From: an uncultured Ruminococcus sp.
GTDB lineage: Bacteria > Bacillota > Clostridia > Oscillospirales > Acutalibacteraceae
Length of the DNA stretch: 64,000 bases
Direction: 5' to 3'
Assembly (NCBI GenBank): GCA_902800065.1
Contig: CADCDE010000001.1
Span: 1-64,000 of the forward strand
The notes under the pieces were generated by a model, which saw only the letters and a program-made list of their open reading frames with translations, was not told the origin of the DNA and ran no database searches. A program made the translations under genes and the position numbers. Shown here piece after piece: positions 1 through 64,000 of this stretch; position 1 is the stretch's first letter; every line of letters starts with the position of its first letter.

Positions 1-2900
1 GATGCATTTTCAGTAGGCGTCAAAGTTTCTTCGTTTCCTGCATAACGAGTAAATGTGCTGACCTCAGTTGTATAGTATTCGTTGACAGTTCTTGAAGAGG
101 GAGAGGTAAAAGAAGCCGGATTATCGGCATTAGCCCCCGTACCCCTTGTAGGTATATGAAGCTGATTTGCCTGAACAATCGTCATTGTAGAATACTTTTT
201 GAACTGGCTTTCAAACTCTGCGGAAGATTCTGCATCATCACCCTCCATGCCGTACATAAGATAGAGATTACCGCTTGCATCGGTAATATTAGTCATTTTG
301 GAAATGCCATCATCTTTATCTTCCACACGAGTTGAGAACTGATCTACCCACAGATAGCTGACATTACCTACTGCCTTTATTGATGAAGTATTGTTGGAAA
401 AATTATATTTTTGCGTGGGATAGTAATTAAGTGTACTCGAGCCTGATGGTGCAGTACCGCTATCAACACTATCCCAATCAGTAAGCTTGTATGTATAACC
501 TTTAGTAAATTGTAGATCCTGAGTAGTCCTATTCCAACATCCATTACTACCTTTAATGATTTCACCTGCTGTATATGGAAATGTCAGTCCACAATTTGGA
601 TCCATTCTTACGAAATGTACACGTTCTTTTTGTCCGACATTAAAACTGTAAATATGATCCGAACCTGGAACAAGAGTACCTAATACAGTTCTATTATCGC
701 CAGTTCCTGTATAAAGATATGCACCTATCAATGCACTATCTTTATCCCAGTAATCAGTAGTACTTCCAATCTTAGTATTCAAAAAGATAATATCTTCTTG
801 CGTTACATCTACAGCATCGGTATTGGTTAAGACTGTTGTGATACTTTGAGCATCTGTGTTGCGTCTGTTTGTATTATATCTGACGTTTTTGTCATATGTA
901 GGATAAGGTACACCAACACCCGTTGTATCCTCTTCTTCAGCCGGTAAAGAACCTGACGGAGGTGTGTTAGATACATTATACATGAATACATCATCTTCAG
1001 CAGCAACCTGTGTTATCTTTTGCAGACCATCATTAACCACGCTAAAATCTGTATTCTCTCTGATTTTCATCTTACTGAAATTTGCTTCAACAGGGAAGTT
1101 ATAGCGAATTTTAAGGTTGGATTCCAACATACCACGTTCCATGTAGAATATTGTCATGGTGTGAGTATAGGTGTCATCGTATTTTGATACAGTGTTTGTT
1201 TTTCCCTCACTGTGTCCGAGGAGAGCAACAAATTCTGCTTGAGTAGACTTAATCGGAACATTTGTGGAAGGTGTCGCACCAAGATTATTTTTTCCGCTTG
1301 TACCAAAATCAAGTGCTTTCTTTGCTACAGCAGTTCTATTCTTAAAATTGATATAACCCTCTGATTTACCGTGTGCACCGCCAAGGTCAAGCACCAGATT
1401 ACCGTCAATGAATACCCAGAGGTCATCGTCACCGGTAAATTCAAACAATGTAGGAACTGTACCGCCCTTTTTCATAGCGTTGCCGTTTGCATCAAGAACT
1501 TCTGTTGTTCCATCTTCTGTCAGTTTGAATTCCATTTGGAATTTTGCACCGAAACAGCAGTTGTTATTAGCTTCGCTTGTATCCTTGGAATTGAATGGAA
1601 AGAATCCTTTACCACCACCGCCATAGATAGCTTCGGTAGTTTCTCTGAATCCGTTAGCAGAATCAAAGTACACATTGGAATCCTTTGAATTGAACTGATA
1701 ATATCTTGCCTGCTCAGTGGTAGTGCCGCTGTCGTCACCTGATACATAACCGACAACTGTACTTGCTTGTTTCCACACTTCATAGAATGGAAAGTAATAT
1801 CCCTTGCCGCTGTTTTCATAAGCAACCATACTGTTGTTGCTTTTTTGGGTTGCCCATGTGGAACTAAAGTAAGGCAGCTCTACATCATTTTGCATCAGTT
1901 TGCCGCCTGTTCCCAGTTGATTGTCTACCAGCTTTTGCACGGAAGCATCTGTTTGAGTTAGATTCCATTTATTTGTGGAATTGTTCCAAGTTGCACTTCT
2001 TAATGCAAGGTTTGCCTGCCAGTAAAAGTTGTTATAGGGATATACATTTGAAGATGTATATTGATTTATTGGAGGTTTACTTTGCTCATTGGGTTCATCT
2101 CTTAAAAAACAATCGAAATAAAGTGGGGTTTCATAATCGCAAGAATAAATATCTTTTGAACCTGCAGCTTTATATGCTCTATAATCACTTACATTTACGT
2201 AAAATGTATATCCATTTTCATATGTACTTGCGTTACCATTATATCGAACCACATCATTACCATAGTATTGTTCACCGCCGCCTGGCAGGTCGTCACTACC
2301 ATTTGTAAATTTTATTTGCGTAGGTGTAAATCCAACATAATCAGAATTAGTAGTACTAAATGTATATACAAATTCAACTGTGTTATTTTCGCCTCTTTGA
2401 TACGTCATTTTTTTGCCAGGCCAAGGGTTCGTTGCTGCTGAACCATTTCTCATATATATGCTTACATCGTCTGTTGATTTGTATCCAGAATTTTGAAGAA
2501 CTATTGTAATATTATTTCCAGCAGCAGATTCAAGATTACCATTCGAAATCGCACTATTGAATGTGGTAAAATGTTCCGTATCCACGCCAACAGTAGAATC
2601 AGGGGTGTAATCACCGCTGACACCATTAATTTCCTTGTCTGACCTGTAATCGTACATCATAACACTGGCTGGTTTCATTGTACCTTTATATACATAACCG
2701 CTTTCTACACCAGTAGTGTTCTTTGCCATTGTCTTGCTGTCTTTGGTATACTTGGTGATATAAAGGCTTTCTGATCCGCCCTCGTCCGCCTTAACTTCCA
2801 ACCCAATATACGGCAGCCCGACAAACACCATCACGAAAGCCAACACAAACGATATTATCCTCATCTTTGTTGTGATTCTTGTCTTAATCCTTATTTCCAC
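1..2900 (-). CDS. Secreted fibro-slime domain protein, 3' end outside window
   Basis: One frame stays open from GTG at 2900 to the left edge (about 966 residues visible); the C-terminus lies outside. GTG is chosen because AGGAGAGG sits 8 nt upstream and the protein then begins with basic residues and a hydrophobic signal (residues 14-30, ending near VKA). Around residues 115-215 the pattern WPGKKM followed by FTNG resembles starch-binding CBM26 modules. Near residues 480-530 the motif FTGDDDLWVFIDGNLVLDLG followed by GAHG is the signature of the fibro-slime domain, a PA14-related fold found in surface and adhesion proteins. I infer an extracellular matrix or substrate-binding protein. It lies directly downstream of, and co-directional with, the TnpB-like gene. 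The domain call is firm; the ligand is unknown. Confidence 0.85.
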   Translation of the reverse strand, partial: MEIRIKTRITTKMRIISFVLAFVMVFVGLPYIGLEVKADEGGSESLYITKYTKDSKTMAKNTTGVESGYVYKGTMKPASVMMYDYRSDKEINGVSGDYTPDSTVGVDTEHFTTFNSAISNGNLESAAGNNITIVLQNSGYKSTDDVSIYMRNGSAATNPWPGKKMTYQRGENNTVEFVYTFSTTNSDYVGFTPTQIKFTNGSDDLPGGGEQYYGNDVVRYNGNASTYENGYTFYVNVSDYRAYKAAGSKDIYSCDYETPLYFDCFLRDEPNEQSKPPINQYTSSNVYPYNNFYWQANLALRSATWNNSTNKWNLTQTDASVQKLVDNQLGTGGKLMQNDVELPYFSSTWATQKSNNSMVAYENSGKGYYFPFYEVWKQASTVVGYVSGDDSGTTTEQARYYQFNSKDSNVYFDSANGFRETTEAIYGGGGKGFFPFNSKDTSEANNNCCFGAKFQMEFKLTEDGTTEVLDANGNAMKKGGTVPTLFEFTGDDDLWVFIDGNLVLDLGGAHGKSEGYINFKNRTAVAKKALDFGTSGKNNLGATPSTNVPIKSTQAEFVALLGHSEGKTNTVSKYDDTYTHTMTIFYMERGMLESNLKIRYNFPVEANFSKMKIRENTDFSVVNDGLQKITQVAAEDDVFMYNVSNTPPSGSLPAEEEDTTGVGVPYPTYDKNVRYNTNRRNTDAQSITTVLTNTDAVDVTQEDIIFLNTKIGSTTDYWDKDSALIGAYLYTGTGDNRTVLGTLVPGSDHIYSFNVGQKERVHFVRMDPNCGLTFPYTAGEIIKGSNGCWNRTTQDLQFTKGYTYKLTDWDSVDSGTAPSGSSTLNYYPTQKYNFSNNTSSIKAVGNVSYLWVDQFSTRVEDKDDGISKMTNITDASGNLYLMYGMEGDDAESSAEFESQFKKYSTMTIVQANQLHIPTRGTGANADNPASFTSPSSRTVNEYYTTEVSTFTRYAGNEETLTPTENA

Positions 2901-2954
2901 GATGAATTCCTCTCCTTTATAAAGGTTAATTACTGAAGTGGCATATCCTCATAT

Positions 2955-3042
2955 TTAATATAAGGATTTCCCGCTCAAGTACACGAAACCGTATACAGAT
3001 AAAACGGGCTTTCTCCGTGTGCCCCACGGTACAGCATTTAAA
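2955..3042 (-). ncRNA. Candidate right end / guide-RNA scaffold of the TnpB-like element
   Basis: TnpB proteins use a right-end RNA (omega-RNA) that starts inside the gene's 3' part and runs past its stop. Immediately after the TnpB-like stop the minus strand has a perfect hairpin, CCGTG/CACGG with a 5-nt loop (3015-3029), then CTTGAGCGGG at 2970-2979, which resembles the tail that precedes the guide in IS605-type right ends. That resemblance is from memory and unverified. If it holds, the guide would begin around 2965 and read toward the fibro-slime gene's leader. The boundaries are inferred. Confidence 0.4.
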
Positions 3043-3981
3043 TTAAACAGCCTGAAAGCTGTAAAGCATTTTGCTTAATGCTATGTTGTCAGTCATGACA
3101 AGACTTTTTCCTTTTTCCAACAGCTTGTATTTCAGGAAAAACTTGAATAGTGCCCAGCCAAAGTCATAGCTGACACCCTGTGCCGGGTCTTTGATGCACA
3201 CACAGTCATAGGCATTGGCTATCTGCCGGGACTGCTTGTGCAGGAAGTCATCTCTTTGGCGGTAGAATTTTTCTCTGATTTTCAGCACTTTTTTGTGTTG
3301 TTTATCACGATTGTTTGACTTGTATTTCATGTTTGCGAGCCGTTTCTTTTCACGGCGAAGCTTTTTGAGCGTCTTTTGGATATACGGCGGATAGCCTATC
3401 TCTCTGCCGTTGCTGTCGGTAAATAAACCTTTGTCGGAGTATTCCACGCCGATACAGCTTTGCGGCAGGACATCGGTTTTCTGCGGCTCGTACTCAAACA
3501 GCACACACGCATAGTAGCGTCCTTTAAAGTCGCATTTCACGGTCACGGATTTCAGCTTGTAGCTGTCCGGTATGGTTCTGTGCAGTTTAATTTTCACCAA
3601 GCCTATCTTCGGCAGTTTTACAGCACCGTCCCGTATCACAATATTTCCGTTCACGCAGTTGGTAGTGTAGGCTTTTCGGGAATGTTTCTTTGATTTGAAT
3701 TTCGGAAAGCCGGCTGCGGGGTTTCTGAAAAACCTTGTATAGGCATCCTGCAAATTCAGCTGAGCATTGGCAAGAGCGAGGCTGTCTACCTCTCTGAGCC
3801 ACGGAAACGCTGTTTTGTACTGTGCGGGTGTATTTTTAAGCTGCTTGCCGGTTTCGTTGTAGTAAGCCAGCTTGTCGGTGAGCATCTTGTTAAATATAAA
3901 CCTCACGCCGTCAAAGGTTTTTTCTATTTTGGTTAATTGTTGAGGGGTAGGGTACATTCTGAATTTATATGCTTTGTTCAT
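3043..3981 (-). CDS. Nuclease-dead TnpB-like protein (IS200/IS605 OrfB family)
   Basis: The start is ATG 3981 with GGGTGA upstream; a longer frame from 4017 lacks a ribosome site. The product is 312 residues, against about 370-400 for active TnpB. The N-terminus is typical (YKFRMYPTPQQ; the SLALANAQLNLQDAY helix; GFPKFKSKK; KLPKIGLVKIKLHR). The RuvC motifs are damaged. The first Asp of the usual G-[LIV]-D-Y-S motif is Glu180 (IGVEYS). The second, usually VEDxN, is IKDPAQ with Lys264 in place of the catalytic Glu. The CxxC zinc ribbon and final DRDxNAAxN motif are absent; after KSLVMTDNIALSK the frame runs on for nine codons (MLYSFQAV, then stop). The frame is otherwise intact. DNA cleavage should be impossible, but guide RNA and DNA binding could persist, as in described TnpB-like nuclease-dead repressors (TldR). 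The alternative is a decaying insertion sequence. Confidence 0.85.
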   Translation of the reverse strand: MNKAYKFRMYPTPQQLTKIEKTFDGVRFIFNKMLTDKLAYYNETGKQLKNTPAQYKTAFPWLREVDSLALANAQLNLQDAYTRFFRNPAAGFPKFKSKKHSRKAYTTNCVNGNIVIRDGAVKLPKIGLVKIKLHRTIPDSYKLKSVTVKCDFKGRYYACVLFEYEPQKTDVLPQSCIGVEYSDKGLFTDSNGREIGYPPYIQKTLKKLRREKKRLANMKYKSNNRDKQHKKVLKIREKFYRQRDDFLHKQSRQIANAYDCVCIKDPAQGVSYDFGWALFKFFLKYKLLEKGKSLVMTDNIALSKMLYSFQAV

Positions 3982-4027
3982 GTTGTTCACCCTTTTTGTA
4001 TATGTCACAAAAAACACTGAAAGGTGC

Positions 4028-4053
4028 TCAGGGGGGTAACTGAGCAGCTTTCG
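4028..4053. repeat. Hairpin upstream of the TnpB-like gene, possible IS605 left end
   Basis: GCTCAG and CTGAGC arms enclose a loop rich in G on the plus strand, just upstream of the TnpB-like start. IS200/IS605 elements carry subterminal hairpins at each end recognised by TnpA; no tnpA is present here. Assigning it as the left end is inference. Confidence 0.35.
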
Positions 4054-4065
4054 GCATATTTTGAA

Positions 4066-4124
4066 AAATTAGCAATTAGCAATCATAATTAGAGGCATTG
4101 CACATTGCACATTGTACATTGTAT
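4066..4124. repeat. Inverted arrays of AGCAATT / CACATTG motifs
   Basis: Two copies of ATTAGCA-type motif (4068-4084) face three copies of CACATTG-type motif (4097-4123) across a short spacer, so ATTGC and GCAAT units can pair. The same family flanks the pgk-tpiA gap at 21058-21204. It is non-coding. Confidence 0.6.
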
Positions 4125-4255
4125 TAAATGAACGCCACCCCCGAGCAGGCAGCTTATTCAGCGTGTCTGCCGGGGGCGGCTGCTGTTCATTTAGTATTCG
4201 GTTTTCAGCTGTCCCGGCACACCGTATTTCAGCGTGTCGGGGGCTGTTAGTTATT
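4125..4255 (-). terminator. Tandem GC-rich hairpins after the BsaA-like gene
   Basis: Two strong inverted repeats follow the stop at 4285 in transcription order. The first pairs CCGGCACACCG-like and CGTGTCGGGGG-like arms (about 4212-4250). The second runs from about 4125 to 4192, with arms beginning AATGAAC and ending GTTCATT and a CCCCCG/CGGGGG core. No clean U-run follows, so the role may be mRNA 3'-end protection as much as termination. Confidence 0.5.
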
Positions 4256-4284
4256 CAGTTGCGGTTAGGTTGCTGTGGGTTAGA

Positions 4285-6246
4285 TTATGCCCATGTGAGT
4301 GCAGTGTTGATATCTGTTGGTGTAGTCAAAGTAGCTGTTTTACCAAGTTCAGTAGTTGTTGAATCAGCTAATATCGTTGTATTATCATCAGCATAAGTAA
4401 TCTGAGCAGACTTAAGTGCAACATTCAGATCGAAATCAAATGATTTATACATTTTTTCTGTTACGCTACTGTCAAGTTCTACACTATCTATGAGTTTTGA
4501 AGATGTCTCTCCACCCTCAAGAATACTTGTGTAATAGAAAACTGCTTCATTATTAGCAATAGGATTCGGAAGAACCTGCCACTTTTCAGCAGTTCCACCT
4601 GCTGTTACATCGTTAGCAAGGTTGATGTTGATCTTAAGAACATCAGTAGCTGATGTTGCAGCAGCGGCAGCAGTCTGAGCGGCATTATATGCAGCATTAG
4701 CAGCAGACAATTCAGCATCAGCAGCAGCTTTCTGAGCTGTCAATTTTGCAAGTGTCGCAGCTGATTCTGTACCGGCAGCAACGGCGCTATTATAAGCAGC
4801 AAGAGCAGCATCATAAGCAGCTTGTTTTGTTGTTACTTCATCATCAGCAGCAGCTTTTGCAGCTAAAGCATCATTATAAGCCTGGGTAGCACCAGAAGAA
4901 GCATTACCAAGTGTTGTTATTGCAGCCTGAAGTACACCATAAAGTGAACCAGGTGTATAATGTCCTGTAGTTTCGTTTCCATCCGTTTGTCCGTAAGCCT
5001 TTTTCATTTCATTTTCATAGTTTGTCTTAGCAATAAGTTCAGCGGCAACGAGCTGATAATAATCATGCAGCTCAGCAGAAGGAGTAAACTTTTGAAGCTC
5101 TTCAACCGTCAATGTTGCCAAAGTATTGTTTGTAACTCCTGCCGGATTTGTTGCAAGCCATGCAGCTACTTCATTTGCAAAAGCATTTGCCTGATCAGTG
5201 TTAGCGGTATCCCAAGCAGTTTTTGCTGCTGTAGCATCCTGATATGTCTTTAACAACGAGCCAGACTGAGGGGAAGAAGCTGAACCAGATGCTCCAAACA
5301 GTTTTGCTTTTGAAGCATCGTAAGCTGCCTGCGCTGCATTTTTAGCATTAGTTGCATTATTGTAAGCAGTAGTTGCAGTCAACAACGTAGCAGCAGCAGT
5401 TGACTGAGCCGAAAGTGCAGCATTTAATTCATCTTGTGCACTTGTCAATGCTGTATTTTGGGATGAAGTTGTTCCTGAATTAGCTGCATTCTCATCTGTC
5501 GCTTTATTAACAAGCTGTGTCAAATACTGAACATTGTGATTTGCTGCATCGAGACGAGCAGCTGCTTTCTCTAAGTCTGAGAACAAACTATTAGGAATAC
5601 CAGTATCATAAGTAGCAACTAATTTATGATTTGCAGCATCATACTCCAATGCAACAGGATCTATAGTTTCTGTTTTTTCTTCTAAATATTTGCAGGTTGC
5701 AGCAGAAAGATTACCATCAGTTGCTACTCCATCATCAGCAAGGTCAACCTGTGAATCCGGTGTAATGTTCAGATCTGTTATCTTAAAGAACTTACCAGTT
5801 GTACTATCATAATAATAACCTTCGTATTCAAATGTTTCAGCTTGCGTACCAGTATCAACATCAATACTTCTTCTGAAAACATACAGTCCATCAGCATCTG
5901 GTGTAAACTCAGTCTTTACCGTAGTGCCCTGATCAGCTGGACGAATTACAATCTGGTCACCGAGAGTTTTAGTAGATGTAGCAGGCTTAAAAGCAAGGAA
6001 AGAACCAGCCTCCATAACATATCTCTCTTCTTCTGTCAATTCAACACATTTTGAAGCATCAAATATTTCTGTAGGAACTTCATTAGTGATTGTAAGAACA
6101 CCAGATACAGTTTCTTTAACAAATGCACCAATATTACCAGTGTTAGTAGCATAAACATCTTTGTTAATAGTATTTCCGGGCAGCCAGTTTTTCGGCGGAG
6201 CAAAGGACTCGACGATTCTTACATCATAATCAGCATTTGCTGACAA
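4285..6246 (-). CDS. BsaA-like SipW-type exported matrix protein with alanine-rich central region; 5' end uncertain
   Basis: The first usable start in frame is TTG 6246 (653 residues), but the homologous sequence continues upstream: the frame reads KRLTGNFILF then TTFAWFTSTDEVTNRLSA, a SipW-type signal and mature N-terminus, up to a TGA at 6340-6342 with no ATG/GTG/TTG between and no ribosome site. The N-terminal half (NTINKDVYATNTGNIGAFVKE) and C-terminal 115 residues match the BsaA family of SipW-dependent biofilm matrix proteins as I know it. Residues about 225-535 are a low-complexity alanine-rich, coiled-coil-prone insert built on AAYNAA/AAKAAAD themes. It points away from the three-gene SipW-type operon to its right. 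It may be a 5'-damaged pseudogene, use a non-standard start, or contain a sequencing frameshift near 6325. Confidence 0.7.
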   Translation of the reverse strand: MSANADYDVRIVESFAPPKNWLPGNTINKDVYATNTGNIGAFVKETVSGVLTITNEVPTEIFDASKCVELTEEERYVMEAGSFLAFKPATSTKTLGDQIVIRPADQGTTVKTEFTPDADGLYVFRRSIDVDTGTQAETFEYEGYYYDSTTGKFFKITDLNITPDSQVDLADDGVATDGNLSAATCKYLEEKTETIDPVALEYDAANHKLVATYDTGIPNSLFSDLEKAAARLDAANHNVQYLTQLVNKATDENAANSGTTSSQNTALTSAQDELNAALSAQSTAAATLLTATTAYNNATNAKNAAQAAYDASKAKLFGASGSASSPQSGSLLKTYQDATAAKTAWDTANTDQANAFANEVAAWLATNPAGVTNNTLATLTVEELQKFTPSAELHDYYQLVAAELIAKTNYENEMKKAYGQTDGNETTGHYTPGSLYGVLQAAITTLGNASSGATQAYNDALAAKAAADDEVTTKQAAYDAALAAYNSAVAAGTESAATLAKLTAQKAAADAELSAANAAYNAAQTAAAAATSATDVLKININLANDVTAGGTAEKWQVLPNPIANNEAVFYYTSILEGGETSSKLIDSVELDSSVTEKMYKSFDFDLNVALKSAQITYADDNTTILADSTTTELGKTATLTTPTDINTALTWA

Positions 6247-6481
6247 ACGGTTGGTAACCTCATCCGTAGATGTGAACCATGCAAATGTAGTGCGTGCAAA
6301 AAGTATGAAATTGCCTGTAAGCCTCTTTGGGAGCGGAGTTCAGCCGACAAAAATTCGATTTTCAGCCCGATTTTTTTGGTACTGAAATGATGAAATTTGT
6401 ACTATGTCATGAAATTTTGTACCGTTTTTTGGTCAATTTAACAAAATAGTAAATCTGTACAACATTTTTTCGCAAATTTTC

Positions 6482-6510
6482 TTGATTATGTCGAAAATAT
6501 GGTGTAAAAT
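6482..6510 (+). promoter_or_regulatory. SigA-type promoter, distal
   Basis: TTGATT (6482-6487), a 17-nt spacer and TAAAAT (6505-6510) lie upstream of the SipW-type operon, about 70 nt before a second, better promoter. The surrounding 6340-6640 stretch is very AT-rich and holds no gene. Confidence 0.5.
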
Positions 6511-6575
6511 ATTTATAAGGGAAAATTTCAATTCAGTTTTGTGAGAATATAGGATAAATATACAAAAGATTTTTA

Positions 6576-6604
6576 TTGAAATTAATTTGTTATTATAGTA
6601 TAAT
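6576..6604 (+). promoter_or_regulatory. SigA-type promoter of the SipW-type operon
   Basis: TTGAAA (6576-6581), 17 nt, TATAAT (6599-6604) is close to consensus. It would give a leader of about 50 nt before ATG 6661. Confidence 0.75.
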
Positions 6605-6660
6605 AATATGTAAAGAATTTTTGAGTTTTCGTAAAATTTGTGAAAGGAGAGCAGTTTACT

Positions 6661-7521
6661 ATGTCCGAGAAAACTACAAATACACCACCGAAATATAAAC
6701 GGTCTCCGGCTTTGAATGCAAGTATTATATTAGTTTTTTTGAGTATAGTACTGTTGATAACATTGGCAATGTTTGTATCCTTTGACGAAGTGACCAACCG
6801 ATTTGAAGCCGGCAAGGTTGATATTGTACTGACAGAGCCTCACTGGGATCCCAAAAACGGAGAAGAAACCGTGCCGAATACATTCATAGACAAAGATCCG
6901 ACTATCTTCAACAAGGAGGATACCGTCAATACATATGTATTCCTGGAAGTTATAGTTCCGTATGATGATGATCCGAATCTTATCATAGAAAAAGCTTATC
7001 AAGATGATAAGATATATGCCGGAAAGCCAGCTTATACAAACACGGAAGGTAAAAAAATTCCGTTGTATAAATTCGTTGCGACAGGTGAAGCGTACGTTAA
7101 AGACAATTTGGATAATGTTAATAATTTAACCGGTTATACGGGTGATGACCTTTATAAAGAAACGCAGAATATAAATACTGCCAGTTGGAAACTTATTGAT
7201 GACTATCCACAATCAAATGCAACGAATAAAACTTGGACTTATGTATATGCTTATGTTCAGGCAAATAATAATGAAAAGTTGGAACAGCTTCCTCCAAAGA
7301 CAACTGTACAAATTCCCTTATTCAATAAGATATATGTTCAGAATTTCAGGGAAAGAAAAGCCGATTCAACTAACCATGTTACAGCATTTCCCGATCCTGC
7401 AAGGGATTACAGCATACATATAAATGCCTATGGTATTCAGGCTAATTTCCTTAAGCCTGATAATCAAACGACAGACATTCCGGGAGAAGTATGGGCAATG
7501 TTGAATCCGACAACACCATAA
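6661..7521 (+). CDS. SipW-type exported protein, TasA/camelysin-like (first of three)
   Basis: ATG 6661 follows AAAGGAGA with a 10-nt gap; an in-frame GTG at 6640 lies ahead of that site and is unlikely. The 287-residue product has a short cytoplasmic head, one hydrophobic segment (about residues 20-42) and then SFDEVTNRFEAGKVDIVLTE, the pattern that follows SipW cleavage in TasA, BsaA and camelysin proteins. The C-terminal half carries YSIHINAYGIQA, shared with the next gene (ITIDAYGIQA), so these are paralogues. It is first in an operon with 7544 and 8448. I infer a secreted, fibre- or matrix-forming subunit; no SipW peptidase gene is visible in the window. Confidence 0.8.
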   Translation: MSEKTTNTPPKYKRSPALNASIILVFLSIVLLITLAMFVSFDEVTNRFEAGKVDIVLTEPHWDPKNGEETVPNTFIDKDPTIFNKEDTVNTYVFLEVIVPYDDDPNLIIEKAYQDDKIYAGKPAYTNTEGKKIPLYKFVATGEAYVKDNLDNVNNLTGYTGDDLYKETQNINTASWKLIDDYPQSNATNKTWTYVYAYVQANNNEKLEQLPPKTTVQIPLFNKIYVQNFRERKADSTNHVTAFPDPARDYSIHINAYGIQANFLKPDNQTTDIPGEVWAMLNPTTP

Positions 7522-7543
7522 ACAGAAAGCGAGATGATTTTGT

Positions 7544-8437
7544 GTGAAGAAAGTAAAGACTATTGTACCAATAGCCCTCGCTTGTACTACAATTATCGCA
7601 TTTTTTTCACTTGGAGCGACAATATCGTATTTGACGGATGCTGAAGCGAAAGATAATATTATAACAATAGGCAAGGTTGCTCTTGAAATTGATGAGCCGA
7701 GTTATGAGGATAGTAAGATAGTTGCGGCAGGAGGTTCCGTTACAAAAAATCCTGTCATTACAAATATAGGCACAAAAGACGAGTATGTATTTTTCCGAGT
7801 AGGAGTTCCGAAAAGAAATGTCACACTTCTTTATGAAGCACACACAGAAATAGGTGATAATCCAAAAAGAATATATGAAGAAGGTACACCTACTGAAAAT
7901 AATAGGACATTTGACGATAATTATAATACAACGGCAATAGTACAAAAATCTGATGAAATCTACAAAATAATAGCCGATGGTGTCAATGGTACAACATCAA
8001 CAGCGGTTTCAGCTGAACTTACTGATAATGGTGAACCGAAAGCTTCGCCCCAACTTGATTTTTACTACAATAAAGGTGTTGATTCATCAAATAATGTAAA
8101 AGAGGGCTGGATATATCTGAAAAGGGAACTCAATCAGCCAACATCAGGAACAGATGCAGGAAAGTATGATTATTACTATTTCGGATATAACAAAAAGCTC
8201 GCAAAGGAGAAGAAGACAGTATCACTTTTTGACAGGATACAGTTAAAGAGCTTCATTGATGAGGAGGTCAATTCTAAAGATGATGATAAGCCATTAAATG
8301 AAGAAACCCAAATCACAATAGATGCGTATGGTATACAGGCTGACAGCTTGGGGGGTGAGTTGAACAGTTTAAGAGATTTTGTTGAACAAGCGGATTTACT
8401 GAAAATTTTTAATATAATTAAAGAGAAAAAGGGGTGA
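7544..8437 (+). CDS. SipW-type exported protein, TasA/camelysin-like (second of three)
   Basis: The GTG start at 7544 lies 22 nt after the previous stop; the ribosome site is weak (GAGATGA), suggesting coupled translation. The 297-residue product has a short signal (residues 4-27) running into TISYLTDAEAKDNIITIGKV and ALEIDEP, the clearest TasA/camelysin-type junction of the three (Y-[FL]-T-D-x-E, N-x-[FI]-T-x-G). Later regions include IGTKDEYVFFRVGVP and a basic loop before DAYGIQAD. It is predicted to be extracellular and beta-sandwich-like. The matrix function is inferred from the family. Confidence 0.82.
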   Translation: MKKVKTIVPIALACTTIIAFFSLGATISYLTDAEAKDNIITIGKVALEIDEPSYEDSKIVAAGGSVTKNPVITNIGTKDEYVFFRVGVPKRNVTLLYEAHTEIGDNPKRIYEEGTPTENNRTFDDNYNTTAIVQKSDEIYKIIADGVNGTTSTAVSAELTDNGEPKASPQLDFYYNKGVDSSNNVKEGWIYLKRELNQPTSGTDAGKYDYYYFGYNKKLAKEKKTVSLFDRIQLKSFIDEEVNSKDDDKPLNEETQITIDAYGIQADSLGGELNSLRDFVEQADLLKIFNIIKEKKG

Positions 8438-8447
8438 ATAAGCAGCC

Positions 8448-9365
8448 ATGAGGAAATATATTGATGCTTTCACCGTCAAGAGATATACAGGTATTTTCAT
8501 AATATTAGCAGTTGTGACTGTTTTTTCACTTATGGTCAATGTTACGATTGCATATCTGGGCGATAAAAAAGACAAAACGAATACCGTAAAAGTAGGCTAT
8601 GGAGAGGTGTCCATAGACGAGCAGTTCAGCGAGCCGTCAGAATTGGAAATTATAAATACTATCACAAAACAGGTTCAGATACAGAATACAGGTACAGTAC
8701 CTGCATTTGTGAGAGTATATGCGGAATTTGCCGACAGTAGTATTGCAAGTCAGGCAAAAGTTAAGTACGGAACAGGAGAAAATGATGTATGTTCGTGGGC
8801 TGAATTTAAAGAAAAGCTGAAATATAATAAAGCTACTTTTGAAGAACCATTTGAAGATTTAAAATGGCGTTATGTTCCTCTTGATGATGCAAGCGGCTTG
8901 GGCGGATACTTCTATTATACAGAGGCTCTGAATCCATATGAGGAAGCATGGACAGATAATACTCAAACTCCAGCCGTAGTACATAATGCACAGCCAAGTG
9001 TTCCAACGACTCCGTTGTTTTATGGTGTAACGATAGACTATCAAAAGTATGATAGTAATAATGATGTTATTGATAATAGTAACATTGACAGGATACAGCC
9101 TGTTGAGATGATAATATACAGTGAGCTTGTGCAGACTGTTGATACAGGTAGAAGTAAAGTTACTACAAAAACTGTAGATGAGTATGGTAATACTGTAAAT
9201 GAAGTTGCTGATGTAGAAAGCAGTGTTTATGGCTATGACTTTAATAAAACTCCTTTGGAAAATACAAGTGGAAACAAAGATAACTGGCAGGACGCTTGGA
9301 AGAGATTTTTGAAGAAAGATACACCAAGAGAACAGAGCGAAGTGAGCAAGCAACAAACAACGTAA
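8448..9365 (+). CDS. SipW-type exported protein, TasA/camelysin-like (third of three)
   Basis: ATG 8448 starts 11 nt after the previous stop. The 305-residue product has one hydrophobic segment (residues 15-36), then TIAYLGDKKDKTNTVKVGYG and EVSIDEQF, again the SipW-type mature start. QIQNTGTVPAFVRVYAEF matches the conserved strand that follows in this family. The tail (residues 270-305) is charged and Lys/Gln-rich without a membrane segment. The operon ends at the terminator just downstream. Confidence 0.8.
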   Translation: MRKYIDAFTVKRYTGIFIILAVVTVFSLMVNVTIAYLGDKKDKTNTVKVGYGEVSIDEQFSEPSELEIINTITKQVQIQNTGTVPAFVRVYAEFADSSIASQAKVKYGTGENDVCSWAEFKEKLKYNKATFEEPFEDLKWRYVPLDDASGLGGYFYYTEALNPYEEAWTDNTQTPAVVHNAQPSVPTTPLFYGVTIDYQKYDSNNDVIDNSNIDRIQPVEMIIYSELVQTVDTGRSKVTTKTVDEYGNTVNEVADVESSVYGYDFNKTPLENTSGNKDNWQDAWKRFLKKDTPREQSEVSKQQTT

Positions 9366-9375
9366 TAACAATAAT

Positions 9376-9408
9376 AAAACGACACCATATAAATCGGTGT
9401 CGTTTTTT
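9376..9408 (+). terminator. Intrinsic terminator of the SipW-type operon
   Basis: ACGACACC (9379-9386) pairs with GGTGTCGT (9396-9403), followed by a T-run to 9408. Confidence 0.9.
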
Positions 9409-9545
9409 GTGGAGAAATATATCTTGGAGAATATATGTATTATCATAACTGTCAGAAATGTTCATTATTTATTAATAATATTGATAAAATTGGATAATTT
9501 TAGGGACTATAAAATAAAAAGTTTTACAAAATTTGATAAAAACTA

Positions 9546-9573
9546 TTGATTTTTCGGCTATTTAGTGTATAAT
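9546..9573 (+). promoter_or_regulatory. Promoter for the wall-anchored protein gene
   Basis: TTGATT (9546-9551), 16 nt, TATAAT (9568-9573). The leader to ATG 9771 is about 190 nt and contains a hairpin with TCGACTG/CAGTCGA arms (9633-9639 and 9661-9667). I recognise no known riboswitch in it. Confidence 0.7.
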
Positions 9574-9770
9574 GTAGACATAGACATTTTATGTGTAAGA
9601 ATTTGCTTAAACGGTTACTTCTAAGTATATTTTCGACTGCGGGATAAGAGCTTGTTCTCACAGTCGATTATTTTGGATTTTTAGTTAGATAGTGCATAGA
9701 GTGTGTTATTTGATGAAGTGTGACAAAGAAAGCGAATGCTTATTTTATTTAACTGACAGGAGGCAGCCGT

Positions 9771-10589
9771 ATGAAAGAAAGGCTATGGTACAGAATAATA
9801 ACGGTGTTGCTCGCTGCGGTGCTTATTTCTTCGGCTTTTGGTGTGACTGCATTTGCAGATGAACTGAGAGCAGGTACAGTTGCAGGTTTGCCCGAAAAAC
9901 TTGTTGTACTTGATGATAAGGGCAATTCGGTGAGTGAAAACGGTGAATATTTTTTTGAAGTTGAAGGAATGAAGGCATCTGAACATTATGTCAAGAAAAT
10001 TCAGATAATGAATCTTCGTGAAGATGCTTCATATCATATTGATTTCAGGGCTGAGCCTATCAGCAAATACGGTGAGATAGACCTTGAGGAAGAATGTAAC
10101 TGTGTTATCACTCTCGGTGATAATATCATATATGAAGGCAAGGTAACCGGCGAGGGTACACCTGATATCAGAACAATTCCGCTTGACCTTGGATATTATA
10201 CTCCCGGTCAGTCAAGAGTCATGACTGTTGATATTGTTTGGAATGATCCAGGACATGGCGGTGCAATAGATAATGGTGCAAGGATAGTCGATAAAAACGG
10301 AGTTACTGTTGTACGAGGAAAATCAGGTATTACTCACATCGAGGGCGAGGTTATATTTAAATGGATATTCTCGGCAGTCGTTGATATCCCGCCGGATGAT
10401 TCAAGTTCAAATCCGGATAATCCGGATGGAAGCAGCGGCTATAATCCGGATAATCCCGACCATCCGTACAATCCTATCAATACCGGTGAAACTGTAGTAT
10501 TTATATTATTCGGTGTTGCAGTATTTGCTGTTGCATTCATGTTCATACTTGTAATGACAAGGTCTAAAAAGAAAAAATCCAAGAAATAA
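9771..10589 (+). CDS. Secreted protein with sortase-like C-terminal anchor
   Basis: ATG 9771 follows GGAGG at a good distance. The 272-residue product has a clear Sec signal (residues 8-29, cleavage near AFA-DE), a beta-rich domain without a family I can name, then a linker of NPDNPDG-type repeats (about 208-235). It ends with NPINTGE, a hydrophobic segment (VVFILFGVAVFAVAFMFIL) and a basic tail (RSKKKKSKK). That arrangement is a cell-wall sorting signal, with NPINTG where LPxTG is usual. The alternative is a simple C-terminal membrane anchor. It has its own promoter and terminator. The context of exported matrix-type proteins suggests a surface role. Confidence 0.75.
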   Translation: MKERLWYRIITVLLAAVLISSAFGVTAFADELRAGTVAGLPEKLVVLDDKGNSVSENGEYFFEVEGMKASEHYVKKIQIMNLREDASYHIDFRAEPISKYGEIDLEEECNCVITLGDNIIYEGKVTGEGTPDIRTIPLDLGYYTPGQSRVMTVDIVWNDPGHGGAIDNGARIVDKNGVTVVRGKSGITHIEGEVIFKWIFSAVVDIPPDDSSSNPDNPDGSSGYNPDNPDHPYNPINTGETVVFILFGVAVFAVAFMFILVMTRSKKKKSKK

Positions 10590-10593
10590 TTTT

Positions 10594-10630
10594 TCTCCGG
10601 TTCATGTTTTTTTTGAACCGGAGACTTTTT
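10594..10630 (+). terminator. Intrinsic terminator
   Basis: TCTCCGGTTCA (10594-10604) pairs with TGAACCGGAGA (10614-10624), then CTTTTT. Confidence 0.9.
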
Positions 10631-10732
10631 ATGAATAAAAATTGTGCATAATATGAATAAAAGGTTGATTTTTTTATAAAATATTGTTATTATTTATATA
10701 ACCAAAAAAATTACAGAAAGGATATAAAATTT

Positions 10733-11812
10733 ATGAACAGAACAAAAAAGAAAGGTTTTCTTTACGTTGATCTGTCAAAGCCTATGACATACGGTGATCA
10801 GTTTAAATTGATGTTTATAATAATGTTTATATTTTGTGCTTTATTTACATTGATTTATCTTTTTACTCTTATCGGCGGAAGGGGCAAAGCAGATACTCCG
10901 TCATCTGCCGAGGTCTCCGGAACTGAAACGAGTCATGCTGCTTCGCATCAGGAAGAAAATTCACCTGTAGCATCAGAGGTGTCAGTGGTCAGCGAAATAA
11001 ACAGCGGAATTTTTGACGATGTCGAAAAACTGAGTCTTGGACATGATGAAATTTATAAGGGTGATTTGATACTTGTAAATAAAAATTATAAGTGTCCGTC
11101 TGACGGTGAAGATGCAGTATCTTTGATGGAACAAAAAACAGGCAGCTATGCAGTTACGGACTATGATGTGAGTCTTAACAAGGATATTATAGTTTATCTC
11201 AATCAGATGCTGGATGATTTTGAAGATGTTCAGGGTGAAAATGATGTAATGGTAGCCTGCGGCTACAGGAGCTATGATAATCAGTCGGAAATATTTGATA
11301 ATGAGGTCGAGGAGGTCGGAGTTGAGGAGGCTGAACAATGGGTAGCACGTCCAGGTTACAGCGAACACCAGACAGGTCTTGTTATAGATTTCACTCTCAA
11401 TAATGATGTTGAACAGGGCAGTATAAAATATGACGGAACAGGCATATATGAATGGATAAATACAAACAGCTATAAATATGGCTTTATACTCAGATATCCT
11501 TACGGCAAGGAAGAAATAACGGGATATAATTATGAATCATGGCATTTCAGATATGTAGGTCTGCCGGCAGCTTTTTATATCACTCAAAACGGTATAACAC
11601 TCGAAGAATATATAGATGTTGTCAGAACACATGATATAAATTCCCCGCTTCTGATTGACGGAGGCGGCGAAAATAAGTGGTATGTATACTATGTGACTGC
11701 AAATGAGGATTCCAAAACAGAAGTGACTGTTCCCAAAAACAGTAATTATAAAATATCAGGCGATAATGTTCAGGGATTTATAGTAACTGCCGATGTTGAT
11801 ATAAAAGGATAA
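10733..11812 (+). CDS. D-alanyl-D-alanine carboxypeptidase, VanY/M15B family
   Basis: ATG 10733 with AAAGGAT upstream; 359 residues. A membrane anchor (about residues 24-47) is followed by a Ser/Glu-rich linker and a peptidase M15B domain. Zinc-site motifs are GYSEHQTGLVIDF (His211, Asp218 region) and ESWHFRYVG (His270 region), the SxHxxGxAxD and WHFR signatures of VanY/DdpX enzymes. These remove the terminal D-Ala from peptidoglycan stem peptides outside the membrane. A C-terminal extension of about 80 residues is unassigned. The gene is monocistronic between terminators. No van resistance genes are nearby, so a wall-maturation role is more likely than glycopeptide resistance. Confidence 0.9.
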   Translation: MNRTKKKGFLYVDLSKPMTYGDQFKLMFIIMFIFCALFTLIYLFTLIGGRGKADTPSSAEVSGTETSHAASHQEENSPVASEVSVVSEINSGIFDDVEKLSLGHDEIYKGDLILVNKNYKCPSDGEDAVSLMEQKTGSYAVTDYDVSLNKDIIVYLNQMLDDFEDVQGENDVMVACGYRSYDNQSEIFDNEVEEVGVEEAEQWVARPGYSEHQTGLVIDFTLNNDVEQGSIKYDGTGIYEWINTNSYKYGFILRYPYGKEEITGYNYESWHFRYVGLPAAFYITQNGITLEEYIDVVRTHDINSPLLIDGGGENKWYVYYVTANEDSKTEVTVPKNSNYKISGDNVQGFIVTADVDIKG

Positions 11813-11851
11813 AAAAGTCTCCATCCTGCTTTCTGACAGGATGGAGTTTTT
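11813..11851. terminator. Bidirectional terminator between convergent genes
   Basis: CTCCATCCTG (11819-11828) pairs with CAGGATGGAG (11837-11846), flanked by A-run and T-run, serving both the VanY gene and the convergent lipoprotein gene. Confidence 0.92.
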
Positions 11852-11857
11852 GTATGC

Positions 11858-12913
11858 TCATTTATAATATCGTTCATTGTAGTAAAAATGTTTGTTTCCG
11901 TTTTTGTCGGTGAAATACTTAATGGAATTGTCGTATTCGTCAATGTACCATGAATTGAGAGGCTGTTCTGCATCATATTCGGCATAAGCCATTATCCTTT
12001 GGGAGTTTCTGACAACAGGCTGTACATCAAATTCATCGGTGTCGAAGTCAATGGAGTTTATCATAACCGAGCCATAGTCGTTTCCGCCGATGTATGTAAG
12101 GATATGCTCATCTTTGTTATAGCTGACAACAATTCCGATATGTTCAAAAGACCAGCCCAAGCCGTCCCATGAGATGAATATAAGACCGCCGGGCTTGTAT
12201 TTTATATCATACGGATCAATATCTTTATGGACGGGAGTATTTATTTCCTTGAAGTCATCAAGTTTTATGTTTGCGGTAGGGGTATACCAGACTTTGTTCT
12301 GGTCTAAATTGAATGACTGTATAATATTGTCTTTTCTTTCGTGTCGTGGATCGGCACAGTATGAATAATAATATTCACGGTCACTTTTTGTATCTGCATG
12401 ATAGCCTGCCTGATACAGGCACCAGCTCACGAATATCGAACACCATTCGCAGTCGATATATGGACTGTCGGTTTGGAGGACATATTGATAAAACCAGCGG
12501 GTATATTCTGTATTGCCTGTCAGTGTGCTTCCGTAATGCAGTTCAGTACCAGTCCAGAGCTTGCCTTCTTCCCGTGCCTGTTCAACTGACATATCTTCAA
12601 GTGCATACGCCAGATAACCCTCCTGTGACAATGCGATATCAAGGACTCTCTGAATAAATGAAGAATCCTTGTTTTTTCCCAATGCCGACATTAGCTGATT
12701 GTAATATTTGCATGAGCGGTATTCATTTGAGAATCTCTTTGACTGGTCATAGGATATTTTTGGAACTTCAACGCTTTCTTCGATTTGAGAGGACTGTATA
12801 ATACTTTCGCTGACATTTGAAGTATCAGCATTTTTTACTTCCGCATGACAGCCGCAAATGAAAAATGATGTCATAAGACATAGAAAAGTGACAATAAATT
12901 TTTTGTTTTTCAT
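11858..12913 (-). CDS. Lipoprotein with CHAP-like (NlpC/P60-clan) domain
   Basis: ATG 12913 begins MKNKKFIV plus a hydrophobic stretch ending FFICGC, a lipobox with Cys22; a longer frame to 12970 would bury this signal. The product is 351 residues. DCEWCSIFVSWCLYQAGY gives the catalytic-Cys region and PGGLIFISWDGLGWSFEHIG then IVVSY gives the His region of a CHAP/NlpC-type amidase fold. These proteins usually cut peptidoglycan cross-links or the lactam bond. The C-terminal 45 residues are Tyr/Asn-rich. The domain is recognised by motif only; the exact activity is open. Confidence 0.7.
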   Translation of the reverse strand: MKNKKFIVTFLCLMTSFFICGCHAEVKNADTSNVSESIIQSSQIEESVEVPKISYDQSKRFSNEYRSCKYYNQLMSALGKNKDSSFIQRVLDIALSQEGYLAYALEDMSVEQAREEGKLWTGTELHYGSTLTGNTEYTRWFYQYVLQTDSPYIDCEWCSIFVSWCLYQAGYHADTKSDREYYYSYCADPRHERKDNIIQSFNLDQNKVWYTPTANIKLDDFKEINTPVHKDIDPYDIKYKPGGLIFISWDGLGWSFEHIGIVVSYNKDEHILTYIGGNDYGSVMINSIDFDTDEFDVQPVVRNSQRIMAYAEYDAEQPLNSWYIDEYDNSIKYFTDKNGNKHFYYNERYYK

Positions 12914-12991
12914 AGTGCATCCCACGTTGTTTTTTGAATATATTATAAAGCATAGAAGTGTTTTTGTCAATAAAATTGATTTTTCATACTT

Positions 12992-13486
12992 TTATTTGAT
13001 AGTGAATATTCCGAATTTTGAATGAGGAAATTCCTTGACGGTAGTTTCGCCTGTAGCTTCGTTTATCTCGATAGTAGTATATTGTCCAGCGTTTCCTACA
13101 GAACCTGGATTGATAAGTATAATATTACTTTCAAATACAGTCAATTGCTGATGGGTATGTCCGAAGACAACTATATCAGCCTTTTCCTGTTCGCCGAGAT
13201 ATGTAAGCTGCATAAGGCTTTCTTTGACACGCTGAACATGACCGTGAGTTACGAGAATTTTCTTGCCGGCGAGTGTAACTGTAACAAGGCTGGCGAACTG
13301 ACAGCACCAGTCGCAGTTTCCCTTGACACAGTAAAAGGTTTTGTCAGGGTGATGTTTCATAACATCATTGATGTCATTGTGACCGTCACCGCAGAATATA
13401 ACGGCTTCAGCATCAGAATGTTTTCTGAGAGCCTTTTCCATGTTGAAATGATCGCCGTGTGAATCCGAGAAAGCTATTATTTTCAA
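12992..13486 (-). CDS. Metallophosphoesterase, YfcE/MJ0936 family
   Basis: ATG 13486 with AGGAGGC upstream; 164 residues, the usual length. All five metallophosphoesterase motifs are present: DSHGD (residue 8), GDGHND, GNCD, THGH and GHTH. Members hydrolyse phosphodiesters with two metal ions (Mn or Ni) in the cytoplasm; the physiological substrate is not settled. It neighbours the lipoprotein gene but has its own ribosome site. Confidence 0.9.
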   Translation of the reverse strand: MKIIAFSDSHGDHFNMEKALRKHSDAEAVIFCGDGHNDINDVMKHHPDKTFYCVKGNCDWCCQFASLVTVTLAGKKILVTHGHVQRVKESLMQLTYLGEQEKADIVVFGHTHQQLTVFESNIILINPGSVGNAGQYTTIEINEATGETTVKEFPHSKFGIFTIK

Positions 13487-13551
13487 TTTGATTGCCTCCT
13501 GACATAATTAAAAATATCTTTGCATACATTTAACAAAGGTGGTGAAGAAGC

Positions 13552-13716
13552 ATGGATAAGATGGATAAGCAGGGTACTGAAAAGCTGTTCAATAAACTGT
13601 CTCCCGAACAGCAGAAGCAGGTGCAGGATATCCTTTCCGATAAGGAGAAGACTAAGGAGATTTTAAAGACACCTCAGGCACAGGCTTTGATAAAGAAACT
13701 CATGGGAGGAAACTGA
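13552..13716 (+). CDS. Small conserved-looking protein, 54 aa, unknown
   Basis: ATG 13552 follows AAAGGTGGTGAAG; the frame ends at TGA 13714-13716. The peptide is highly charged (KLSPEQQKQVQDILSDKEK), helical and ends AQALIKKLMGGN. Its stop is one base from the next ATG, so the two are surely co-translated. I do not recognise the family. The coding case rests on the ribosome site, the overlap-like spacing and the codon pattern. Confidence 0.75.
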   Translation: MDKMDKQGTEKLFNKLSPEQQKQVQDILSDKEKTKEILKTPQAQALIKKLMGGN

Positions 13717-13717
13717 A

Positions 13718-14080
13718 ATGGAGGATATTTCCCGTAAGATAAACGAGATACTGAGTGATCCCGAAATGATGGAGCAGATAAAGGGACTTGCGGGAATGTT
13801 CGGACAAGGCAGTGAAAGCAGTCAGCCGAAAAAAGCCGAACAGCAAAATAATTCCCTTGCTTCTTTGAATATGCCCGATCCCAATATGCTTGGTACGATG
13901 ATGAAAATAGCACCTTTATTGCAGTCAATGGGCGGTGACGATGACAGTATAAGATTATTGAAGGCACTTAAGCCTTTTCTCAAAGAGGAGCGTTCAAAGC
14001 GGATAGACGGAGCAATAAAAATGCTCGGATTCATGAAGATACTGCCGCTGCTGAAAAGCTCGGGAATAAACCTTTTCTGA
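13718..14080 (+). CDS. Small unknown protein, 120 aa
   Basis: The start follows the previous stop by one base, and GGGAGGAAAC gives a ribosome site. It is rich in Met, Asp and Leu; the middle is Gln/Ser-rich linker, and the C-terminal third (RLLKALKPFLKEERSKRIDG then AIKMLGFMKILPLL) forms amphipathic and hydrophobic helices. It has no signal and no known motif. It is probably one unit with the 54-aa gene and the 103-aa gene at 14305. Confidence 0.75.
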   Translation: MEDISRKINEILSDPEMMEQIKGLAGMFGQGSESSQPKKAEQQNNSLASLNMPDPNMLGTMMKIAPLLQSMGGDDDSIRLLKALKPFLKEERSKRIDGAIKMLGFMKILPLLKSSGINLF

Positions 14081-14081
14081 G

Positions 14082-14279
14082 AGTGGAGAGTTGAGAGTGG
14101 GGAGTGGAGCATATAACCACAAAATAAATTGCTCTATGTCATTCCAAGCAAAGCCTTGTCATTCCGAGCGAAGCGAGGAATCTTTAAAAGATTCTTCGTC
14201 ACTTCGTTCCTCAGAATGACAAAAGGAAATTTTCAGTGACATTTACTATAACTCCACTCTTAACTCTCAACTTTCCACA
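14082..14279. repeat. Composite repeat: MITE-like palindrome between inverted GAGAGTGGA-type arrays
   Basis: GAGAGTGGA-type units (14082-14109) face complementary CTCCACTCT-type units (14252-14279). Between them is a copy of the dispersed palindrome (core 14158-14220, GTCATTCCGAGCGAAGCGAG outward, with right terminal repeat 14236-14250). A partial second core start is at 14138. It is non-coding. Confidence 0.85.
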
Positions 14280-14304
14280 CTAATTTAAGGATTGGTGAGA
14301 TGAT

Positions 14305-14616
14305 ATGACTGAGAGTGAAATGAAGAAAATGCAGCAGGAGGCAGTGAGAAGGGCTGAGGAAATGCAGAATCGTGCAAGGACTGTACAGCAGCAAAGTCAG
14401 CCTTTACATCATCAGTCTGAGCCTGTTGCGGAGATAAATACTCCGAATACAGAGAATATCCAAAAACCGCCCGAAAGACAAAATGAAACGGGCGGTTTGT
14501 TTGAAACACTTATGAAAGATAAAGAGCGGACTCTGATACTTGGTCTGATACTGCTTCTGATGGACGAAAAGACAGATAACAGCCTGATATTAGCCTTGAT
14601 GTACCTGCTGATTTAA
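14305..14616 (+). CDS. Small unknown protein with hydrophobic C-terminus, 103 aa
   Basis: ATG 14305 follows GGTGAGATGAT. The N-terminal half is Gln/Glu-rich and coiled-coil-prone; the C-terminus (TLILGLILLLMDEKTDNSLI then LALMYLLI) has two short hydrophobic segments around a charged turn, suggesting membrane-surface association. It converges with proA, overlapping its stop by four bases. The family is unknown to me. Confidence 0.7.
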   Translation: MTESEMKKMQQEAVRRAEEMQNRARTVQQQSQPLHHQSEPVAEINTPNTENIQKPPERQNETGGLFETLMKDKERTLILGLILLLMDEKTDNSLILALMYLLI

Positions 14617-15860
14617 TTTCTGACCTGTCCATTGCCCTCGATGATGAATTTCATGGAGGTAAGTTCGTTAAGTCCCATAGGACCTCTTGCATGGAGCTTT
14701 TGGGTAGATATGCCTATTTCAGCACCGAGTCCGAACATACCGCCGTCAGTGAAGCGTGTCGAAACATTAACGTAAACAGCGGCTGAATCAACGGAGGCAG
14801 TGAATATATTTGCGTTGTTGTAATCGTTTGTGACTATGCACTCACTGTGACCTGTGGAATATTTTGCGATATGTGCAGTAGCTTCATTGAGAGATGAAAC
14901 AACTTTTACGGCTAAAATATAGTCACCGTATTCTGTTTCCCAGTCGCTCTCATCGGCAGGGACAACACTTTCACCGAGTATAGCCCTTGTTTTTTCACAG
15001 CCACGCAGTTCAACATTTTTTTCATCGAGCCTTGCCTTGATAACGGGCAGGGCTTTTTCGGCGATATTTTCATGTACAAGAATAGTTTCAATCGCATTGC
15101 ATACGGAGGGGCGTGAGGTCTTGGCGTTGTATATGATATCAGCCGCCATATTTATATCAGCACTCTCGTCTACATAAACATGACAGTTTCCTGCACCTGT
15201 TTCAATAACAGGTACTTTGGCATTTTTAACGACAGCCTGTATAAGTCCCTTACCGCCTCTTGGGATAAGTACATCAAGATATTCGGTTAATTCCATGAGT
15301 TCAATTGAGGACTGTCTTGAGGTATCCTCGATAAGCTGGACAGAATTTCTGTCAAGACCGACACTTTCAATAGCGTCCTGCATGATGTATGTAATGCACT
15401 TGTTGGAATTTATAGCTTCCTTGCCGCCACGAAGTATTACAGCGTTTCCGCTTTTAAGACAGAGTACAGCGGCATCAGCGGTTACATTGGGGCGAGCCTC
15501 GAAGATTATTCCTATAACACCAAGAGGAACACGGACTTTTGTAATTTTCATGCCGTTAGGTCTTGTGCTTCCCGAAATAACTGTGCCGATAGGATCAGGC
15601 AGAGCGGCAACTTCAAGTACACCATCGGCAATGCCGTCAATTCTTTTTTTGTCGAGCTTGAGTCTGTCGAGCAGAGCAGCTGAAAGACCACTTTTGACGC
15701 CGTTTTCAAGGTCATTCTGATTAGCCTTGATAATTTCATCTGCATTGTCTCTGAGAGCCTTTGCAATAGCCTTGAGAGCATCATTTTTCTTTTCACCGGC
15801 TGTCAGCAGACATCTTGACGCTGCTTTAGCTCTTGCACCCATTTCTTCAATAACTGTCAT
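14613..15860 (-). CDS. proA: Gamma-glutamyl phosphate reductase
   Basis: 415 residues, full family length. It reduces gamma-glutamyl phosphate with NADPH to glutamate semialdehyde, the second step of proline synthesis. Visible motifs are the aldehyde-dehydrogenase-like GVIGIIFEARPNVTADA, the active-Cys loop ETGAGNCHVYVDESADI, and the C-terminal HARGPMGLNELTS typical of ProA. ATG 15860 follows GGAGGAATTT. It lies 17 nt downstream of proB. Confidence 0.97.
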   Translation of the reverse strand: MTVIEEMGARAKAASRCLLTAGEKKNDALKAIAKALRDNADEIIKANQNDLENGVKSGLSAALLDRLKLDKKRIDGIADGVLEVAALPDPIGTVISGSTRPNGMKITKVRVPLGVIGIIFEARPNVTADAAVLCLKSGNAVILRGGKEAINSNKCITYIMQDAIESVGLDRNSVQLIEDTSRQSSIELMELTEYLDVLIPRGGKGLIQAVVKNAKVPVIETGAGNCHVYVDESADINMAADIIYNAKTSRPSVCNAIETILVHENIAEKALPVIKARLDEKNVELRGCEKTRAILGESVVPADESDWETEYGDYILAVKVVSSLNEATAHIAKYSTGHSECIVTNDYNNANIFTASVDSAAVYVNVSTRFTDGGMFGLGAEIGISTQKLHARGPMGLNELTSMKFIIEGNGQVRN

Positions 15861-15877
15861 AAATAAATTCCTCCAAG

Positions 15878-16681
15878 TTAAATTTTACCTTCTTGTGCAA
15901 CAAACATTGTTCCTATTTGTTCACCGTCAAGTAATTTGTAAATATTTTGGGGATTGTTTCCGCTCATTACACAGCAGTTTATTCCCGAGCTTGTCGCAGC
16001 TGCAGCAGCGGTTATTTTGGTAGCCATTCCACCTGTACCTCTGTTTGAACCTGAACCGCCTGCCATTTCACGAATTTGGTCATCAATGTGAGTGACAACG
16101 GATATTTTTTTTGCATCGGGATTCGTGCGTGGATCTGAGTCGTATAATCCGTCAATGTCAGTGAGAATGATAAGCATATCAGCGGCAATCAAATCAGCGA
16201 CTATTGCCGAGAGATTGTCATTGTCACCGAAGTTGTCGCCGATAAGCTCATCTACCGCAACGGTATCATTTTCGTTGACAATGGGGATAATTCCCATTTC
16301 AATAAGTGACTGGAAGGTATTGACAACATTTTGTCTTGAATGGTCGTTGGTAACAACATTTTTTGTTAAGAGGACCTGTGCAACATGATTGTTGTATTCA
16401 CCGAATAATTTGTCGTATAGGAACATGAGTTCACACTGACCGACAGCCGCAAGAGCCTGTTTGTAACGGGTTTCCTTGGGACGCTTTGCAATGTTGAGCT
16501 TACCCATGCCGACTCCGATAGCACCTGAGCTTACAAGTATAATTTGTTTTCCCGAATTGTGCAGGTCGCTGAGGACTTTGCAGAGTTTTTCCATACGTCT
16601 GATATTTACTTTGCCGTTTTCGTATGTCAGAGTAGAAGTACCGACTTTGACAACGATTCTTCTTGACTGAAAATTATTCAT
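15878..16681 (-). CDS. proB: Glutamate 5-kinase, short form without PUA domain
   Basis: 267 residues, the kinase domain alone; many bacterial ProB proteins carry an extra C-terminal PUA domain of about 100 residues. Motifs of the amino-acid-kinase fold are VVKVGTSTL, LVSSGAIGVGMGKL, VNENDTVA, FGDNDNLSAIVA, LTDIDGLYDSDPR and NRGTGGMATKITAA. It phosphorylates glutamate in the first step of proline synthesis. The promoter just upstream drives proBA. Confidence 0.97.
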   Translation of the reverse strand: MNNFQSRRIVVKVGTSTLTYENGKVNIRRMEKLCKVLSDLHNSGKQIILVSSGAIGVGMGKLNIAKRPKETRYKQALAAVGQCELMFLYDKLFGEYNNHVAQVLLTKNVVTNDHSRQNVVNTFQSLIEMGIIPIVNENDTVAVDELIGDNFGDNDNLSAIVADLIAADMLIILTDIDGLYDSDPRTNPDAKKISVVTHIDDQIREMAGGSGSNRGTGGMATKITAAAAATSSGINCCVMSGNNPQNIYKLLDGEQIGTMFVAQEGKI

Positions 16682-16724
16682 AGTAATTTCTTCTCCAATT
16701 CAGCTTTATAATTCCATAAAATAT

Positions 16725-16753
16725 ATAATAGCACAATTGAATCAAGCGGTCAA
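16725..16753 (-). promoter_or_regulatory. proBA promoter
   Basis: On the minus strand, TTGACC (16753-16748), 17 nt, TATTAT (16730-16725), only 8 nt from the rtcB stop. Confidence 0.7.
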
Positions 16754-16761
16754 CAGAAAAA

Positions 16762-17967
16762 TCATTCATTTCCTGCTTTGAAATTATATATCGGTTTGAT
16801 GACCTGTACGATTTCAGCGGTGTCTGAAATGTTGTCTACAATGTCATTCATGGATTTATAAGCCATTGGACATTCATCAAGAGTTGACTGACCGACAGAG
16901 GTCGTATAAATGCCCTGCATTTGTTTTTTGAATTCTGAAACAGTGAAAGATTGTTTTGCGTCTGAACGGGACATTAATCTGCCTGCACCGTGCGGAGCGG
17001 AGAAATTCCAGTCGGGGTTGCCTTTTCCGATACAAACGAGAGAGCCGTCACGCATATTTATCGGGATAAGGAGTTTTTCATCTTTCTGGGCGGAAACAGA
17101 GCCTTTTCTGAGAATCATGTTGTCAGTGTCAATGTAGTTATGAGTGGTCGTGAATTGTTCTTCAATGTGGAGCTTCATGCCTCTGACTATTTCATCCATC
17201 ATAGCCTGACGGTTAAGCTCTGCAAATTTCTGGATTATCTTCATATCGTGGATATAGTCATCGAATAACTGTCCCTGTGCATAGGCGAGGTCTTTGGGGA
17301 CTTCTGTATGCTTTGTATGAGTGAGCTTTGTAAGCTCCTTTTGAATTTGTTTTTCTTTTCCCTGAGATTTAAGACGGGCGATAAGTTCATCAACTTCCTT
17401 TTGAGAGGAGCGGTTGAGTATTTTATATGCTTCAAGCTGATAGTGCTTTGCCACTTGAAGTCCGAGATAACGTGAGCCTGAATGTATAACGATATAGATA
17501 TGACCGTCATCGTCTTTATCTGCTTCAATGAAATGATTTCCTCCGCCAAGTGTGCCGATGCTGTTAAGAGCCTTGTCGTAGTGTATATGGTCAAAACAGC
17601 GGAGCTGTAACAGGTCAGCCTGTTCAGCGAATTTGTGGGGTTTGGAACGGATAGCAAATCCCGAGGGGATTTTTTCATAGATAAGTTTATCAAGCTGCTG
17701 AACTTCAATGTGTTTTTCTCTGAGCCTGATAGTTTCCATACCGCAGCCGATATCTACGCCGACAAGATTAGGAACAACTTTGTCGGTGATAGTCATGGTA
17801 GTACCGATAGTACAGCCTGAACCTGCATGAACATCAGGCATAATGCGTATAGTCTGATTTTGTGACATAGGTTGGTTAAGGAGTTCAATAATTTGTGTGA
17901 TAGCGTCCTGTTCGATAACATCTGTAAAAACCTTTGCATAGTTGTATTTTCCGTTTAAGATTATCAT
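16762..17967 (-). CDS. rtcB: RtcB-family RNA ligase
   Basis: ATG 17967 has AAAGGACTTG upstream; an in-frame start at 17997 would precede it. About 401 residues. Motifs of the RtcB 3'-phosphate RNA ligase: MPDVHAGSGCTIGTT, VGVDIGCGME (Mn-binding Cys), GTLGGGNHFIE, VIHSGSRYLG and PHGAGRLMSRSDA with the His that takes GMP. It seals 2',3'-cyclic phosphate or 3'-phosphate RNA ends to 5'-OH ends with GTP. No archease or rtcA is adjacent. A short leader gene and repeat lie upstream. Confidence 0.93.
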   Translation of the reverse strand: MIILNGKYNYAKVFTDVIEQDAITQIIELLNQPMSQNQTIRIMPDVHAGSGCTIGTTMTITDKVVPNLVGVDIGCGMETIRLREKHIEVQQLDKLIYEKIPSGFAIRSKPHKFAEQADLLQLRCFDHIHYDKALNSIGTLGGGNHFIEADKDDDGHIYIVIHSGSRYLGLQVAKHYQLEAYKILNRSSQKEVDELIARLKSQGKEKQIQKELTKLTHTKHTEVPKDLAYAQGQLFDDYIHDMKIIQKFAELNRQAMMDEIVRGMKLHIEEQFTTTHNYIDTDNMILRKGSVSAQKDEKLLIPINMRDGSLVCIGKGNPDWNFSAPHGAGRLMSRSDAKQSFTVSEFKKQMQGIYTTSVGQSTLDECPMAYKSMNDIVDNISDTAEIVQVIKPIYNFKAGNE

Positions 17968-18014
17968 AAATTCAAGTCCTTTCGTAGAATAGTACATTGT
18001 AAAATTATTTTTAT

Positions 18015-18078
18015 GTCATTCTGAGGAGCGAAAGCGACGAAGAATCTTACTATGATTCCTCACTGCGTTCGGAATGAC
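18015..18078. repeat. MITE-like palindrome copy (core only)
   Basis: It begins GTCATTCTGAGGAGCGAAAG and ends GTTCGGAATGAC; the arms are inverted versions of each other. It is one of six copies in the window. Confidence 0.85.
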
Positions 18079-18112
18079 AAAGAAAATAGTAAATGCCTGT
18101 AAAAAATGCACG

Positions 18113-18143
18113 AAAAAAGCGTTCCGTCACAATGACAGAACGC
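18113..18143 (-). terminator. Terminator of the small upstream unit
   Basis: On the minus strand GCGTTCTGTCA and TGACGGAACGC pair (18119-18143) around a 3-nt loop, followed by six Ts (18118-18113). Confidence 0.9.
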
Positions 18144-18179
18144 TCGTTAAATGCACTTTATCCGAAAAATATTTTCCTG

Positions 18180-18211
18180 AAAAAGCCCATTCCAGTTACA
18201 CGGAATAAGGC
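18180..18211 (-). terminator. Second terminator-like hairpin / attenuator element
   Basis: On the minus strand, GCC and ATTCC arms pair with GGAAT and GGGC, then TTTTTC. An upstream ACGGAA (in the small ORF's last codons) can instead pair with TTCCGT inside this hairpin, so two exclusive folds are possible. Confidence 0.55.
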
Positions 18212-18218
18212 TCACCTA

Positions 18219-18305
18219 TCAACGTTTTCCGTACAGGCAAATTTCATGTGTCTGCTTGTGAGATAAATATTGAGTTGTAGGATATATTTTTATAAGTTTC
18301 GGCAT
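18219..18305 (-). CDS. 28-aa small protein or leader peptide
   Basis: ATG 18305 follows AAAGAGGGTGA at good spacing; the peptide begins MPKLIKIYPTTQYLSHKQ, ends ICLYGKR and stops at TGA 18219. It has its own near-perfect promoter and is followed by two hairpins with U-runs, so the transcript is about 215 nt and ends before rtcB. The peptide is basic with no signal. It could be a regulatory leader, a tiny protein or a dual-function RNA. No homologue is recalled. Confidence 0.55.
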   Translation of the reverse strand: MPKLIKIYPTTQYLSHKQTHEICLYGKR

Positions 18306-18337
18306 AAAATTCACCCTCTTTCTAAAATTATGATTGT

Positions 18338-18366
18338 ATGATAACGCATTGAAAATAGTTTGTCAA
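18338..18366 (-). promoter_or_regulatory. Strong SigA-type promoter of the 28-aa unit
   Basis: Minus strand TTGACA (18366-18361), 17 nt, TATCAT (18343-18338). Confidence 0.85.
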
Positions 18367-18428
18367 GAGGCTTTGAATAACTTTGGTGAAATAGTCAATA
18401 ATTCATTTTGAACGGGGGAGGGGTATTT

Positions 18429-18947
18429 ATGCAGAATGTTATAATATCGGGTGATTCTAAAGATAGAAGATTAACTGAGATTATTATAAAGGCGTGTGCA
18501 AAAAATGGCGGAGCATTGGTCATTGATGGAAAAAAGGTTTATGAAACGGAAAATGAGCCGAAATTTTGCGTAATGACGGATATCGAAAAAATTTCATGTG
18601 ACTGTATAGTTATATTGGGAGATGAAGTGAAAGATATTGAGTTTGGTTTGTGTGATATTGCGGTTATAGTTGATTCGGGAAATATGAAAGCATTGGAATT
18701 GCTGAAGCATCAGGGTTGTAAAAATGTCATAACGTGTTCGATGAATGCAAGGGCAAGTCTTAATATGTCGGGAGTTTATCCTGCAAAGATAGTCAGTTTG
18801 CAAAGGGGAATAAATTTTTCGGGAAGATATATAGAACCGTGTGAATTTGAGATAATATCCGATGAGACGGAGATATATCCGATTCTTGCGGCAGGGGCTG
18901 TAATGCTGATGAGTGAAACAGATATCAGAGAAAAATACTTTATTTGA
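18429..18947 (+). CDS. Unknown cytoplasmic protein, 172 aa
   Basis: ATG 18429 with GGGGAGGGG upstream is preferred over an in-frame start at 18408, which lies before that site. It alternates beta and alpha segments (VIISGDSKDRR, CIVILGDEV, DIAVIVDSGNMKALELLKHQ, NVITCSMNARASLNMSGVYP), suggesting a Rossmann-like fold. No catalytic motif is recognised. The next gene, an ABC ATPase, starts 69 nt later on the same strand, but a functional link is not shown. Confidence 0.75.
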   Translation: MQNVIISGDSKDRRLTEIIIKACAKNGGALVIDGKKVYETENEPKFCVMTDIEKISCDCIVILGDEVKDIEFGLCDIAVIVDSGNMKALELLKHQGCKNVITCSMNARASLNMSGVYPAKIVSLQRGINFSGRYIEPCEFEIISDETEIYPILAAGAVMLMSETDIREKYFI

Positions 18948-19015
18948 GGGAAAAGTTGACAAATGAAAGTAAAAAGTTTAGAATGTATCTATAAACGATA
19001 TGGGGAGATGATAGT

Positions 19016-19753
19016 GTGAGCGAAACGGATGAGAGAGAGGATATAATAGTCTTCGATAAGGTCAGCAAAATATATACGCTGTATAAAAACAGCCGTGAAC
19101 AGTTTGCGGCACTTTTCTATAATTCAAAGAGATTCAAAAGACACAAGGCACTTGAAGAAGTCAGTTTCAGGATAAAAAAAGGTGAATCCGTTGCCATAAT
19201 CGGAAGAAACGGTGCAGGCAAGTCAACTGTGCTGAAAATGGTGACGGGAGTTGCATTTCCGACAACGGGAACTGTCTATGTCAAGGGCAGGGTATCGGCA
19301 CTTCTTGAACTGACAGCAGGATTTGTTCCTGATATGACAGGGCGTGAAAATATACATTTCAAGTGCTATGTTCTGGGACTCAAAAGTGACGAGATAAAGG
19401 AAATAGAGGAAAAGGCAATAGAATTTGCAGACCTCGGAGAATACATAGACCAGCCTGTAAGGACATATTCATCAGGTATGCGTGTTAGACTAGGCTTTGC
19501 GATAAATATAAATACAAATCCCGATATTCTTGTAATAGACGAGGCGTTGAGTGTCGGAGATGCGGCTTTCAAGAAAAAATGCAAGGAAAAGATATCCGAA
19601 ATGATAAAGCAGGATATAACTGTAATATACGTCAGTCACAGCAAGGATATACAGGATTTTTGCGACAGATGTATATATCTCGAAAAGGGAAAGGTCGTAT
19701 TTGACGGCTCAATACAGGAAACACTCAAGCTGTATCCGGAATTCGGCAAATGA
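19016..19753 (+). CDS. ABC transporter ATPase, Wzt/TagH-like polysaccharide export type
   Basis: GTG 19016 with GGGGAG upstream; 245 residues. Walker A is GRNGAGKST, the signature is YSSGMRVRLGFA, Walker B is DILVIDEALSVGD and the switch His is YVSHS. The SSGM signature with ALSVGDAAF marks the family that exports teichoic acid or O-antigen-like polysaccharides. Unlike many Wzt/TagH proteins it ends soon after the nucleotide-binding domain. No permease is adjacent, so its partner must be encoded elsewhere. Confidence 0.88.
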   Translation: MSETDEREDIIVFDKVSKIYTLYKNSREQFAALFYNSKRFKRHKALEEVSFRIKKGESVAIIGRNGAGKSTVLKMVTGVAFPTTGTVYVKGRVSALLELTAGFVPDMTGRENIHFKCYVLGLKSDEIKEIEEKAIEFADLGEYIDQPVRTYSSGMRVRLGFAININTNPDILVIDEALSVGDAAFKKKCKEKISEMIKQDITVIYVSHSKDIQDFCDRCIYLEKGKVVFDGSIQETLKLYPEFGK

Positions 19754-19792
19754 AAAAATTGTATGAATATTTGTAAAATTTATGTTTTCCTA

Positions 19793-19821
19793 TTGAAAAA
19801 ATATGCGAAATGTTATAAAAT
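19793..19821 (+). promoter_or_regulatory. pgk promoter
   Basis: TTGAAA (19793-19798), 17 nt, TAAAAT (19816-19821), about 40 nt before the pgk start. Confidence 0.65.
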
Positions 19822-19863
19822 ATATACGGATAATTTATTTTAAATCGAAAGGATGTTATTTCA

Positions 19864-21057
19864 ATGAACTATCTTAACAAGAAAACTGTTGAAGATATTG
19901 ACGTAGCAGGCAAGAAAGTCCTTGTACGCTGCGACTTCAATGTACCCTTTGACGGAGAGGGAAATATCTCTGACCCCAAGCGTATTGACGAGGCTATGAA
20001 AACTATAAAGTATCTCGTTGACCACAATGCAAAAGTGATTCTTTGCTCACACCTTGGTCGTCCGAAGGGCGAATTCAATATGAAATATTCACTTGCACCC
20101 GTTGCAGCTTATCTTTCAAAGGCTCTCGGATTTGAAGTAAAGATGGCTAAAGACGTTGTAGGCGAAAGTGCAAAGAGCATTGCCGAAACTCTCAAGGACG
20201 GAGAAGTTGAACTTATCGAAAATGTACGTTTCCATAAGGAAGAAGAAAAAAATGATCCTGAGTTCTCAAAGCAGCTTGCTTCACTTGCTGAGATTTATGT
20301 AAATGACGCATTCGGTACAGCTCACAGAGCACACGCTTCAACGGCAGGTGTTGCTGATTATCTTCCTGCAGTATGCGGCTACCTCATCCAGAAGGAAATT
20401 TCTGTAATGGGCGGAGCTTTGACAGAACCCAAGAGACCTTTCGTAGCTATTCTCGGCGGTGCAAAGGTATCTGATAAGATAGGCGTTATCACAAACCTCC
20501 TCGATAAAGTTGATACACTTATCATCGGCGGCGGTATGGCTTATACATTCATGAACGCTCTCGGTTATTCAATAGGTACATCTATCTGTGAGCCCGATAA
20601 AGTAGAGCTTGCTAAGGATATCATGGCAAAGGCTAAGGAAAAGGGCGTAAACTTCCTTATTCCTGAAGATACCGTTGTTGCAACAGAATATAAGGCTGAT
20701 GCTGAACACAAGATTGTTGATTCCGATAAGATTCCTGATGAGTGGATGGGACTTGACATCGGTCCGAAGACAAGAGAAAAGTTTGCAAAGGCTCTTGACG
20801 GTGCAGGCACAGTTGTATGGAACGGTCCTATGGGCGTTTCGGAGTGGGAGAACTTCGCACAGGGTACTATCGCTGTTGCAAAGGCAGTTGCAGAGAGCAA
20901 TGCTATATCAATAATCGGCGGCGGCGACTCCGCAGCAGCAGTTGAAAAGCTCGGCTATGCTGACAGAATGACACATATCTCAACAGGCGGCGGTGCATCA
21001 CTCGAATTCCTCGAGGGCAAAATCCTTCCTGGTATTGCTTGCCTCAACGATAAATAA
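19864..21057 (+). CDS. pgk: Phosphoglycerate kinase
   Basis: 397 residues, typical length. It transfers phosphate from 1,3-bisphosphoglycerate to ADP in glycolysis. Motifs are [58 protein letters not shown] and WNGPMGVSE, with the C-terminal ATP site [16 protein letters not shown] 19864 follows GAAAGGATG. It is first of three glycolytic genes in a row; codon use (AAG, CTC, GGC) is more biased than in its neighbours, as expected for a highly expressed gene. Confidence 0.98.
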
Positions 21058-21204
21058 ATTAGCAATTAGCAGTTAGCAATTAGCAATGAATTGCTTTCTG
21101 CGGGTTGTTGATAAAAACAGGATTGTAATTTGAATTGGCATTTTGTGCTTGTTAGCGGCGGCAAAAATAATTGCTCATTGCTAATTGCACATTGCTAATT
21201 GTAT
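21058..21204. repeat. Inverted AGCAATT / AATTGCT arrays between pgk and tpiA
   Basis: Four to five units of TTAGCAA type (21058-21094) face the complementary TTGCTAA type (21170-21204), making a long potential hairpin. There is no gene in 21058-21412. Confidence 0.8.
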
Positions 21205-21248
21205 TGGCGATGGGGCAGGGCGGTATGTCTTGTCCCATTGTTATAAGT

Positions 21249-21390
21249 GTGGAGAGTGGAGAGTTGGGAGTGGAGCAGTTTTTTTACTGCGGCTTTTCAC
21301 CGAAACACAAATTTTTATAAAAAACGTGGATTTTGAGAGTAAAGTGGGTATTTTAATATCTTCACTCTCCACTCTCCAAACTCCACTCTA
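21249..21390. repeat. Inverted GAGAGTGGA / TCCACTCTC arrays before tpiA
   Basis: GTGGAGAGTGGAGAGTTGGG-type units (21249-21279) face complementary CACTCTCCACTCTCC-type units (21361-21389). The unit family is the one at 14082-14279. The right arm ends about 20 nt before the tpiA ribosome site, so it could affect tpiA translation or readthrough from pgk. Confidence 0.8.
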
Positions 21391-21412
21391 AAAAGAAAGG
21401 GAGATTTTTAAA

Positions 21413-22180
21413 ATGAACAAGGCTTTGAGAAAGACAATAATCGCAGGTAACTGGAAAATGAACAAGACTCGCCCCGAAGCAAAGGCTCTTATCGAGGGAA
21501 TAAAGCCGTTGGCTGAAAATGCTGACTGTGAGGTTGTAATATGTGTACCGTTCACAAATCTTGAAACAGCTATGGCAATGACAGAGGGTACAAATATCAA
21601 AGTCGGTGCAGAAAATGTACACTTTGAAAAGAGCGGTGCTTTCACAGGTGAAATTTCAGCAGATATGCTTACAGAGCTTGGTGTAGAGTATGTTATAATC
21701 GGTCACAGCGAAAGAAGACAGTATTTCGGTGAAACTGATGAAACAGTTAACAAGAGAACAAAGGCAGCTCTTGCAGCAGGCTTGAAGCCTATCGTATGTG
21801 TAGGCGAGCTTCTTTGGGAGAGAGAATGCGGAATTACAGAAGAAGTTGTTGCAAGACAGATAAAGCTCGACTTGTTTGATGTAAGTGCAGAGGATGTTAA
21901 AAAGACAGTTATCGCATATGAGCCTGTATGGGCTATCGGTACAGGTAAGGTCGCTACATCAGAGCAGGCTGAGGAAGTTTGCAAACTCATTCGTGATACT
22001 CTTGCTAAACTCTATTCACAGGAAGTTGCAGATGCTGTTACAATTCAGTACGGCGGTTCAATGAATCCTGCAAACTGCGAGGAGCTTCTTGCACAGCCTG
22101 ATGTTGACGGTGGTCTTATCGGCGGTGCTTCACTTAAGGCTGACCAGTTTGGTGTACTTATCGCAGCAGCAAGCAAATAA
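21413..22180 (+). CDS. tpiA: Triosephosphate isomerase
   Basis: 255 residues. It interconverts dihydroxyacetone phosphate and glyceraldehyde 3-phosphate. Motifs are AGNWKMNKT (Lys), IGHSERRQYFGE (His), AYEPVWAIGTG (catalytic Glu), QYGGSMNPAN and GLIGGASL. ATG 21413 follows AAAGGGAGA. It follows pgk after a repeat-filled 355-bp gap. Confidence 0.98.
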   Translation: MNKALRKTIIAGNWKMNKTRPEAKALIEGIKPLAENADCEVVICVPFTNLETAMAMTEGTNIKVGAENVHFEKSGAFTGEISADMLTELGVEYVIIGHSERRQYFGETDETVNKRTKAALAAGLKPIVCVGELLWERECGITEEVVARQIKLDLFDVSAEDVKKTVIAYEPVWAIGTGKVATSEQAEEVCKLIRDTLAKLYSQEVADAVTIQYGGSMNPANCEELLAQPDVDGGLIGGASLKADQFGVLIAAASK

Positions 22181-22215
22181 TCGAAGAATAAAAAATATTT
22201 TAAGGTGGCTAAAAG

Positions 22216-23727
22216 ATGAAAAAACCTGTAGTATTGATGATACTTGACGGCTTTGGAATAGGAACGAATTTCGGTAATGCCATAAGAACGGCAAATAAGC
22301 CGAATATGGAGAGAATTTTTTCGACTAACCCGACAACCTTGATAGCTGCATCAGGAATGGATGTAGGCTTGCCTGACGGTCAGATGGGAAACAGTGAAGT
22401 TGGTCATACAAATATGGGTGCAGGACGTGTAGTTTATCAGGAGCTTACGAGAATAACAAAGGCTATAAAAGACGGAAGTGTTCTCAAAAACGAAGTTCTT
22501 GTAAAGGCTATGGAAAATGCAAAGGGTGAGGGAAAAGCACTTCATTTGATGGGCTTGATGTCACCTGGCGGTGTGCATAGTCATATTACTCATATTTACG
22601 GCATTGTTGAAATGGCTAAGAAAATGGGCGTTAAAAATGTATGGCTTCACGCATTTCTTGACGGCAGAGACGTTCCTCCGTCAAGTGCAAAGGACTATGT
22701 AGCCGAGTGCAAGGCTAAACTCGAAGAAATAGGCGTTGGTAAAATAGCTACCGTATCGGGCAGATATTACGCTATGGACAGAGATAATAACTGGGACAGA
22801 GTTGAAAAAGCATATGCGGCTCTTGTATACGGTGAGGGAGTCAAAGAGAATGACGCTGTTGAGGGTATAGCTAATTCATATGCAAACGGTGTTACTGATG
22901 AGTTTGTAATTCCGTTCGTATGCGAGGAAAATGCTACTATCAATGCAGGGGACAGTGTTATCTTCTGCAACTTCAGACCTGACAGAGCAAGAGAGATAAC
23001 AAGAACGTTTGTTGACGAGAGCTTTGATAAGTTTGAGAGAAGAAAGGGATTTTTCCCGCTGAACTATGTCTGCATGACACAGTATGATGCAACTATGCCT
23101 AATGTTGAGGTAGCGTTCAAACCGCAGTCACTTGTAAATATGTTTGGTGATTATATTTCTTCAAAGGGAATGACACAGCTCAGAATTGCCGAAACAGAAA
23201 AATATGCTCATGTAACATTTTTCTTTAATGGCGGTGTTGAGAAGGTTTCCGAGGGTGAGGACAGATGTCTTATTCCGTCACCGAAGGTTGCGACTTATGA
23301 CTTACAGCCCGAAATGAGTGCTTATGAAGTAGCCAAGAATGCCGTTGAAAGAATAGAAAGCGGCAAATATGATGTAGTTATACTTAATTTTGCTAACTGT
23401 GACATGGTAGGACATACAGGTGTATTTGATGCGGCTGTAAAGGCTGTCGAGGCAGTTGATGACTGTGTGGGACAGGTAGTCAATGCAGTTGTGAAGATGG
23501 ACGGCGTGGCGCTTATCACAGCCGACCACGGCAATGCCGACAAGATGATAGCAGAAGACGGTTCACCGTTCACTGCTCATACAACAAACCTTGTTCCGTT
23601 CTGTGTAGTGAATCATCCGTGTATTCTCAGAGACGGCGGAAGACTTGCCGATATAGCTCCGACAATGCTCCAGCTTCTCGGACTTTCACAGCCCGATGAA
23701 ATGGACGGCAAAAGCCTTATCAAGTGA
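22216..23727 (+). CDS. gpmI: 2,3-bisphosphoglycerate-independent phosphoglycerate mutase
   Basis: 503 residues, the normal size for the Mn-dependent iPGM. The alkaline-phosphatase-fold metal motifs are LMILDGFGIG at the start, QMGNSEVGHTNMGAG with the catalytic Ser, NFANCDMVGHTG and ITADHGNADKM. Substrate-binding FLDGRDVPPSSA and FRPDRAREITR are intact. ATG 22216 follows AAGGTGG. Third in the glycolytic run; eno and gap are not in the window. Confidence 0.98.
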   Translation: MKKPVVLMILDGFGIGTNFGNAIRTANKPNMERIFSTNPTTLIAASGMDVGLPDGQMGNSEVGHTNMGAGRVVYQELTRITKAIKDGSVLKNEVLVKAMENAKGEGKALHLMGLMSPGGVHSHITHIYGIVEMAKKMGVKNVWLHAFLDGRDVPPSSAKDYVAECKAKLEEIGVGKIATVSGRYYAMDRDNNWDRVEKAYAALVYGEGVKENDAVEGIANSYANGVTDEFVIPFVCEENATINAGDSVIFCNFRPDRAREITRTFVDESFDKFERRKGFFPLNYVCMTQYDATMPNVEVAFKPQSLVNMFGDYISSKGMTQLRIAETEKYAHVTFFFNGGVEKVSEGEDRCLIPSPKVATYDLQPEMSAYEVAKNAVERIESGKYDVVILNFANCDMVGHTGVFDAAVKAVEAVDDCVGQVVNAVVKMDGVALITADHGNADKMIAEDGSPFTAHTTNLVPFCVVNHPCILRDGGRLADIAPTMLQLLGLSQPDEMDGKSLIK

Positions 23728-23746
23728 GAAATTAGGAGTTAGAAAT

Positions 23747-23871
23747 TATAGTAAATGACAAAATAAATTGCTTTATGTCATTCCGAGCGAAGCGAGGAAT
23801 CTTCAGAAAAGATTCTTCGTCACTTCGTTCCTCAGAATGACAGAAGAAAATTTTAAGTGACGTTTATTATA
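23747..23871. repeat. MITE-like element, complete copy
   Basis: Terminal inverted repeats TATAGTAAATGAC (23747-23759) and GTGACGTTTATTATA (23857-23871) bound a palindromic core (23777-23841) of GTCATTCCGAGCGAAGCGAG type. At about 125 bp it has no coding capacity. Confidence 0.85.
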
Positions 23872-23900
23872 GAAGTAATTTTTGCTCCTGAAAAATAAAG

Positions 23901-23937
23901 AATGACTTACAGATGTATTTCTGTAAGCCATTTTTTT
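23901..23937. terminator. Terminator between gpmI and the convergent gene
   Basis: ATGACTTACAG (23902-23912) pairs with CTGTAAGCCAT (23921-23931), followed by seven Ts. Confidence 0.85.
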
Positions 23938-24445
23938 ATTTGCTGTTTATGATTTCCTCGAAAGCTTTTGCAGCAGCCTCACTGTCGGATGTCATTGCGA
24001 CAAATACATAGGGATAGACGATATCAGTTTTTATTTTTGCAAGCTGACCGCTGCCCTCCTTGTTTTCAGTGTCCTTTGATGATATATATTCCGAGACGGA
24101 GTCCATGAGAGACTTTTCACTTTCCTCACTGCTTAATCTGAAGCAGGCAAGCTCCATTCCGATATCGGCACGGTTTGATATATACATTGAACAATCGGTT
24201 ACAGTTCCGTCTGCAATGTTATAGTACTTTGATATATTTTTATCGGATATTTTGGACAGATTTTCGTAATTCATCTTTTTGATTATCTGTGAAATGATGG
24301 TATTTGTGGTCAGATAATTCTTTGAATTTTTTTCTGTATTTTGTGCGGACAGAGTAAACATAACTATGATAAACGTAGTGATAACTATTATTGCTACAAG
24401 AATGACTGTGAGGATTATCTTGCTTTTGTTTGTGTTTTCGTCCAT
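23936..24445 (-). CDS. Membrane-anchored protein, DUF4358-like
   Basis: 169 residues with one N-terminal membrane segment (residues 9-31) and an extracytoplasmic domain. The run YYNIADGTVTDCSMYISNRA then DIGMELACFRLSSEESEKSL and the Tyr-Pro-Tyr-Val-Phe-Val strand fit the DUF4358 pattern. The function is unknown. ATG 24445 has GAGGTGACC upstream. It stands alone between a terminator and a divergent gene. Confidence 0.7.
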   Translation of the reverse strand: MDENTNKSKIILTVILVAIIVITTFIIVMFTLSAQNTEKNSKNYLTTNTIISQIIKKMNYENLSKISDKNISKYYNIADGTVTDCSMYISNRADIGMELACFRLSSEESEKSLMDSVSEYISSKDTENKEGSGQLAKIKTDIVYPYVFVAMTSDSEAAAKAFEEIINSK

Positions 24446-24616
24446 AAGGTCACCTCTATATCAGGAATAATACAAATTCAACAAAATAATTATACAGTTT
24501 TTGACAGGATATTTCAACTACAATGTTGTAATAATTATAAAAATAAAAAAAGATATTGACAAAGAAAATAAGATGTGATATAAAAGAATGCAAAAAAGAT
24601 AACAGGAGTGTTGGAC

Positions 24617-25048
24617 ATGGAAGAAAAAATGATGTTTATAATCATATTTTCGGGGATATGGTGTTTTTTGGGGATAGTATTTTTGGGAGTGTCGAGGATA
24701 ATATCATCTGTCCGTGCAAATAAAGAGGAAACCTGCACCTCAAAGGCTATAGGTACGGTAACAGACCTTGTAAGAGGAGGAAATCGTTCGGGATGCTTGT
24801 ATCCTGTTGTCGGATATACTACCGCAAGAGGAGAGGATTTAAAAGTCAGGTCTAATATAGGAACGAATCCGCCGAGATATGCAGTCGGACAGACGGTGCA
24901 TATAAGATATGATCCGAATAAGCCTGAGAAGTTTTACATAGACGGTGACAGTACGGCAAATTTGCTGAAAAAGATATTTTTCTTTGTCGGCATCGGCATG
25001 ATAACTGTGGGCTTGCTTGTGGGGATTCTTGTATTTTTATTCGCATAA
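24617..25048 (+). CDS. Membrane protein with DUF3592-like domain
   Basis: ATG 24617 is preferred because AGGAG lies 9 nt upstream. 143 residues: an N-terminal membrane helix (6-28), a beta-rich loop (GTVTDLVRGGNRSGCLYPVV, VGQTVHIRYDPNKPEKFYID) and a C-terminal helix (about 122-143). VHIRYDPNxPE is the DUF3592 hallmark. The function is unknown. Confidence 0.75.
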   Translation: MEEKMMFIIIFSGIWCFLGIVFLGVSRIISSVRANKEETCTSKAIGTVTDLVRGGNRSGCLYPVVGYTTARGEDLKVRSNIGTNPPRYAVGQTVHIRYDPNKPEKFYIDGDSTANLLKKIFFFVGIGMITVGLLVGILVFLFA

Positions 25049-25050
25049 AA

Positions 25051-25085
25051 AACGGCAGTCGCATTTTTGCGGCTGCTTCTTTTGT
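25051..25085 (+). terminator. Intrinsic terminator
   Basis: GCAGTCGC (25055-25062) pairs with GCGGCTGC (25069-25076), followed by a T-rich tract. Single-orientation CTCACTCCTAACTCC-type units follow at 25100-25130. Confidence 0.85.
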
Positions 25086-25139
25086 CGAAGCGAAAAAATC
25101 ACTTCTCACTCCTAACTCCTCATTCCTCACTGAAAAATA

Positions 25140-25318
25140 AAAATCCGCCCAACCGTCCGTGTCATAAATAACCTGCCTACGAGATAAGCAGGTGGGTGCC
25201 CGCTCAATGATTTCATACTCCCTTCGTCCACCAAGTAAGTGGGAGGTCTGAAGTCCGCCACCGAAGTCAAGCTCCCGAAATAAAATTTGTAGGGTTATAT
25301 AGACACTAATACGCATTG
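25140..25318 (-). ncRNA. ssrS: 6S RNA
   Basis: The minus strand carries TATAAT at 25331-25326 and a transcript of about 180 nt starting near 25318, the right size for 6S RNA. Conserved-looking segments are GGGAGCTTGACTTCGG, CTCCCACTTAC pairing with GGGAG, GTATGAAATCATTGAGCGGG and CACCCACCTGC, then a small ACCTGC/GCAGGT hairpin. This matches my memory of Firmicutes 6S RNAs, which bind SigA-RNA polymerase in stationary phase. A covariance-model search would settle it. The 25319-25430 stretch beyond it holds only the promoter and AT-rich sequence. Confidence 0.8.
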
Positions 25319-25436
25319 GGCAGAAATTATAAACAAATAAATCAAATAAAGTAAATATTTTTTGTACGACTATATTATATAACAAACTTCTGAAAAAATC
25401 AAGAGGAAATTTTATGTTTTTTAATAATTATTGACA

Positions 25437-25760
25437 TTATTCGTCATCGTCATCTTCAAGTGCTTCGTCAAATTTCTCTTCAAACATCTCTGCGAGTGTA
25501 TCGAGGAGAGCCTCGTCATCAATCTCTGCAAGCTGGGGTTCGCCGTTTTCGTCTATTATATCCTCAAAGATCATATAGACATTTTCGGAATCCTCCTGTT
25601 CATCATCGGGCATATCGAACAAAGGCATGAGAGCATAATAATGTCTGTCCTGATAGTCAAGCTCCTCGATGATCTCAAATTCATATTCATTGCCTTCATC
25701 ATCCAAAAGGGAAATAAGGTTGCTTTCGTACATATCGTTATCAAAATCCTGTTTGCTCAT
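25437..25760 (-). CDS. DUF1292 family acidic protein
   Basis: 107 residues, very acidic. ISLLDDEGNEYEFEIIEELD followed by RHYYALMP and ENVYMIFEDI is the DUF1292 (YrzB-like) pattern. The cytoplasmic function is unknown. ATG 25760 follows AAGGAGATG. The C-terminus is a run of Glu/Asp. Confidence 0.85.
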   Translation of the reverse strand: MSKQDFDNDMYESNLISLLDDEGNEYEFEIIEELDYQDRHYYALMPLFDMPDDEQEDSENVYMIFEDIIDENGEPQLAEIDDEALLDTLAEMFEEKFDEALEDDDDE

Positions 25761-25881
25761 TGCGGAACATCTCCTTAAAATAAAAAATTACAATATTATT
25801 TTACGATAAAATCATTAATAAGTCAATAGGAAAATAATTTGTTAAATATATATATATTTTAAAAAAAGTTTAAAAAAACTA

Positions 25882-25909
25882 TTGACATTTTATAAATATG
25901 TGGTATAAT
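25882..25909 (+). promoter_or_regulatory. Consensus promoter of the large RNA unit
   Basis: TTGACA (25882-25887), 16 nt, TATAAT (25904-25909). Both hexamers are perfect; the predicted start is near 25916. Confidence 0.9.
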
Positions 25910-26590
25910 ATACTCAAGATAGATAAAGAGTTCAGCAAGGACATATCGAGAGTGTGTATGTCGAAGCAGTCTTCTATGACTGTGAATGGGGTTTCTTGAT
26001 TATCTGTTTTACGAAAGGAGGCAAGCTCCAATGGGCGAATCAGAACCGGTTATATTTGATTGCGGTACTCGTACCGTTTGGTGCGAGGCTTTCAACGAGG
26101 ATAAGACGGAGTATGGACAGTTTTAAGTTTTTGAGCACGGTGTTATCCGTAGAGATCGGATAAATGGCTCTTGTTTCAACAATATTAAGGTTGTGAGTTC
26201 GGAAAAGTCTTTGAATCGTGCGAAGTTGTCATTTGACACCGCTGATCTCAGGATTTTGACAATTGAATATGTTGTCCGTTAAGAGTGTTGTTTCTTTATC
26301 GGGCTAACCGTTATGACACACGGGGATTGCTTGAAGCCATTGTTCAGGAACAGTGTCTTACAAATGGATTGAACGGAAAATTTCCTCCGTCTGATACCGA
26401 AAGCTCCATGCTGTTGATGATGATCTTTCGTAATGGTATGTGACCGCCAGTGGGGTGGTTGTAGTGAGCAAAGCATTAAGATTCATATTTCGAGGGTGTG
26501 CGGTGGTCAGATCGTTCACCGAATGTAATTTCGGTTTCGGATTGGAATAGAGACCGTGGGCGGTCTTATATATAGAATTTGATATAGATA

Positions 26591-26750
26591 GGATTGAGTC
26601 CAATGTAATTTTCAGTTATGTTTTTGGTTTGCGAATGCGTGACCTGACAGTGTTAATTATTTATTTTGAAATGGAATGAGTCCGATGAAAGTTTGAATTT
26701 TATATATTACAATCTTAATTAAGGAATGAGTCCGATGGTAGTTTGATTTT
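26591..26750 (+). repeat. Three direct repeats in the 3' part of the RNA unit
   Basis: GGATTGAGTCCAATG (about 26591), GGAATGAGTCCGATG (about 26671) and GGAATGAGTCCGATG (about 26726), the last two followed by similar AGTTTGA-TTTT sequence. Each contains an ANGGA-like start and a small stem-loop potential around AGTC. Confidence 0.75.
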
Positions 26751-26774
26751 TGTACCTCCATTGTTTTAAGGAAG

Positions 26775-26815
26775 CAGCTTCGATAGCTTTTGGCTGTCGG
26801 AGCTGTTTTACTTTT
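26775..26815 (+). terminator. Terminator of the large RNA unit
   Basis: CAGCTTCGATAGC (26775-26787) pairs with GCTGTCGGAGCTG (26793-26805) through 13 pairs including two G-U, followed by TTTTACTTTT. Confidence 0.9.
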
Positions 26816-26930
26816 GTTGAAAATTATGGACAGAAAAGTATTGATTTTACTGATGTGTTGAGTTATAATATACACAAATTATTGCTATGTAAATAGTTTT
26901 ATATTTATATTTATTAGGAGGTCGTTTGAA

Positions 26931-29168
26931 TTGAAATCGTCAAAGAAATTTATGACAAGAATACTCACAGCAGCACTTGCACTTTCAATGGTCGCAGGTA
27001 CAGGCGTTTGTGCAGCGGCTGTCGAAGAACCGGCTGTTGATGATGCTATCGCTGTTACAGAAGAATTGGACGTTGTTGCCCACAATCAAAGCTCACTTAA
27101 GGCTTTGCTTTCCAAACTCCTCGCAAGTGGTTTCCCGAAGGAAAAAATCAAGGAACTTATTTCAGAAGTGGCAGCAAAGGCATATTCCAAAATTCCGCCC
27201 CAGACTATAGCAAAACTGACGGAAATTGCTTCAAAGCTCGGTCAGATGTCCGATCTTAAAGACCAGATAGGTGCAGCCCAGCAGCAGATGGATGATGAAA
27301 TAGCAGCGGCTATCGAGGAATTTCATGCCGCAGTGGATGCACTTTATGAGGAATTCGGTGAGGATGACGAGAAAATCCAGGAAGCAGCAGCTGAACTTAA
27401 CGGTATTTTGATGCAGCAAATCGAGGGTGCCTTTGCAGATTTTGAGGAATTCAAACAGTTGCTTGCAGAGCAGGTAGGCAGTGAAAAAGCCATAAAAATA
27501 GCTGAAGCATGGCTGAGAATTGAACAGCAGATAGGCGGAATAGTTAATATCAAGAATCAAATCGCTGAAGCTCAGCAGACAATGGATGATGAAATATCAG
27601 CCGCTTATGAAGAATTCAATGCCGCTGTTGAAGCAGTCTATCAGGAATACGAAGAAGGCAGCGAGGAAGCAAGTGAAAAAATAGCTGAGCTTGACGAAAT
27701 TCTCCATCAGAAGATAGAAGCAGCATTTGATGAGTATGACGCATTTATGGGAACAATGAAAGAACAGGTAGGCAATGAAAAAGTAGTACAATTTGCCGAA
27801 GCATGGCTGAATGTTGAACATCAGATACAGCTTTCAAAAGCAGCGTTTGAACAGAAAAAAGCAGAAATTCTTTCCAAACTCACAAAATACACTTATGACA
27901 AGGACGCAAAGGCTTTTTATTATGTGGAAAATGATTTCCTTTACAGAATAAATATCAGTCTCAAAAACGGAATAACAGCCCGTGCAGAAGCATATTATGG
28001 TGAAGTTGATTCGGATGAAATGACTATTCCTGCATTTGCAGACGGTATACCTGTTACCGAGGTTTATTTTGAATTGCCGGAAAATGTAAAGATTGTATAT
28101 GTGTCCAACATGGTAGAAAATCTGAACGGTGCATCCTTCTGGAATGCAGACGGCTGTACTGTTGAAAATATAATCGTTGACGAAAACAACCCGTATATGA
28201 AGTCTGTTGACGGTATGGTATATTCTCTTGACGGCACATCTCTTAAGGCTGTTCCGGCAGGCAGAACAGAAGTCACTGTTCCCGAGGAAGTGATTTTTAT
28301 AGATGACTGTGCTTTCTCATGCAGTCAGGCTGCATCTGTTACATTGCCTTCAACACTTGAAGCAATAGGAAATTTCGCATTTGAGTGCTGTGATTCACTC
28401 GAAGAAATAACTATCCCCGATAATGTATTCTCTATCGGCAGTTTTGCATTTTTGAGCTGTATCAGCCTTAAAAAAGCTGTTATCCCGTCAAGCGTTGAGA
28501 AGATAGGTGAAGAAGCATTTTTGGGTACAAATGAGGAATTTACTATCTATTGTGATGCTGTTGACAGCTATGCAATGACTTATGCCGAAGAAAATTATAT
28601 TAATGTATCAGGTCCTTTGAAAGTTGAACTTTTAGCCCATGAAGTAGTTGCTCTCGGTGACACGGTAAGTCTCACGGCTAAAGCAAAATACGGTGCAGGC
28701 GATTACAAGTACGCTTTCTATTACAAGAAGGAAGGCGACAGCAAATGGACTACAAAACAGGGCTTCAAGGACAATGACAGCGTTGAGATTTCTCCTCAGT
28801 TTGAAGGCGTTTATGATGTATGCCTTAAGGTAAAAGATGCCAACGGCACAGTTGTAAAGAAATATGCTAAAATGAATGTTATCACCGTTCTTGACAATGC
28901 AACAACTGTTTCGGCTGAAACTATCAAAAAAGGCGAAACTGTTACTGTAAACTGTGCAAGCGGTGAAGATTACGGTAAGTGTCTGTATGCTGTTTATTAC
29001 AAGAAGACAACTGACAAGAAATGGGTGGTAAAACAGGATTATTCCGAAAATACAGAAGTAACTATAAAACCCGCAAAAGCAGCAGACTATATCATCTGTG
29101 TAAAAATGAAAACAACCTACAATGACTTTGTTGGCAAGAAGTATTTCAATGTAAAAGTTGAAGAATAA
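26931..29168 (+). CDS. Large secreted protein: helical repeats, BspA-type LRR, C-terminal beta repeats
   Basis: TTG 26931 is the start, with AGGAGG 9 nt upstream; 745 residues. A Sec signal (residues 8-29, near CAAA) leads to a helical region with two clear copies of a repeat of about 90 residues (QMDDEIAAAIEEF... and TMDDEISAAYEEF..., each ending EAWLRIEQQI or EAWLNVEHQI; about 105-305). Residues about 370-560 are BspA-like leucine-rich repeats of the LRR_5 type (VTLPSTLEAIGNFAFECC, ITIPDNVFSIGSFAFLSC, AVIPSSVEKIGEEAFLG). The C-terminus has two copies of a beta module (YKYAFYYKKEGDSKWTTKQ; CLYAVYYKKTTDKKWVVKQ). I infer an extracellular adhesion or scaffold protein. No wall anchor is seen. 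Confidence 0.88.
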   Translation: MKSSKKFMTRILTAALALSMVAGTGVCAAAVEEPAVDDAIAVTEELDVVAHNQSSLKALLSKLLASGFPKEKIKELISEVAAKAYSKIPPQTIAKLTEIASKLGQMSDLKDQIGAAQQQMDDEIAAAIEEFHAAVDALYEEFGEDDEKIQEAAAELNGILMQQIEGAFADFEEFKQLLAEQVGSEKAIKIAEAWLRIEQQIGGIVNIKNQIAEAQQTMDDEISAAYEEFNAAVEAVYQEYEEGSEEASEKIAELDEILHQKIEAAFDEYDAFMGTMKEQVGNEKVVQFAEAWLNVEHQIQLSKAAFEQKKAEILSKLTKYTYDKDAKAFYYVENDFLYRINISLKNGITARAEAYYGEVDSDEMTIPAFADGIPVTEVYFELPENVKIVYVSNMVENLNGASFWNADGCTVENIIVDENNPYMKSVDGMVYSLDGTSLKAVPAGRTEVTVPEEVIFIDDCAFSCSQAASVTLPSTLEAIGNFAFECCDSLEEITIPDNVFSIGSFAFLSCISLKKAVIPSSVEKIGEEAFLGTNEEFTIYCDAVDSYAMTYAEENYINVSGPLKVELLAHEVVALGDTVSLTAKAKYGAGDYKYAFYYKKEGDSKWTTKQGFKDNDSVEISPQFEGVYDVCLKVKDANGTVVKKYAKMNVITVLDNATTVSAETIKKGETVTVNCASGEDYGKCLYAVYYKKTTDKKWVVKQDYSENTEVTIKPAKAADYIICVKMKTTYNDFVGKKYFNVKVEE

Positions 29169-29203
29169 TTTTTCCGGATATTAGTTAAGTCATAAAATAA
29201 AAA

Positions 29204-29246
29204 CATGACCGTTCAGTTATCAGAAAACTGTACGGTCATGTTTTGG
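29204..29246 (+). terminator. Intrinsic terminator
   Basis: ACATGACCGTTCAGTT (29204-29219) pairs with AACTGTACGGTCATGT (29227-29242) with one mismatch, then T-run. Confidence 0.9.
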
Positions 29247-29324
29247 GTTGTTCGGAAAAATTGTGGATATTAATATCATATTATGATATAATTTGGTAAA
29301 ATAAAAAAGGAGTGCTGATGAAAA

Positions 29325-30842
29325 TTGAAATTATTGACAAGAATACTGATAACCTTGCCAGCGATATTACTCCAGCTTGCATGGATGATATTTCTCGTGT
29401 GGCTTGCAGACGGTGTAAAAGAAATTATTGATATGATAGTTGCCATAGTTTCGTTCAACTATGTGCTTTATATCGTCACCAAAAAGGACGAGGGCAGTTA
29501 TAAGATACTGTGGCTCATTCTTATACTTGCATTTCCGGTTCCGGGAACTTTTTTATATTGGTGCTACGGAAATCAGAAAAGTGCAAAGCCCATCAGAAAA
29601 AGGCTGGATTCTGCCAAGAGTGAAATAAAAGTATATTCCGAGGTATGCAGTGATGAAATTATAAACGAAATATCCCAGGAAAATCCTCACCTTGCAACGG
29701 TATTGACGAGAACTCAGAGAGAAACAGAGTTTCCGGTTGTCAGGAATGAGAATGCAAGATATTTTGCATTGGGCGAGGAAATGCACAAATGTATGCTCGA
29801 AGAACTGAAAAAAGCAAAGAAATTTATCTTTGCCGAATATTTCATAGTTGAAAACGGTATCATGTGGGATTCAATGGTGGATATAATGGCACAGAAGGTG
29901 CAGGAGGGTGTAGAAGTTTATTTTATGTATGATGATGTGGGAAGTATCTCTACATATTCAAAGCGGAATGTAAAAGACCTCAAAAGCAAGGGGATAAAAT
30001 GTGTCAGCTTCAACCCAATAAAATTTTTAAGCGGTACGCTTAATTACCGTGACCACAGGAAAATGCTTATAATTGACGGTGAAACAGCTTTTAGTGGAGG
30101 AGTAAATTTAGCTGACGAGTATATAAATAAAAAGAAAAAATATGGTCACTGGAAGGATATAGGTTTTTCCGTGAAGGGTGCCGCTGCACAGGTATATTCC
30201 CGTATGTTTGTTGAGTTCTGGAACGCTTTTTCAAAAGAACCTCTTGAATTTGAAAAATATTTCCCAACTTTCCCGAAAAATATATCCGAATCCAATGACG
30301 GCTATGTTTTGTCATATTATGATTCTCCTGTCAGATTTGAAACATACAGTAATGACTTGTATGTTGACCTTTTGTATCACTCAAAGAAAACAGCATGGTT
30401 TTATACACCGTATCTGATGCTTGGTGAATATCTTCTCGAAGCGTTTGTAAAAGCCGCTGAAAGAGGAGTAGATGTAAGGATAATAATGCCGGGAATACCA
30501 GATAAAAAGATAGTTTACAGGATGTCGAGGGGATATTATAAAACTCTCATGGATGCAGGAGTTAAAATATATGAATATACACCGGGATTTGTCCATGCAA
30601 AGGGCTGTATAATTGATGGAAATATAGCGACTGTCGGAACGGTCAATCTTGATTACAGAAGCCTTTTCCTTCATTTTGAAAATAATTCGATATTCTACAA
30701 ATCAAAGATGATAAAGGACTTTGAAGCGGATTTCCTTAAAACACAGTCAAAAGCTACTCTCCGTACATTGAGCGACCTTAAGACAGGCGATTTCAGATGG
30801 TTTGTTGACGGAGTTCTGAGAATATTTGCTCCTCTGTGCTGA
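29325..30842 (+). CDS. cls: Cardiolipin synthase, PLD family
   Basis: 505 residues: two N-terminal membrane helices (about 8-60) and two phospholipase-D motifs, DHRKMLIIDGETAFSGG and VHAKGCIIDGNIATVG, both with the HxK(x)4D core. It condenses two phosphatidylglycerols into cardiolipin at the membrane. TTG 29325 is the in-frame start, but the best-placed ATG after AAGGAG is at 29318, in another frame; removing one A from the AAAA at 29321-29324 would join them. Confidence 0.93.
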   Translation: MKLLTRILITLPAILLQLAWMIFLVWLADGVKEIIDMIVAIVSFNYVLYIVTKKDEGSYKILWLILILAFPVPGTFLYWCYGNQKSAKPIRKRLDSAKSEIKVYSEVCSDEIINEISQENPHLATVLTRTQRETEFPVVRNENARYFALGEEMHKCMLEELKKAKKFIFAEYFIVENGIMWDSMVDIMAQKVQEGVEVYFMYDDVGSISTYSKRNVKDLKSKGIKCVSFNPIKFLSGTLNYRDHRKMLIIDGETAFSGGVNLADEYINKKKKYGHWKDIGFSVKGAAAQVYSRMFVEFWNAFSKEPLEFEKYFPTFPKNISESNDGYVLSYYDSPVRFETYSNDLYVDLLYHSKKTAWFYTPYLMLGEYLLEAFVKAAERGVDVRIIMPGIPDKKIVYRMSRGYYKTLMDAGVKIYEYTPGFVHAKGCIIDGNIATVGTVNLDYRSLFLHFENNSIFYKSKMIKDFEADFLKTQSKATLRTLSDLKTGDFRWFVDGVLRIFAPLC

Positions 30843-30850
30843 TGTATAAA

Positions 30851-30888
30851 AAAACACTGTATCCTTTTGGGATACAGTGTTAATTTTT
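30851..30888. terminator. Bidirectional terminator
   Basis: ACACTGTATCC and GGATACAGTGT arms (30854-30880) with flanking A and T tracts, between convergent cls and the G5/3D gene. Confidence 0.9.
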
Positions 30889-30892
30889 GTCT

Positions 30893-32149
30893 TTAATAAG
30901 TTATATCCTCAGAAACACCCTCAAGAACGTAGATTGTAACATCACGTCTGCCAAACTGACAGCACTCGTCATAGGTGTTATAATAGAGGTCTACTATTGC
31001 AGTGCCTGCCCATAAAGCTCCGCCTGTATCGCCTGCAACAGCATAGCCGTAAACTACCTGACCGTCATTTGATACTATGTAAAGGATAGAGCCGTAGGGG
31101 ATTATATCGGGATCGACAGCCACAACACCGTAACGTGCAAGTCTGCCTGTTGCTGTGAGAGCACCTGCAGGAGCATAATAAGCAGTGCCTGAGCCTGTAA
31201 GGACTCTTGTGTAATTGACCTGATTGCCGTTTACGTCAGTGAGAACATTTGCGGATTCGTTGACGGAAATAGAGCCTGAATTTGTATATACCTGACTGAC
31301 ATATTCCTTTGTGCCCTGAGCGATAATTTCATCAACAGGCTGTTTTGTAATTTCATTGCTTACCTGTGAAGATGAATCGAGTTTTCCATTGATGTATTTT
31401 TCTCTTGTAACGATGGTGCGTTCACCGTTTACGCCTGCCTGAACAGTTGATGTTTCACCGATATACATATCATCAGAATCCTGATACTTTGTACTGTAAG
31501 CGATACTTTCAGTAGTTTTGACATCCTTGTATGTAACGCTGTTGATGACGATATCCATATTTTCGGTAACTTCCTTGTTGACATCAACACTTACGACATC
31601 ATTTTTATCGAGTTTGATATCAAGATATTCCAAAGCACTTGCTACAGTGCCTTCAGGAACTTCCTTTGTTATCTTTGTGCCCTTCACATTTATATTGACA
31701 GTGTAAAATCTTGCGATTTTTATTTCCATATCCGGTTCAAGCTGTGTTTCTCTCGAAAATGAAATGGAATCATTATTGCTGAGAGTAAGACCTGCAGCCT
31801 TTATTGCATCAGCGACAGTACCGTCATTGAATGTGAGAGTCTTCTTTGTTTTTCCGTCAACGACATCCACGTTGAATGCACGGAGTATTGAAATGCTTAT
31901 ATCGCTGCTTTCACTCTCTGTACGGATGAGCTTGTCATTTTCATTGAGCGAAATGCCTGTTCTTTCGAGAATAACATCTGTCTGGGGATTTATTGTATTT
32001 ATTGTAACAACTTGCTCACCGTCTGTAACGGTAACAGTTTTTGACATAGCTGCAACAGATACGGCTGCCGAAAGGCACATCGTTCCCATGAGAGCAACAG
32101 CAACAGCTTTTTTGGGAATGGAAAAACGATTTGTTTTTTTCTTATCCAT
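30893..32149 (-). CDS. YabE-like wall protein: DUF348 repeats, G5 and 3D domains
   Basis: ATG 32149 is favoured because AAGGAG lies 9 nt upstream; an ATG at 32155 is too close. 418 residues with an N-terminal signal (about 14-34). Three ubiquitin-like DUF348 repeats follow (TVTVTDGEQVVTINTINPQT; FNVDVVDGKTKKTLTFNDGT; FYTVNINVKGTKITKEVPEG), then a G5 domain (about 220-290) and a C-terminal 3D domain (GTAYYAPAGALTATGRLARY, GDTGGALWAGTAIVDLYY) with the three conserved Asp region. It resembles B. subtilis YabE and Rpf/stationary-phase wall hydrolases; I infer lytic transglycosylase-like action on peptidoglycan. Confidence 0.92.
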   Translation of the reverse strand: MDKKKTNRFSIPKKAVAVALMGTMCLSAAVSVAAMSKTVTVTDGEQVVTINTINPQTDVILERTGISLNENDKLIRTESESSDISISILRAFNVDVVDGKTKKTLTFNDGTVADAIKAAGLTLSNNDSISFSRETQLEPDMEIKIARFYTVNINVKGTKITKEVPEGTVASALEYLDIKLDKNDVVSVDVNKEVTENMDIVINSVTYKDVKTTESIAYSTKYQDSDDMYIGETSTVQAGVNGERTIVTREKYINGKLDSSSQVSNEITKQPVDEIIAQGTKEYVSQVYTNSGSISVNESANVLTDVNGNQVNYTRVLTGSGTAYYAPAGALTATGRLARYGVVAVDPDIIPYGSILYIVSNDGQVVYGYAVAGDTGGALWAGTAIVDLYYNTYDECCQFGRRDVTIYVLEGVSEDITY

Positions 32150-32236
32150 TGTCATTATCTCCTTAAAAATCAGGTTTGTAATCTGATTGTCATTTGTTTG
32201 TAACTTTTGGGCGGTTATGTTTCAACCGACAATGAA

Positions 32237-32265
32237 ATTATATCTGAAACAGGTGTAAATGTCAA
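32237..32265 (-). promoter_or_regulatory. Consensus promoter of the YabE-like gene
   Basis: Minus strand TTGACA (32265-32260), 17 nt, TATAAT (32242-32237). The remaining 32266-32430 interval holds AT-rich sequence with no gene I can support. Confidence 0.88.
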
Positions 32266-32432
32266 ATAAATTCAACTGCATTTTTTGTGCATTATGTATA
32301 AGTGCCTGATGAAAAAACAGCTTGAAAAACGGATTATTATTCTTTTAAAGAATAATAAAAGAAGGTTTTATGTGCAATTTGGAGAAATCTTACAGACTTT
32401 TAAAAAAAGTTACAAAAAGATTACAGAAAAAG

Positions 32433-32471
32433 AAACAGAACGGAATTTTATGAAAATTTCCGTTCTGTTTC
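32433..32471 (-). terminator. Terminator after spo0A
   Basis: AACAGAACGGAA and TTCCGTTCTGTT arms around an AT loop; on the minus strand a T-rich tract (TTTCTTTTTC) follows. Confidence 0.85.
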
Positions 32472-32507
32472 AATGTTTAGGGGTATTTTTTTAAGGAATT
32501 GGATTGG

Positions 32508-33281
32508 TCAGGCTATTTTTTTGCGGAGACGAAGGCGGTCAGATATCATTGCGATAAATTCGCTGTTGGTAGGCTTTCCTCTGCTGTTGTGGATGGTATA
32601 GCCGAAATATGAATTGAGGATATCGACATCACCTCTGTCCCAGGCAACCTCGATGGCGTGTCTGATAGCTCTTTCAACTCTTGAGGAAGTGGTCTCATAT
32701 TTCTTGGCTACCGAGGGATAGAGCTCTTTGGTGACAGCGTTGATTATTTCAGGGCGTTTGACGGACATGATGATAGAGTCACGAAGATAGTTATAACCTT
32801 TTATATGGGCAGGAACGCCTATCTGATGAAGAATGTCTGTTATGGTTATCTCAAGCTCACGGTCAAGGCTGTATATCTCGCCTTTTCCGAAAGCCTCATC
32901 ATTTTGGCATTCCATAAGCTCGTATATTCTGTCGATAAGACTGCTTACATCAAAGGGTTTTATAACATAATAGGCTGCACCCGCACTTAATACCTCTTTT
33001 TCGAGTATAGGGCTGTCAAAATTGGATATGACTACGAATACAGGAAATTTAACATCGCTTTTATTTTTTATTCCACGCATGACTCCTATACCGTCCATGT
33101 TTGTCATAAATGTGTCCATGATAACAATGTCGGGCTTGAAGCTGCAGATCATTTCAACTACCTTACTGCCGTCTTTGTCACAAAATTTTGCGTCAAAGCC
33201 GCTGTCAGTGAAAATATCCGCTGACTTTGTTCTAAATTCGGCAGTATCCTCGGCAATGAGCATTTTAAATTTGTTTTTCAT
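32508..33281 (-). CDS. spo0A: Sporulation master regulator Spo0A
   Basis: ATG 33281 with GGAGG 7 nt upstream is chosen over an upstream in-frame start at 33344. 257 residues: a receiver domain with acidic pocket ED (11-12), phospho-acceptor Asp56 in DIVIMDTF and Lys in VIKPFD, then the Spo0A DNA-binding domain with [20 protein letters not shown] and [15 protein letters not shown]. Phosphorylated Spo0A starts sporulation and represses vegetative genes. It follows spoIVB, the standard clostridial and bacillar order. Confidence 0.97.
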
Positions 33282-33477
33282 ATCAAATCCTCCATTAATT
33301 TTTTGTGATGACTGTATATTACCATAAATTGGTAAATTTAGCAATAGGATTTTTCAAAATTTTTGAATTTGATAATATTTTAACAAATCTGCATTGGTAA
33401 TTTCAAACGTTTTTGTACAATAATGATTCTGTGTTTATTAAAGTGCGACATTTTTTTTGATTTCCCCGAAAAACGGA

Positions 33478-34740
33478 TTATCCTGCGTTTGGCAAAGATG
33501 TTTTATTATGGTCATCCGAGCTGAAATATGCCATATTTTCTGCAAAGATACCGTATCCTCCTGTCGGATCATTGACGAATACATGAGTGACTGCACCTGC
33601 AAGTTTGCCGTTTTGTATAATGGGACTTCCGCTCATTCCCTGAACGATACCGCCTGTTTTTTCGATAAGTTTGGAATCTGTTATCCTTATGGTCATATTT
33701 TTGGATATATTCATGTTGTTATAGCTTATATCTTCTATCATGATATCATAATATTCGGGTGTATGCCCGTTTATCGTTGTCAGTATCTTTGCAGGACCTC
33801 TTTCGATCTCCTGCTTGAATAAAACAGGAACAGCAGGGGCATTTTTGTCGTATTTATTTATATTTCCGTATATACCTGTTTGGTCATTGGAAATTATAGT
33901 TCCCTTTGAAGCGTTATCGCTGAAAAAACCTGTCAATGCACCGGGATTTCCGCATATGCTTTTTGTAACGGAATTTATTTCGGCATCGACTATATCACCG
34001 CTTTGCAAAGGCATAAGACTGCCACTTTGCGTGTCACATATCCCATGTCCCAAGCCTGCAAAAGTACTGTTTTCGGGATCGATGAAGGTCAGTGTGCCTA
34101 TTCCTGCACAGCTGTCACGAACCATAAGACCTGTCCTGTATTTTTTGAGAGAGCTGTCAAATACAGGGATTATTTTGGTCAGATATTCGTTTCCATTGTT
34201 TAATGCGGATATATCAATAGGCTTTCCTCCACTTTTTTCTACAGCGCAAAGCAATTCTTCATTTGTACTGATTTTTTTGCCGTTTACGGAAATAATAATA
34301 TCACCGCTTTTTATTCCTGCATCATTTGCGGGATATTTGCTTCCATCTTGTGTTTTCACGGCGGATATTCCCGAAACCACCAGACCGTCGGTATATATCC
34401 TTATTCCAAATGGTGTTCCGCCCAGAATAACATTTTTTCTTTCGGATATATTGATATTTACTTGTTTAACAGGGACAGCATTGAAAAGCATTATTTCGGC
34501 AGTGGAATAGTTTTGTTTGATATTTTGGTCATCACCGAATGCAGGATAAGTGTCGGTATTTTGAGAGAATTTCAGTGAGACAGGAAAATTGCCTTTGAGA
34601 AATCCATTTTTCTGTTCATTCAAAATTATTTGTGAGGGAGTAATATATGCTGTTAATATACATATTACAAATAAAATGCTCAGAAATACTGCAATTATTT
34701 TTGCAAATGCTTTTACAGAGCTTGATATTTTACTTTTCAT
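33478..34740 (-). CDS. spoIVB: SpoIVB serine peptidase (S55), sporulation signalling
   Basis: ATG 34740 follows AAGGAGGTGAAATTTTTT; the in-frame GTG 12 nt earlier is part of the ribosome site. 420 residues: membrane signal-anchor (about 14-36), PDZ domain (GVVSGISA-like strand, PANDAGIKSGDIIISVNGKK, about 110-190), then the S55 peptidase with GLGHGICD (His) and GIVQGMSGSPIIQNGKLAGA (Ser). SpoIVB is secreted from the forespore and triggers pro-sigma-K processing in Bacillus. Directly upstream of spo0A. Confidence 0.96.
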   Translation of the reverse strand: MKSKISSSVKAFAKIIAVFLSILFVICILTAYITPSQIILNEQKNGFLKGNFPVSLKFSQNTDTYPAFGDDQNIKQNYSTAEIMLFNAVPVKQVNINISERKNVILGGTPFGIRIYTDGLVVSGISAVKTQDGSKYPANDAGIKSGDIIISVNGKKISTNEELLCAVEKSGGKPIDISALNNGNEYLTKIIPVFDSSLKKYRTGLMVRDSCAGIGTLTFIDPENSTFAGLGHGICDTQSGSLMPLQSGDIVDAEINSVTKSICGNPGALTGFFSDNASKGTIISNDQTGIYGNINKYDKNAPAVPVLFKQEIERGPAKILTTINGHTPEYYDIMIEDISYNNMNISKNMTIRITDSKLIEKTGGIVQGMSGSPIIQNGKLAGAVTHVFVNDPTGGYGIFAENMAYFSSDDHNKTSLPNAG

Positions 34741-34869
34741 AAAAAATTTCACCTCCTTAAAAAATAGTTTTACCGATTTATTTATAATTTAAAATATCTT
34801 TAAACTACCAAAACAAATGGCTTTTTTGTGTAATACTAACAAAGATTTATTAATATTTTTGTAAGTCGG

Positions 34870-34898
34870 TTGACAATCACTCTGTAAAGATTTAGAAT
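34870..34898 (+). promoter_or_regulatory. Promoter of the yicC-remA-gmk operon
   Basis: TTGACA (34870-34875), 17 nt, TAGAAT (34893-34898). Confidence 0.8.
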
Positions 34899-34948
34899 AT
34901 ATCTTGGAATATTTATTAAAAAATCTGATTTATAGAGATGATGAAATT

Positions 34949-35827
34949 ATGATAAAAAGTATGACAGGCTATGGAAGATTTGAGGGAGTTATTGAGGGGA
35001 GAAGAATCGTTTTTGAAATAAAATCGGTCAATCACAGATTTTTTGAACTTCAGTGCAGACTTCCGAAGGGATATGGATTTCTTGAGGAGAGCATAAAAGA
35101 GCTTTTGGGAAAGTACATATCCAGAGGAAAAGTTGATGTTTTTGTAACATTGGATGCTGATGAAAATGTTGCAGCAGAGGTAAAACTTAATCATTCGCTT
35201 GCAGCAGGTTATGTAAATGCCTTGAGGGAATTGGCGGATAAATATGGTCTTCAGGATGATATATCCGTTTCGACTTTATCAAAATATACTGATATATTTA
35301 CTGTGAGCAAGGCTCCTGAGGATGAAGACAAATTATGTGAGATAGTAAATTCAGCAGGTGAACAGGCTCTTTTGAGCTTTATGGAAATGCGTGAGCGTGA
35401 AGGCGAAAAGTTGAAGAATGATGTTCTTGAACGAGGTCAGAATATCATATCCATAGTTTCAGAAATAGAGGAACGTTCTCCCAAAATCGTTGAGGAATAC
35501 AGAAATAAGCTGTATGAGAGATTGAAAGAAGTGCTTTCGGATAACACGATAGATGAACAGAGAATGTTGATGGAAGCGGCTATATTTGCCGACAAAACAG
35601 CCGTTGCAGAGGAAACAGTGAGACTTCGCAGCCACTTTGCACAGCTTGAGCAGATACTCAATGCATCGGCTCCTGCAGGAAGAAAGCTGGATTTTATTAT
35701 TCAGGAAATGAACAGGGAAGCCAATACCATAGGCTCAAAGGTCTGTGATGCCGAGCTTGCACACAAGGTTGTTGCAATAAAAGCTGATCTTGAAAAGATA
35801 CGAGAGCAGATACAGAATATCGAGTGA
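34949..35827 (+). CDS. YicC/YloC family endoribonuclease
   Basis: ATG 34949 (MIKSMTGYGRFEG) fits the family start; the upstream in-frame TTG at 34904 has no ribosome site. 292 residues, normal length. Conserved ends are SMTGYGR, EIKSVNHRFFELQCRLP and the C-terminal GRKLDFIIQEMNREANTIGS. YicC proteins form hexameric RNases that act on RNA in E. coli and B. subtilis. It is first in a long co-directional housekeeping run and directly precedes remA, as yloC does in B. subtilis. Confidence 0.95.
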   Translation: MIKSMTGYGRFEGVIEGRRIVFEIKSVNHRFFELQCRLPKGYGFLEESIKELLGKYISRGKVDVFVTLDADENVAAEVKLNHSLAAGYVNALRELADKYGLQDDISVSTLSKYTDIFTVSKAPEDEDKLCEIVNSAGEQALLSFMEMREREGEKLKNDVLERGQNIISIVSEIEERSPKIVEEYRNKLYERLKEVLSDNTIDEQRMLMEAAIFADKTAVAEETVRLRSHFAQLEQILNASAPAGRKLDFIIQEMNREANTIGSKVCDAELAHKVVAIKADLEKIREQIQNIE

Positions 35828-35839
35828 GGAGTGAAAAAA

Positions 35840-36100
35840 TTGCAGCTTGTAAATATAGGTTATGGCAATATGATATCGTCCTCAAGGATAATCGCAATAG
35901 TTAGCCCTGATGCTGCACCTGTCAAGAGAATGATACAGAATGCCCGTGACAACGGTATGCTGATAGATGCTTCATGCGGAAGAAAAACGAAATCCGTTAT
36001 TGTAACTGACAGCGACCATGTTGTTCTTTCGGCAGTACAGCCCGAAACAGTTGCACACCGTATCAATGATGATGAACAGCCGTTGAAGAATGATGAATAG
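35840..36100 (+). CDS. remA: Extracellular matrix regulator RemA (DUF370)
   Basis: TTG 35840 is favoured: AGGAG ends at 35830, giving proper spacing, and the protein then begins [10 protein letters not shown] as RemA does; GTG 35831 would abut the site. 86 residues. [40 protein letters not shown] and [15 protein letters not shown] are nearly diagnostic. In B. subtilis RemA is a DNA-binding ring that activates matrix genes including tapA-sipW-tasA. SipW-type matrix genes are in this same window (6.7-9.4 kb), but a direct link is inference. Confidence 0.95.
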
Positions 36101-36132
36101 TACATTTTTAAAGTTAAAACTTTGATGTCTTT

Positions 36133-36160
36133 GTCATTCCGAGCGAAGTGAGGAATCTTT
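36133..36160. repeat. Partial MITE-like palindrome
   Basis: Only the left half, GTCATTCCGAGCGAAGTGAG onward, is present between remA and gmk. Confidence 0.75.
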
Positions 36161-36262
36161 AAATATCCTTAGCTTACGTTCAGGAAGACATAAAAAGGAT
36201 TCAACTTTACCAAGTAATATTCATTCTTTGATATATATGGAAAATGGAGGAATTTTTGGAAA

Positions 36263-36808
36263 ATGGGAAAATTATTTGTAGTATCGGGACCTGCAGGAAC
36301 GGGTAAGGGTACTGTCGTAAAGGAGCTTATCGCCCGTGGAGTTGCAGAGCTTTCAATATCGGCTACTACCAGAGCTCCGAGAGGTCAGGAAAAGAATGGT
36401 ATCGAGTATCATTTTCTTCAAAGAGAGGAATTTGAGAAACTCATATCAGAGGACGGTTTTCTTGAGTATGCAGAATATTGCGGAAATTACTACGGTTCAC
36501 CCAAAAAGCCGATAGATGAATGGATATCTCAGGGAAAGAATGTTATACTTGAAATAGAAGTACAGGGCTATCAGAAAATCAAGGAAAAAAGACCTGACTG
36601 TGTGGGAATATTTATAATGCCTCCGTCACTTGAGGAGCTTGAAAAGCGTCTTCGTGGCAGGAATACCGAAACAGAGGAACAGATACAGAAGCGTCTTAAA
36701 AGAGCAGGAGAGGAGATACCTCTTTCAAAGCTGTACGATTATGTGGTAGTCAATGATACTGTTGAAAAATGTGCTGACGAGATAGAAAAAATATTTGATA
36801 ATATCTGA
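36263..36808 (+). CDS. gmk: Guanylate kinase
   Basis: 181 residues. It phosphorylates GMP to GDP with ATP. P-loop GPAGTGKGT, SISATTRAPRGQEKNGIEYH, EYAEYCGNYYGSP and LEIEVQGYQKIK are standard. ATG 36263 follows AATGGAGGAA. Confidence 0.97.
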   Translation: MGKLFVVSGPAGTGKGTVVKELIARGVAELSISATTRAPRGQEKNGIEYHFLQREEFEKLISEDGFLEYAEYCGNYYGSPKKPIDEWISQGKNVILEIEVQGYQKIKEKRPDCVGIFIMPPSLEELEKRLRGRNTETEEQIQKRLKRAGEEIPLSKLYDYVVVNDTVEKCADEIEKIFDNI

Positions 36809-36821
36809 AAGGGAGATTTTT

Positions 36822-37040
36822 ATGTACGAAAATTATACAAGACCGAATGTTGATGATATATTCGCAGGCAAGATGAGTAAATATGCCCTTGCAATAGCTG
36901 TTGCAAAGAGAGCAAGGGAAATTACAGATGAGATACAGAAGGACAAGACAAAAGGTCCCTGTGATAAGCCTGTTATAGTTGCAGTTGAGGAATTTAAGGA
37001 ACATAAGTTTGCTATATTAGAGCCTGATGTTGATGACTGA
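36822..37040 (+). CDS. rpoZ: RNA polymerase omega subunit
   Basis: 72 residues from ATG 36822 with AAGGGAG upstream. The core SKYALAIAVAKRAREI followed by AVEEFKEHKF matches omega, which helps assemble and stabilise RNA polymerase. The gene overlaps the start of priA by 14 nt. Confidence 0.93.
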   Translation: MYENYTRPNVDDIFAGKMSKYALAIAVAKRAREITDEIQKDKTKGPCDKPVIVAVEEFKEHKFAILEPDVDD

Positions 37041-39468
37041 AAAATATCTTGTCGGCGGTATCGCTGTCGAGAATACGCTTTATCATTTTGATAAGCTGTA
37101 TGATTATGTTATTCCTGAAAGCTGTGAAGGGTATGCCCGTACAGGCTGTCGTGTGATGGTCAATTTCAGAAATTCTCTCCGTCAGGGAATGATAATGGAG
37201 CTTCACCGCACTGATGATATTTCGGAACTGAAGCATATCAGTGAGATGCTTGACAAAGAACCTGTTATGTCGGAGGAACTTGTAAAATTGGCTTTTATGA
37301 TGAAGGACAGATGCTTTTGTACTCTGTTCAATGCCTGTCGTGCAATGCTTCCAACAGGGCTTTCACTCAAAGTTATGTACAGCTATAAGGCAAATGATGG
37401 AGTTGATATAAACAGTCTTTCCGAAACAGAAAAACAGATATATCTGTATTTGAAATCGAGGAAAACGGCTGTCAGGCAGGATAATCTTCTGAAAGCAATG
37501 GGATTATCCGATGGAGATATCTTTTCTGAGATGTATAAGAAAAATATCCTGTCAAGGACAGAATCAGTCAAAAAACGCTTGCAGGATATCACCGTCAAAA
37601 TGGTACATCTTGAAAATTACAGTGAAGATGCGGAATATACGCCTAATCAGCAGGAGGTCATAAATACACTTCTTGTATCGGGAGATGTTTCGAGAAAGGA
37701 AATATGCTATTTTACGGGAGTGTCAGGTGCTGTTGTAGACAATCTCGTGAAGAAGGGTGTTTGCAGTTATTATGATTCAAAGCCGCCAGAGCTGCCAAAA
37801 GAAATAATTGAAGTGACGGATGATAAAGATATAATCCTGACATTTCAGCAGCAAAGTGCGTTTGATTCGCTTATCGAAAAATATTGCAGTGATAAGCCCG
37901 AAGCATCTCTTTTATACGGCATAACAGGCAGCGGAAAAACATCTGTTTTCATGAAGCTGATAGACCGTGCCAATGCTGATGGAAAAGGTGTTATATGTAT
38001 GGTACCCGAAATAGCACTGACACCTCAGCTTCTTGATAAATTCAAGGCAAGATACGGAAATAAAGTTGCAGTTTTCCACAGTGGCTTATCGCTTTCCGAA
38101 AGATTGAAGGAATGGAAAAGAGTTAAAAATAAAGAGGCAAATATAGCAGTCGGTACCCGCTCGGCAATATTTGCACCTCTTTCGGATATAGGTCTGATAG
38201 TCATTGACGAAGAACAGGAATATACATACAAATCCGCTTCGGCACCGAGATTCCATGCCCGTGACCTTGCAAAGATAAGATGTGTGCATAACAATGCACT
38301 GCTTCTGATGTCATCTGCAACACCGTCAATAGAGAGCTTTTATTTTGCGAATGAGAACAGATATTCTCTTGAGACGCTTGATAAAAGATATGGTACAGCG
38401 GTATTGCCTGATGTTATCACGGTTGACATGAATGAAGAAGTATATAAAGGTAATACGTCCGGGTACAGTTCAGTTTTACTTGATGCACTGCGTGAGAATC
38501 TTAATAATAACAAGCAGTCGATAATACTTTTGAATAGACGTGGATATAATACTTTCATATCGTGTATGATTTGCAATGAAGTTATAACGTGTCCGAATTG
38601 TTCCATTTCACTGACGTTTCACAGTGCAAATCAAAGACTGATGTGTCATTACTGCGGATATTCGATACCTGTTCCAAGGGGGTGTCCGTCATGTCATTCA
38701 GACAAGCTGAGATATTCGGGTGCAGGTACTCAGAAGGCTGAAAAGGACTTGCAGGAGCTTTTTCCGAGAGCAAGGATAGTTCGTCTTGATACGGATTCTA
38801 CAATGAGAAGGTTCTCATATGAAAAAAAACTGGAAGCATTCCGTAACGGTGAATATGATATAATGCTTGGTACTCAGATGGTCGCAAAGGGACTTGATTT
38901 CCCGAATGTAACACTTGTGGGAGTGCTTTCCGCTGACCTGATGCTTCACAGTGATGATTTCAGAAGCTATGAAAGGACATTTTCACTGCTGACACAGGTA
39001 GTTGGACGTTCAGGCAGAGGTGAATTTAAAGGCAGGGCTGTTATACAGACCTATGAGCCTGAAAATCCCGTGATAAAACTTGCAGCACAGCAGAATTATT
39101 CGGAGTTTTATAAAAGCGAGATACTTATACGAAAAGCAATGCTGTATCCGCCATTTTCTGATATATGTGTAATAGCTTTCATAGGAAAAGATATGAATAA
39201 AACGAGGGATACATCCGTGATATTTGCTCAAAGACTTGCACAGCTTGCCGGAAATGAATACAGTGATATTCCGATGCGTGTGATAGGACCGTCACCTGCA
39301 CTTGTTTCCAAGATAAATAATAAATACCGCTATAGGATAATTATAAAAACCAAGAATACAAAGCGTTTCAGGGAGATGCTCTCAAGACTGCTGATAATTT
39401 TCGGAAAAGATAAGACATTTTCCGATGTGACAGTCTATGCGGACATTGATCCTGAAAATGTAAGTTGA
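37027..39468 (+). CDS. priA: Primosomal replication helicase PriA
   Basis: 813 residues; it starts inside rpoZ (ATG 37027 or 37033). An N-terminal 3'-end-binding domain is followed by a helicase core: Walker A LLYGITGSGKTSVF, DEEQ Walker B variant (VIDEEQEYTYK), SSATPSIES, GTQMVAKGLDFP and QVVGRSGRG. Paired zinc Cys clusters lie at CMICNEVITCPNC and CHYCGYSIPVPRGCPSC. PriA restarts stalled forks. In B. subtilis coaBC sits between rpoZ and priA; here it does not. Confidence 0.97.
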   Translation: MLMTEKYLVGGIAVENTLYHFDKLYDYVIPESCEGYARTGCRVMVNFRNSLRQGMIMELHRTDDISELKHISEMLDKEPVMSEELVKLAFMMKDRCFCTLFNACRAMLPTGLSLKVMYSYKANDGVDINSLSETEKQIYLYLKSRKTAVRQDNLLKAMGLSDGDIFSEMYKKNILSRTESVKKRLQDITVKMVHLENYSEDAEYTPNQQEVINTLLVSGDVSRKEICYFTGVSGAVVDNLVKKGVCSYYDSKPPELPKEIIEVTDDKDIILTFQQQSAFDSLIEKYCSDKPEASLLYGITGSGKTSVFMKLIDRANADGKGVICMVPEIALTPQLLDKFKARYGNKVAVFHSGLSLSERLKEWKRVKNKEANIAVGTRSAIFAPLSDIGLIVIDEEQEYTYKSASAPRFHARDLAKIRCVHNNALLLMSSATPSIESFYFANENRYSLETLDKRYGTAVLPDVITVDMNEEVYKGNTSGYSSVLLDALRENLNNNKQSIILLNRRGYNTFISCMICNEVITCPNCSISLTFHSANQRLMCHYCGYSIPVPRGCPSCHSDKLRYSGAGTQKAEKDLQELFPRARIVRLDTDSTMRRFSYEKKLEAFRNGEYDIMLGTQMVAKGLDFPNVTLVGVLSADLMLHSDDFRSYERTFSLLTQVVGRSGRGEFKGRAVIQTYEPENPVIKLAAQQNYSEFYKSEILIRKAMLYPPFSDICVIAFIGKDMNKTRDTSVIFAQRLAQLAGNEYSDIPMRVIGPSPALVSKINNKYRYRIIIKTKNTKRFREMLSRLLIIFGKDKTFSDVTVYADIDPENVS

Positions 39469-39497
39469 ATTTTGAAAAAGAAAGGAGCTGTTTTTTG

Positions 39498-39962
39498 ATG
39501 GCTATAAGAAATATTGTAAAAGAGGGCGATTCCGTATTGACCAAGGTATGCCGTCCCGTTGAAAAATTTGATGAAAAGCTGGAAGCATTGATAGAGGATA
39601 TGTATGAGACAATGGACAATGGCGGTGGTGTAGGACTTGCTGCACCTCAGGTAGGTATCCTCAGAAGAATTTTCGTTATAGACATAGGCGAAGGCAGAAT
39701 GGAGTTTGTGAATCCAAAGATAGTAAAGACAAGTGGAGTACAGGAATCCAGTGAAGGCTGTCTGTCATGTCCGGGAGAGTTCGGAATTACAAAGCGTCCG
39801 ATGTATGTAACGGCAGTTGCACAGAACCGTCACGGTGACCAATTTACAATCAATGCGGAGGGACTTCTTGCAAAGGCTATATGCCATGAGAATGACCACC
39901 TTGACGGGATACTTTTCAAGGAGCATATTATAAGAATGTTAGAGCCCAATGAAACGGAATGA
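39498..39962 (+). CDS. def: Peptide deformylase
   Basis: ATG 39498 follows AAAGGAGCTG; an earlier in-frame start is rejected as it precedes that site. 154 residues. Metal and active-site motifs are GGGVGLAAPQVG, EGCLSCPG and CHENDHLDGI. It removes formyl groups from nascent proteins; fmt is next, completing the formyl cycle. Confidence 0.97.
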   Translation: MAIRNIVKEGDSVLTKVCRPVEKFDEKLEALIEDMYETMDNGGGVGLAAPQVGILRRIFVIDIGEGRMEFVNPKIVKTSGVQESSEGCLSCPGEFGITKRPMYVTAVAQNRHGDQFTINAEGLLAKAICHENDHLDGILFKEHIIRMLEPNETE

Positions 39963-39972
39963 GTGATAATAT

Positions 39973-40887
39973 ATGAAAATAGTTTTTATGGGAACCCCTG
40001 ATTTTTCTGTGCCGTGTCTCAGGGCACTGATAGAAGACGGGAATGAGATAAATGGAGTTTTCACACAGCCCGATAAACCCAGAGGCAGACGTGGAAATCA
40101 GCTTTTGCCGTCACCCGTCAAAGTATGTGCACAGGAAAATGATATACAGGTATATCAGCCGACTACTCTTAAAAACGGTGAGGCTATGGAAATTATAAAA
40201 GAACTTGCCCCTGAAATGATAGTTGTAGTGGCTTACGGAAAGATATTGCCGAAGGAAATATTGGATTATCCGAAATACGGATGTATCAATATACACGCTT
40301 CACTTTTGCCTGAATACAGGGGAGCAGCACCAATACAGCAGGTACTACTTGACGGCAGGGATAAAACAGGTGTCACTGCAATGCTTATGGATATAGGGCT
40401 TGATACAGGCGATATGCTGATGAAAGCCGAAACATCTGTTGATGAAAATGAAACGATAGATTCACTGCACGACAGACTTTCGCAGATGGGTGCAGAGCTT
40501 ATCGTAAAAGTTGTTCATGATGCCGAAAAGGGCTTACTTGTCCGTGAAAAACAGGACGATTCAAAATCATCATATGTCGGTATGCTGACAAAGGATATGA
40601 TGAAGATGGATTTTACAAGATCGGCAAAGAAACTGCATGATCTTGTAAGGGCATTGACAGGAACAGCATTTCTTGACGGAAAGCGTGTGAAGATATACAG
40701 AACGCTTGTCAGGGAAAATAAGGGTGAAGCAGGAGAGATATTGTCTTTGAATCCGTTTATAGTGGCTTGCGGAGAAGGCTCTCTTGAGATACTCGAAATA
40801 CAGCCTGAGGGTAAAAAAAGAATGTCTGCAAAGGATTTTGCTAACGGTTTGAAGAATACGGGAACAAAGGATATGAAATTTTCATAG
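39973..40887 (+). CDS. fmt: Methionyl-tRNA formyltransferase
   Basis: 304 residues. FMGTPDFSVPCL, FTQPDKPRGR, NIHASLLPEYRGAAPIQ (formyl-folate site) and DIGLDTGDML are family motifs; the C-terminal OB-like domain is present. It formylates initiator Met-tRNA using 10-formyl-THF. 10 nt after def. Confidence 0.97.
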   Translation: MKIVFMGTPDFSVPCLRALIEDGNEINGVFTQPDKPRGRRGNQLLPSPVKVCAQENDIQVYQPTTLKNGEAMEIIKELAPEMIVVVAYGKILPKEILDYPKYGCINIHASLLPEYRGAAPIQQVLLDGRDKTGVTAMLMDIGLDTGDMLMKAETSVDENETIDSLHDRLSQMGAELIVKVVHDAEKGLLVREKQDDSKSSYVGMLTKDMMKMDFTRSAKKLHDLVRALTGTAFLDGKRVKIYRTLVRENKGEAGEILSLNPFIVACGEGSLEILEIQPEGKKRMSAKDFANGLKNTGTKDMKFS

Positions 40888-40901
40888 ACAGGAGTATTGT
40901 T

Positions 40902-42233
40902 ATGGCGGAAACATCAAGACAAACAGCTTTTACAGCTCTTATGCGTGTCGAAAGGGACGGCTCTTATTCAAATATAGCACTTGATATGATACTTTCAAAA
41001 AGCTCCCTTTCACAGCGTGATAAGAATTTTGTGTCAGGCATTTTTTACGGTGTGATCGAAAAATGTCTGCTTTTGGACTATAATATATCCGTATATTCGG
41101 ATATCCCGCTGAATAAGCTGGATATGGAAATAATAAATATTCTCAGGATGGGATTGTATCAGATATTTTTCATGGACAGTGTACCTGATTCGGCAGCGGT
41201 AAATGAAACAGTGAATTTGTGCCATGGCAATAAATTTTCGAGTGCAGCGGGATTTGTCAACGGTATTCTCCGTTCAGCTTTGGAATACGGCAGTCTGAAG
41301 CTGCCGAATCCGAAAAAGGGTAAAAGCAAGTTTTATTCGGTAGAATTTTCGTGTCCCGAAAGGATAGTAAAAATATGGCGGCAAAGCTATGGCGATGATA
41401 TAACGAGGGATATACTTGAGTCACTTGACGGCAGACCGCCGATAAATGCAAGAGTCAATACTCTGAAAACAAATACTGATGAATTGAAAAAGTCATTTGA
41501 GGAATCAGGTGTCAATGTAGAGTGCAGTGAACTGTCCGAAAATTGCCTGAAGCTCTCAAATACAGGTTCAATAGAAAAATTACCGCAGTACAGAAACGGA
41601 TTGTTCCATATACAGGATACGGCTTCACAGATATGCTGCAAAATGCTTGATGTTCATGAGGGACAGACAGTGTTGGATGTATGTGCGGCTCCGGGTGGAA
41701 AGAGCTTTACTCTTGCACAGATGATGAACAATAAGGGCAGGATAATTTCGTGTGACCTGTATGAATCAAGGCTCGGACTTGTCGAAAACGGTGCAAAAAG
41801 ACTTTCAATAGATATTATATCAACGGTTGCTGGTGATGCTTCAAAAATAAGTGATTTTCCGATGGCTGACAGGGTATTGTGTGATGTACCGTGTTCGGGA
41901 CTCGGCATAATAAGAAGGAAGCCTGAGCTGAGATACAAGGAGGATCTGGGTATTGACACATTACCCGATATACAGTATCTTATATTATGCAACAGTGCAG
42001 GATTCGTAAAAAGCGGAGGGCTGTTGATATATTCCACCTGTACGCTTGATCCTTGGGAAAATAATGAAAATGCAAGGAAATTCCTTGATGAGCATGAGGA
42101 TTTTGAGCCGTATGCACTGAAGCTGCCTGATAATATAAAAAGAGGTATCGAGGAAAATGAAAATGAGCTGACACTGTTTCCTCATATCAATGATACAGAC
42201 GGATTTTTTATAAGTGCTTTCAGAAGGAAGTGA
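40902..42233 (+). CDS. rsmB: 16S rRNA m5C967 methyltransferase
   Basis: 443 residues: an NusB-like N-terminal RNA-binding domain (1-about 140) and an SAM methyltransferase domain with DVCAAPGGKSFTLAQMM, DVPCSGLGIIRRKPE (catalytic Cys) and YSTCTLDPWEN (second Cys). It methylates C967 in 16S rRNA. The stop is 5 nt from the rlmN start. Confidence 0.96.
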   Translation: MAETSRQTAFTALMRVERDGSYSNIALDMILSKSSLSQRDKNFVSGIFYGVIEKCLLLDYNISVYSDIPLNKLDMEIINILRMGLYQIFFMDSVPDSAAVNETVNLCHGNKFSSAAGFVNGILRSALEYGSLKLPNPKKGKSKFYSVEFSCPERIVKIWRQSYGDDITRDILESLDGRPPINARVNTLKTNTDELKKSFEESGVNVECSELSENCLKLSNTGSIEKLPQYRNGLFHIQDTASQICCKMLDVHEGQTVLDVCAAPGGKSFTLAQMMNNKGRIISCDLYESRLGLVENGAKRLSIDIISTVAGDASKISDFPMADRVLCDVPCSGLGIIRRKPELRYKEDLGIDTLPDIQYLILCNSAGFVKSGGLLIYSTCTLDPWENNENARKFLDEHEDFEPYALKLPDNIKRGIEENENELTLFPHINDTDGFFISAFRRK

Positions 42234-42237
42234 TATT

Positions 42238-43278
42238 ATGCCGGAGGATATAAAGTCAATGTATGAGCATGAGCTCAAAGAAAAATTTGCCGAAATGGGC
42301 GAGCCTGCTTACAGGGCATCTCAGGTGTATAAATGGCTTCATTCGGGTGTAAAATCGTTTGATGAAATGACCAATATTTCCAAGAAGCTCCGTGAGAGTC
42401 TTATGGAAAAGTACTATATATCAAATGCAGCTATTGAAAAAAAATTGGTTTCGTCTTATGATGATACAAGGAAATATTTGTTTTCATTTTCTGACGGTGA
42501 AATGGTAGAGTCTGTTCTGATGAAATATCATCACGGATATACAAGCTGCATATCAACTCAGGTGGGCTGCAAAATGGGGTGTACATTTTGTGCGACAGGT
42601 CAGAGCGGATTTTCAAGGAATCTTACAGCGTCTGAAATGCTCTCTCAAATACAGGCTGAACAGGAAGACAATGATATAAGGATATCAAATATAGTTCTGA
42701 TGGGAATGGGCGAGCCGTTGGACAATTTTGACAATGTCATAAGATTTTTGAAGCTGGTCAGCAGTGAGAACGGCATGAATATAGGAATGAGACATATATC
42801 CCTGTCAACGTGCGGCATAGTTCCGAGGATATATGAGCTTGCCGATATGAAATTACAGCTTACTTTGTCTGTTTCACTTCATGCACCAAATGACCAAATA
42901 CGCAGCAGGACTATGCCCGTGAACAGAAAATATAATATTTCTGAACTTTTGAAAGCCTGCAAATATTATTCCGATACTACAAGCAGGAGAATATCGTTTG
43001 AATATGCGATGATAGACGGTGTAAACGACAGTGAAGCCTGTGCAGCGGAGCTTGCAAAAAGGCTTAAAGGGATATTGAGCCATGTAAATCTTATTCCTGT
43101 AAATACTGTCAGTGGTACAGGCTATGAAAAAAGCAAAAAGGAAAGCATAAGGAAATTTATTGCAGTACTCGAAAAATCGGGTATAACTGCAACGGTACGC
43201 AGAACTCTCGGAAGCGATATCAACGCTTCATGCGGACAATTACGCCGTTCCGTTACGGACGGTTCAAAAAAGGAGTGA
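42238..43278 (+). CDS. rlmN: Radical SAM 23S rRNA A2503 / tRNA A37 methyltransferase
   Basis: ATG 42238 is used because GGAAG lies upstream and the family begins about here. 346 residues. CKMGCTFCATG is the CxxxCxxC cluster motif; QVGC, VLMGMGEPLDNFDNV, LSTCGIVPRI and the C-terminal Cys (DINASCGQLR) are conserved. It adds C2-methyl to A2503 of 23S rRNA. Confidence 0.97.
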   Translation: MPEDIKSMYEHELKEKFAEMGEPAYRASQVYKWLHSGVKSFDEMTNISKKLRESLMEKYYISNAAIEKKLVSSYDDTRKYLFSFSDGEMVESVLMKYHHGYTSCISTQVGCKMGCTFCATGQSGFSRNLTASEMLSQIQAEQEDNDIRISNIVLMGMGEPLDNFDNVIRFLKLVSSENGMNIGMRHISLSTCGIVPRIYELADMKLQLTLSVSLHAPNDQIRSRTMPVNRKYNISELLKACKYYSDTTSRRISFEYAMIDGVNDSEACAAELAKRLKGILSHVNLIPVNTVSGTGYEKSKKESIRKFIAVLEKSGITATVRRTLGSDINASCGQLRRSVTDGSKKE

Positions 43279-43286
43279 AAAATAAA

Positions 43287-44015
43287 ATGCAGGTATGTTC
43301 CAAAACGGACAAAGGTCTTGTGAGAAGCTCAAATCAGGATTACTGCAGGACAGGTCTTTTGGATGACGGAACTGTATGGGCAATAGTCTGTGACGGTATG
43401 GGCGGAGCAAACGGCGGTGCAACTGCAAGCAGGATAGCAACAGATACTATTGCCGAACAAATAGTTGAGCTATATAAAGATGAAAGGTATTATAGTGATA
43501 TTGAAAAGCTTATCAGAACAGCCATAGCAATAGCTAACCAGCGGGTGTATGACATATCGAATAATGTCTATTCGCTCAACGGTATGGGTACAACGGTAGT
43601 TACCTCGATAGTGAAAGATAACATTGTACATATAGTCCATGCAGGTGACAGTCGTGCATATCTCTATGAAAACGGTTCTGTCAGGCAGGTAACAAAAGAT
43701 CACTCAATGGTACAGGAGCTTGTTGACATTGGGCAGATAACTCCTGAACAGGCACAGAATCATCCCAATAAAAATATCATCACAAGAGCCTTGGGAACAA
43801 GGGCAAATCTCAGAACGGATTACAATTATGTAGGATTTTCCAAAGGAAATGTACTGATAATGTGTACTGACGGACTTTCAAATTATATAACGGAAGACAG
43901 CCTTTCGGGATATATACAGAGATATCAGGGAAGCGAGCTTGCAGACAAGCTCGTTGAACAGGCAAACGCAATGGGTGGCAGTGATAATATCACAGTTGTT
44001 GTAATTGAGGGCTGA
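43287..44015 (+). CDS. prpC: PP2C-type Ser/Thr phosphatase PrpC/Stp
   Basis: ATG 43287 with AAAGGAGTG upstream gives 242 residues. Motifs are TDKGLVRSSNQDYC, VCDGMGGANGG, HAGDSRAYLY, TKDHSMV, CTDGLSNY and GGSDNITVVVI. It dephosphorylates proteins modified by the PASTA kinase encoded immediately downstream. Confidence 0.96.
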   Translation: MQVCSKTDKGLVRSSNQDYCRTGLLDDGTVWAIVCDGMGGANGGATASRIATDTIAEQIVELYKDERYYSDIEKLIRTAIAIANQRVYDISNNVYSLNGMGTTVVTSIVKDNIVHIVHAGDSRAYLYENGSVRQVTKDHSMVQELVDIGQITPEQAQNHPNKNIITRALGTRANLRTDYNYVGFSKGNVLIMCTDGLSNYITEDSLSGYIQRYQGSELADKLVEQANAMGGSDNITVVVIEG

Positions 44016-44042
44016 TCACAGTAGGAAAGGAGTTTTAATTTA

Positions 44043-46430
44043 ATGGATAAATATGTAGGAAGAAGGCTTGACAGCCGCTATGAAATAAAGGAGCTTATAG
44101 GTGTTGGCGGAATGGCGATGGTCTATAAGGCTTATGACAGCGTTGATGACAAAACGGTTGCTATAAAGATTCTCAAGGATGAATTTTTGGGTAATGCGGA
44201 GTTTATGAGAAGATTCAAGAATGAGTCAAAAGCAATAGCTGTTCTTTCACATCCGAATATAGTAAAGGTATATGATGTCAGCTTCGGTGACAAGATACAG
44301 TATATAGTTATGGAATATATTGACGGTATTACCCTGAAAGAGTATATCGGTCAACAGAAGGTTATTCCTTGGAAAGAGGCTGTGCATTTCACAGTGCAGA
44401 TACTTCAGGCACTTCAGCACGCTCATGAAAAAGGAATAGTTCACAGGGATATCAAGCCCCAGAATATAATGCTTCTTCAGGACGGAAGCATCAAGGTGAC
44501 GGATTTCGGTATTGCAAGGATATCCAACAACGAAACCCGCACCATGACAAGTAAAACTATCGGTTCAGTGCATTATATTGCTCCCGAACAGGCAAGAGGC
44601 GGTGTAATTGACGGCAAGGCTGATATATATTCCGTTGGTGTAATGCTTTATGAGATGCTCACGGGGCAGCTCCCTTTTGAAGCTGACAATGCTGTGTCAG
44701 TCGCTATAATGCAGATGCAGAACGATCCGAAGCCACTTCGTGAGCTTAATGACAAGATACCAGAGGGCATCGAGCAGATAACTCTCAGAGCAATGCGTAA
44801 GGAACCAAAGCAAAGATTTGCTTCTGCAGGAGAAATGCTTGAGGCAATAGAGATGTTCAGACGTGATCCGTCCATAAAGTTCCGTTACACATACTATGTT
44901 GACCAGGCACCGACAAGGGAAGTTGAATCTATAAATACCGTCAAGCTGGTATCTACAAATGACAGTGTATATGAAGATGAATATATTATGGAGGATGATG
45001 ATGTTTCATCAAGCGGATCAAAGAAGTTGGTGACCTTTGTTACAATAGGAATAACATTTCTTGTACTTGTAATGCTCATCGTATTCATAATAAATCTTGC
45101 CCAGACCTTCAGCCGTACAACTGATGTAAAGAGTGTTGACGTACCGAATTTTGTCGGACAGATATATGATGATATACTCAATAACAAGGAATACAAGTTC
45201 AACTATGACATAACGGCAAAATATGATAATACCAAGCCCGTAAATATCGTTCTTTCACAGAATCCCGAGGCAAATTCCAAGCAGATAAAGGAAAATGCAA
45301 CTATCAAGCTGACCATAAACAGCAAGAGTACAAAGGCTGAGGTTCCGAAGGTCAAGAATTATCTTGAAGATGAAGCAATCGGCAAACTCACGGATAAATA
45401 TTTCAATTATGAGATAAAACGTGTGAACAGTGATGATGTCAGCAAGGGATATGTCATAAACTGTGCCCCACAGGAGGGAACAGAACAGTCGATAGGTACT
45501 ATCATAACACTTATAGTAAGCGATGGTCCTACTCCGCAGGAGGTCAAGGTTCCTGATGTAGTGGGAAGAGACTATGATTCTGCAGTATATGAGCTTGAGG
45601 CAGCAGGCTTCAAGACTCAGAAATCAACCGTTGCAAGTGCAGTTACCGCAGGTGAAGTAATACTCACAGATCCGCTTGCAGGCAATATGCTGACTAAGGG
45701 CTCTCTTATCACGATACAGGTAAGTGACGGAAGCAAGATAATCAGAGGTATAGAGCAGTATATAGACCTTCCGAGTGACGAATATGCAGAGATAAAAGTT
45801 ACTATCTATGTTGATGCTGTAAAAGCCGAGGAAGTATCAGGCAAACCTGCATACGGCTTCAGAAAGAGTATTTATCTTGAGCCTGAGGGTGCAAAGAATA
45901 ACAAGAAGACAGTCGTTGTTATGATAGATGACGTAAGATACGAGGCATTTACATTTGACTTCAAGAATCAGACAGTCACAAGAGATTATCTCAATACAGA
46001 TTACAGAGTAAAACAGGGCTCTGATCCGCTTGAAAAGGAAAAGAACAATGCTATATACTCACTTGAAAATTATATAAGTGATATGTCCGAATATTATGAA
46101 GACGATCAGAATACCATGTATAGTATCATAAACGAGTACAGAAGCTATATAAGAAATTCAACGAGCGAGTCCGAAATAAATGACTATCTCAGCGAAGGTC
46201 AGGGCAAGCTGGACGGATTTGAGCCAATACCCGAAGAACCTTCTGAGGAAGAACCGTCTGAAGAAGAACCGTCAGAGGAAGAACCTTCTGAGGAAGAACC
46301 TTCTGAGGAAGAACCGTCTGAAGACGAGCCTTCTGAGGAAGAACAGCCCGTTAATGAAGAACCCGAATCAACACCTGTACTTTTCGACTATGTAAGACAT
46401 GGTTATGAAGTGATCTTGGGAAATCTTTGA
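44043..46430 (+). CDS. prkC: PASTA-domain Ser/Thr kinase PrkC with EEPSE-repeat tail
   Basis: 795 residues. Cytoplasmic kinase domain (about 1-270): GVGGMAMVYKA, VAIKIL (Lys), HRDIKPQNIM, DFGIAR and APEQARG. One membrane helix (about 329-356) and three extracellular PASTA domains follow (about 366-433, 434-501, 502-568; typical DVPNFVGQ, EVPKVKNY, KVPDVVGRDY). A further extracellular region includes a run of seven EEPSE-type pentapeptides (about 729-765), a feature I do not recall from B. subtilis PrkC. PASTA kinases sense muropeptides and link wall state to growth and spore germination. Confidence 0.96.
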   Translation: MDKYVGRRLDSRYEIKELIGVGGMAMVYKAYDSVDDKTVAIKILKDEFLGNAEFMRRFKNESKAIAVLSHPNIVKVYDVSFGDKIQYIVMEYIDGITLKEYIGQQKVIPWKEAVHFTVQILQALQHAHEKGIVHRDIKPQNIMLLQDGSIKVTDFGIARISNNETRTMTSKTIGSVHYIAPEQARGGVIDGKADIYSVGVMLYEMLTGQLPFEADNAVSVAIMQMQNDPKPLRELNDKIPEGIEQITLRAMRKEPKQRFASAGEMLEAIEMFRRDPSIKFRYTYYVDQAPTREVESINTVKLVSTNDSVYEDEYIMEDDDVSSSGSKKLVTFVTIGITFLVLVMLIVFIINLAQTFSRTTDVKSVDVPNFVGQIYDDILNNKEYKFNYDITAKYDNTKPVNIVLSQNPEANSKQIKENATIKLTINSKSTKAEVPKVKNYLEDEAIGKLTDKYFNYEIKRVNSDDVSKGYVINCAPQEGTEQSIGTIITLIVSDGPTPQEVKVPDVVGRDYDSAVYELEAAGFKTQKSTVASAVTAGEVILTDPLAGNMLTKGSLITIQVSDGSKIIRGIEQYIDLPSDEYAEIKVTIYVDAVKAEEVSGKPAYGFRKSIYLEPEGAKNNKKTVVVMIDDVRYEAFTFDFKNQTVTRDYLNTDYRVKQGSDPLEKEKNNAIYSLENYISDMSEYYEDDQNTMYSIINEYRSYIRNSTSESEINDYLSEGQGKLDGFEPIPEEPSEEEPSEEEPSEEEPSEEEPSEEEPSEDEPSEEEQPVNEEPESTPVLFDYVRHGYEVILGNL

Positions 46431-46444
46431 GGTAATAATATAAA

Positions 46445-47329
46445 ATGGATAAAATTTTAACAACAGGATTGATTGTTAAGGCTATCAGCGGTTTCTACTA
46501 TGTTGAAACCGCTGAAATGCTATGTGAATGTAAGGCAAGAGGAGCCTTCAGGAAAAAGGGACTGAGTCCGTGCGTTGGTGACAGGGTGAATATAAGCCTT
46601 TCAGATGACAGCAAGGGAACTGTTGAGGAGATACTTCCACGAAGAAATCATATCATAAGACCGCCTCTTGCAAATCTTGACAGGCTTTTTATAGTATCAT
46701 CAGTTGCAGAGCCGTCTCCGAATACAGTTATTATAGATAAAATAACTGCTGTTGCGGTAAGCAAGGGGATAGAACCGATAATAATATTCACAAAATCCGA
46801 TCTGGCGGACTGCTCGGAGCTTTTGGATATATATAAAAGCTCAGGTATAACAGCGTTGTCATACAGCATAAAAACAGGTGAGGGAAAAGAAAATATACTT
46901 GCCTTGCTTGAAAATAAAATATCCGCATTTACGGGAAATACGGGTGTCGGAAAATCTTCAATGTTAAATTCACTTTTTCCGGAATTTGAGATACAGACTG
47001 CTGAAATAAGCAAAAAACTCGGCAGAGGCAGGCATACAACAAGACATAGTGAACTGTATAAGATACATGGCGGATATGTTGCCGATACACCGGGCTTTTC
47101 AACAGTCGATATAGAAAGATATGAAATTATCGAGCTTGAAAAAATACAGCAGTGTTTCCCTGAATTTTCAGAGTATATTTGTGATTGTAAATTCACAGGC
47201 TGTTCACATACCGTTGAAAAGGGCTGTGCAGTATTGCAGGCACTGGCTGACGGTAAGATATCAAAGTCAAGGCATGAAAGCTATAAATATATGTACAATG
47301 AAATGAAGGCTATTCCTAAATGGGGGTGA
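46445..47329 (+). CDS. rsgA: Ribosome small-subunit-dependent GTPase A
   Basis: 294 residues. Circularly permuted GTPase: G4 (IIFTKSDLAD) precedes G1 (GNTGVGKSSMLNSL), then GRGRHTTRHSE and DTPGFSTVD; the C-terminal zinc motif has the CDCKFTGCSHTVEKGCAV Cys/His set, and the N-terminal OB fold is present. It checks late 30S assembly. ATG 46445 follows GAGGTAATAATATAAA. Confidence 0.95.
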   Translation: MDKILTTGLIVKAISGFYYVETAEMLCECKARGAFRKKGLSPCVGDRVNISLSDDSKGTVEEILPRRNHIIRPPLANLDRLFIVSSVAEPSPNTVIIDKITAVAVSKGIEPIIIFTKSDLADCSELLDIYKSSGITALSYSIKTGEGKENILALLENKISAFTGNTGVGKSSMLNSLFPEFEIQTAEISKKLGRGRHTTRHSELYKIHGGYVADTPGFSTVDIERYEIIELEKIQQCFPEFSEYICDCKFTGCSHTVEKGCAVLQALADGKISKSRHESYKYMYNEMKAIPKWG

Positions 47330-47333
47330 CTTT

Positions 47334-47954
47334 GTGAATAGATGTATTATAATAGGGGCGTCACCCGAATGCAATATAAATATAATTTCCGAAAAAGTAA
47401 ATCAAGATGATTGTATAGTATGTGCAGATGGCGGATATAAATATGCAATGAGTGCAGGAATAAAGCCTGATATTATAATAGGCGATTTTGATTCATCAGA
47501 GTTTCCCGAAAATTTAGAGTGTGAAAAAATAAAATTGCCTGTTCATAAAGATGATACAGACACAATGTATTGTGTCAGAGAATGTATTGACAGGGGATAC
47601 AGGGAATTTCTGCTTTTCGGAATGACGGGCGGAAGAACAGACCATACTTATGCAAATTTCTGTACACTGCTTTATTTGTCGCAAAGAGATATAAAAGCAT
47701 CTTTATTTGACAGTGAAAATGAGATTTTTGTCATGACCTCTGGAAAAAGAGTTATAGAAAATAAAAAAGAGCATATATTTTCGATATTTCCTTTCGGGTG
47801 CGAAAAATGCACTGTAAGTCTTGACGGATTTGAATATGGTCTTGAAAATGGAATTTTAAATGCTGAGTTTCCGTTGGGAGTAAGCAATGTAATAAAGTCT
47901 GATGAAGCGAAAATAACTTTGCACGAGGGCAGTGCAATATGTATGTTGAGGTGA
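47334..47954 (+). CDS. thiN: Thiamine pyrophosphokinase
   Basis: GTG 47334 with GGGGGTG upstream; 206 residues. CADGGYKYAMSAGIKPDIII followed by GDFDSSE, and KDDTDTMYCV then GMTGGRTDHTYANF, are the ThiN/TPK motifs binding thiamine and ATP-Mg. It makes thiamine diphosphate. In B. subtilis rpe lies between rsgA and thiN; it is absent here. Confidence 0.94.
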   Translation: MNRCIIIGASPECNINIISEKVNQDDCIVCADGGYKYAMSAGIKPDIIIGDFDSSEFPENLECEKIKLPVHKDDTDTMYCVRECIDRGYREFLLFGMTGGRTDHTYANFCTLLYLSQRDIKASLFDSENEIFVMTSGKRVIENKKEHIFSIFPFGCEKCTVSLDGFEYGLENGILNAEFPLGVSNVIKSDEAKITLHEGSAICMLR

Positions 47955-47961
47955 TAATTAT

Positions 47962-49158
47962 ATGTTGAAGAATAAAGTTGTTGTAGTTGGAGTAACGGGA
48001 AGTATTGCAGCTTATAAATCTGCACAGCTTGTAAGTGATTTGGTAAAAGAGGGCTGTGAAGTTCATGTTATAATGACGGAAAATGCCGTTAATTTTATCA
48101 ATCCGATTACTTTTGAGACTCTTACAGGTAGAAAGTGCCTTGTTGATACATTCGACAGGAATTTTGAATACAGTGTGACACACGTTTCACTTTCACAGAA
48201 AGCGGATGTATTCATGATAGCTCCTGCATCAGCAAATATTATCGGCAAAATAGCGAATGGCATAGCTGATGATATGCTGTCAACTATGGTAATGGCTGCA
48301 AAATGTCCTGTACTGATAGCACCTGCTATGAATAAATATATGTTTATGAATACGATAGTTCAGGAGAATATCGAAAAATTGAAAAGGCATGATTACAGGA
48401 TAATATCCCCGGCAGTGGGCAGACTTGCCTGTAATGATACAGGAGTCGGAAAATTGCCTGATGTTGATGTTCTTATTGAACATATAAAACATGAAATTGC
48501 ACATGAAAAGGATTATAAAGGGCTGAAAGTGCTTATCACAGCAGGACCTACTCAGGAATCCCTTGATCCTGTGAGATATATAACAAATCATTCATCAGGA
48601 AAAATGGGCTATGCTATTGCACAGGCGGCTTCTGAAAGAGGAGCGGAAGTTGTATTGGTAAGCGGTGAGGTTAGTATAAAACCACCGATATTTGCGGAAT
48701 GTATCAATGTGAAATCGGCTGAGGAGATGTTCAATGCCGTTGCAGAAAATCTGTCTGACAGTGATGTAGTGATAATGGCAGCGGCAGTTGCGGATTATAC
48801 ACCTGACAGCTACAGTGATAACAAGATAAAAAAGAGTGACGGAGATATGTCGATATCGCTGAAAAGAACAAAGGATATTCTGAAATATGCAGGAGAGCAT
48901 AAAGCTGATGGTCAGATAATATGCGGATTTTCAATGGAAACAGAAAATCTTGTCGAAAATTCAAGGCAGAAGCTCGAAAAGAAAAATTGTGATATGATAG
49001 CCGCAAACAGCATAAAGCAAAGCGGAGCAGGATTTAAGACCGATACCAATGTGATAACACTGATTACCGAAGATGATATAAAAGAATTGCCATTGATGTC
49101 AAAGTATGATGCTGCAAATAATATACTTGATGAATTGATGAAACTTAAAAAAATTTAA
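47962..49158 (+). CDS. coaBC: Bifunctional phosphopantothenoylcysteine decarboxylase/synthetase
   Basis: 398 residues. The N-terminal CoaC flavoprotein half has GVTGSIAAYKSAQL, TETHVS-like VTHVSLS (His) and PAMNKYMF; the C-terminal CoaB half has ITAGPTQESLDPVRYITNHS and MAAAVADY. The two steps of coenzyme A synthesis run from phosphopantothenate to phosphopantetheine. It is placed after thiN rather than before priA. Confidence 0.96.
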   Translation: MLKNKVVVVGVTGSIAAYKSAQLVSDLVKEGCEVHVIMTENAVNFINPITFETLTGRKCLVDTFDRNFEYSVTHVSLSQKADVFMIAPASANIIGKIANGIADDMLSTMVMAAKCPVLIAPAMNKYMFMNTIVQENIEKLKRHDYRIISPAVGRLACNDTGVGKLPDVDVLIEHIKHEIAHEKDYKGLKVLITAGPTQESLDPVRYITNHSSGKMGYAIAQAASERGAEVVLVSGEVSIKPPIFAECINVKSAEEMFNAVAENLSDSDVVIMAAAVADYTPDSYSDNKIKKSDGDMSISLKRTKDILKYAGEHKADGQIICGFSMETENLVENSRQKLEKKNCDMIAANSIKQSGAGFKTDTNVITLITEDDIKELPLMSKYDAANNILDELMKLKKI

Positions 49159-49284
49159 GTGTTGATTAATAAATTGTTTTAATAAGATATCAAATTTGTT
49201 AGCACATTTTTTGAAGACATGAGTTATAATATAAACATCAAAGGCAAACAAAATTAAATTAAATATAAATCGGAGGTAACAATT

Positions 49285-50790
49285 ATGGAAAACAAGGAAT
49301 TTTTTGAAAATAACGGATTTGAGGCAGAGAACAATACACAGCCAATAAATGAATATCAGAAGACAGTATATCCCGAATACACACAGCAGAAGCCTGTTGA
49401 AGCAATTCCCGAACAGCAGTACAATGAAATGTTTTCACACAGTCAGGATACCGCTCCGATATATAATCCTGCTTATCCTGAGATATACAGTGACGGATAT
49501 AATAATACCGAGCCTGTCAAGAAAACTAAAAAGAACGGCAAAAAAATTGCTCTTATCGCAGGAACACTTGCCCTTGCATTGTGTGTAGGATTCGGCGGCG
49601 GAGTTTTAGGCTCATACGTTGCAGGAAACTCCAATACAAATGCTATTGTTAAAAACGGTGTCAGTATCAACGCAAAGACAACTCAGGGTACGGATTCGGG
49701 CTTGAATATAATACAGGCTTCAAAGAGTGACAACGGTCCCACAAATGTAGAAGAAGTTGTTTCAATGGTAAAGGATTCGGTTGTTGAGATAACAACAGAG
49801 GTAACAAAGTACGGTACATTCTATGGACAGTATGTTGCACAGGGTGCAGGAAGCGGCGTTATAATATCAAGTGACGGCTATATTGTAACTAATAATCATG
49901 TTATTGAAGATGCCACAAGCATAAAAGTAACTCTCACGGACGGCAAAGAATATGATGCAAAGCTCATAGGCACAGATGAAGAGCTTGATGTAGCTCTTAT
50001 CAAGATAGAGGCTGATGACCTGACTGTTGCAGTTCTTGGTTCATCATCAGATCTGAATCTCGGAGAAGCAGCAATAGTTATAGGTAATCCTCTCGGACAG
50101 CTTGGCGGTACGGTCACTCAGGGTATCATAAGTGCTTTGGACAGGTCTATACAGCTTGACGGCAAAACAATGGAGCTTCTCCAGACAGATGCAGCTATCA
50201 ACCCTGGTAATTCAGGCGGTGGTTTGTTCGATTCGGAAGGAAATCTTATCGGTATAATCGTAGCGAAATCCACAAGCTCATCTGACGGTACATCTCTTGA
50301 AGGTCTCGGATTTGCTATCCCGATAGACAATGTAAAGAAAATTCTTGGTGACCTCAAGACAAAGGGCTATGTGGGCAGAGCAGTGCTTGGAATATCAGCA
50401 GTTGATGTTCTTGATGATACAACAGCAAGGCGTTATAACGTTGACAGACAGGGTGTATATATCTACTCAATTACTGATGGCGGTGCTGCAGATAATGCAG
50501 GTCTTATGGTCGGTGACTGTATACTGAAATTTGATGGTGTTGAAGTGACTTCAAAAGATGTTCTTTCCTCGGAAATATCAAAACACAGTGCAGGAGATAA
50601 AGTTACACTGACGATATATCGTGACGGCAAGGAACAGGATATTGAAGTTGTACTGACTGAAAGTACAAATCAGAATACTCAGAAAAACAGCAACAACTTC
50701 AATAAAAACGGCGGCAACAGCAATGATGACGGCGGATATTATAATCAGTATCCCGATAATATCGAGGACTGGTTCAGAATATTCAACTAA
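49285..50790 (+). CDS. htrA: HtrA/DegP-like membrane serine protease
   Basis: 501 residues. An 86-residue Gln/Asn/Pro-rich cytoplasmic head, one membrane helix (about 87-114), a trypsin-like domain with TNNHVIEDA (His near 205), LDVALIKIE (Asp near 235) and NPGNSGGGLFD (Ser near 310), then a PDZ domain (about 375-465) and an Asn/Gly-rich tail. It degrades or refolds misfolded exported proteins. ATG 49285 follows GGAGGTAAC. The gene stands alone. Confidence 0.95.
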   Translation: MENKEFFENNGFEAENNTQPINEYQKTVYPEYTQQKPVEAIPEQQYNEMFSHSQDTAPIYNPAYPEIYSDGYNNTEPVKKTKKNGKKIALIAGTLALALCVGFGGGVLGSYVAGNSNTNAIVKNGVSINAKTTQGTDSGLNIIQASKSDNGPTNVEEVVSMVKDSVVEITTEVTKYGTFYGQYVAQGAGSGVIISSDGYIVTNNHVIEDATSIKVTLTDGKEYDAKLIGTDEELDVALIKIEADDLTVAVLGSSSDLNLGEAAIVIGNPLGQLGGTVTQGIISALDRSIQLDGKTMELLQTDAAINPGNSGGGLFDSEGNLIGIIVAKSTSSSDGTSLEGLGFAIPIDNVKKILGDLKTKGYVGRAVLGISAVDVLDDTTARRYNVDRQGVYIYSITDGGAADNAGLMVGDCILKFDGVEVTSKDVLSSEISKHSAGDKVTLTIYRDGKEQDIEVVLTESTNQNTQKNSNNFNKNGGNSNDDGGYYNQYPDNIEDWFRIFN

Positions 50791-50815
50791 ATATTTTGGT
50801 TTTTGAAAAAATAGT

Positions 50816-50844
50816 TTGACATAATAATATATTTGGTGTATAAT
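50816..50844 (+). promoter_or_regulatory. Consensus promoter before comEB
   Basis: TTGACA (50816-50821), 17 nt, TATAAT (50839-50844). A strong hairpin follows at 50893-50935 (GATAAGCCACA / TGTGGCTTATT-like arms), between this promoter and the next gene. It lacks a clean U-run. Confidence 0.85.
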
Positions 50845-50971
50845 TGTGTAAAGTAAAAAAGTTTTTCTACCTTTCTTTCATAATTTTCTCCTCTATCAGA
50901 TAAGCCACATTCTTTGGGAGTGTGGCTTATTGTTGATTTATTAATATTTTTTAGGAATGGAGTGTAATGCA

Positions 50972-51457
50972 ATGCGTACAGACAAGATAAACTATTATTT
51001 GGATATAGCCGAAACGGTACTTGAAAGAGGAACGTGTCTCAGGAGAAATTACGGTGCTATAATAGTCAATAATGACCAGATAATCTCCACGGGATATGTC
51101 GGGGCACCAAGAGGACGTAAAAATTGTATAGATATGGGAGTATGTGTCAGGGAAAACCTGAAGGTTCCCAGAGGGGAAAGATATGAGCTTTGCCGTTCAG
51201 TTCATGCCGAACAGAATGCGATAATACATGCCTCACGTGAAAATATGATAGGAGCAACGCTTTATCTTGTGGGCAAGGATGCCAAAACAGGGGCTTATGT
51301 TGAAAATGCCTCAGCGTGTTCGATGTGCAAGAGAATGATAATCAATGCAGGCATTGAAAAGGTTATTATAAGAAACAGCAAAGAAAGATATACAGTTGTT
51401 GAAGTCAAAGAATGGATAGAAAATGACGAATCACTTGAGGGAACTTTTGGATATTAA
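50972..51457 (+). CDS. dCMP deaminase-like cytidylate deaminase (ComEB family)
   Basis: ATG 50972 with GGAG 9 nt upstream is preferred over ATG 50957. 161 residues. Zinc site: VHAEQNAI (His-Ala-Glu) and ACSMCKRM (CxxC); STGYVGAPRGRKNC is the family loop. It deaminates dCMP to dUMP for thymidylate synthesis. ComEB is a B. subtilis name for this family. Confidence 0.93.
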   Translation: MRTDKINYYLDIAETVLERGTCLRRNYGAIIVNNDQIISTGYVGAPRGRKNCIDMGVCVRENLKVPRGERYELCRSVHAEQNAIIHASRENMIGATLYLVGKDAKTGAYVENASACSMCKRMIINAGIEKVIIRNSKERYTVVEVKEWIENDESLEGTFGY

Positions 51458-51478
51458 AAAAAATTTTTTAAAAAAATA

Positions 51479-51507
51479 TTTACGATTGTGTAAAAGTGTG
51501 CTATAAT
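51479..51507 (+). promoter_or_regulatory. mscL promoter
   Basis: TTTACG (51479-51484), 17 nt, TATAAT (51502-51507). Confidence 0.7.
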
Positions 51508-51544
51508 ATATCCATAAAATTTTTAAAGAAAGGAGAAAAATATT

Positions 51545-52051
51545 ATGAGTAAATTTATTACTGAATTTAAAGAATTTGTCATGAGAGGTAATGTTCTTGA
51601 CCTGGCAGTCGGCGTTATCATAGGCGGAGCTTTCAATACAATCGTAACTTCACTTTGTAATGATGTTATAATGCCTGGTATCGGCTGGATAGTATCAGCA
51701 GTTTCAGGTCAGAGCTTTGTCAATGCTGAAACAGGTCAGCCTGATTTCTCCAAGGCAACAGAGGCTTTGAATGTTGGTCCGATAGGCTTTGGCAAATTCG
51801 CAGCAGCTATAATAAACTTCTTACTTATGGCACTTATCATCTTCATTCTGGTAAAGTCCATCAATAAGCTGATGGCTATCCCGAAGAAAAAGAAGGAAGA
51901 AGAACCCGCAGCTCCTACAACAAAGAAGTGTCCGTTCTGTATCAGCGAAATAGACATAGCTGCAACACGCTGTCCTCATTGTACAGCTGTAATTGAGCTT
52001 GCAGCTGAGGCTCTTGCAGAGGACGACAAAAAAGAAACTGTGAAAAAATAA
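51545..52051 (+). CDS. mscL: Large-conductance mechanosensitive channel with C-terminal zinc ribbon
   Basis: 168 residues, longer than the usual 130-150. The first 118 residues are MscL: FKEFVMRGNVLDLAVGVIIG then GAFNTIVTSL (TM1), a periplasmic loop, and TM2 (FLLMALIIFILVKSINKL). A linker of Lys/Glu leads to KKCPFCISEIDIAATRCPHC, a two-CxxC zinc ribbon (about 127-150). The channel releases solutes on hypo-osmotic shock; the ribbon may serve assembly or interaction. ATG 51545 follows AAAGGAGAAA. Confidence 0.95.
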   Translation: MSKFITEFKEFVMRGNVLDLAVGVIIGGAFNTIVTSLCNDVIMPGIGWIVSAVSGQSFVNAETGQPDFSKATEALNVGPIGFGKFAAAIINFLLMALIIFILVKSINKLMAIPKKKKEEEPAAPTTKKCPFCISEIDIAATRCPHCTAVIELAAEALAEDDKKETVKK

Positions 52052-52061
52052 ATGCAGTTTT

Positions 52062-52283
52062 TCAAAGAGTAAAATCATCGGCGGTAAATTTGGGAAGTGT
52101 CGGTGCAGATCTTGGCTCTCTTTTGAGAGGGTCGTATTCATACCTTTTACAGGTATTTTCAATAGCTGTACCATAAGCACAACTTGGATTGCCGCCGTTA
52201 TTTTTTTGATAAAAACGGCAGTATTCACAGGCAGGCGGGATGTTGTTCCCGAAAAGCTTTTTCTTGTTAAAAATTTTAAGCAT
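52062..52283 (-). CDS. Small Cys-rich protein, 73 aa, unknown
   Basis: ATG 52283 with AAGGAAAAA upstream. Four cysteines in ACEYCRFYQKNNGGNPSCAY and NTCKRYEYDP form a compact possible metal site (C-x2-C...C...C). It is short and cytoplasmic, convergent with mscL and divergent from pgeF. The family is known to me only as conserved hypothetical. Confidence 0.75.
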   Translation of the reverse strand: MLKIFNKKKLFGNNIPPACEYCRFYQKNNGGNPSCAYGTAIENTCKRYEYDPLKREPRSAPTLPKFTADDFTL

Positions 52284-52331
52284 AATAATTTTTCCTTTCA
52301 TTAACAAAAGAATTTCAGAGGATTTTGAGAA

Positions 52332-53165
52332 ATGATATTTAAAAGTAAGAACACAGACTTGAATTTTGTTGACGGAGTGGGATTTCTGACATTTCCGTCA
52401 CTATCGGAATTGGATTTTGTCCGCCATGCGTTTTCAACGAGGATAGGCGGAGTCAGTACAGATGAGTTTAAATCCATGAATCTGAACTTTAAAAGAGGGG
52501 ATGATCCTGAAAAAGTTACAGAAAATTATAAGATTTTCTGTAAGGCGGCGGGATTTGATTATAATACGCTTGTAAGCTCATCACAGGATCATCATGTAAA
52601 TGTCAGATGTGTAACGAGTGCCGACTGCGGTATCGGGATATTCCGTGAGCATGATATGCCGAGTGTAGATGCACTTGTCACCAATGAACCGAATGTAACG
52701 CTTGTAACACATTATGCGGACTGTACACCCTTGTATTTTGCCGATCCCGAAAAGAAGGTCATAGCATTGGCTCATGCAGGCTGGAAAGGAACTGTCGGAA
52801 AGGTGGGTGAAGCGACTGTTGAGGTAATGACGGAAAAATACGGCTGTGATCCGACAGATATAATATGCGTGGTCGGTCCTGCAATAGGCTTTTGCTGTTA
52901 TGAAGTTGATACGCCTGTATATGAAGAATTTGCATCACTAACGGAGCTGAAGCCTGCATATTTTACGAAAAGTCTGGGACATGGAAAATATAAGATAGAC
53001 TTAAAGGAAACAAATAGAAGGATGTTGCTTGAAGCAGGTCTTTTGAGTATAAATATATCCATAAGTGATGTCTGTACAAAGTGTAACAGCGGATTGTTGT
53101 ATTCCCACCGTGCAAGCGGAGGAAAACGTGGCGGACTGATTGCCATGATGGCAATGATTAAGTGA
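52332..53165 (+). CDS. pgeF: PgeF/YlmD family laccase-domain protein
   Basis: 277 residues. RHAFSTRIGGVS, HYADCTPLYF (Zn/Cu-site His-Cys), AHAGWKGTVG (His) and GPAIGFCCYEV are the family's metal motifs. Members hydrolyse the L-Ser mis-incorporated UDP-MurNAc in E. coli and have purine nucleosidase or oxidase activity in others. ATG 52332 is used. Confidence 0.93.
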   Translation: MIFKSKNTDLNFVDGVGFLTFPSLSELDFVRHAFSTRIGGVSTDEFKSMNLNFKRGDDPEKVTENYKIFCKAAGFDYNTLVSSSQDHHVNVRCVTSADCGIGIFREHDMPSVDALVTNEPNVTLVTHYADCTPLYFADPEKKVIALAHAGWKGTVGKVGEATVEVMTEKYGCDPTDIICVVGPAIGFCCYEVDTPVYEEFASLTELKPAYFTKSLGHGKYKIDLKETNRRMLLEAGLLSINISISDVCTKCNSGLLYSHRASGGKRGGLIAMMAMIK

Positions 53166-53215
53166 GGAGTGAGGAATGAGGAGTGACAAGTATTTCTCAC
53201 TCCTCATTTTTGGAT
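53163..53215 (+). terminator. Repeat-derived terminator after pgeF
   Basis: GAGGAGTGAGGAATGAGGAG-type units (53165-53187) end in AATGAGGAGTGA, which pairs with TCACTCCTCATT, followed by TTTTT. The same unit family is the intergenic arrays elsewhere. Confidence 0.8.
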
Positions 53216-53216
53216 A

Positions 53217-53957
53217 TTATTGGATTCTTTGAGCCGAAAAAGTGTTTGTATTTTCGTCATAGTAAATGTTTATAACTGAGATGACATTATTTCTGCTGAG
53301 AATTTTTATTACTGCATTTTCGGGAGATAGTGTTGTCCAGAAAACATTTGATTTTTCCTCGATAAAATATTCGGAGCTGTGATTTGTGATTTCACCTGTA
53401 TCTTTGTTCCATGTTACAAAATTTCCGTTGTCGGTTTGCAGTGTAAGACCGTTTGCAATTGGAGTTATTTCAAATTCTATGCCGATACCTCTTGATGAAC
53501 TCATAACGGGATTGTAATCACCTTTTATCTGAACAGTGTCATTTAGATTCAGTTCGGTTGAGATTTCGGCAGAACATACTTTTATGCTGAAAATATTATC
53601 GTCTGCAAAATTTTCACCTTTTACAGCATTATCGGCAGGTTCATTTGCTGTGTTGACATCATTTTCATAAGTTGGCTGAGGAGTTTTTTGCTGATTGTTG
53701 GTGATTCCGAAAAAATCATCATGATAAGTTTCAGATTCAGTGCTTGTATTGTTTTGTATAATGTCTGTCGGTGAATTATTTTTAGGCATGAATATGAAAA
53801 TTGAAATGCCTATTACGAAAAGTGCGGCAATACTTCCATAAAATCTCGGCATTAGGTAGAACTTTGTTTTTTTCTTGAATTTACTTGTGTCGGCAAATTC
53901 TGAGATATACTTGTCATCTATGTTGTTCATAGCATGAATCAAGTCCTTGCTGTCCAT
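53217..53957 (-). CDS. Membrane anti-sigma-like protein
   Basis: 246 residues. A short cytoplasmic N-terminus (1-36), one membrane helix (about 38-58), a Asn/Thr/Glu-rich linker and a beta-rich extracytoplasmic domain (about 125-246). Its ATG overlaps the sigma gene's TAA (TAATG), the arrangement of ECF sigma/anti-sigma pairs. The extracellular signal is unknown. Confidence 0.75.
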   Translation of the reverse strand: MDSKDLIHAMNNIDDKYISEFADTSKFKKKTKFYLMPRFYGSIAALFVIGISIFIFMPKNNSPTDIIQNNTSTESETYHDDFFGITNNQQKTPQPTYENDVNTANEPADNAVKGENFADDNIFSIKVCSAEISTELNLNDTVQIKGDYNPVMSSSRGIGIEFEITPIANGLTLQTDNGNFVTWNKDTGEITNHSSEYFIEEKSNVFWTTLSPENAVIKILSRNNVISVINIYYDENTNTFSAQRIQ

Positions 53958-54520
53958 TAAATGACCTCCTGTTCGGCAAGAAATTTTTTTAAATTGGAGC
54001 GTATTCTTGAAAGACGTGTTCGTATAGCCTGTTCTTTTATACCTGTAGATTTCGAGAGAGATTCATATGAATCCATGAACCAGTAGCGTCTTACGAATAA
54101 AAATTGATTTGTTTTGTCAAGCTGGGCAATGAATTTATCGAGAGTGCCTGAAAGTTCTCCGAATTCAAGCTCCGATTCAACGGTATTTGCTGAGAGCAGA
54201 CATTCATCAAGCTCATCAATGCAGACTCCGTAATTGCTTTTGCGTTTTTCGGCTGAGTTGCGGGAACAGCGTTTCAGAGAGAGATTACGGACAATTTTGC
54301 ATAAAAAAGCTGTGAGATTGTCGGGCTTATGCGGAGGGATAGCGTTCCACACACCGAAATATGAATCATTGACACATTCTTCGGCATCTTCATTGTTTCC
54401 GAGAATATTCATTGATACAGTCATACAAAGCTGACCGTATTTCTGAGAAAGCTCTGTGATAGCATTTTCAGAGCGTTTGAAAAACAATTCAATTATTTTT
54501 TCGTCCTCCAATTTTTTCAT
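53957..54520 (-). CDS. ECF-type RNA polymerase sigma factor
   Basis: 187 residues. Region 2 (NILGNNEDAEECVNDSYFGV then WNAIPPHKPDNLTAFL) and region 4 (SYESLSKSTGIKEQAIRTRL then SRIRSNLKKFL) are clear. ATG 54520 directly abuts AAAGGAG; TTG 54511, nine nt from that site, may be the true start. It pairs with the overlapping anti-sigma-like gene. The likely signal is envelope-related. Confidence 0.88.
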   Translation of the reverse strand: MKKLEDEKIIELFFKRSENAITELSQKYGQLCMTVSMNILGNNEDAEECVNDSYFGVWNAIPPHKPDNLTAFLCKIVRNLSLKRCSRNSAEKRKSNYGVCIDELDECLLSANTVESELEFGELSGTLDKFIAQLDKTNQFLFVRRYWFMDSYESLSKSTGIKEQAIRTRLSRIRSNLKKFLAEQEVI

Positions 54521-54597
54521 CTCCTTTAATTATCAAGTACCGAAGTGGGGTAATTTGTTACATTACAGCTTTAAAAAATATAGGACGGGTGATTTTT

Positions 54598-54801
54598 GTG
54601 CCTGTTAAGAGTGTATCTATAAGAATTGAACAGGAAATGCTTGATAAAATAAGCTATATTGCAGATTATGAAGGACGGTCTGTCAACAGCCATATTCTTG
54701 TGCTTATCCGTGAAAATGTAAAGAATTTTGAGAAAGAAAACGGCATTATAGATTATAATATCAAGCCTGAATCAAATGTAAAGCCAACAAGAAAAAATTG
54801 A
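54598..54801 (+). CDS. Small ribbon-helix-helix-like (Arc-type) protein
   Basis: GTG 54598 with GGGTGA upstream; 67 residues. VKSVSIRIEQEMLDKISYIA followed by DYEGRSVNSHILVLIRENV matches the strand-helix-helix of Arc/MetJ regulators. Probably a DNA-binding dimer. It is divergent from the ECF sigma gene with a 77-bp shared gap and might regulate it. Confidence 0.75.
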   Translation: MPVKSVSIRIEQEMLDKISYIADYEGRSVNSHILVLIRENVKNFEKENGIIDYNIKPESNVKPTRKN

Positions 54802-54805
54802 CTGA

Positions 54806-54838
54806 AAAAGCTGCTTATTGAATGGCAGCTTTTTTTAA
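54806..54838. terminator. Terminator between convergent genes
   Basis: AAAGCTGC and GCAGCTTT arms around a 10-nt loop, then seven Ts. Confidence 0.88.
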
Positions 54839-54840
54839 TT

Positions 54841-55749
54841 TTATTCGGGAAAAGAAATTTTCTCATATTTGCCGTCAAAGCCCAATTCTGTATCGGGGAA
54901 AATATCCCTTGCGATATTTTCGTAAAGTTCGGGTTCTGTAAGTGAGGGGCTGTAATGGGTGAGCCAGAGTTTTTTTACATCGGCATTTTTTGCAACATGG
55001 GCGGCTTCGGAAAACAGGCTGTGACCTGTCTCAACTGCACGGGGGAGCTTTGTTTCATCACCGAACATTCCCTCGTATATGAGCAAGTCGGCATTTTGGG
55101 CATGGTCAATGATGTTTTCAGTGGGACGGCTGTCGGTGCAGTAGGTTACTTTTATTCCCTTTCGTGCATTTCCGAGTACCATGCTTTGCTTGTATTCAAT
55201 GCCATTGTATATAACAGTTTCATTTCTTTGAAGCTGTCCCCATATTTTCATGGGGACATTATTTTTTTTAGCCTTTTCGGTATCGAATTTGCCGACTCTT
55301 TTAAGTTTGAAATTATATCCTGCACATATAACGCTGTGTTTGACGGAGAATGGTGTTATTTTTATATCATTGTATTCAAAATCTGATATATCTGTGGGAT
55401 ATTCAAGGAGTTTTAGTTCAAAAGGAAGATTGGGTGCGATAATGCAGAGAGCATTTACGACTTTTTTAAGACCGGCAGGACCTATAATGGTAACAGGTTC
55501 AGTTCTGCCCTCGTTGCTCATGGAAAGCAGGAATCCTGGAAGTCCTGATATATGGTCGGCATGGAAATGTGTTATGCATATGATGTCGATAGGCTTGAAT
55601 TTATTTTCTGAGTGCTTGAGAGCAATCTGAGTACCCTCACCGCAGTCAATTAATATGGAATGTCCCATATGCTGTATAAGGCATGATGAGAGCCATCTGT
55701 TTTTCAAGGGCATGGTACCGCCTGTACCAAGGAGTGTTACTTCGAGCAT
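54841..55749 (-). CDS. rnz: Ribonuclease Z
   Basis: 302 residues. Metallo-beta-lactamase-fold with TLLGTGGTMP at the start, the zinc motif THFHADHISGLPG, ERGAVETGHSLFSEAA-like exosite region and KLWLTHYSPS (His). It cuts tRNA 3' trailers. ATG 55749; it follows rnmV by 7 nt and is last in a run with holA and comEC. Confidence 0.95.
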   Translation of the reverse strand: MLEVTLLGTGGTMPLKNRWLSSCLIQHMGHSILIDCGEGTQIALKHSENKFKPIDIICITHFHADHISGLPGFLLSMSNEGRTEPVTIIGPAGLKKVVNALCIIAPNLPFELKLLEYPTDISDFEYNDIKITPFSVKHSVICAGYNFKLKRVGKFDTEKAKKNNVPMKIWGQLQRNETVIYNGIEYKQSMVLGNARKGIKVTYCTDSRPTENIIDHAQNADLLIYEGMFGDETKLPRAVETGHSLFSEAAHVAKNADVKKLWLTHYSPSLTEPELYENIARDIFPDTELGFDGKYEKISFPE

Positions 55750-55756
55750 TGATTAT

Positions 55757-56356
55757 TTATTCCTTTCTGAAAAGTTCGTTGCAGATATTGTCAAATTCAT
55801 TTTTTGTCATTGTGCAGTTTAATATATCGAGAAGGGCGTTTGAGGTGAGATTTTCGGGGAGATGCAGGGCTTTTTTGAGAATATCCCTATTTTGTGAAGC
55901 ATTTGGAGAGCCTGTCAGACCGTATTCAAATAAATCTGTTTTGGTGAGTTCCTTTTGAGATTTTGATGAATTGTTAAGCTCACATTCTACACCTGAATTA
56001 GCAATGGCACGGCACAGAATTTCCTCGGAAATGCCCTCAACGCCTAATTTGCCTTCTTTGGAAGGCTGAGATTTACGTTTTTCCTTGCCGAAAATATCGG
56101 GTATATATGCATTTTTTATTTTATCAGGGGATACAGAGCCTTTCAGAAAATTCCGTATAACAAAGCCTGCCCCGTCACTGTCGGTGAGAATGAGTATACC
56201 ACGGGTTTCTGCAAGATGGCGGATAAGCAATTGTTTTTCCTTATTTTTGAAAATACCGAAACCGTCAGTTGTTATGATAAGACCGTCAATGAAATTTGCG
56301 AGTTTTATTTTATCGTGTTTTCCCTCAACTATAATAGCTTCTTTTACTTTAATCAT
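55757..56356 (-). CDS. rnmV: Ribonuclease M5
   Basis: 199 residues. TOPRIM domain: IIVEGKHDKIKL (Glu), TDGFGIFKN, ILTDSDGAGF (DxD), plus a C-terminal DUF4093 region with LTGSPNASQNRDIL. It matures 5S rRNA precursors in low-GC Gram-positives. It overlaps the end of holA by four nt. Confidence 0.93.
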   Translation of the reverse strand: MIKVKEAIIVEGKHDKIKLANFIDGLIITTDGFGIFKNKEKQLLIRHLAETRGILILTDSDGAGFVIRNFLKGSVSPDKIKNAYIPDIFGKEKRKSQPSKEGKLGVEGISEEILCRAIANSGVECELNNSSKSQKELTKTDLFEYGLTGSPNASQNRDILKKALHLPENLTSNALLDILNCTMTKNEFDNICNELFRKE

Positions 56357-57399
56357 AAATCCTCCCGAAGTGCAAGCATAAGTCTTGTGATGAGTGTTTC
56401 AAGTAAAATTTTTGTATCTGCCCTTGTGCTTTTTAATTTTATGTCGGTTTGCAGAATGATGTCAAGAGCCTTTCGCAGAGCAGATGTTGAGTATTTTTTT
56501 GAATTGGAGTTTGCTTTTTTGAGTACGAAGTCACGTCTGCCGTATTTGAAGTCTGCTGATACATCGGATATGGTCATTCCGCTTTCATTTGCGACTCTCA
56601 TCCTGTACATATCTATATAGACAGAGCCGAGAGTGGATAATATTATTTCAGGCTTTTCATTCTGTTCAATAAGCTGTGCAAGCTGAGAATAAGCTCCCTT
56701 GAAATCGCCAGACATAATGCAGTCTGACAATGCAAATATACGGGTTTCAGTATTTTTCACGACAAGGAGTTTTATCATATCCTCGGTAATTTCCGAGCCG
56801 TCTGCATAGGCGGTCAGTTTATGCAGTTCATTTCGTAGGAGTGTCATATCCGTTCCGCACATGGAAATTATTTTTGAAGCATTGGAGGGACGGAGAGTAC
56901 AGCCTGTTTTTTCAGCCCATGAGATAATCTGTTTTTCGAGAGAAGCCTCATTTTTCTTTTGGAACTCAATGGATATACCGACTTTTTCGGCAGTTGCCGA
57001 AACACGTTTGAATTTTCCGTTTTTCTTGGAGTCAATTACAAGAGTAGGCATAGAAAATATGAGTACTGTGCTTGGGGATATGTCCTTGAAATAATTGTCG
57101 AGTTCCTTGAAATCGCTTTCTGGGAGACCTTCAAAATCATAATCATTTATAAGAACACACCTGTATTCCGAGAATAAAGGTATCTGTTCACAGGCATTGT
57201 AAATTTCCTGTAAGTCTGCATTATTACCCAATTTTATATAGTCGATGTTATTTGTTTTTTTGTTTGTAACCTTGTTTACAAGGGAGTTTGTATAGTGCTT
57301 CACAAGGTATTTTTCTTCACCGTATATGAGATAGATACGTTTGAAATCTGCCTGTGAAATTTCTTTTTTAAAATCCTGTTCAGATGTCAGTTTAGCCAA
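56353..57399 (-). CDS. holA: DNA polymerase III delta subunit
   Basis: 348 residues. IYLIYGEEKYLVKHYTNSLV at the start is typical of the clamp-loader delta; FSMPTLVIDSKKNGKFKR and the C-terminal alpha-helical collar region (ALSDCIMSGDFKGAYSQLAQ) follow. It opens the beta clamp during loading. The start overlaps the comEC stop by 13 nt. Confidence 0.93.
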   Translation of the reverse strand: MAKLTSEQDFKKEISQADFKRIYLIYGEEKYLVKHYTNSLVNKVTNKKTNNIDYIKLGNNADLQEIYNACEQIPLFSEYRCVLINDYDFEGLPESDFKELDNYFKDISPSTVLIFSMPTLVIDSKKNGKFKRVSATAEKVGISIEFQKKNEASLEKQIISWAEKTGCTLRPSNASKIISMCGTDMTLLRNELHKLTAYADGSEITEDMIKLLVVKNTETRIFALSDCIMSGDFKGAYSQLAQLIEQNEKPEIILSTLGSVYIDMYRMRVANESGMTISDVSADFKYGRRDFVLKKANSNSKKYSTSALRKALDIILQTDIKLKSTRADTKILLETLITRLMLALREDL

Positions 57400-59525
57400 C
57401 CGTTTTCCCTCCTGATTTCAATGTTTCCGTTTGGATATGCTCTCAGAGCGGTATTTCCGAGGTGGTTTTCATCGGATATTACTGTTGTAAGTGAATTTAT
57501 GAGTTCAGAGTTTACGATATTTCCGTTGATGATAAAAATATCGGTATCGAGCCAGTCTTCGGGGAGATTTTCACAATCGGTTTTATTGTATGCAAGAAGT
57601 ATGCGTAAATCTCCGAAAATGGCTTTGACTGCCATGCAGTTTTTCTTTTTTTGAACTTTTATTTGTACATCATCTATCTGAACGGCAGTATGAGTAGTTT
57701 TGCCGTCAATGACTGATAAAAGCAGTTTTGTATTTTCGGTATAGTCTTTTTCATCGAATACCTGTACAGTTTCGATATCATAGTGTTCGAGAATTTGCTT
57801 TGAATAAGCTGTGCAGGCATTTTTGTCATCTAACATGAGCATATAGGTTATTTTATAGATACAACTGTCGGTGAGATAATCGTCAAGTGCATGGGCTTTG
57901 TAGTAACTGCCTCCGCTTGAAAGCAGGTATATCCTGTTATTGTAGTTGACGACACATGAAATGCCGTCACCTACATCAAGCACGGATATTTTTGTACTGC
58001 CATTTTTTATAAATCTGTCGCTGACGGAAAGTATTATAAAAGACATTGCAGTGATGACTGCATAGTATTTTATGATTTTTGGCTTTGGTTGGAATAATAT
58101 CATGCCGAGACCGAAAATTACAGCAGTAATAAGCCAAAACGGTACAAATTCCTGTGAAGTTGATATAATTGAAACAGGAAGTTCTGCGACAGCCTCGGCA
58201 ACATTTAGTATATAATCGGATAAAAACATGACAGTCCATGCAAGCGGCTTGAAGCCTGTTATTATCATGAAAACGGACAGATATATAAGCAATGTCACAG
58301 CGAAGCTGACAAAGAGATTTGTAATTACAGCATATACAGCGGCTTGTTTGAAGTATATGATAGTTATAGGGAGTATGAAAATATACGCTGAAAGAGATAC
58401 AGCAAAGATATTTACAAGAGATTTTATGAGAACATAAAGTTTATCAGTTGATATTCGCTCAAAAGTCCATACGGAGATTTTTGGACTCAGAAGGAGTATC
58501 CCGAAAGTTGCGGTAAAGGACATTATGAAGCTGACATCAGCGACCGCATAGGGATTTATAAAGCATATAATAAGTGCGGATAAGCCGAGCATATTGAAGG
58601 AATCGGATTTTCTCAGAATGATATCGGCGATAAGTATAAATATCTGCATTATACCTGCACGGACGATAGGGGAGGTGAATCCTGTGACAGTCATGTAGAG
58701 AAATATGAATATTATACATAAAGCAGAGGAAAGCCTTTTTCGTTTTCGGGTGATGATTTTGAAAAATCCGAGTATAAGACGGGCAATAACAGCGACATGA
58801 AAACCCGATATAACGACTATATGAGAGATACCTGCTGCACGGAGGATTTGTTTTTCATTTTCGCTGATATTATATTTGTCACCTGTCATTATAGCGTTCA
58901 CGAATGAGGCTTCACGCTCGGGCAGGAGAGAATTTATTTTATCGGTCATATATTTTCTTGTCATAAGTGCATAGTAATAAAGAGGTTTATTGTTATTTTT
59001 GATGACAGTTTTATTTTTAAGAGGTTCTATACTTGCACGGATTGAAATTCCTTTGGAAAAGTTGTACAAGTCTTGGGAGGTGTCAGTTTCTCCATAGAAA
59101 TTTACAGTTGCCTTAAGAGTATCAAAGGGTTCTATTTTTATTTTGTATCTGTAGGATACAAGTATGGTATATTTTTCTGTTTTGAGTTTGTAATAATATT
59201 TGTCATAATATTTGTAGGGCAGTTCGCAGAGAGTGCCTGAAATTTCCTGAGATGAGCCTTTGAGTGACAAAGCAGGCATGATATAGGCATAAGTATATCC
59301 CCACAGCATTGAAACGGCGATGAGACCTGTTATGAATATAAAGGAGAATTTACGGAAATTTTTTATGCAGATACAGAATATGGTACAGGCGAGAAATATC
59401 ATGGATAAAGGCAGAAAGCTGTTTTTGCCTGTAAGCATAGCAACGGCAAGTGCAGAAATATAACATATTCCCATTACTGCAAGAGGGCGTTCCGTAAAAA
59501 TACTGACATTTTTATTATCGTTCAT
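57387..59525 (-). CDS. comEC: ComEC/Rec2 DNA-uptake channel with degenerate C-terminal domain
   Basis: 712 residues. N-terminal membrane helices, an OB-like loop (about 95-160), the competence domain with GDKYNISENEKQILRAAGIS then HIVVISGFHVAVIA (about 210-245), many helices to about residue 500, then ISVLDVGDGISCVVNYNNRI. This last part corresponds to the metallo-beta-lactamase-like domain, but the HxHxDH motif is missing (LMLDDKNACT in its place), so nuclease activity is doubtful. It transports single-stranded DNA across the membrane. ATG 59525 is used. Confidence 0.92.
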   Translation of the reverse strand: MNDNKNVSIFTERPLAVMGICYISALAVAMLTGKNSFLPLSMIFLACTIFCICIKNFRKFSFIFITGLIAVSMLWGYTYAYIMPALSLKGSSQEISGTLCELPYKYYDKYYYKLKTEKYTILVSYRYKIKIEPFDTLKATVNFYGETDTSQDLYNFSKGISIRASIEPLKNKTVIKNNNKPLYYYALMTRKYMTDKINSLLPEREASFVNAIMTGDKYNISENEKQILRAAGISHIVVISGFHVAVIARLILGFFKIITRKRKRLSSALCIIFIFLYMTVTGFTSPIVRAGIMQIFILIADIILRKSDSFNMLGLSALIICFINPYAVADVSFIMSFTATFGILLLSPKISVWTFERISTDKLYVLIKSLVNIFAVSLSAYIFILPITIIYFKQAAVYAVITNLFVSFAVTLLIYLSVFMIITGFKPLAWTVMFLSDYILNVAEAVAELPVSIISTSQEFVPFWLITAVIFGLGMILFQPKPKIIKYYAVITAMSFIILSVSDRFIKNGSTKISVLDVGDGISCVVNYNNRIYLLSSGGSYYKAHALDDYLTDSCIYKITYMLMLDDKNACTAYSKQILEHYDIETVQVFDEKDYTENTKLLLSVIDGKTTHTAVQIDDVQIKVQKKKNCMAVKAIFGDLRILLAYNKTDCENLPEDWLDTDIFIINGNIVNSELINSLTTVISDENHLGNTALRAYPNGNIEIRRENGWLN

Positions 59526-59564
59526 TTTGGAGTTTCCTCGTTTTATACTATTTCATTTTTCACT

Positions 59565-59657
59565 GTCATTCTGAGTCACGAAGTGACGAAGAATCTTAAA
59601 AAAATGTTTCACAATATTTGGAATAGCAAGAAGATTCCTCACTGCGTTCGGAATGAC
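59565..59657. repeat. MITE-like palindrome with longer centre
   Basis: It begins GTCATTCTGAGTCACGAAG and ends GTTCGGAATGAC, with about 30 nt of extra AT-rich centre. Between comEC and the ABC operon; 59526-59800 otherwise holds only the terminator. Confidence 0.8.
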
Positions 59658-59737
59658 ATTGTCTGCGTATTAAAAAAAGAAATAGTTTTATTACATCCTT
59701 ACGATTATAACATGATTGGTGATATAATTCAAGATAA

Positions 59738-59792
59738 AAAAATCCGCCTTTTCCGGAAACAGAGTGTTTCTGTAACGGATAAGGCGGTGAAA
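59738..59792 (-). terminator. Terminator of the ABC-exporter operon
   Basis: CCGCCTT and AAGGCGG outer arms plus CCG/CGG inner pairs; on the minus strand the hairpin is followed by a T-rich tract (AAAAAA on plus at 59736-59741). Confidence 0.75.
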
Positions 59793-59803
59793 GGTGGGAG
59801 TAT

Positions 59804-60580
59804 TTATTTTTTATCTGATTTCATCTTGAAAGCGAATGCAATTATTGAAGCGGTAAATATAACTAATGTAAAGGCGGTGCAGATAAGGAGTGGAGTGAGC
59901 ATATCACTGAAGTTTCCGACAAATGCATAACGTGCATACTGTACACTGTGATAGAAAGGCAGACAACTGCAAACGGTTTTCCAGCCATCACCCATTGTAT
60001 CAATGTCCATCCAGATACCACCGAGTATAGCGGCACCGGTGATAACAGCGGAGCAAAGTCCGGGAGCAGCTTTTGCATTGAAGAATGTTCCGAATATAAT
60101 TCCGATTCCTATGAAAAGGACTATTGCAGGAATCAACAGCGGAATAGAAAGGAGCATATAGCCGATATTAAGGCTTTGGCCGTCAACTATGAGGGAGATG
60201 ACTTCACCGCAGAGATATGTAATTAAAGCCTGTATAATGCCTGTCAGAGCGAATGGGAGTACATAGCCGATTATAAAATCACTGCTTTTCATTGGAGAAG
60301 CGTAGAGTCTTGTAAGGAAAGCACTCGCTCTGTCGGAAGAAACTCTTATGCAGACAAAGAGCATTAAGAAAGTCATAGCGAATACAGCCATTGCAGGAGT
60401 GAGCTTTTCAATGTTGAATACTTTGGGAGCCCCCTCCATTTGAGGAATTGACTGGTTGATAAGTGTCATAACGACAAGCATTATTATAGGGAGTCCAAGA
60501 CAAAATATATAGCTGATAAAATCACGGAGAAGTTCTTTCATATTTCTTACAGCGAATGTAATTGATTTCATTTTAAACAC
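59804..60580 (-). CDS. ABC-2 type transporter permease
   Basis: 258 residues with six predicted membrane segments (starts near 22, 62, 108, 138, 171, 230). RLYASPMKSSDFIIGYVLPF is the typical ABC-2 coupling segment. It lies 1 nt after the ATPase gene and surely pairs with it. The substrate is unknown. Confidence 0.88.
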   Translation of the reverse strand: MFKMKSITFAVRNMKELLRDFISYIFCLGLPIIMLVVMTLINQSIPQMEGAPKVFNIEKLTPAMAVFAMTFLMLFVCIRVSSDRASAFLTRLYASPMKSSDFIIGYVLPFALTGIIQALITYLCGEVISLIVDGQSLNIGYMLLSIPLLIPAIVLFIGIGIIFGTFFNAKAAPGLCSAVITGAAILGGIWMDIDTMGDGWKTVCSCLPFYHSVQYARYAFVGNFSDMLTPLLICTAFTLVIFTASIIAFAFKMKSDKK

Positions 60581-60581
60581 C

Positions 60582-61313
60582 TCAGTTTTCTACAATTTCA
60601 ACGAATGCGTCTTCAAGATTATCCTTGCCAACGGATTTTTTGAGTTCATCGGCAGTTCCGAGAGCTTTTATTTTACCGTTTGTCATAACGGCTATTCTGT
60701 CGCAGAGAGCCTCAACTTCTTCAAGGTAATGAGTTGTAAGAATAATAGTTACTTTGCCCTTGAGATTCTCAACTACTTTCCAGAGTTCACGCCTTGCGAG
60801 AACGTCAAGACCGAGAGTAGGTTCATCAAGGAAGATTATTTTGGGATTGGTGATGAGAGCCATAGCGATACTCAAACGTCTCTGCCAGCCGCCTGAAAGG
60901 GTTTTGGCTTTTTGATTTTCAACTTCACCGAGTTCAAGCGAAGATATTATTTCTTTCATGGTATTTTCCTTATCTTCTTTTGAGATGCCGTAGATGTCGG
61001 CGATAAATTCAAGATTTTCTTTTACTGTGAGATTTTCGGCAACGGCAGTTTCCTGAGTGGATACGTTGATAAGAGACTTGATTTTTTGAAGGTCTTTTTT
61101 TATGTCGAGGTCAAAGACATACGCATCACCGTCAGTAACGGCTGAAAGACCTGTCAGCATACGGATTGTAGTGGTCTTGCCTGCACCATTGACTCCGAGA
61201 AGACCGAAAATTTCGCCTTCGTAAATTTCAAGGTTCATATTGTCAACGGCAGTTTTTGTGCCGAATTTTTTGGTCAAATTCACTGTTTTGATAGCGGTTT
61301 TCATTTTATTCAT
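60582..61313 (-). CDS. ABC transporter ATP-binding protein
   Basis: 243 residues. Walker A GVNGAGKTTTIRML, signature LSGGWQRRLSIAMAL, Walker B IIFLDEPTLGLDV and switch His TTHYLEEVE. DRIAVMTNGKIKALGT is the usual end of the domain. It overlaps the upstream regulator by 8 nt. Drug- or peptide-export type. Confidence 0.95.
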   Translation of the reverse strand: MNKMKTAIKTVNLTKKFGTKTAVDNMNLEIYEGEIFGLLGVNGAGKTTTIRMLTGLSAVTDGDAYVFDLDIKKDLQKIKSLINVSTQETAVAENLTVKENLEFIADIYGISKEDKENTMKEIISSLELGEVENQKAKTLSGGWQRRLSIAMALITNPKIIFLDEPTLGLDVLARRELWKVVENLKGKVTIILTTHYLEEVEALCDRIAVMTNGKIKALGTADELKKSVGKDNLEDAFVEIVEN

Positions 61314-61734
61314 CTCCTAATGGTTGAAAGTTGTTAATCATGTCGAAAAATTCCTCATAGCCTTTTTTGGGGATTAAAGCGATACCTTGTGTTGTGTCAC
61401 CAAGAATGACAAGTTCATCACCGTTTTTGATATTGAATATCGTCATCGCCTCATTGGGAATGATGATTTTATTGTTGATTATTTTGCTTACACCGAAAAC
61501 ATACTTGTTTTTGGGGCGAAGGGTTTTATTTTCCGTTTGAGGTATAAAGAGATTTGCTATATCATTTATTTCAAGGTCAAAAATTTTGGCAAGTTCATTG
61601 CATTTTGTTATATCGGGGACACTTTCACCGCTTTCCCATTTGGCAACGGATTGTCTTGAAACGTTCATTTTTTCGGCTAAATCTTCCTGAGTCATCTTGG
61701 CAGCAAGCCTTAATTTGCGTAAGCTTTCGTTCAT
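61306..61734 (-). CDS. XRE-family regulator with AbrB-like C-terminal domain
   Basis: ATG 61734 with AAAGGAGATG upstream; an upstream in-frame start at 61752 lies before that site. 142 residues. N-terminal HTH: LRLAAKMTQEDLAEKMNVSR then QSVAKWESGESVPDI. C-terminal half (FGVSKIINNKIIIPNEAM, FNIKNGDELVILGDTTQGIA) looks like a SpoVT-AbrB swapped-hairpin domain. The operon with an ABC exporter suggests it controls that exporter. Confidence 0.88.
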   Translation of the reverse strand: MNESLRKLRLAAKMTQEDLAEKMNVSRQSVAKWESGESVPDITKCNELAKIFDLEINDIANLFIPQTENKTLRPKNKYVFGVSKIINNKIIIPNEAMTIFNIKNGDELVILGDTTQGIALIPKKGYEEFFDMINNFQPLGDE

Positions 61735-61972
61735 TTTTGCATCTCCTTTCATTTGATGGATATATTATATCATGGAAAAAATCTATTTACAATCAATTAA
61801 AGTTGTCTTTTTATGTTAAAAAAAGTGGCAGAGGTTATTTAATATATCCGGATATATCCTGCAATGCCATTATTTGTGGGTTGAATCTGAATGGAATGTT
61901 AATTATAATGAAAATCAGAAAGCCGATGATAACAATAGGCTTTCATAAAAAATATTCAAGGAGGTTTTTCGT

Positions 61973-62737
61973 ATGAAAAACATATTAAAAACATCGGCAG
62001 TGATAATGGGATTGATGCTTGGCTTGTCAGGCGGAGCGGTATCGGCGAGTGCAGTATGTCCGTATGATATACAGACATTTGTCTGCAACGGGAACTGTAA
62101 TTTAGGTGACATCAAGTGTCTGACAGGGAATTGTTCCTATGACGATATAAAGGAGCTTATCGGCAAGCTGGGTATATTGCCCGACAATGAACAGTGTACA
62201 GACTGCAATGAAGAAAATAATGCAGTACCTGTTACGAATGAAGATAATGAACAGTGCACAGACTGCAAAGACGAGAGCAATGCATCTGTTGAAACAAATG
62301 ATTTGAATGATGTAACAGGGGAGGAGGTTAAAACATCAGAGCCTGTGCAGGAGAGCAGTTCTGTTTCGGAGTATGAGCAGAAGGTTGTTGATTTAGTGAA
62401 TGATATTCGTGTAAAAAACGGTCTGTCGGCTTTGAAATTGAATAATAAGCTGTCTGAGGTTGCGAGAATGAAATCACAGGATATGAAAGACAAGAGATAT
62501 TTCAGTCATAATTCTCCGACCTATGGAAGTCCGTTTGATATGATGAAGCAGTTTGGTATAAGCTATCGTACAGCAGGTGAAAATATTGCTATGGGACAGC
62601 AGACACCTGAAATTGTGGTAAATGCGTGGATGAATTCCGAGGGACACCGTGCAAATATACTTAATGCTTCTTTCAAAGAGATAGGTGTGGGATATGTTTC
62701 TGACGGAAACTACTGGACACAGATGTTTATAGGCTAA
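61973..62737 (+). CDS. Secreted CAP/SCP-domain protein (YkwD-like)
   Basis: ATG 61973 with GGAGG upstream; 254 residues. A Sec signal (about 1-27, SASA-V), a Cys-rich region with two copies of DNEQCTDC (about 64-95), a Glu/Ser linker, then a CAP domain (about 130-254): VNDIRVKNGLSALKLN, YFSHNSP, AGENIAMGQQ and WMNSEGHRANILN. CAP proteins of this type are widespread in spore formers, and their function is uncertain. Cysteines may form disulfides or bind metal. Confidence 0.92.
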   Translation: MKNILKTSAVIMGLMLGLSGGAVSASAVCPYDIQTFVCNGNCNLGDIKCLTGNCSYDDIKELIGKLGILPDNEQCTDCNEENNAVPVTNEDNEQCTDCKDESNASVETNDLNDVTGEEVKTSEPVQESSSVSEYEQKVVDLVNDIRVKNGLSALKLNNKLSEVARMKSQDMKDKRYFSHNSPTYGSPFDMMKQFGISYRTAGENIAMGQQTPEIVVNAWMNSEGHRANILNASFKEIGVGYVSDGNYWTQMFIG

Positions 62738-62781
62738 AAAAAGTGCTGTACTTTCGTAAATGAAAGTACAGCACTTTTTTA
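62737..62781. terminator. Long bidirectional terminator
   Basis: AAAAAAGTGCTGTACTTTC (62737-62755) pairs perfectly with GAAAGTACAGCACTTTTTT (62762-62780). Confidence 0.95.
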
Positions 62782-62833
62782 ACGTGAGTTCGATATAACT
62801 GAAAAATATTCTGACAATGATGAAATGAAGTAT

Positions 62834-62874
62834 GTCATTCCGAACGCAGTGAGGAATCTTCAAAAGATTCTTCG
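62834..62874. repeat. Partial MITE-like palindrome
   Basis: GTCATTCCGAACGCAGTGAG through GATTCTTCGG, about half of the core; lies after the pyrF stop. Confidence 0.75.
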
Positions 62875-62886
62875 GTTTTTTATTAA

Positions 62887-63822
62887 TCAGAGTTTTATTC
62901 CACCAATGTATGAAACGATTTCGTCACGCATACGCAGAGCTTCACGTCTTGCAGCGAGTGCGTAGTCCTTTGTATCAAGACCTGCTTCCTTTTTCCATGC
63001 ACACATGATACCACGGGAAGAATTGATTATAGCACCAAGACCGTTTTCATCGAAAGCGGGAGCAACATCGGCTGCACCGCCGCCTTGAGCACCATATCCT
63101 GGAACGAGGAAGAATGTATGTGGGAGAGCCTTGCGAAGTTCACCGAGCTGTTTGGTGTAGGTAGCACCGACAACAGCACCGACACCTGAATATCCGTATT
63201 CGCCCATAAGGTCTTTGCCCCATGATTCGCACATATTACCCATAGTTCTGTAGACTGTGAGGTTATCATCAAGTATTCTGTCCTGTAATTCGCCAGATGA
63301 TGGATTGGAGGTTTTGACAAGAACGAAAAGTCCCTTGTCATATTCCTTGCATACGTCAATGACAGGTTTAACACCGTCAGTACCAAGATAAGCATTGACG
63401 GTAAGGGCATCGGAGCCGAAGGCTTCAGCGGATTCACCTTCGATATCGGTGATACCGAGATGAGCTTTTGCATAAGCGGTCATGGTAGTGCCGATATCAT
63501 TTCTTTTTCCGTCCGTGATGACAAACAAGCCCTTGCTTTTAGCGTATTCGATAGTTTTCTGGAGAGCGTGTACACCGTGCCAGCCATACATTTCATAATA
63601 AGCCGCCTGAGGCTTTACAGCAGGGACTATATCATACAGAGCGTCAATAAGACCTTTGTTGAATTCAAAGAGAGCTGCTGCAGCACCCTCAAGAGTTTTG
63701 CCATACTCCATATAAGCATTTTCCTTGATATAGTCGGGGATAAAATCGAGCTTCGGATCAAGACCTGCAACTGTGGGGTTCTGAGTTTCAACGATTTTTT
63801 TGATAAGTCTGTCAAATGACAT
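62887..63822 (-). CDS. pyrF: Orotidine 5'-phosphate decarboxylase, type 2
   Basis: 311 residues, the size of the longer type-2 enzymes. FVITDGKRNDIGTTMTAYA carries the catalytic Lys/Asp set (KxxxD); VAGLDPKLDFIPD and FLVPGYGAQGG bind the substrate. It makes UMP in pyrimidine synthesis. It starts 21 nt after the pyrC stop on the same strand. Confidence 0.95.
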   Translation of the reverse strand: MSFDRLIKKIVETQNPTVAGLDPKLDFIPDYIKENAYMEYGKTLEGAAAALFEFNKGLIDALYDIVPAVKPQAAYYEMYGWHGVHALQKTIEYAKSKGLFVITDGKRNDIGTTMTAYAKAHLGITDIEGESAEAFGSDALTVNAYLGTDGVKPVIDVCKEYDKGLFVLVKTSNPSSGELQDRILDDNLTVYRTMGNMCESWGKDLMGEYGYSGVGAVVGATYTKQLGELRKALPHTFFLVPGYGAQGGGAADVAPAFDENGLGAIINSSRGIMCAWKKEAGLDTKDYALAARREALRMRDEIVSYIGGIKL

Positions 63823-63843
63823 TAATATCTACTCCTTTTATTT

Positions 63844-64000
63844 TTAAATTTCATTAAAGACTATTTTTCCTCCGCATACAGTGAGCTTTACTTTTGAAGT
63901 AAGGGTAAGTTCCTTGAAGGGGGAATTTTTTGATTTTCCGTGGAATTTGTCGGGATCAACGATCCAAGTTTCATTGGGATCAAAGAGCATAAGGTCGGCT
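63844..64000 (-). CDS. pyrC: Dihydroorotase, C-terminal fragment at window edge
   Basis: The frame enters from the right edge and stops at TAA 63844. The 51 visible residues (DLMLFDPNETWIVDPDKFHG, then SPFKELTLTSKVKLTVCGGK, IVFNEI) match the C-terminus of class I dihydroorotase. It forms a pyrimidine operon with pyrF. Confidence 0.88.
   Translation of the reverse strand, partial: ADLMLFDPNETWIVDPDKFHGKSKNSPFKELTLTSKVKLTVCGGKIVFNEI

What the first reader, a model, noticed from the sequence alone, without database searches (positions are those of the whole stretch)
2955..3981. Nuclease-dead, C-terminally shortened TnpB homologue beside surface genes
Seen: the frame is intact for 312 codons, the RuvC Asp is Glu180, the RuvC Glu is Lys264, and the zinc ribbon with the final RuvC Asp is gone, with a clean short tail. 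Known: domesticated TnpB-like nuclease-dead repressors (TldRs) show RuvC loss and C-terminal shortening, keep a guide RNA and silence genes, including flagellin genes. Inference: this may be such a repressor, encoded between a fibro-slime surface gene and a BsaA-like matrix gene, with a scaffold-like hairpin ending just before the surface gene's leader. No tnpA is present. Simple decay of an IS605 element would look similar.
Basis: partly seen in the sequence, partly recalled or inferred. Interest (0 to 1): 0.78.

Follow-up and report, generated by a model that had tools for sequence, protein, structure and literature searches.

The report
Dead TnpB guide-RNA regulator beside adhesin
A gene descended from a DNA-cutting, RNA-guided transposon enzyme has lost its scissors but kept its guide RNA, and in rumen bacteria it travels with a cell-surface protein gene, which suggests it was rebuilt into an RNA-guided gene switch.

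Summary
The window encodes an intact 312-codon TnpB homologue with RuvC Asp→Glu180, RuvC Glu→Lys264 and no zinc ribbon or third Asp. It is not random decay. Three other rumen Ruminococcus genomes carry the gene. Two are full length and share the double inactivation, a 10-residue deletion and the ...MLYxxQAV tail; the third differs at one residue as far as its contig runs. The four form one clade (support 100/100) among the genus's active TnpBs, under purifying selection. A three-stem guide-RNA scaffold with a clade-wide compensatory base-pair change follows each stop codon seen. In 3 of 3 loci where sequence continues, an adhesin-type surface gene starts just behind it. In one genome a tyrosine recombinase and a 23-bp inverted repeat flanking a promoter sit directly upstream, so expression is probably phase-variable there. 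No convincing genomic target was found, so repression is inferred. Best reading: a new, adhesin-linked clade of TldR-like RNA-guided regulators. Known kind, new variant.

The parts
3043..3981 (-). nuclease-dead, C-terminally shortened TnpB homologue (TldR-like), 312 aa
3442..3444 (-). codon 180: RuvC-I Asp replaced by Glu (Glu/Glu/Thr in the three complete members)
3190..3192 (-). codon 264: RuvC-II Glu replaced by Lys (Lys in 3 of 3 complete members)
3046..3069 (-). shared C-terminal tail MLYSFQAV that stands in place of the zinc ribbon and RuvC-III
   Evidence: M305 L306 Y307 Q310 A311 V312 identical in three
2938..3030 (-). guide-RNA (omega-RNA) scaffold, three stems, derived from the transposon right end
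2918..2937 (-). guide: TTCAGTAATTAACCTTTATA; first five bases TTCAG shared by 3 of 3 loci
2909..2917 (-). Shine-Dalgarno-like AAGGAGAGG of the surface gene, directly behind the guide
   Evidence: sequence shows it
1..2900 (-). surface protein gene with fibro-slime domain; GTG start 2900, runs off the contig start
2802..2900 (-). conserved secretion leader of the surface gene (89% DNA identity to the G021 locus, next 100 codons only 49%)
4009..4052 (-). terminator-like hairpin and T run between the BsaA-like gene and the dead tnpB
   Evidence: z -3.8 for 3990-4060
4285..6246 (-). BsaA-family SipW-dependent matrix protein gene (upstream neighbour; frame open to 6339)
   Evidence: same neighbour in G018

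Best explanation
This is a domesticated, nuclease-dead TnpB that works as an RNA-guided DNA-binding regulator. It is encoded with its guide RNA and a surface adhesin in one co-directional unit: dead tnpB, then scaffold and guide, then adhesin. Shown by sequence: intact frame, lost catalytic residues, retained RNA scaffold, conserved linkage to the adhesin. Inferred: the protein binds the processed guide (5' end TTCAGT...), finds a TAM-flanked site through a short seed, and blocks transcription there, most plausibly at a competing surface-structure gene, so that a cell making this adhesin stops making another. In the G021 relative the unit sits behind a predicted invertible promoter with its own tyrosine recombinase, so adhesin and silencer would switch on and off together; this step is inferred from anatomy and is not seen in the window's own genome.
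For: Two further complete loci (G021 = UBA1213, 69% identity; G067 = RUG13097, 60%) share the two inactivated RuvC positions (Glu or Thr; Lys), a 10-residue deletion and the MLYxxQAV tail. A fourth (G018 = RUG11404) differs at 1 of 265 residues until its contig ends. The dead clade has 100/100 support, nested among active Ruminococcus TnpBs. Purifying selection: G000-G021 pS 0.68, pN 0.18; codon-position differences 68/47/142, chi-square p 2e-13. The scaffold folds better than shuffles (z -4.4, -2.6, -2.7); alignment columns 24-62 pair C-G in 3 of 3 dead and U-A in 25 of 25 active scaffolds. The adhesin gene follows in 3 of 3 loci. G021 inverton: 23-nt arms 96% complementary, 212 nt apart, between recombinase and ATG; 0 of 200 shuffles of the region gave such a pair. 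TnpB fold: pLDDT 87.6, best PDB match the ISDra2-type TnpB ternary complex 8h1j, TM 0.79. PMC13418256 (introduction, section 'Dual modes', discussion, one methods section and passages read): TldRs silence flagellin genes, a 6-nt seed suffices, and csrA-tldR loci have hin genes and promoter inversions upstream.
Against: No target: searches found no convincing TAM-plus-guide match in the genomes searched. The guide lies in the adhesin's 5' UTR, so its conservation could serve translation, and beyond TTCAG the G067 guide differs. Only four loci, all from fragmented assemblies; every contig ends in or near the adhesin or dead gene. The inverton is seen in one locus only, with a single resembling site in G067 and none in the window or the G018 contig. 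No expression data.
Confidence: 0.7

Rival explanations
1. Cis-acting RNA regulator: the dead TnpB binds the scaffold inside the adhesin leader mRNA and controls processing or translation of the adhesin (the guide abuts the Shine-Dalgarno), with no DNA target at all.
For: Scaffold, guide, Shine-Dalgarno and start codon lie within about 130 nt in the window and keep their order in 3 of 3 loci; from the dead gene's 3' end to leader codon 33 G000 and G021 are 81-89% identical while the rest of the dead gene is 67-72%; no DNA target found.
Against: The predicted fold matches DNA-bound TnpB over nearly its whole length, and the TldRs in print act on DNA (PMC13418256). A pure RNA role would not need it.
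Confidence: 0.17
2. Decaying IS605-type element caught in passing beside a surface gene.
For: The genome holds other broken tnpB copies and the left end is gone.
Against: Shared derived losses in complete loci 60-69% identical, one clade, third-position excess, a compensatory pair change in the scaffold, conserved neighbour.
Confidence: 0.04
3. Retained only as an antagonist of the active TnpBs of the same genome (competing for scaffold RNA or DNA sites), the adhesin linkage being incidental.
For: The genome has several homologues with intact residues and related scaffolds.
Against: The dead scaffolds differ from the active ones by a coordinated pair change and the adhesin linkage recurs in 3 of 3 loci.
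Confidence: 0.06

Closest known systems
TldR (TnpB-like nuclease-dead repressors), fliC-linked clade of Enterobacter prophages (PMC13418256)
   Same: RuvC-dead TnpB homologue, guide RNA kept with the gene, co-encoded with a surface-appendage gene
   Different: Here the partner is a fibro-slime adhesin in rumen Ruminococcus contigs, not a flagellin in a prophage; target unknown; independent inactivation is inferred from its place among Ruminococcus TnpBs (published TldR sequences were not in that tree)
csrA-tldR loci of Oscillibacter and Flavonifractor with hin genes (PMC13418256, section 'Dual modes')
   Same: Dead TnpB plus guide RNA behind a predicted or observed promoter inversion in gut Bacillota
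   Different: Tyrosine recombinase and 23-bp arms (G021) instead of the Hin invertase; no csrA or flagellin gene beside it
Active IS605-type TnpB of the same genus (e.g. L012, L013, L041)
   Same: 55-57% identical protein, same scaffold architecture and right end GAGTATGTCAC
   Different: Active copies keep Asp, Glu, zinc ribbon and often a left end TTTAAC|CTAAATGGGC; the dead clade has none of these

Membership tests
TldR | homologous to TnpB | tested here: met
   NF040570 guided_TnpB 173 bits over cut-off 100; TnpB fold match
TldR | RuvC catalytic residues lost | tested here: met
   Glu180 and Lys264 at the ISDra2 Asp191/Glu278 columns; third Asp deleted
TldR | inactive state conserved in a clade under purifying selection | tested here: met
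   (dS near saturation, so the ratio is rough)
TldR | guide-RNA scaffold retained next to the gene | tested here: met
   3 of 3 loci; pair change and folding
TldR | transposon features lost (left end, TnpA) | tested here: met
   no TTTAAC|CTAAATGGGC-type left end in the 330 nt upstream; no TnpA domain in ten neighbouring ORFs
TldR | stable linkage to a non-transposon gene | tested here: met
   adhesin gene in 3 of 3 loci with sequence past the stop
TldR | guide matches a TAM-flanked genomic target | tested here: inconclusive
   no convincing match; weak leads only
TldR | RNA-guided DNA binding and repression | not testable with these tools
   needs ChIP/RIP-seq or a reporter
Invertible promoter (inverton), G021 locus only | inverted repeats flanking a promoter beside a site-specific recombinase | tested here: met
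   promoter is a consensus match only
Invertible promoter (inverton), G021 locus only | both orientations found in a population | not testable with these tools
   one assembly, no reads

The most novel reading that the evidence does not exclude
A self-contained, phase-variable RNA-guided surface switch: a tyrosine recombinase flips the promoter of one unit that makes an adhesin plus a guide RNA-protein complex which silences rival pili or adhesins, while the adhesin body itself is exchanged behind a constant dead-tnpB, guide and leader block.
Probability: 0.3. Interest if true: 0.85.

Novelty: new variant of a known kind. Interest (0 to 1): 0.7.

Why it matters
If true, RNA-guided transcription factors born from TnpB arose again in an adhesin-linked rumen lineage, and coupling such a silencer to a DNA inversion would give bacteria an all-or-none swap of surface structures. 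It widens the TldR idea from flagella to adhesins and offers a naturally trimmed dead effector of about 310 residues with a defined scaffold.

Tried and rejected

Target searches: the 14-mer in the window with up to 3 mismatches, 10 found (one is the guide itself) against 9.7 expected; the 20-mer in G000 with up to 3 mismatches, self only; TTTAATTCAGTWAT with 1 mismatch, 8 hits over 4 genomes, reversed-pattern controls 11; TTCAGTWATTAA exact in 3 genomes, three hits, two of them self, the third in G021 without a TTTAA before it, in the 3' end of an ORF; TTTAATTCAGY, 6 hits over 4 genomes, controls 2, and TTTAACTTCAGY, 2 hits, controls 10. Leads kept but not believed: a G018 pilin-gene site with 6 seed matches (G018's own guide is not assembled; G000's was used), and the window's mscL start (51557-51570), 11 of 12 guide positions after TTTAAA. 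Pilin homologues in G000, G021 and G018 C62 lack the TAM-flanked site. Autoregulation through the dead tnpB's own first codons: the seed breaks at base 6 (G000, G021) or base 4 (G067), read by eye.

Rfam: two chance-level matches only. Phage, plasmid and viral-contig searches gave relatives under 60% identity, bar short pieces; one search found nothing. In one search, 122 loci were scored: 98 Asp/Glu, 12 Asp/Lys, 9 with one or both columns unaligned, 3 dead. Of the 12 Asp/Lys rows, 9 are gap artefacts (Glu seen) and 3 unresolved. TAM rows: of 16 true left ends picked by eye from the loose list, 13 read TTTAAC and 3 TTTATC; all other rows were taken as chance matches and dropped.

Print: no adhesin-linked TldR seen in the search listings; the library lacks most subscription papers, and the founding TldR paper was not read.

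Full report
OBSERVATION. The frame at 3043-3981 (-) is open for 312 codons. Against ISDra2 TnpB the first two catalytic columns read Glu180 and Lys264, and the protein stops before the zinc ribbon and third Asp. Neighbours are a fibro-slime surface gene downstream and a BsaA-type matrix gene upstream.

NOT DECAY. In a search of 64 genomes of the genus, 26 have a TnpB match. Complete dead copies occur in G000 (window), G021 and G067; G018 holds a copy with 1 of 265 residues different whose contig ends inside the gene, so 4 of 64. Short fragments in other genomes cannot be classed. A scan of 84,980 species genomes found 441 relatives and kept the best 80; among those only the same three relatives are dead at both columns. 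G021 and G067 (69% and 60% identical) share the inactivated first two RuvC positions (Glu or Thr; Lys), a 10-residue deletion behind RuvC-II and the tail MLYxxQAV. The four are one clade with 100/100 support within the genus's active TnpBs. G000 against G021 shows pS 0.68 and pN 0.18, with differences at codon positions 1/2/3 of 68/47/142; synonymous change is near saturation, so omega of about 0.1 is rough. The predicted structure (pLDDT 87.6; last 14 residues below 50) matches TnpB structures best.

GUIDE RNA. Active relatives of this group end in ...GAGTATGTCAC, and flanking DNA, the guide, follows (that TnpB guides are the flank of the right end is recalled). The dead loci align to this end...GGATATGCCAC...GGGATATGCCAC and ...GCGTGTCAC. 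So the scaffold is 2938-3030 (-) with three stems, and the guide starts at 2937: TTCAGTAATTAACC (G000), TTCAGTTATTAACC (G021), TTCAGCATTAAAAA (G067). Scaffold folding z-scores are -4.4, -2.6 and -2.7. Stem 1 is invariant. In stem 2 one pair is C-G in 3 of 3 dead and U-A in 25 of 25 active scaffolds; its apical part and stem 3 differ in sequence but fold in each dead member. The alignment was made with MAFFT (28 of the 35 distinct scaffolds listed were given) and the structure taken from the window's own fold, which favours it.

NEIGHBOURHOOD. In 3 of 3 loci with sequence past the stop, an adhesin-type gene with a secretion leader starts within about 150 nt, the guide lying just before its Shine-Dalgarno in G000 and G021. 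The adhesin has relatives elsewhere in the genus: 8 of 64 genomes have a match (G067 matched only with a shorter query), some followed by pilin-like genes, and six of these eight show no dead tnpB. So the adhesin family is wider than the dead TnpB. Between G000 and G021, DNA identity is 72 and 67% in the first parts of the dead gene, 83% at its 3' end, 85% in the scaffold, 81% in guide plus Shine-Dalgarno and 89% in the leader, then 49% in the next 100 codons. This mosaic hints at exchange of adhesin bodies behind a constant block. All four contigs end in the adhesin or the dead gene.

PROMOTER SWITCH IN A RELATIVE. In G021 a tyrosine recombinase (PF00589, E 2e-23) lies directly upstream. Between it and the dead gene are 23-nt arms, 96% complementary, 212 nt apart; none in 200 shuffles of the region. 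Between the arms lie a promoter-like TTGAAA-17-TAAAAT with TG pointing away from the gene and a terminator-like hairpin; a second one, TCGACA-17-TATAAT, overlaps an arm and points toward the gene. Promoter-like counts in that region are not clearly above shuffles (8 against 6.5, sd 2.7). G067 has one resembling site (18 of 23 bases) right before its dead gene and a promoter-like TTGACT-17-TATGAT facing it. The window and the G018 contig have neither site nor recombinase; in the window a terminator-like hairpin precedes the gene.

TARGET. Published work reports that guides as short as 6 nt suffice (PMC13418256, passages), which makes a target hard to see by sequence. With the TAM suggested by active left ends (TTTAA or TTTAAC) no convincing site appeared. 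Single weak leads are a site inside a SpaA-type pilin gene on the dead-gene contig of G018 and one at the window's mscL start. Repression of a rival surface gene is therefore inference.

VERDICT. A functional, nuclease-dead, guide-RNA-keeping TnpB is well supported; its action as an RNA-guided repressor is likely by family precedent; phase-variable co-expression with an adhesin is likely for G021 only.

Noticed in passing
L057 about 363-365 (G021 contig C3): The G021 adhesin frame stops and seems to continue in another frame: a frameshift, slip-strand switching or an assembly error.
   Followed up: no
G018 C21 16.4-29.9 kb (L242 4.4-17.9 kb): SpaA-type pilin operon with sortase and a 2927-residue reading frame; the only G018 hit of TTTAATTCAGY lies in its major pilin gene.
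   Followed up: partly
window 51557-51570 (-): TTTAAA followed by 11 of 12 guide bases at the start of mscL; probably chance.
   Followed up: partly
window 6640-9365 (+): Three adjacent TasA/CalY-like secreted-matrix genes (named by eye), divergent from the BsaA-like gene here but co-directional with it in G018.
   Followed up: no
L104: Right-end hairpins in opposite orientations close together, resembling palindrome-associated elements without a gene.
   Followed up: no

Follow-up and report, generated by a model that had tools for sequence, protein, structure and literature searches.

The locus and the boundaries of the RNA gene

Within the window, the whole stretch of 64,000 nucleotides from an uncultured Ruminococcus sp. 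that was analysed, positions 25880-26815 read as a free-standing RNA gene with its own promoter and intrinsic terminator, from which a single large RNA would be transcribed. The gene and its conserved neighbours are as follows.

25138-25329, minus strand: 6S RNA gene, syntenic with the structured RNA (Rfam match, RF00013)
25437-25760, minus strand: divergent neighbouring gene, which we take to be of the DUF1292 type, syntenic with the structured RNA (ORF reading, synteny)
25882-25909, plus strand: sigma-70 promoter TTGACA-N16-TATAAT (12/12 consensus positions, kept in homologs)
25916-26812, plus strand: structured RNA (promoter and terminator, 53 aligned homologs, homologous terminators, covariation)
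26771-26815, plus strand: intrinsic terminator, a hairpin at 26771-26809 with an 18-pair stem and, behind it, a T-rich tail (compensatory pairs within the genus)

The promoter is the best of 13 promoter-like matches in 2 kb, with its -35 element at 25882-25887, a spacer of 16 nt and a -10 element at 25904-25909 that is preceded by TG (extended -10), and the perfect promoter described in an earlier note on this DNA therefore stands. Most of its consensus positions are identical in 53/53 homologs, and the conserved sequence TCAAGATAA follows. The start of the RNA was placed from promoter spacing together with TCAAGATAA and its end is set by the terminator, so that a promoter-to-terminator reading gives a length of ~895 nt. 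The terminator in the same note is also present, with a stem of 18 pairs and not the 13 given there, and in most homologs a terminator-like hairpin is found 850-1090 nt past the promoter start.

The 6S RNA gene, placed ~600 nt away in the earlier note, lies 553 nt from the promoter. Across homologs the usual order is 6S, DUF1292 gene, RNA: 6S RNA is found on the far side in 18/18 loci scanned, a set in which one site is represented twice, and the divergent DUF1292-type gene adjoins the RNA in at least 42 sequences, a lower bound as several contigs end early. The flanking genes, presumably TPI, gpmI, DUF1292 and cardiolipin synthase from ORF reading, are of the housekeeping type, and such flanks are kept across the loci of the genus. 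Only one other genus showed a tRNA close to the locus. Downstream, a protein gene begins ~115 nt past the terminator in the window, but the gene at this position differs in nearly all homologous loci; because the downstream gene varies and the DUF1292-type neighbour is kept, the RNA is a gene in its own right and not a leader. A promoter and terminator of its own, covarying helices (see below) and independence from neighbouring genes, the marks of a large, conserved, structured RNA gene, are all found here. A phage origin was also considered and rejected, since the viral contigs scanned gave 0 matches to the genus-type core pattern.

Distribution

Among 119 relatives searched at the DNA level, most genomes of the same genus have the segment. 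The covariance model R1, built on the interval 26005-26110, matches 58/64 genomes of the genus and 25/26 of those of good quality, with one match each. It also matches three other genera of the family, where 6/6 loci have an upstream DUF1292 gene and a consensus promoter. A weaker match elsewhere in the order (G591, E 9.5e-5), at which neither the promoter nor DUF1292 could be matched, is probably due to chance. When named genomes were scanned with the core pattern, 51/53 matches fell in rumen or gut Ruminococcus, Ruminococcaceae or Clostridia assemblies; two off-lineage matches, in a cyanobacterium (L106) and an acidobacterium (L153), probably also arose by chance.

By searching with the DUF1292 protein and reading the divergent intergenic regions, the TTGACA/TATAAT promoter and the same sequence motif (described below) were found in many further genera, and scanning 245 genomes of the order for the motif gave ~115 matches versus ~17 for a reversed control (~sevenfold). 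A second family (f26) has two to three module copies grouped at a 6S locus in 6/6 fetched genomes, in four of which DUF1292 was detected. No recognisable copy was found at the 6S-DUF1292 locus in some of the genera of the family that were examined. Judged from these sequences, the class is widespread, with homologs in many genera of the family and in one other family of the order, while universality would go beyond the evidence. Promoter-to-terminator estimates of size among relatives range from ~0.3 to 1.3 kb. Two short versions (L211 and L225) consist of several near-tandem modules and little else and may be minimal forms.

Fold and covariation

The following structural elements were delineated on the plus strand.

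25915-26005, plus strand: 5' domain, in which CAAGAUA pairs with a downstream UAUCU in the predicted fold (MFE, RNAalifold; little covariation)
26067-26088, plus strand: hairpin within the short ORF (compensatory pairs)
26090-26225, plus strand: long-range helix 26090-26107 with 26207-26225 (most pairs kept in >85% of sequences; several compensatory A-U/G-C exchanges)
26386-26546, plus strand: long-range helix 26386-26402 with 26529-26546, enclosing the hairpins 26407-26414:26433-26440 and 26495-26498:26517-26520 (RNAalifold, covariation count)

Folded as a single sequence, the RNA has a minimum free energy of -268 kcal/mol (z = -3.2 versus 20 shuffles), and the comparative evidence for a fold is far stronger than this z-score. 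The RNAalifold consensus of the 53 aligned homologs contains 153 pairs at -181.8 kcal/mol, and 51 well-kept pairs have at least three double-changed sequences, as against at most 2 such pairs in 20 null alignments. The null, a home-made, R-scape-like procedure, consisted of alignments simulated on the same tree with substitutions placed randomly and folded alike; these fold at 0 to -2.4 kcal/mol, an energy contrast that is exaggerated since the null also loosens conserved columns. An all-against-all covariation analysis of the raw alignment yielded 4 pairs at E <=0.25 and has little power, which is why the structure-based test against simulated alignments was used instead.

An independent count on the region 26384-26612 found 91.4% of cells paired, versus 76.8% when shuffled and 30-45% with the partner slid, and 203 cells changed on both sides versus 71 shuffled. 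For the helix spanning 26386-26546, two-sided changes occur in 17/24 pairs and the covariation score is 0.498 versus 0.227 shuffled. The best-supported helices are the two long-range helices, the two hairpins enclosed by the second, and the terminator; in the 5' domain, consensus and single-sequence pairings differ in detail. Covariation refutes a coding or chance alternative for most of the length of the RNA. Together with the promoter and terminator it strongly supports the large, discrete and highly structured RNA that had been suspected.

Relation to known RNA families

Two identities had been offered for this RNA, a member of a class such as ROOL, GOLLD, OLE or raiA, or a new class. The former is not borne out, as no Rfam 15 model scores on the interval 25800-26900, where a search at E up to 5 returned nothing but two chance-level matches far below threshold, or on 18 homologous loci, where a search at E up to 0.5 returned only 6S, tRNA and matches below the gathering score; the latter is the better of the two. 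The covariance models of ROOL, GOLLD and OLE have no match in the window interval or at the 18 loci. ROOL is encoded by phages and prophages, frequently close to tRNA islands (PMC12286853), a context that differs from the housekeeping flanks seen here. The raiA model is likewise without a match, and at ~895 nt the RNA contrasts with the ~205 nt of raiA. Like ROOL, GOLLD and OLE, the RNA described here is a large bacterial RNA from a single gene, highly structured, of about their length and largely unclear in function; unlike them, it lies in a chromosomal 6S-DUF1292 locus and carries ribosome-binding-like modules and a short ORF.

Other candidates were rejected on similar grounds. The best tmRNA match (RF00023, 153.5 bits) lies elsewhere in the genome on contig C24, so that a separate standard tmRNA is present and the RNA itself has no RF00023 match, although both would be structured RNAs whose short ORF engages ribosomes, as proposed here for the new RNA. 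The sole RNase P RNA match (RF00010, 260 bits) is also elsewhere, on C26. Repeated GGA-containing elements recall the CsrB/RsmZ sponges, but the gene for CsrA (PF02599) is absent from this genome. We found no description of this RNA in the open-access literature searched. Taken together, it is almost certainly a genuine and apparently undescribed structured RNA.

Ribosome-binding-like modules

Repeated modules of the form AGGA-n-UGA-n-UCC-n-AUG occur in the RNA in the window; in other genera they take the form AAAGGNGGUGAGUCCNAUG or end in UCCAAAG. The modules and the short ORF that the first one opens are listed here.

26014-26033, plus strand: module 1, AAAGGAGG-CAAGCUCCA-AUG, Shine-Dalgarno sequence and AUG (AUG in 53/53, GGAG nearly invariant; duplex energy)
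26031-26126, plus strand: short ORF of 31 codons, MGESEPVIFDCGTRTVWCEAFNEDKTEYGQF (open in 53/53 genus and 17/17 divergent genomes; mild synonymous excess, in-frame length changes)
26590-26608, plus strand: module 2, AGGA-n-UGA-n-UCC-n-AUG followed directly by UAA (GGA, UG, UCC and AUG each in 53/53; UAA in most species)
26673-26696, plus strand: extra module copy, GGAAUGAGUCCG-AUG-AAA-GUU-UGA (confined to this species and a few relatives)
26722-26746, plus strand: module 3, AGGAAUGAGUCCG-AUG-GUA-GUU-UGA (conserved motif)

The motif GGA-n-UGA-n-UCC-n-AUG occurs exactly three times in the window, all within the RNA, against a chance expectation for the whole window of 0.23 even when one mismatch is allowed, and a related first copy is present at 26017-26033. 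Beyond the window, the genome contains one additional exact copy and no more. Isolated motif-like copies at other sites of the genome (G000:C68:7370-7384, L234; G000:C38:2267-2279) could be ordinary gene starts. The extra copy at 26673-26687 is limited to a few species, so module copy number evolves within the genus.

The conserved GGA, UGA and UCC blocks are each complementary to the 3' tail of 16S rRNA, GGAUCACCUCCUUUCU, the UCC:GGA pairing leaving a bulged base, and later modules have the extended form of this complementarity, AAAGGNGGUGA-n-UCC or AGGA-n-UGA-n-UCC. Only one genome of the order, a complete one, allowed the tail sequence to be confirmed, the draft genomes appearing to lack that stretch. 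For module 1 the computed pairing with the tail is -18.6 kcal/mol, beyond that of all 37 ORFs of at least 200 codons in the window (strongest -17.0, median -9.1), while modules 2 and 3 reach -10 to -12 kcal/mol. Mean values in other genera are -18.2 kcal/mol for AUGG-type copies, -14.0 for other AUG copies and -14.2 for copies with AAG, compared with -4.6 for random 20-mers.

A unit of ~330 nt was also observed downstream of a tail-protein-like ORF on four IMG/VR contigs (L277, L278, L279 and L280). Its promoter is followed by a single module in the 5' end region (AAAAGGTGAGTCCRATG-TAY-TAA), and it closes with a strong terminator; an Rfam search of the unit on these contigs gave no match. Its sequence suggests a reduced version of the structured RNA that phages carry.

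Reading frames after the modules

The earlier note had seen no coherent reading frame, which holds for long ORFs and fails for the 31-codon ORF behind the very strong Shine-Dalgarno sequence of module 1. This frame is open for 23-45 codons in 53/53 species of the genus and for 18-30 codons in the 17 divergent genomes. Within 22 codons after module 1, stops occur in 0/53 species of the genus, versus 31/53 and 47/53 in the shifted frames; among the divergent genomes the first 17 codons contain stops in 0/17, versus 12/17 and 10/17. Five further first copies are open for 18-25 codons in four cases and for 10 in one, and three more sites tested alongside them read AUG-short-stop or GUG-short-stop. 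Codons with a single difference within the genus are synonymous in 33 cases and not in 70 (fraction 0.32 versus 0.21 expected), and length changes number ~8.6 in frame versus 3.4 out of frame. The case for a plainly conserved peptide is weakened because 9/53 species shift the frame with the nucleotides still conserved (L041, L047, L050, L053, L065, L071, L077, L080 and L086). The peptide begins MGxxEPV here and MGxxxPxxLxSF in some relatives, and is barely alike among other genera.

The frame of module 2 closes at once, as AUG-UAA, in most species of the genus, and later copies elsewhere are mostly AUG-codon-stop or AUG-codon-codon-stop. Among AUG copies that do not resemble module 1, an in-frame stop is found at codons 2-4 in 34/53, versus 23 and 7 in the shifted frames, a comparison in which the +1-frame count (23) is inflated by AUGA overlaps and the sorting into first and later copies was made partly by eye after the sequences had been seen. 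These early stops use all three stop codons and the codons in between vary. As the sequences are related by descent, these counts are not independent, and no formal probability is attached to them. The last module copies have a stop within 10 codons in 36/36, although in this genus the last copy does not set the frames apart. Some copies in other genera carry AAG where an AUG would be expected (L174, L165, L176, L203, L210, L211 and L213); they have an in-frame stop at codons 2-4 in 10/15, which plain initiation cannot explain, and with the same downstream stops they speak against the simplest version, in which the mini-ORFs are mere translation units.

A proposed function and its alternatives

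We hypothesize that this structured RNA engages ribosomes, capturing 30S subunits or ribosomes that are initiating; this is the best explanation of what is seen, with a probability of about one half. The gene would yield a large folded RNA (~0.9 kb here, an estimated ~0.3 to 1.3 kb in relatives), whose fold would present the strong Shine-Dalgarno/AUG module 1, opening an ORF of ~18-30 codons, along with at least one more module, in some cases several, that is complementary to the 16S rRNA 3' tail over an extended stretch and has a stop few codons after its start. At these modules 30S subunits or initiating ribosomes could dock, make little or nothing, and be held or recycled. The RNA may then act as a decoy for, or a sensor of, translation initiation capacity. 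Engagement of ribosomes through repeated extended Shine-Dalgarno modules is the most economical mechanism; a decoy, sensor, parking or recycling role on top of it is conjectural. The sequences themselves show where the gene begins and ends, that it is conserved, covarying and syntenic, that the modules are repeated, that the short ORF stays open, that stops follow the later modules, and that pairing with the 16S tail is computed to be strong; transcription, ribosome binding and any effect on translation are what we infer.

6S RNA occupies RNA polymerase. The proposed function has a loose analogy with this: both are free-standing, regulatory-type RNAs from adjoining genes, the RNA described here being proposed to occupy ribosomes, and they differ in sequence, size and proposed target. 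The lambda bar minigenes provide an example of translated minigenes. Another is known in axe-txe (PMC8708949). The later modules resemble such minigenes in combining a Shine-Dalgarno sequence, an AUG, very few codons and a stop, but recur within one large, conserved, structured RNA.

The main rival to ribosome docking is a large ornate RNA broadly of the ROOL/GOLLD/OLE kind, a scaffold or multimer in which the GG..UGAGUCC motif is structural or binds a protein and the stops eject accidental ribosomes. We regard it as possible and clearly the less probable of the two. Size, fold and covariation fit such a scaffold, and so do the AAG copies, which keep their downstream stops without a start codon. 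Moreover, GGA and UCC could pair locally as a 3-bp hairpin, masking part of the Shine-Dalgarno sequence, and some variants in other genera keep the pairing (GGU..ACC); a hairpin, however, would need GGA and UCC alone and requires neither the UGA block nor strong 16S complementarity, and ribosome ejection leaves the long open frame after module 1 unexplained. RNAIII-type RNAs are structured RNAs that embed a short ORF of ~26 codons. A dual-function regulatory RNA of this type, with a conserved peptide as its main coding product and the remainder base-pairing with mRNAs, would account for a short ORF that is open in all homologs examined, for its synonymous fraction and for its in-frame length changes. 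We consider it unlikely, given that the frame moves in 9/53 species while the nucleotides are kept and that the peptides of other genera are barely alike; to our knowledge, several extra AUG-stop modules are also not part of RNAIII-type RNAs.

Two further readings are very improbable. Length and ornateness are what would speak for a divergent representative of one of the Rfam classes (ROOL, GOLLD, OLE, raiA or another), which is close to refuted by the failure of Rfam 15 to match at permissive thresholds in the window and at the 18 homologous loci. The proximity of the downstream protein gene could suggest its long leader or attenuator, or a decayed gene, but this is already contradicted: the downstream gene changes between species and the RNA stays, and the terminator separates the two. 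A pseudogene or long protein gene was likewise rejected, as a long frame is absent and the covariation is strong, which is not a pseudogene signature.

Significance

The firm conclusion is that the locus holds a new, conserved, large structured RNA gene. Three features had escaped the earlier note: the ribosome-binding-like modules, the short ORF that is kept among homologs, and the 6S-DUF1292-RNA locus found across the family. Large structured RNAs without an assigned function rank among the most puzzling bacterial molecules. The one described here comes from a single-copy chromosomal gene that nearly all good genomes of the genus have, that recurs in many genera and that is linked to the 6S locus. 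It also brings a concrete hypothesis, the docking of 30S subunits by repeated AUG-stop modules. More tentatively, and in our view with the odds against it, it may define a new class of bacterial RNAs that dock ribosomes through repeated modules matching nearly the whole 16S tail, each with a start followed by an immediate or early stop, standing beside 6S RNA as its translation-side counterpart and having reduced copies in phages. If ribosome docking is true, translation would be regulated or buffered here by an RNA that occupies ribosomes.
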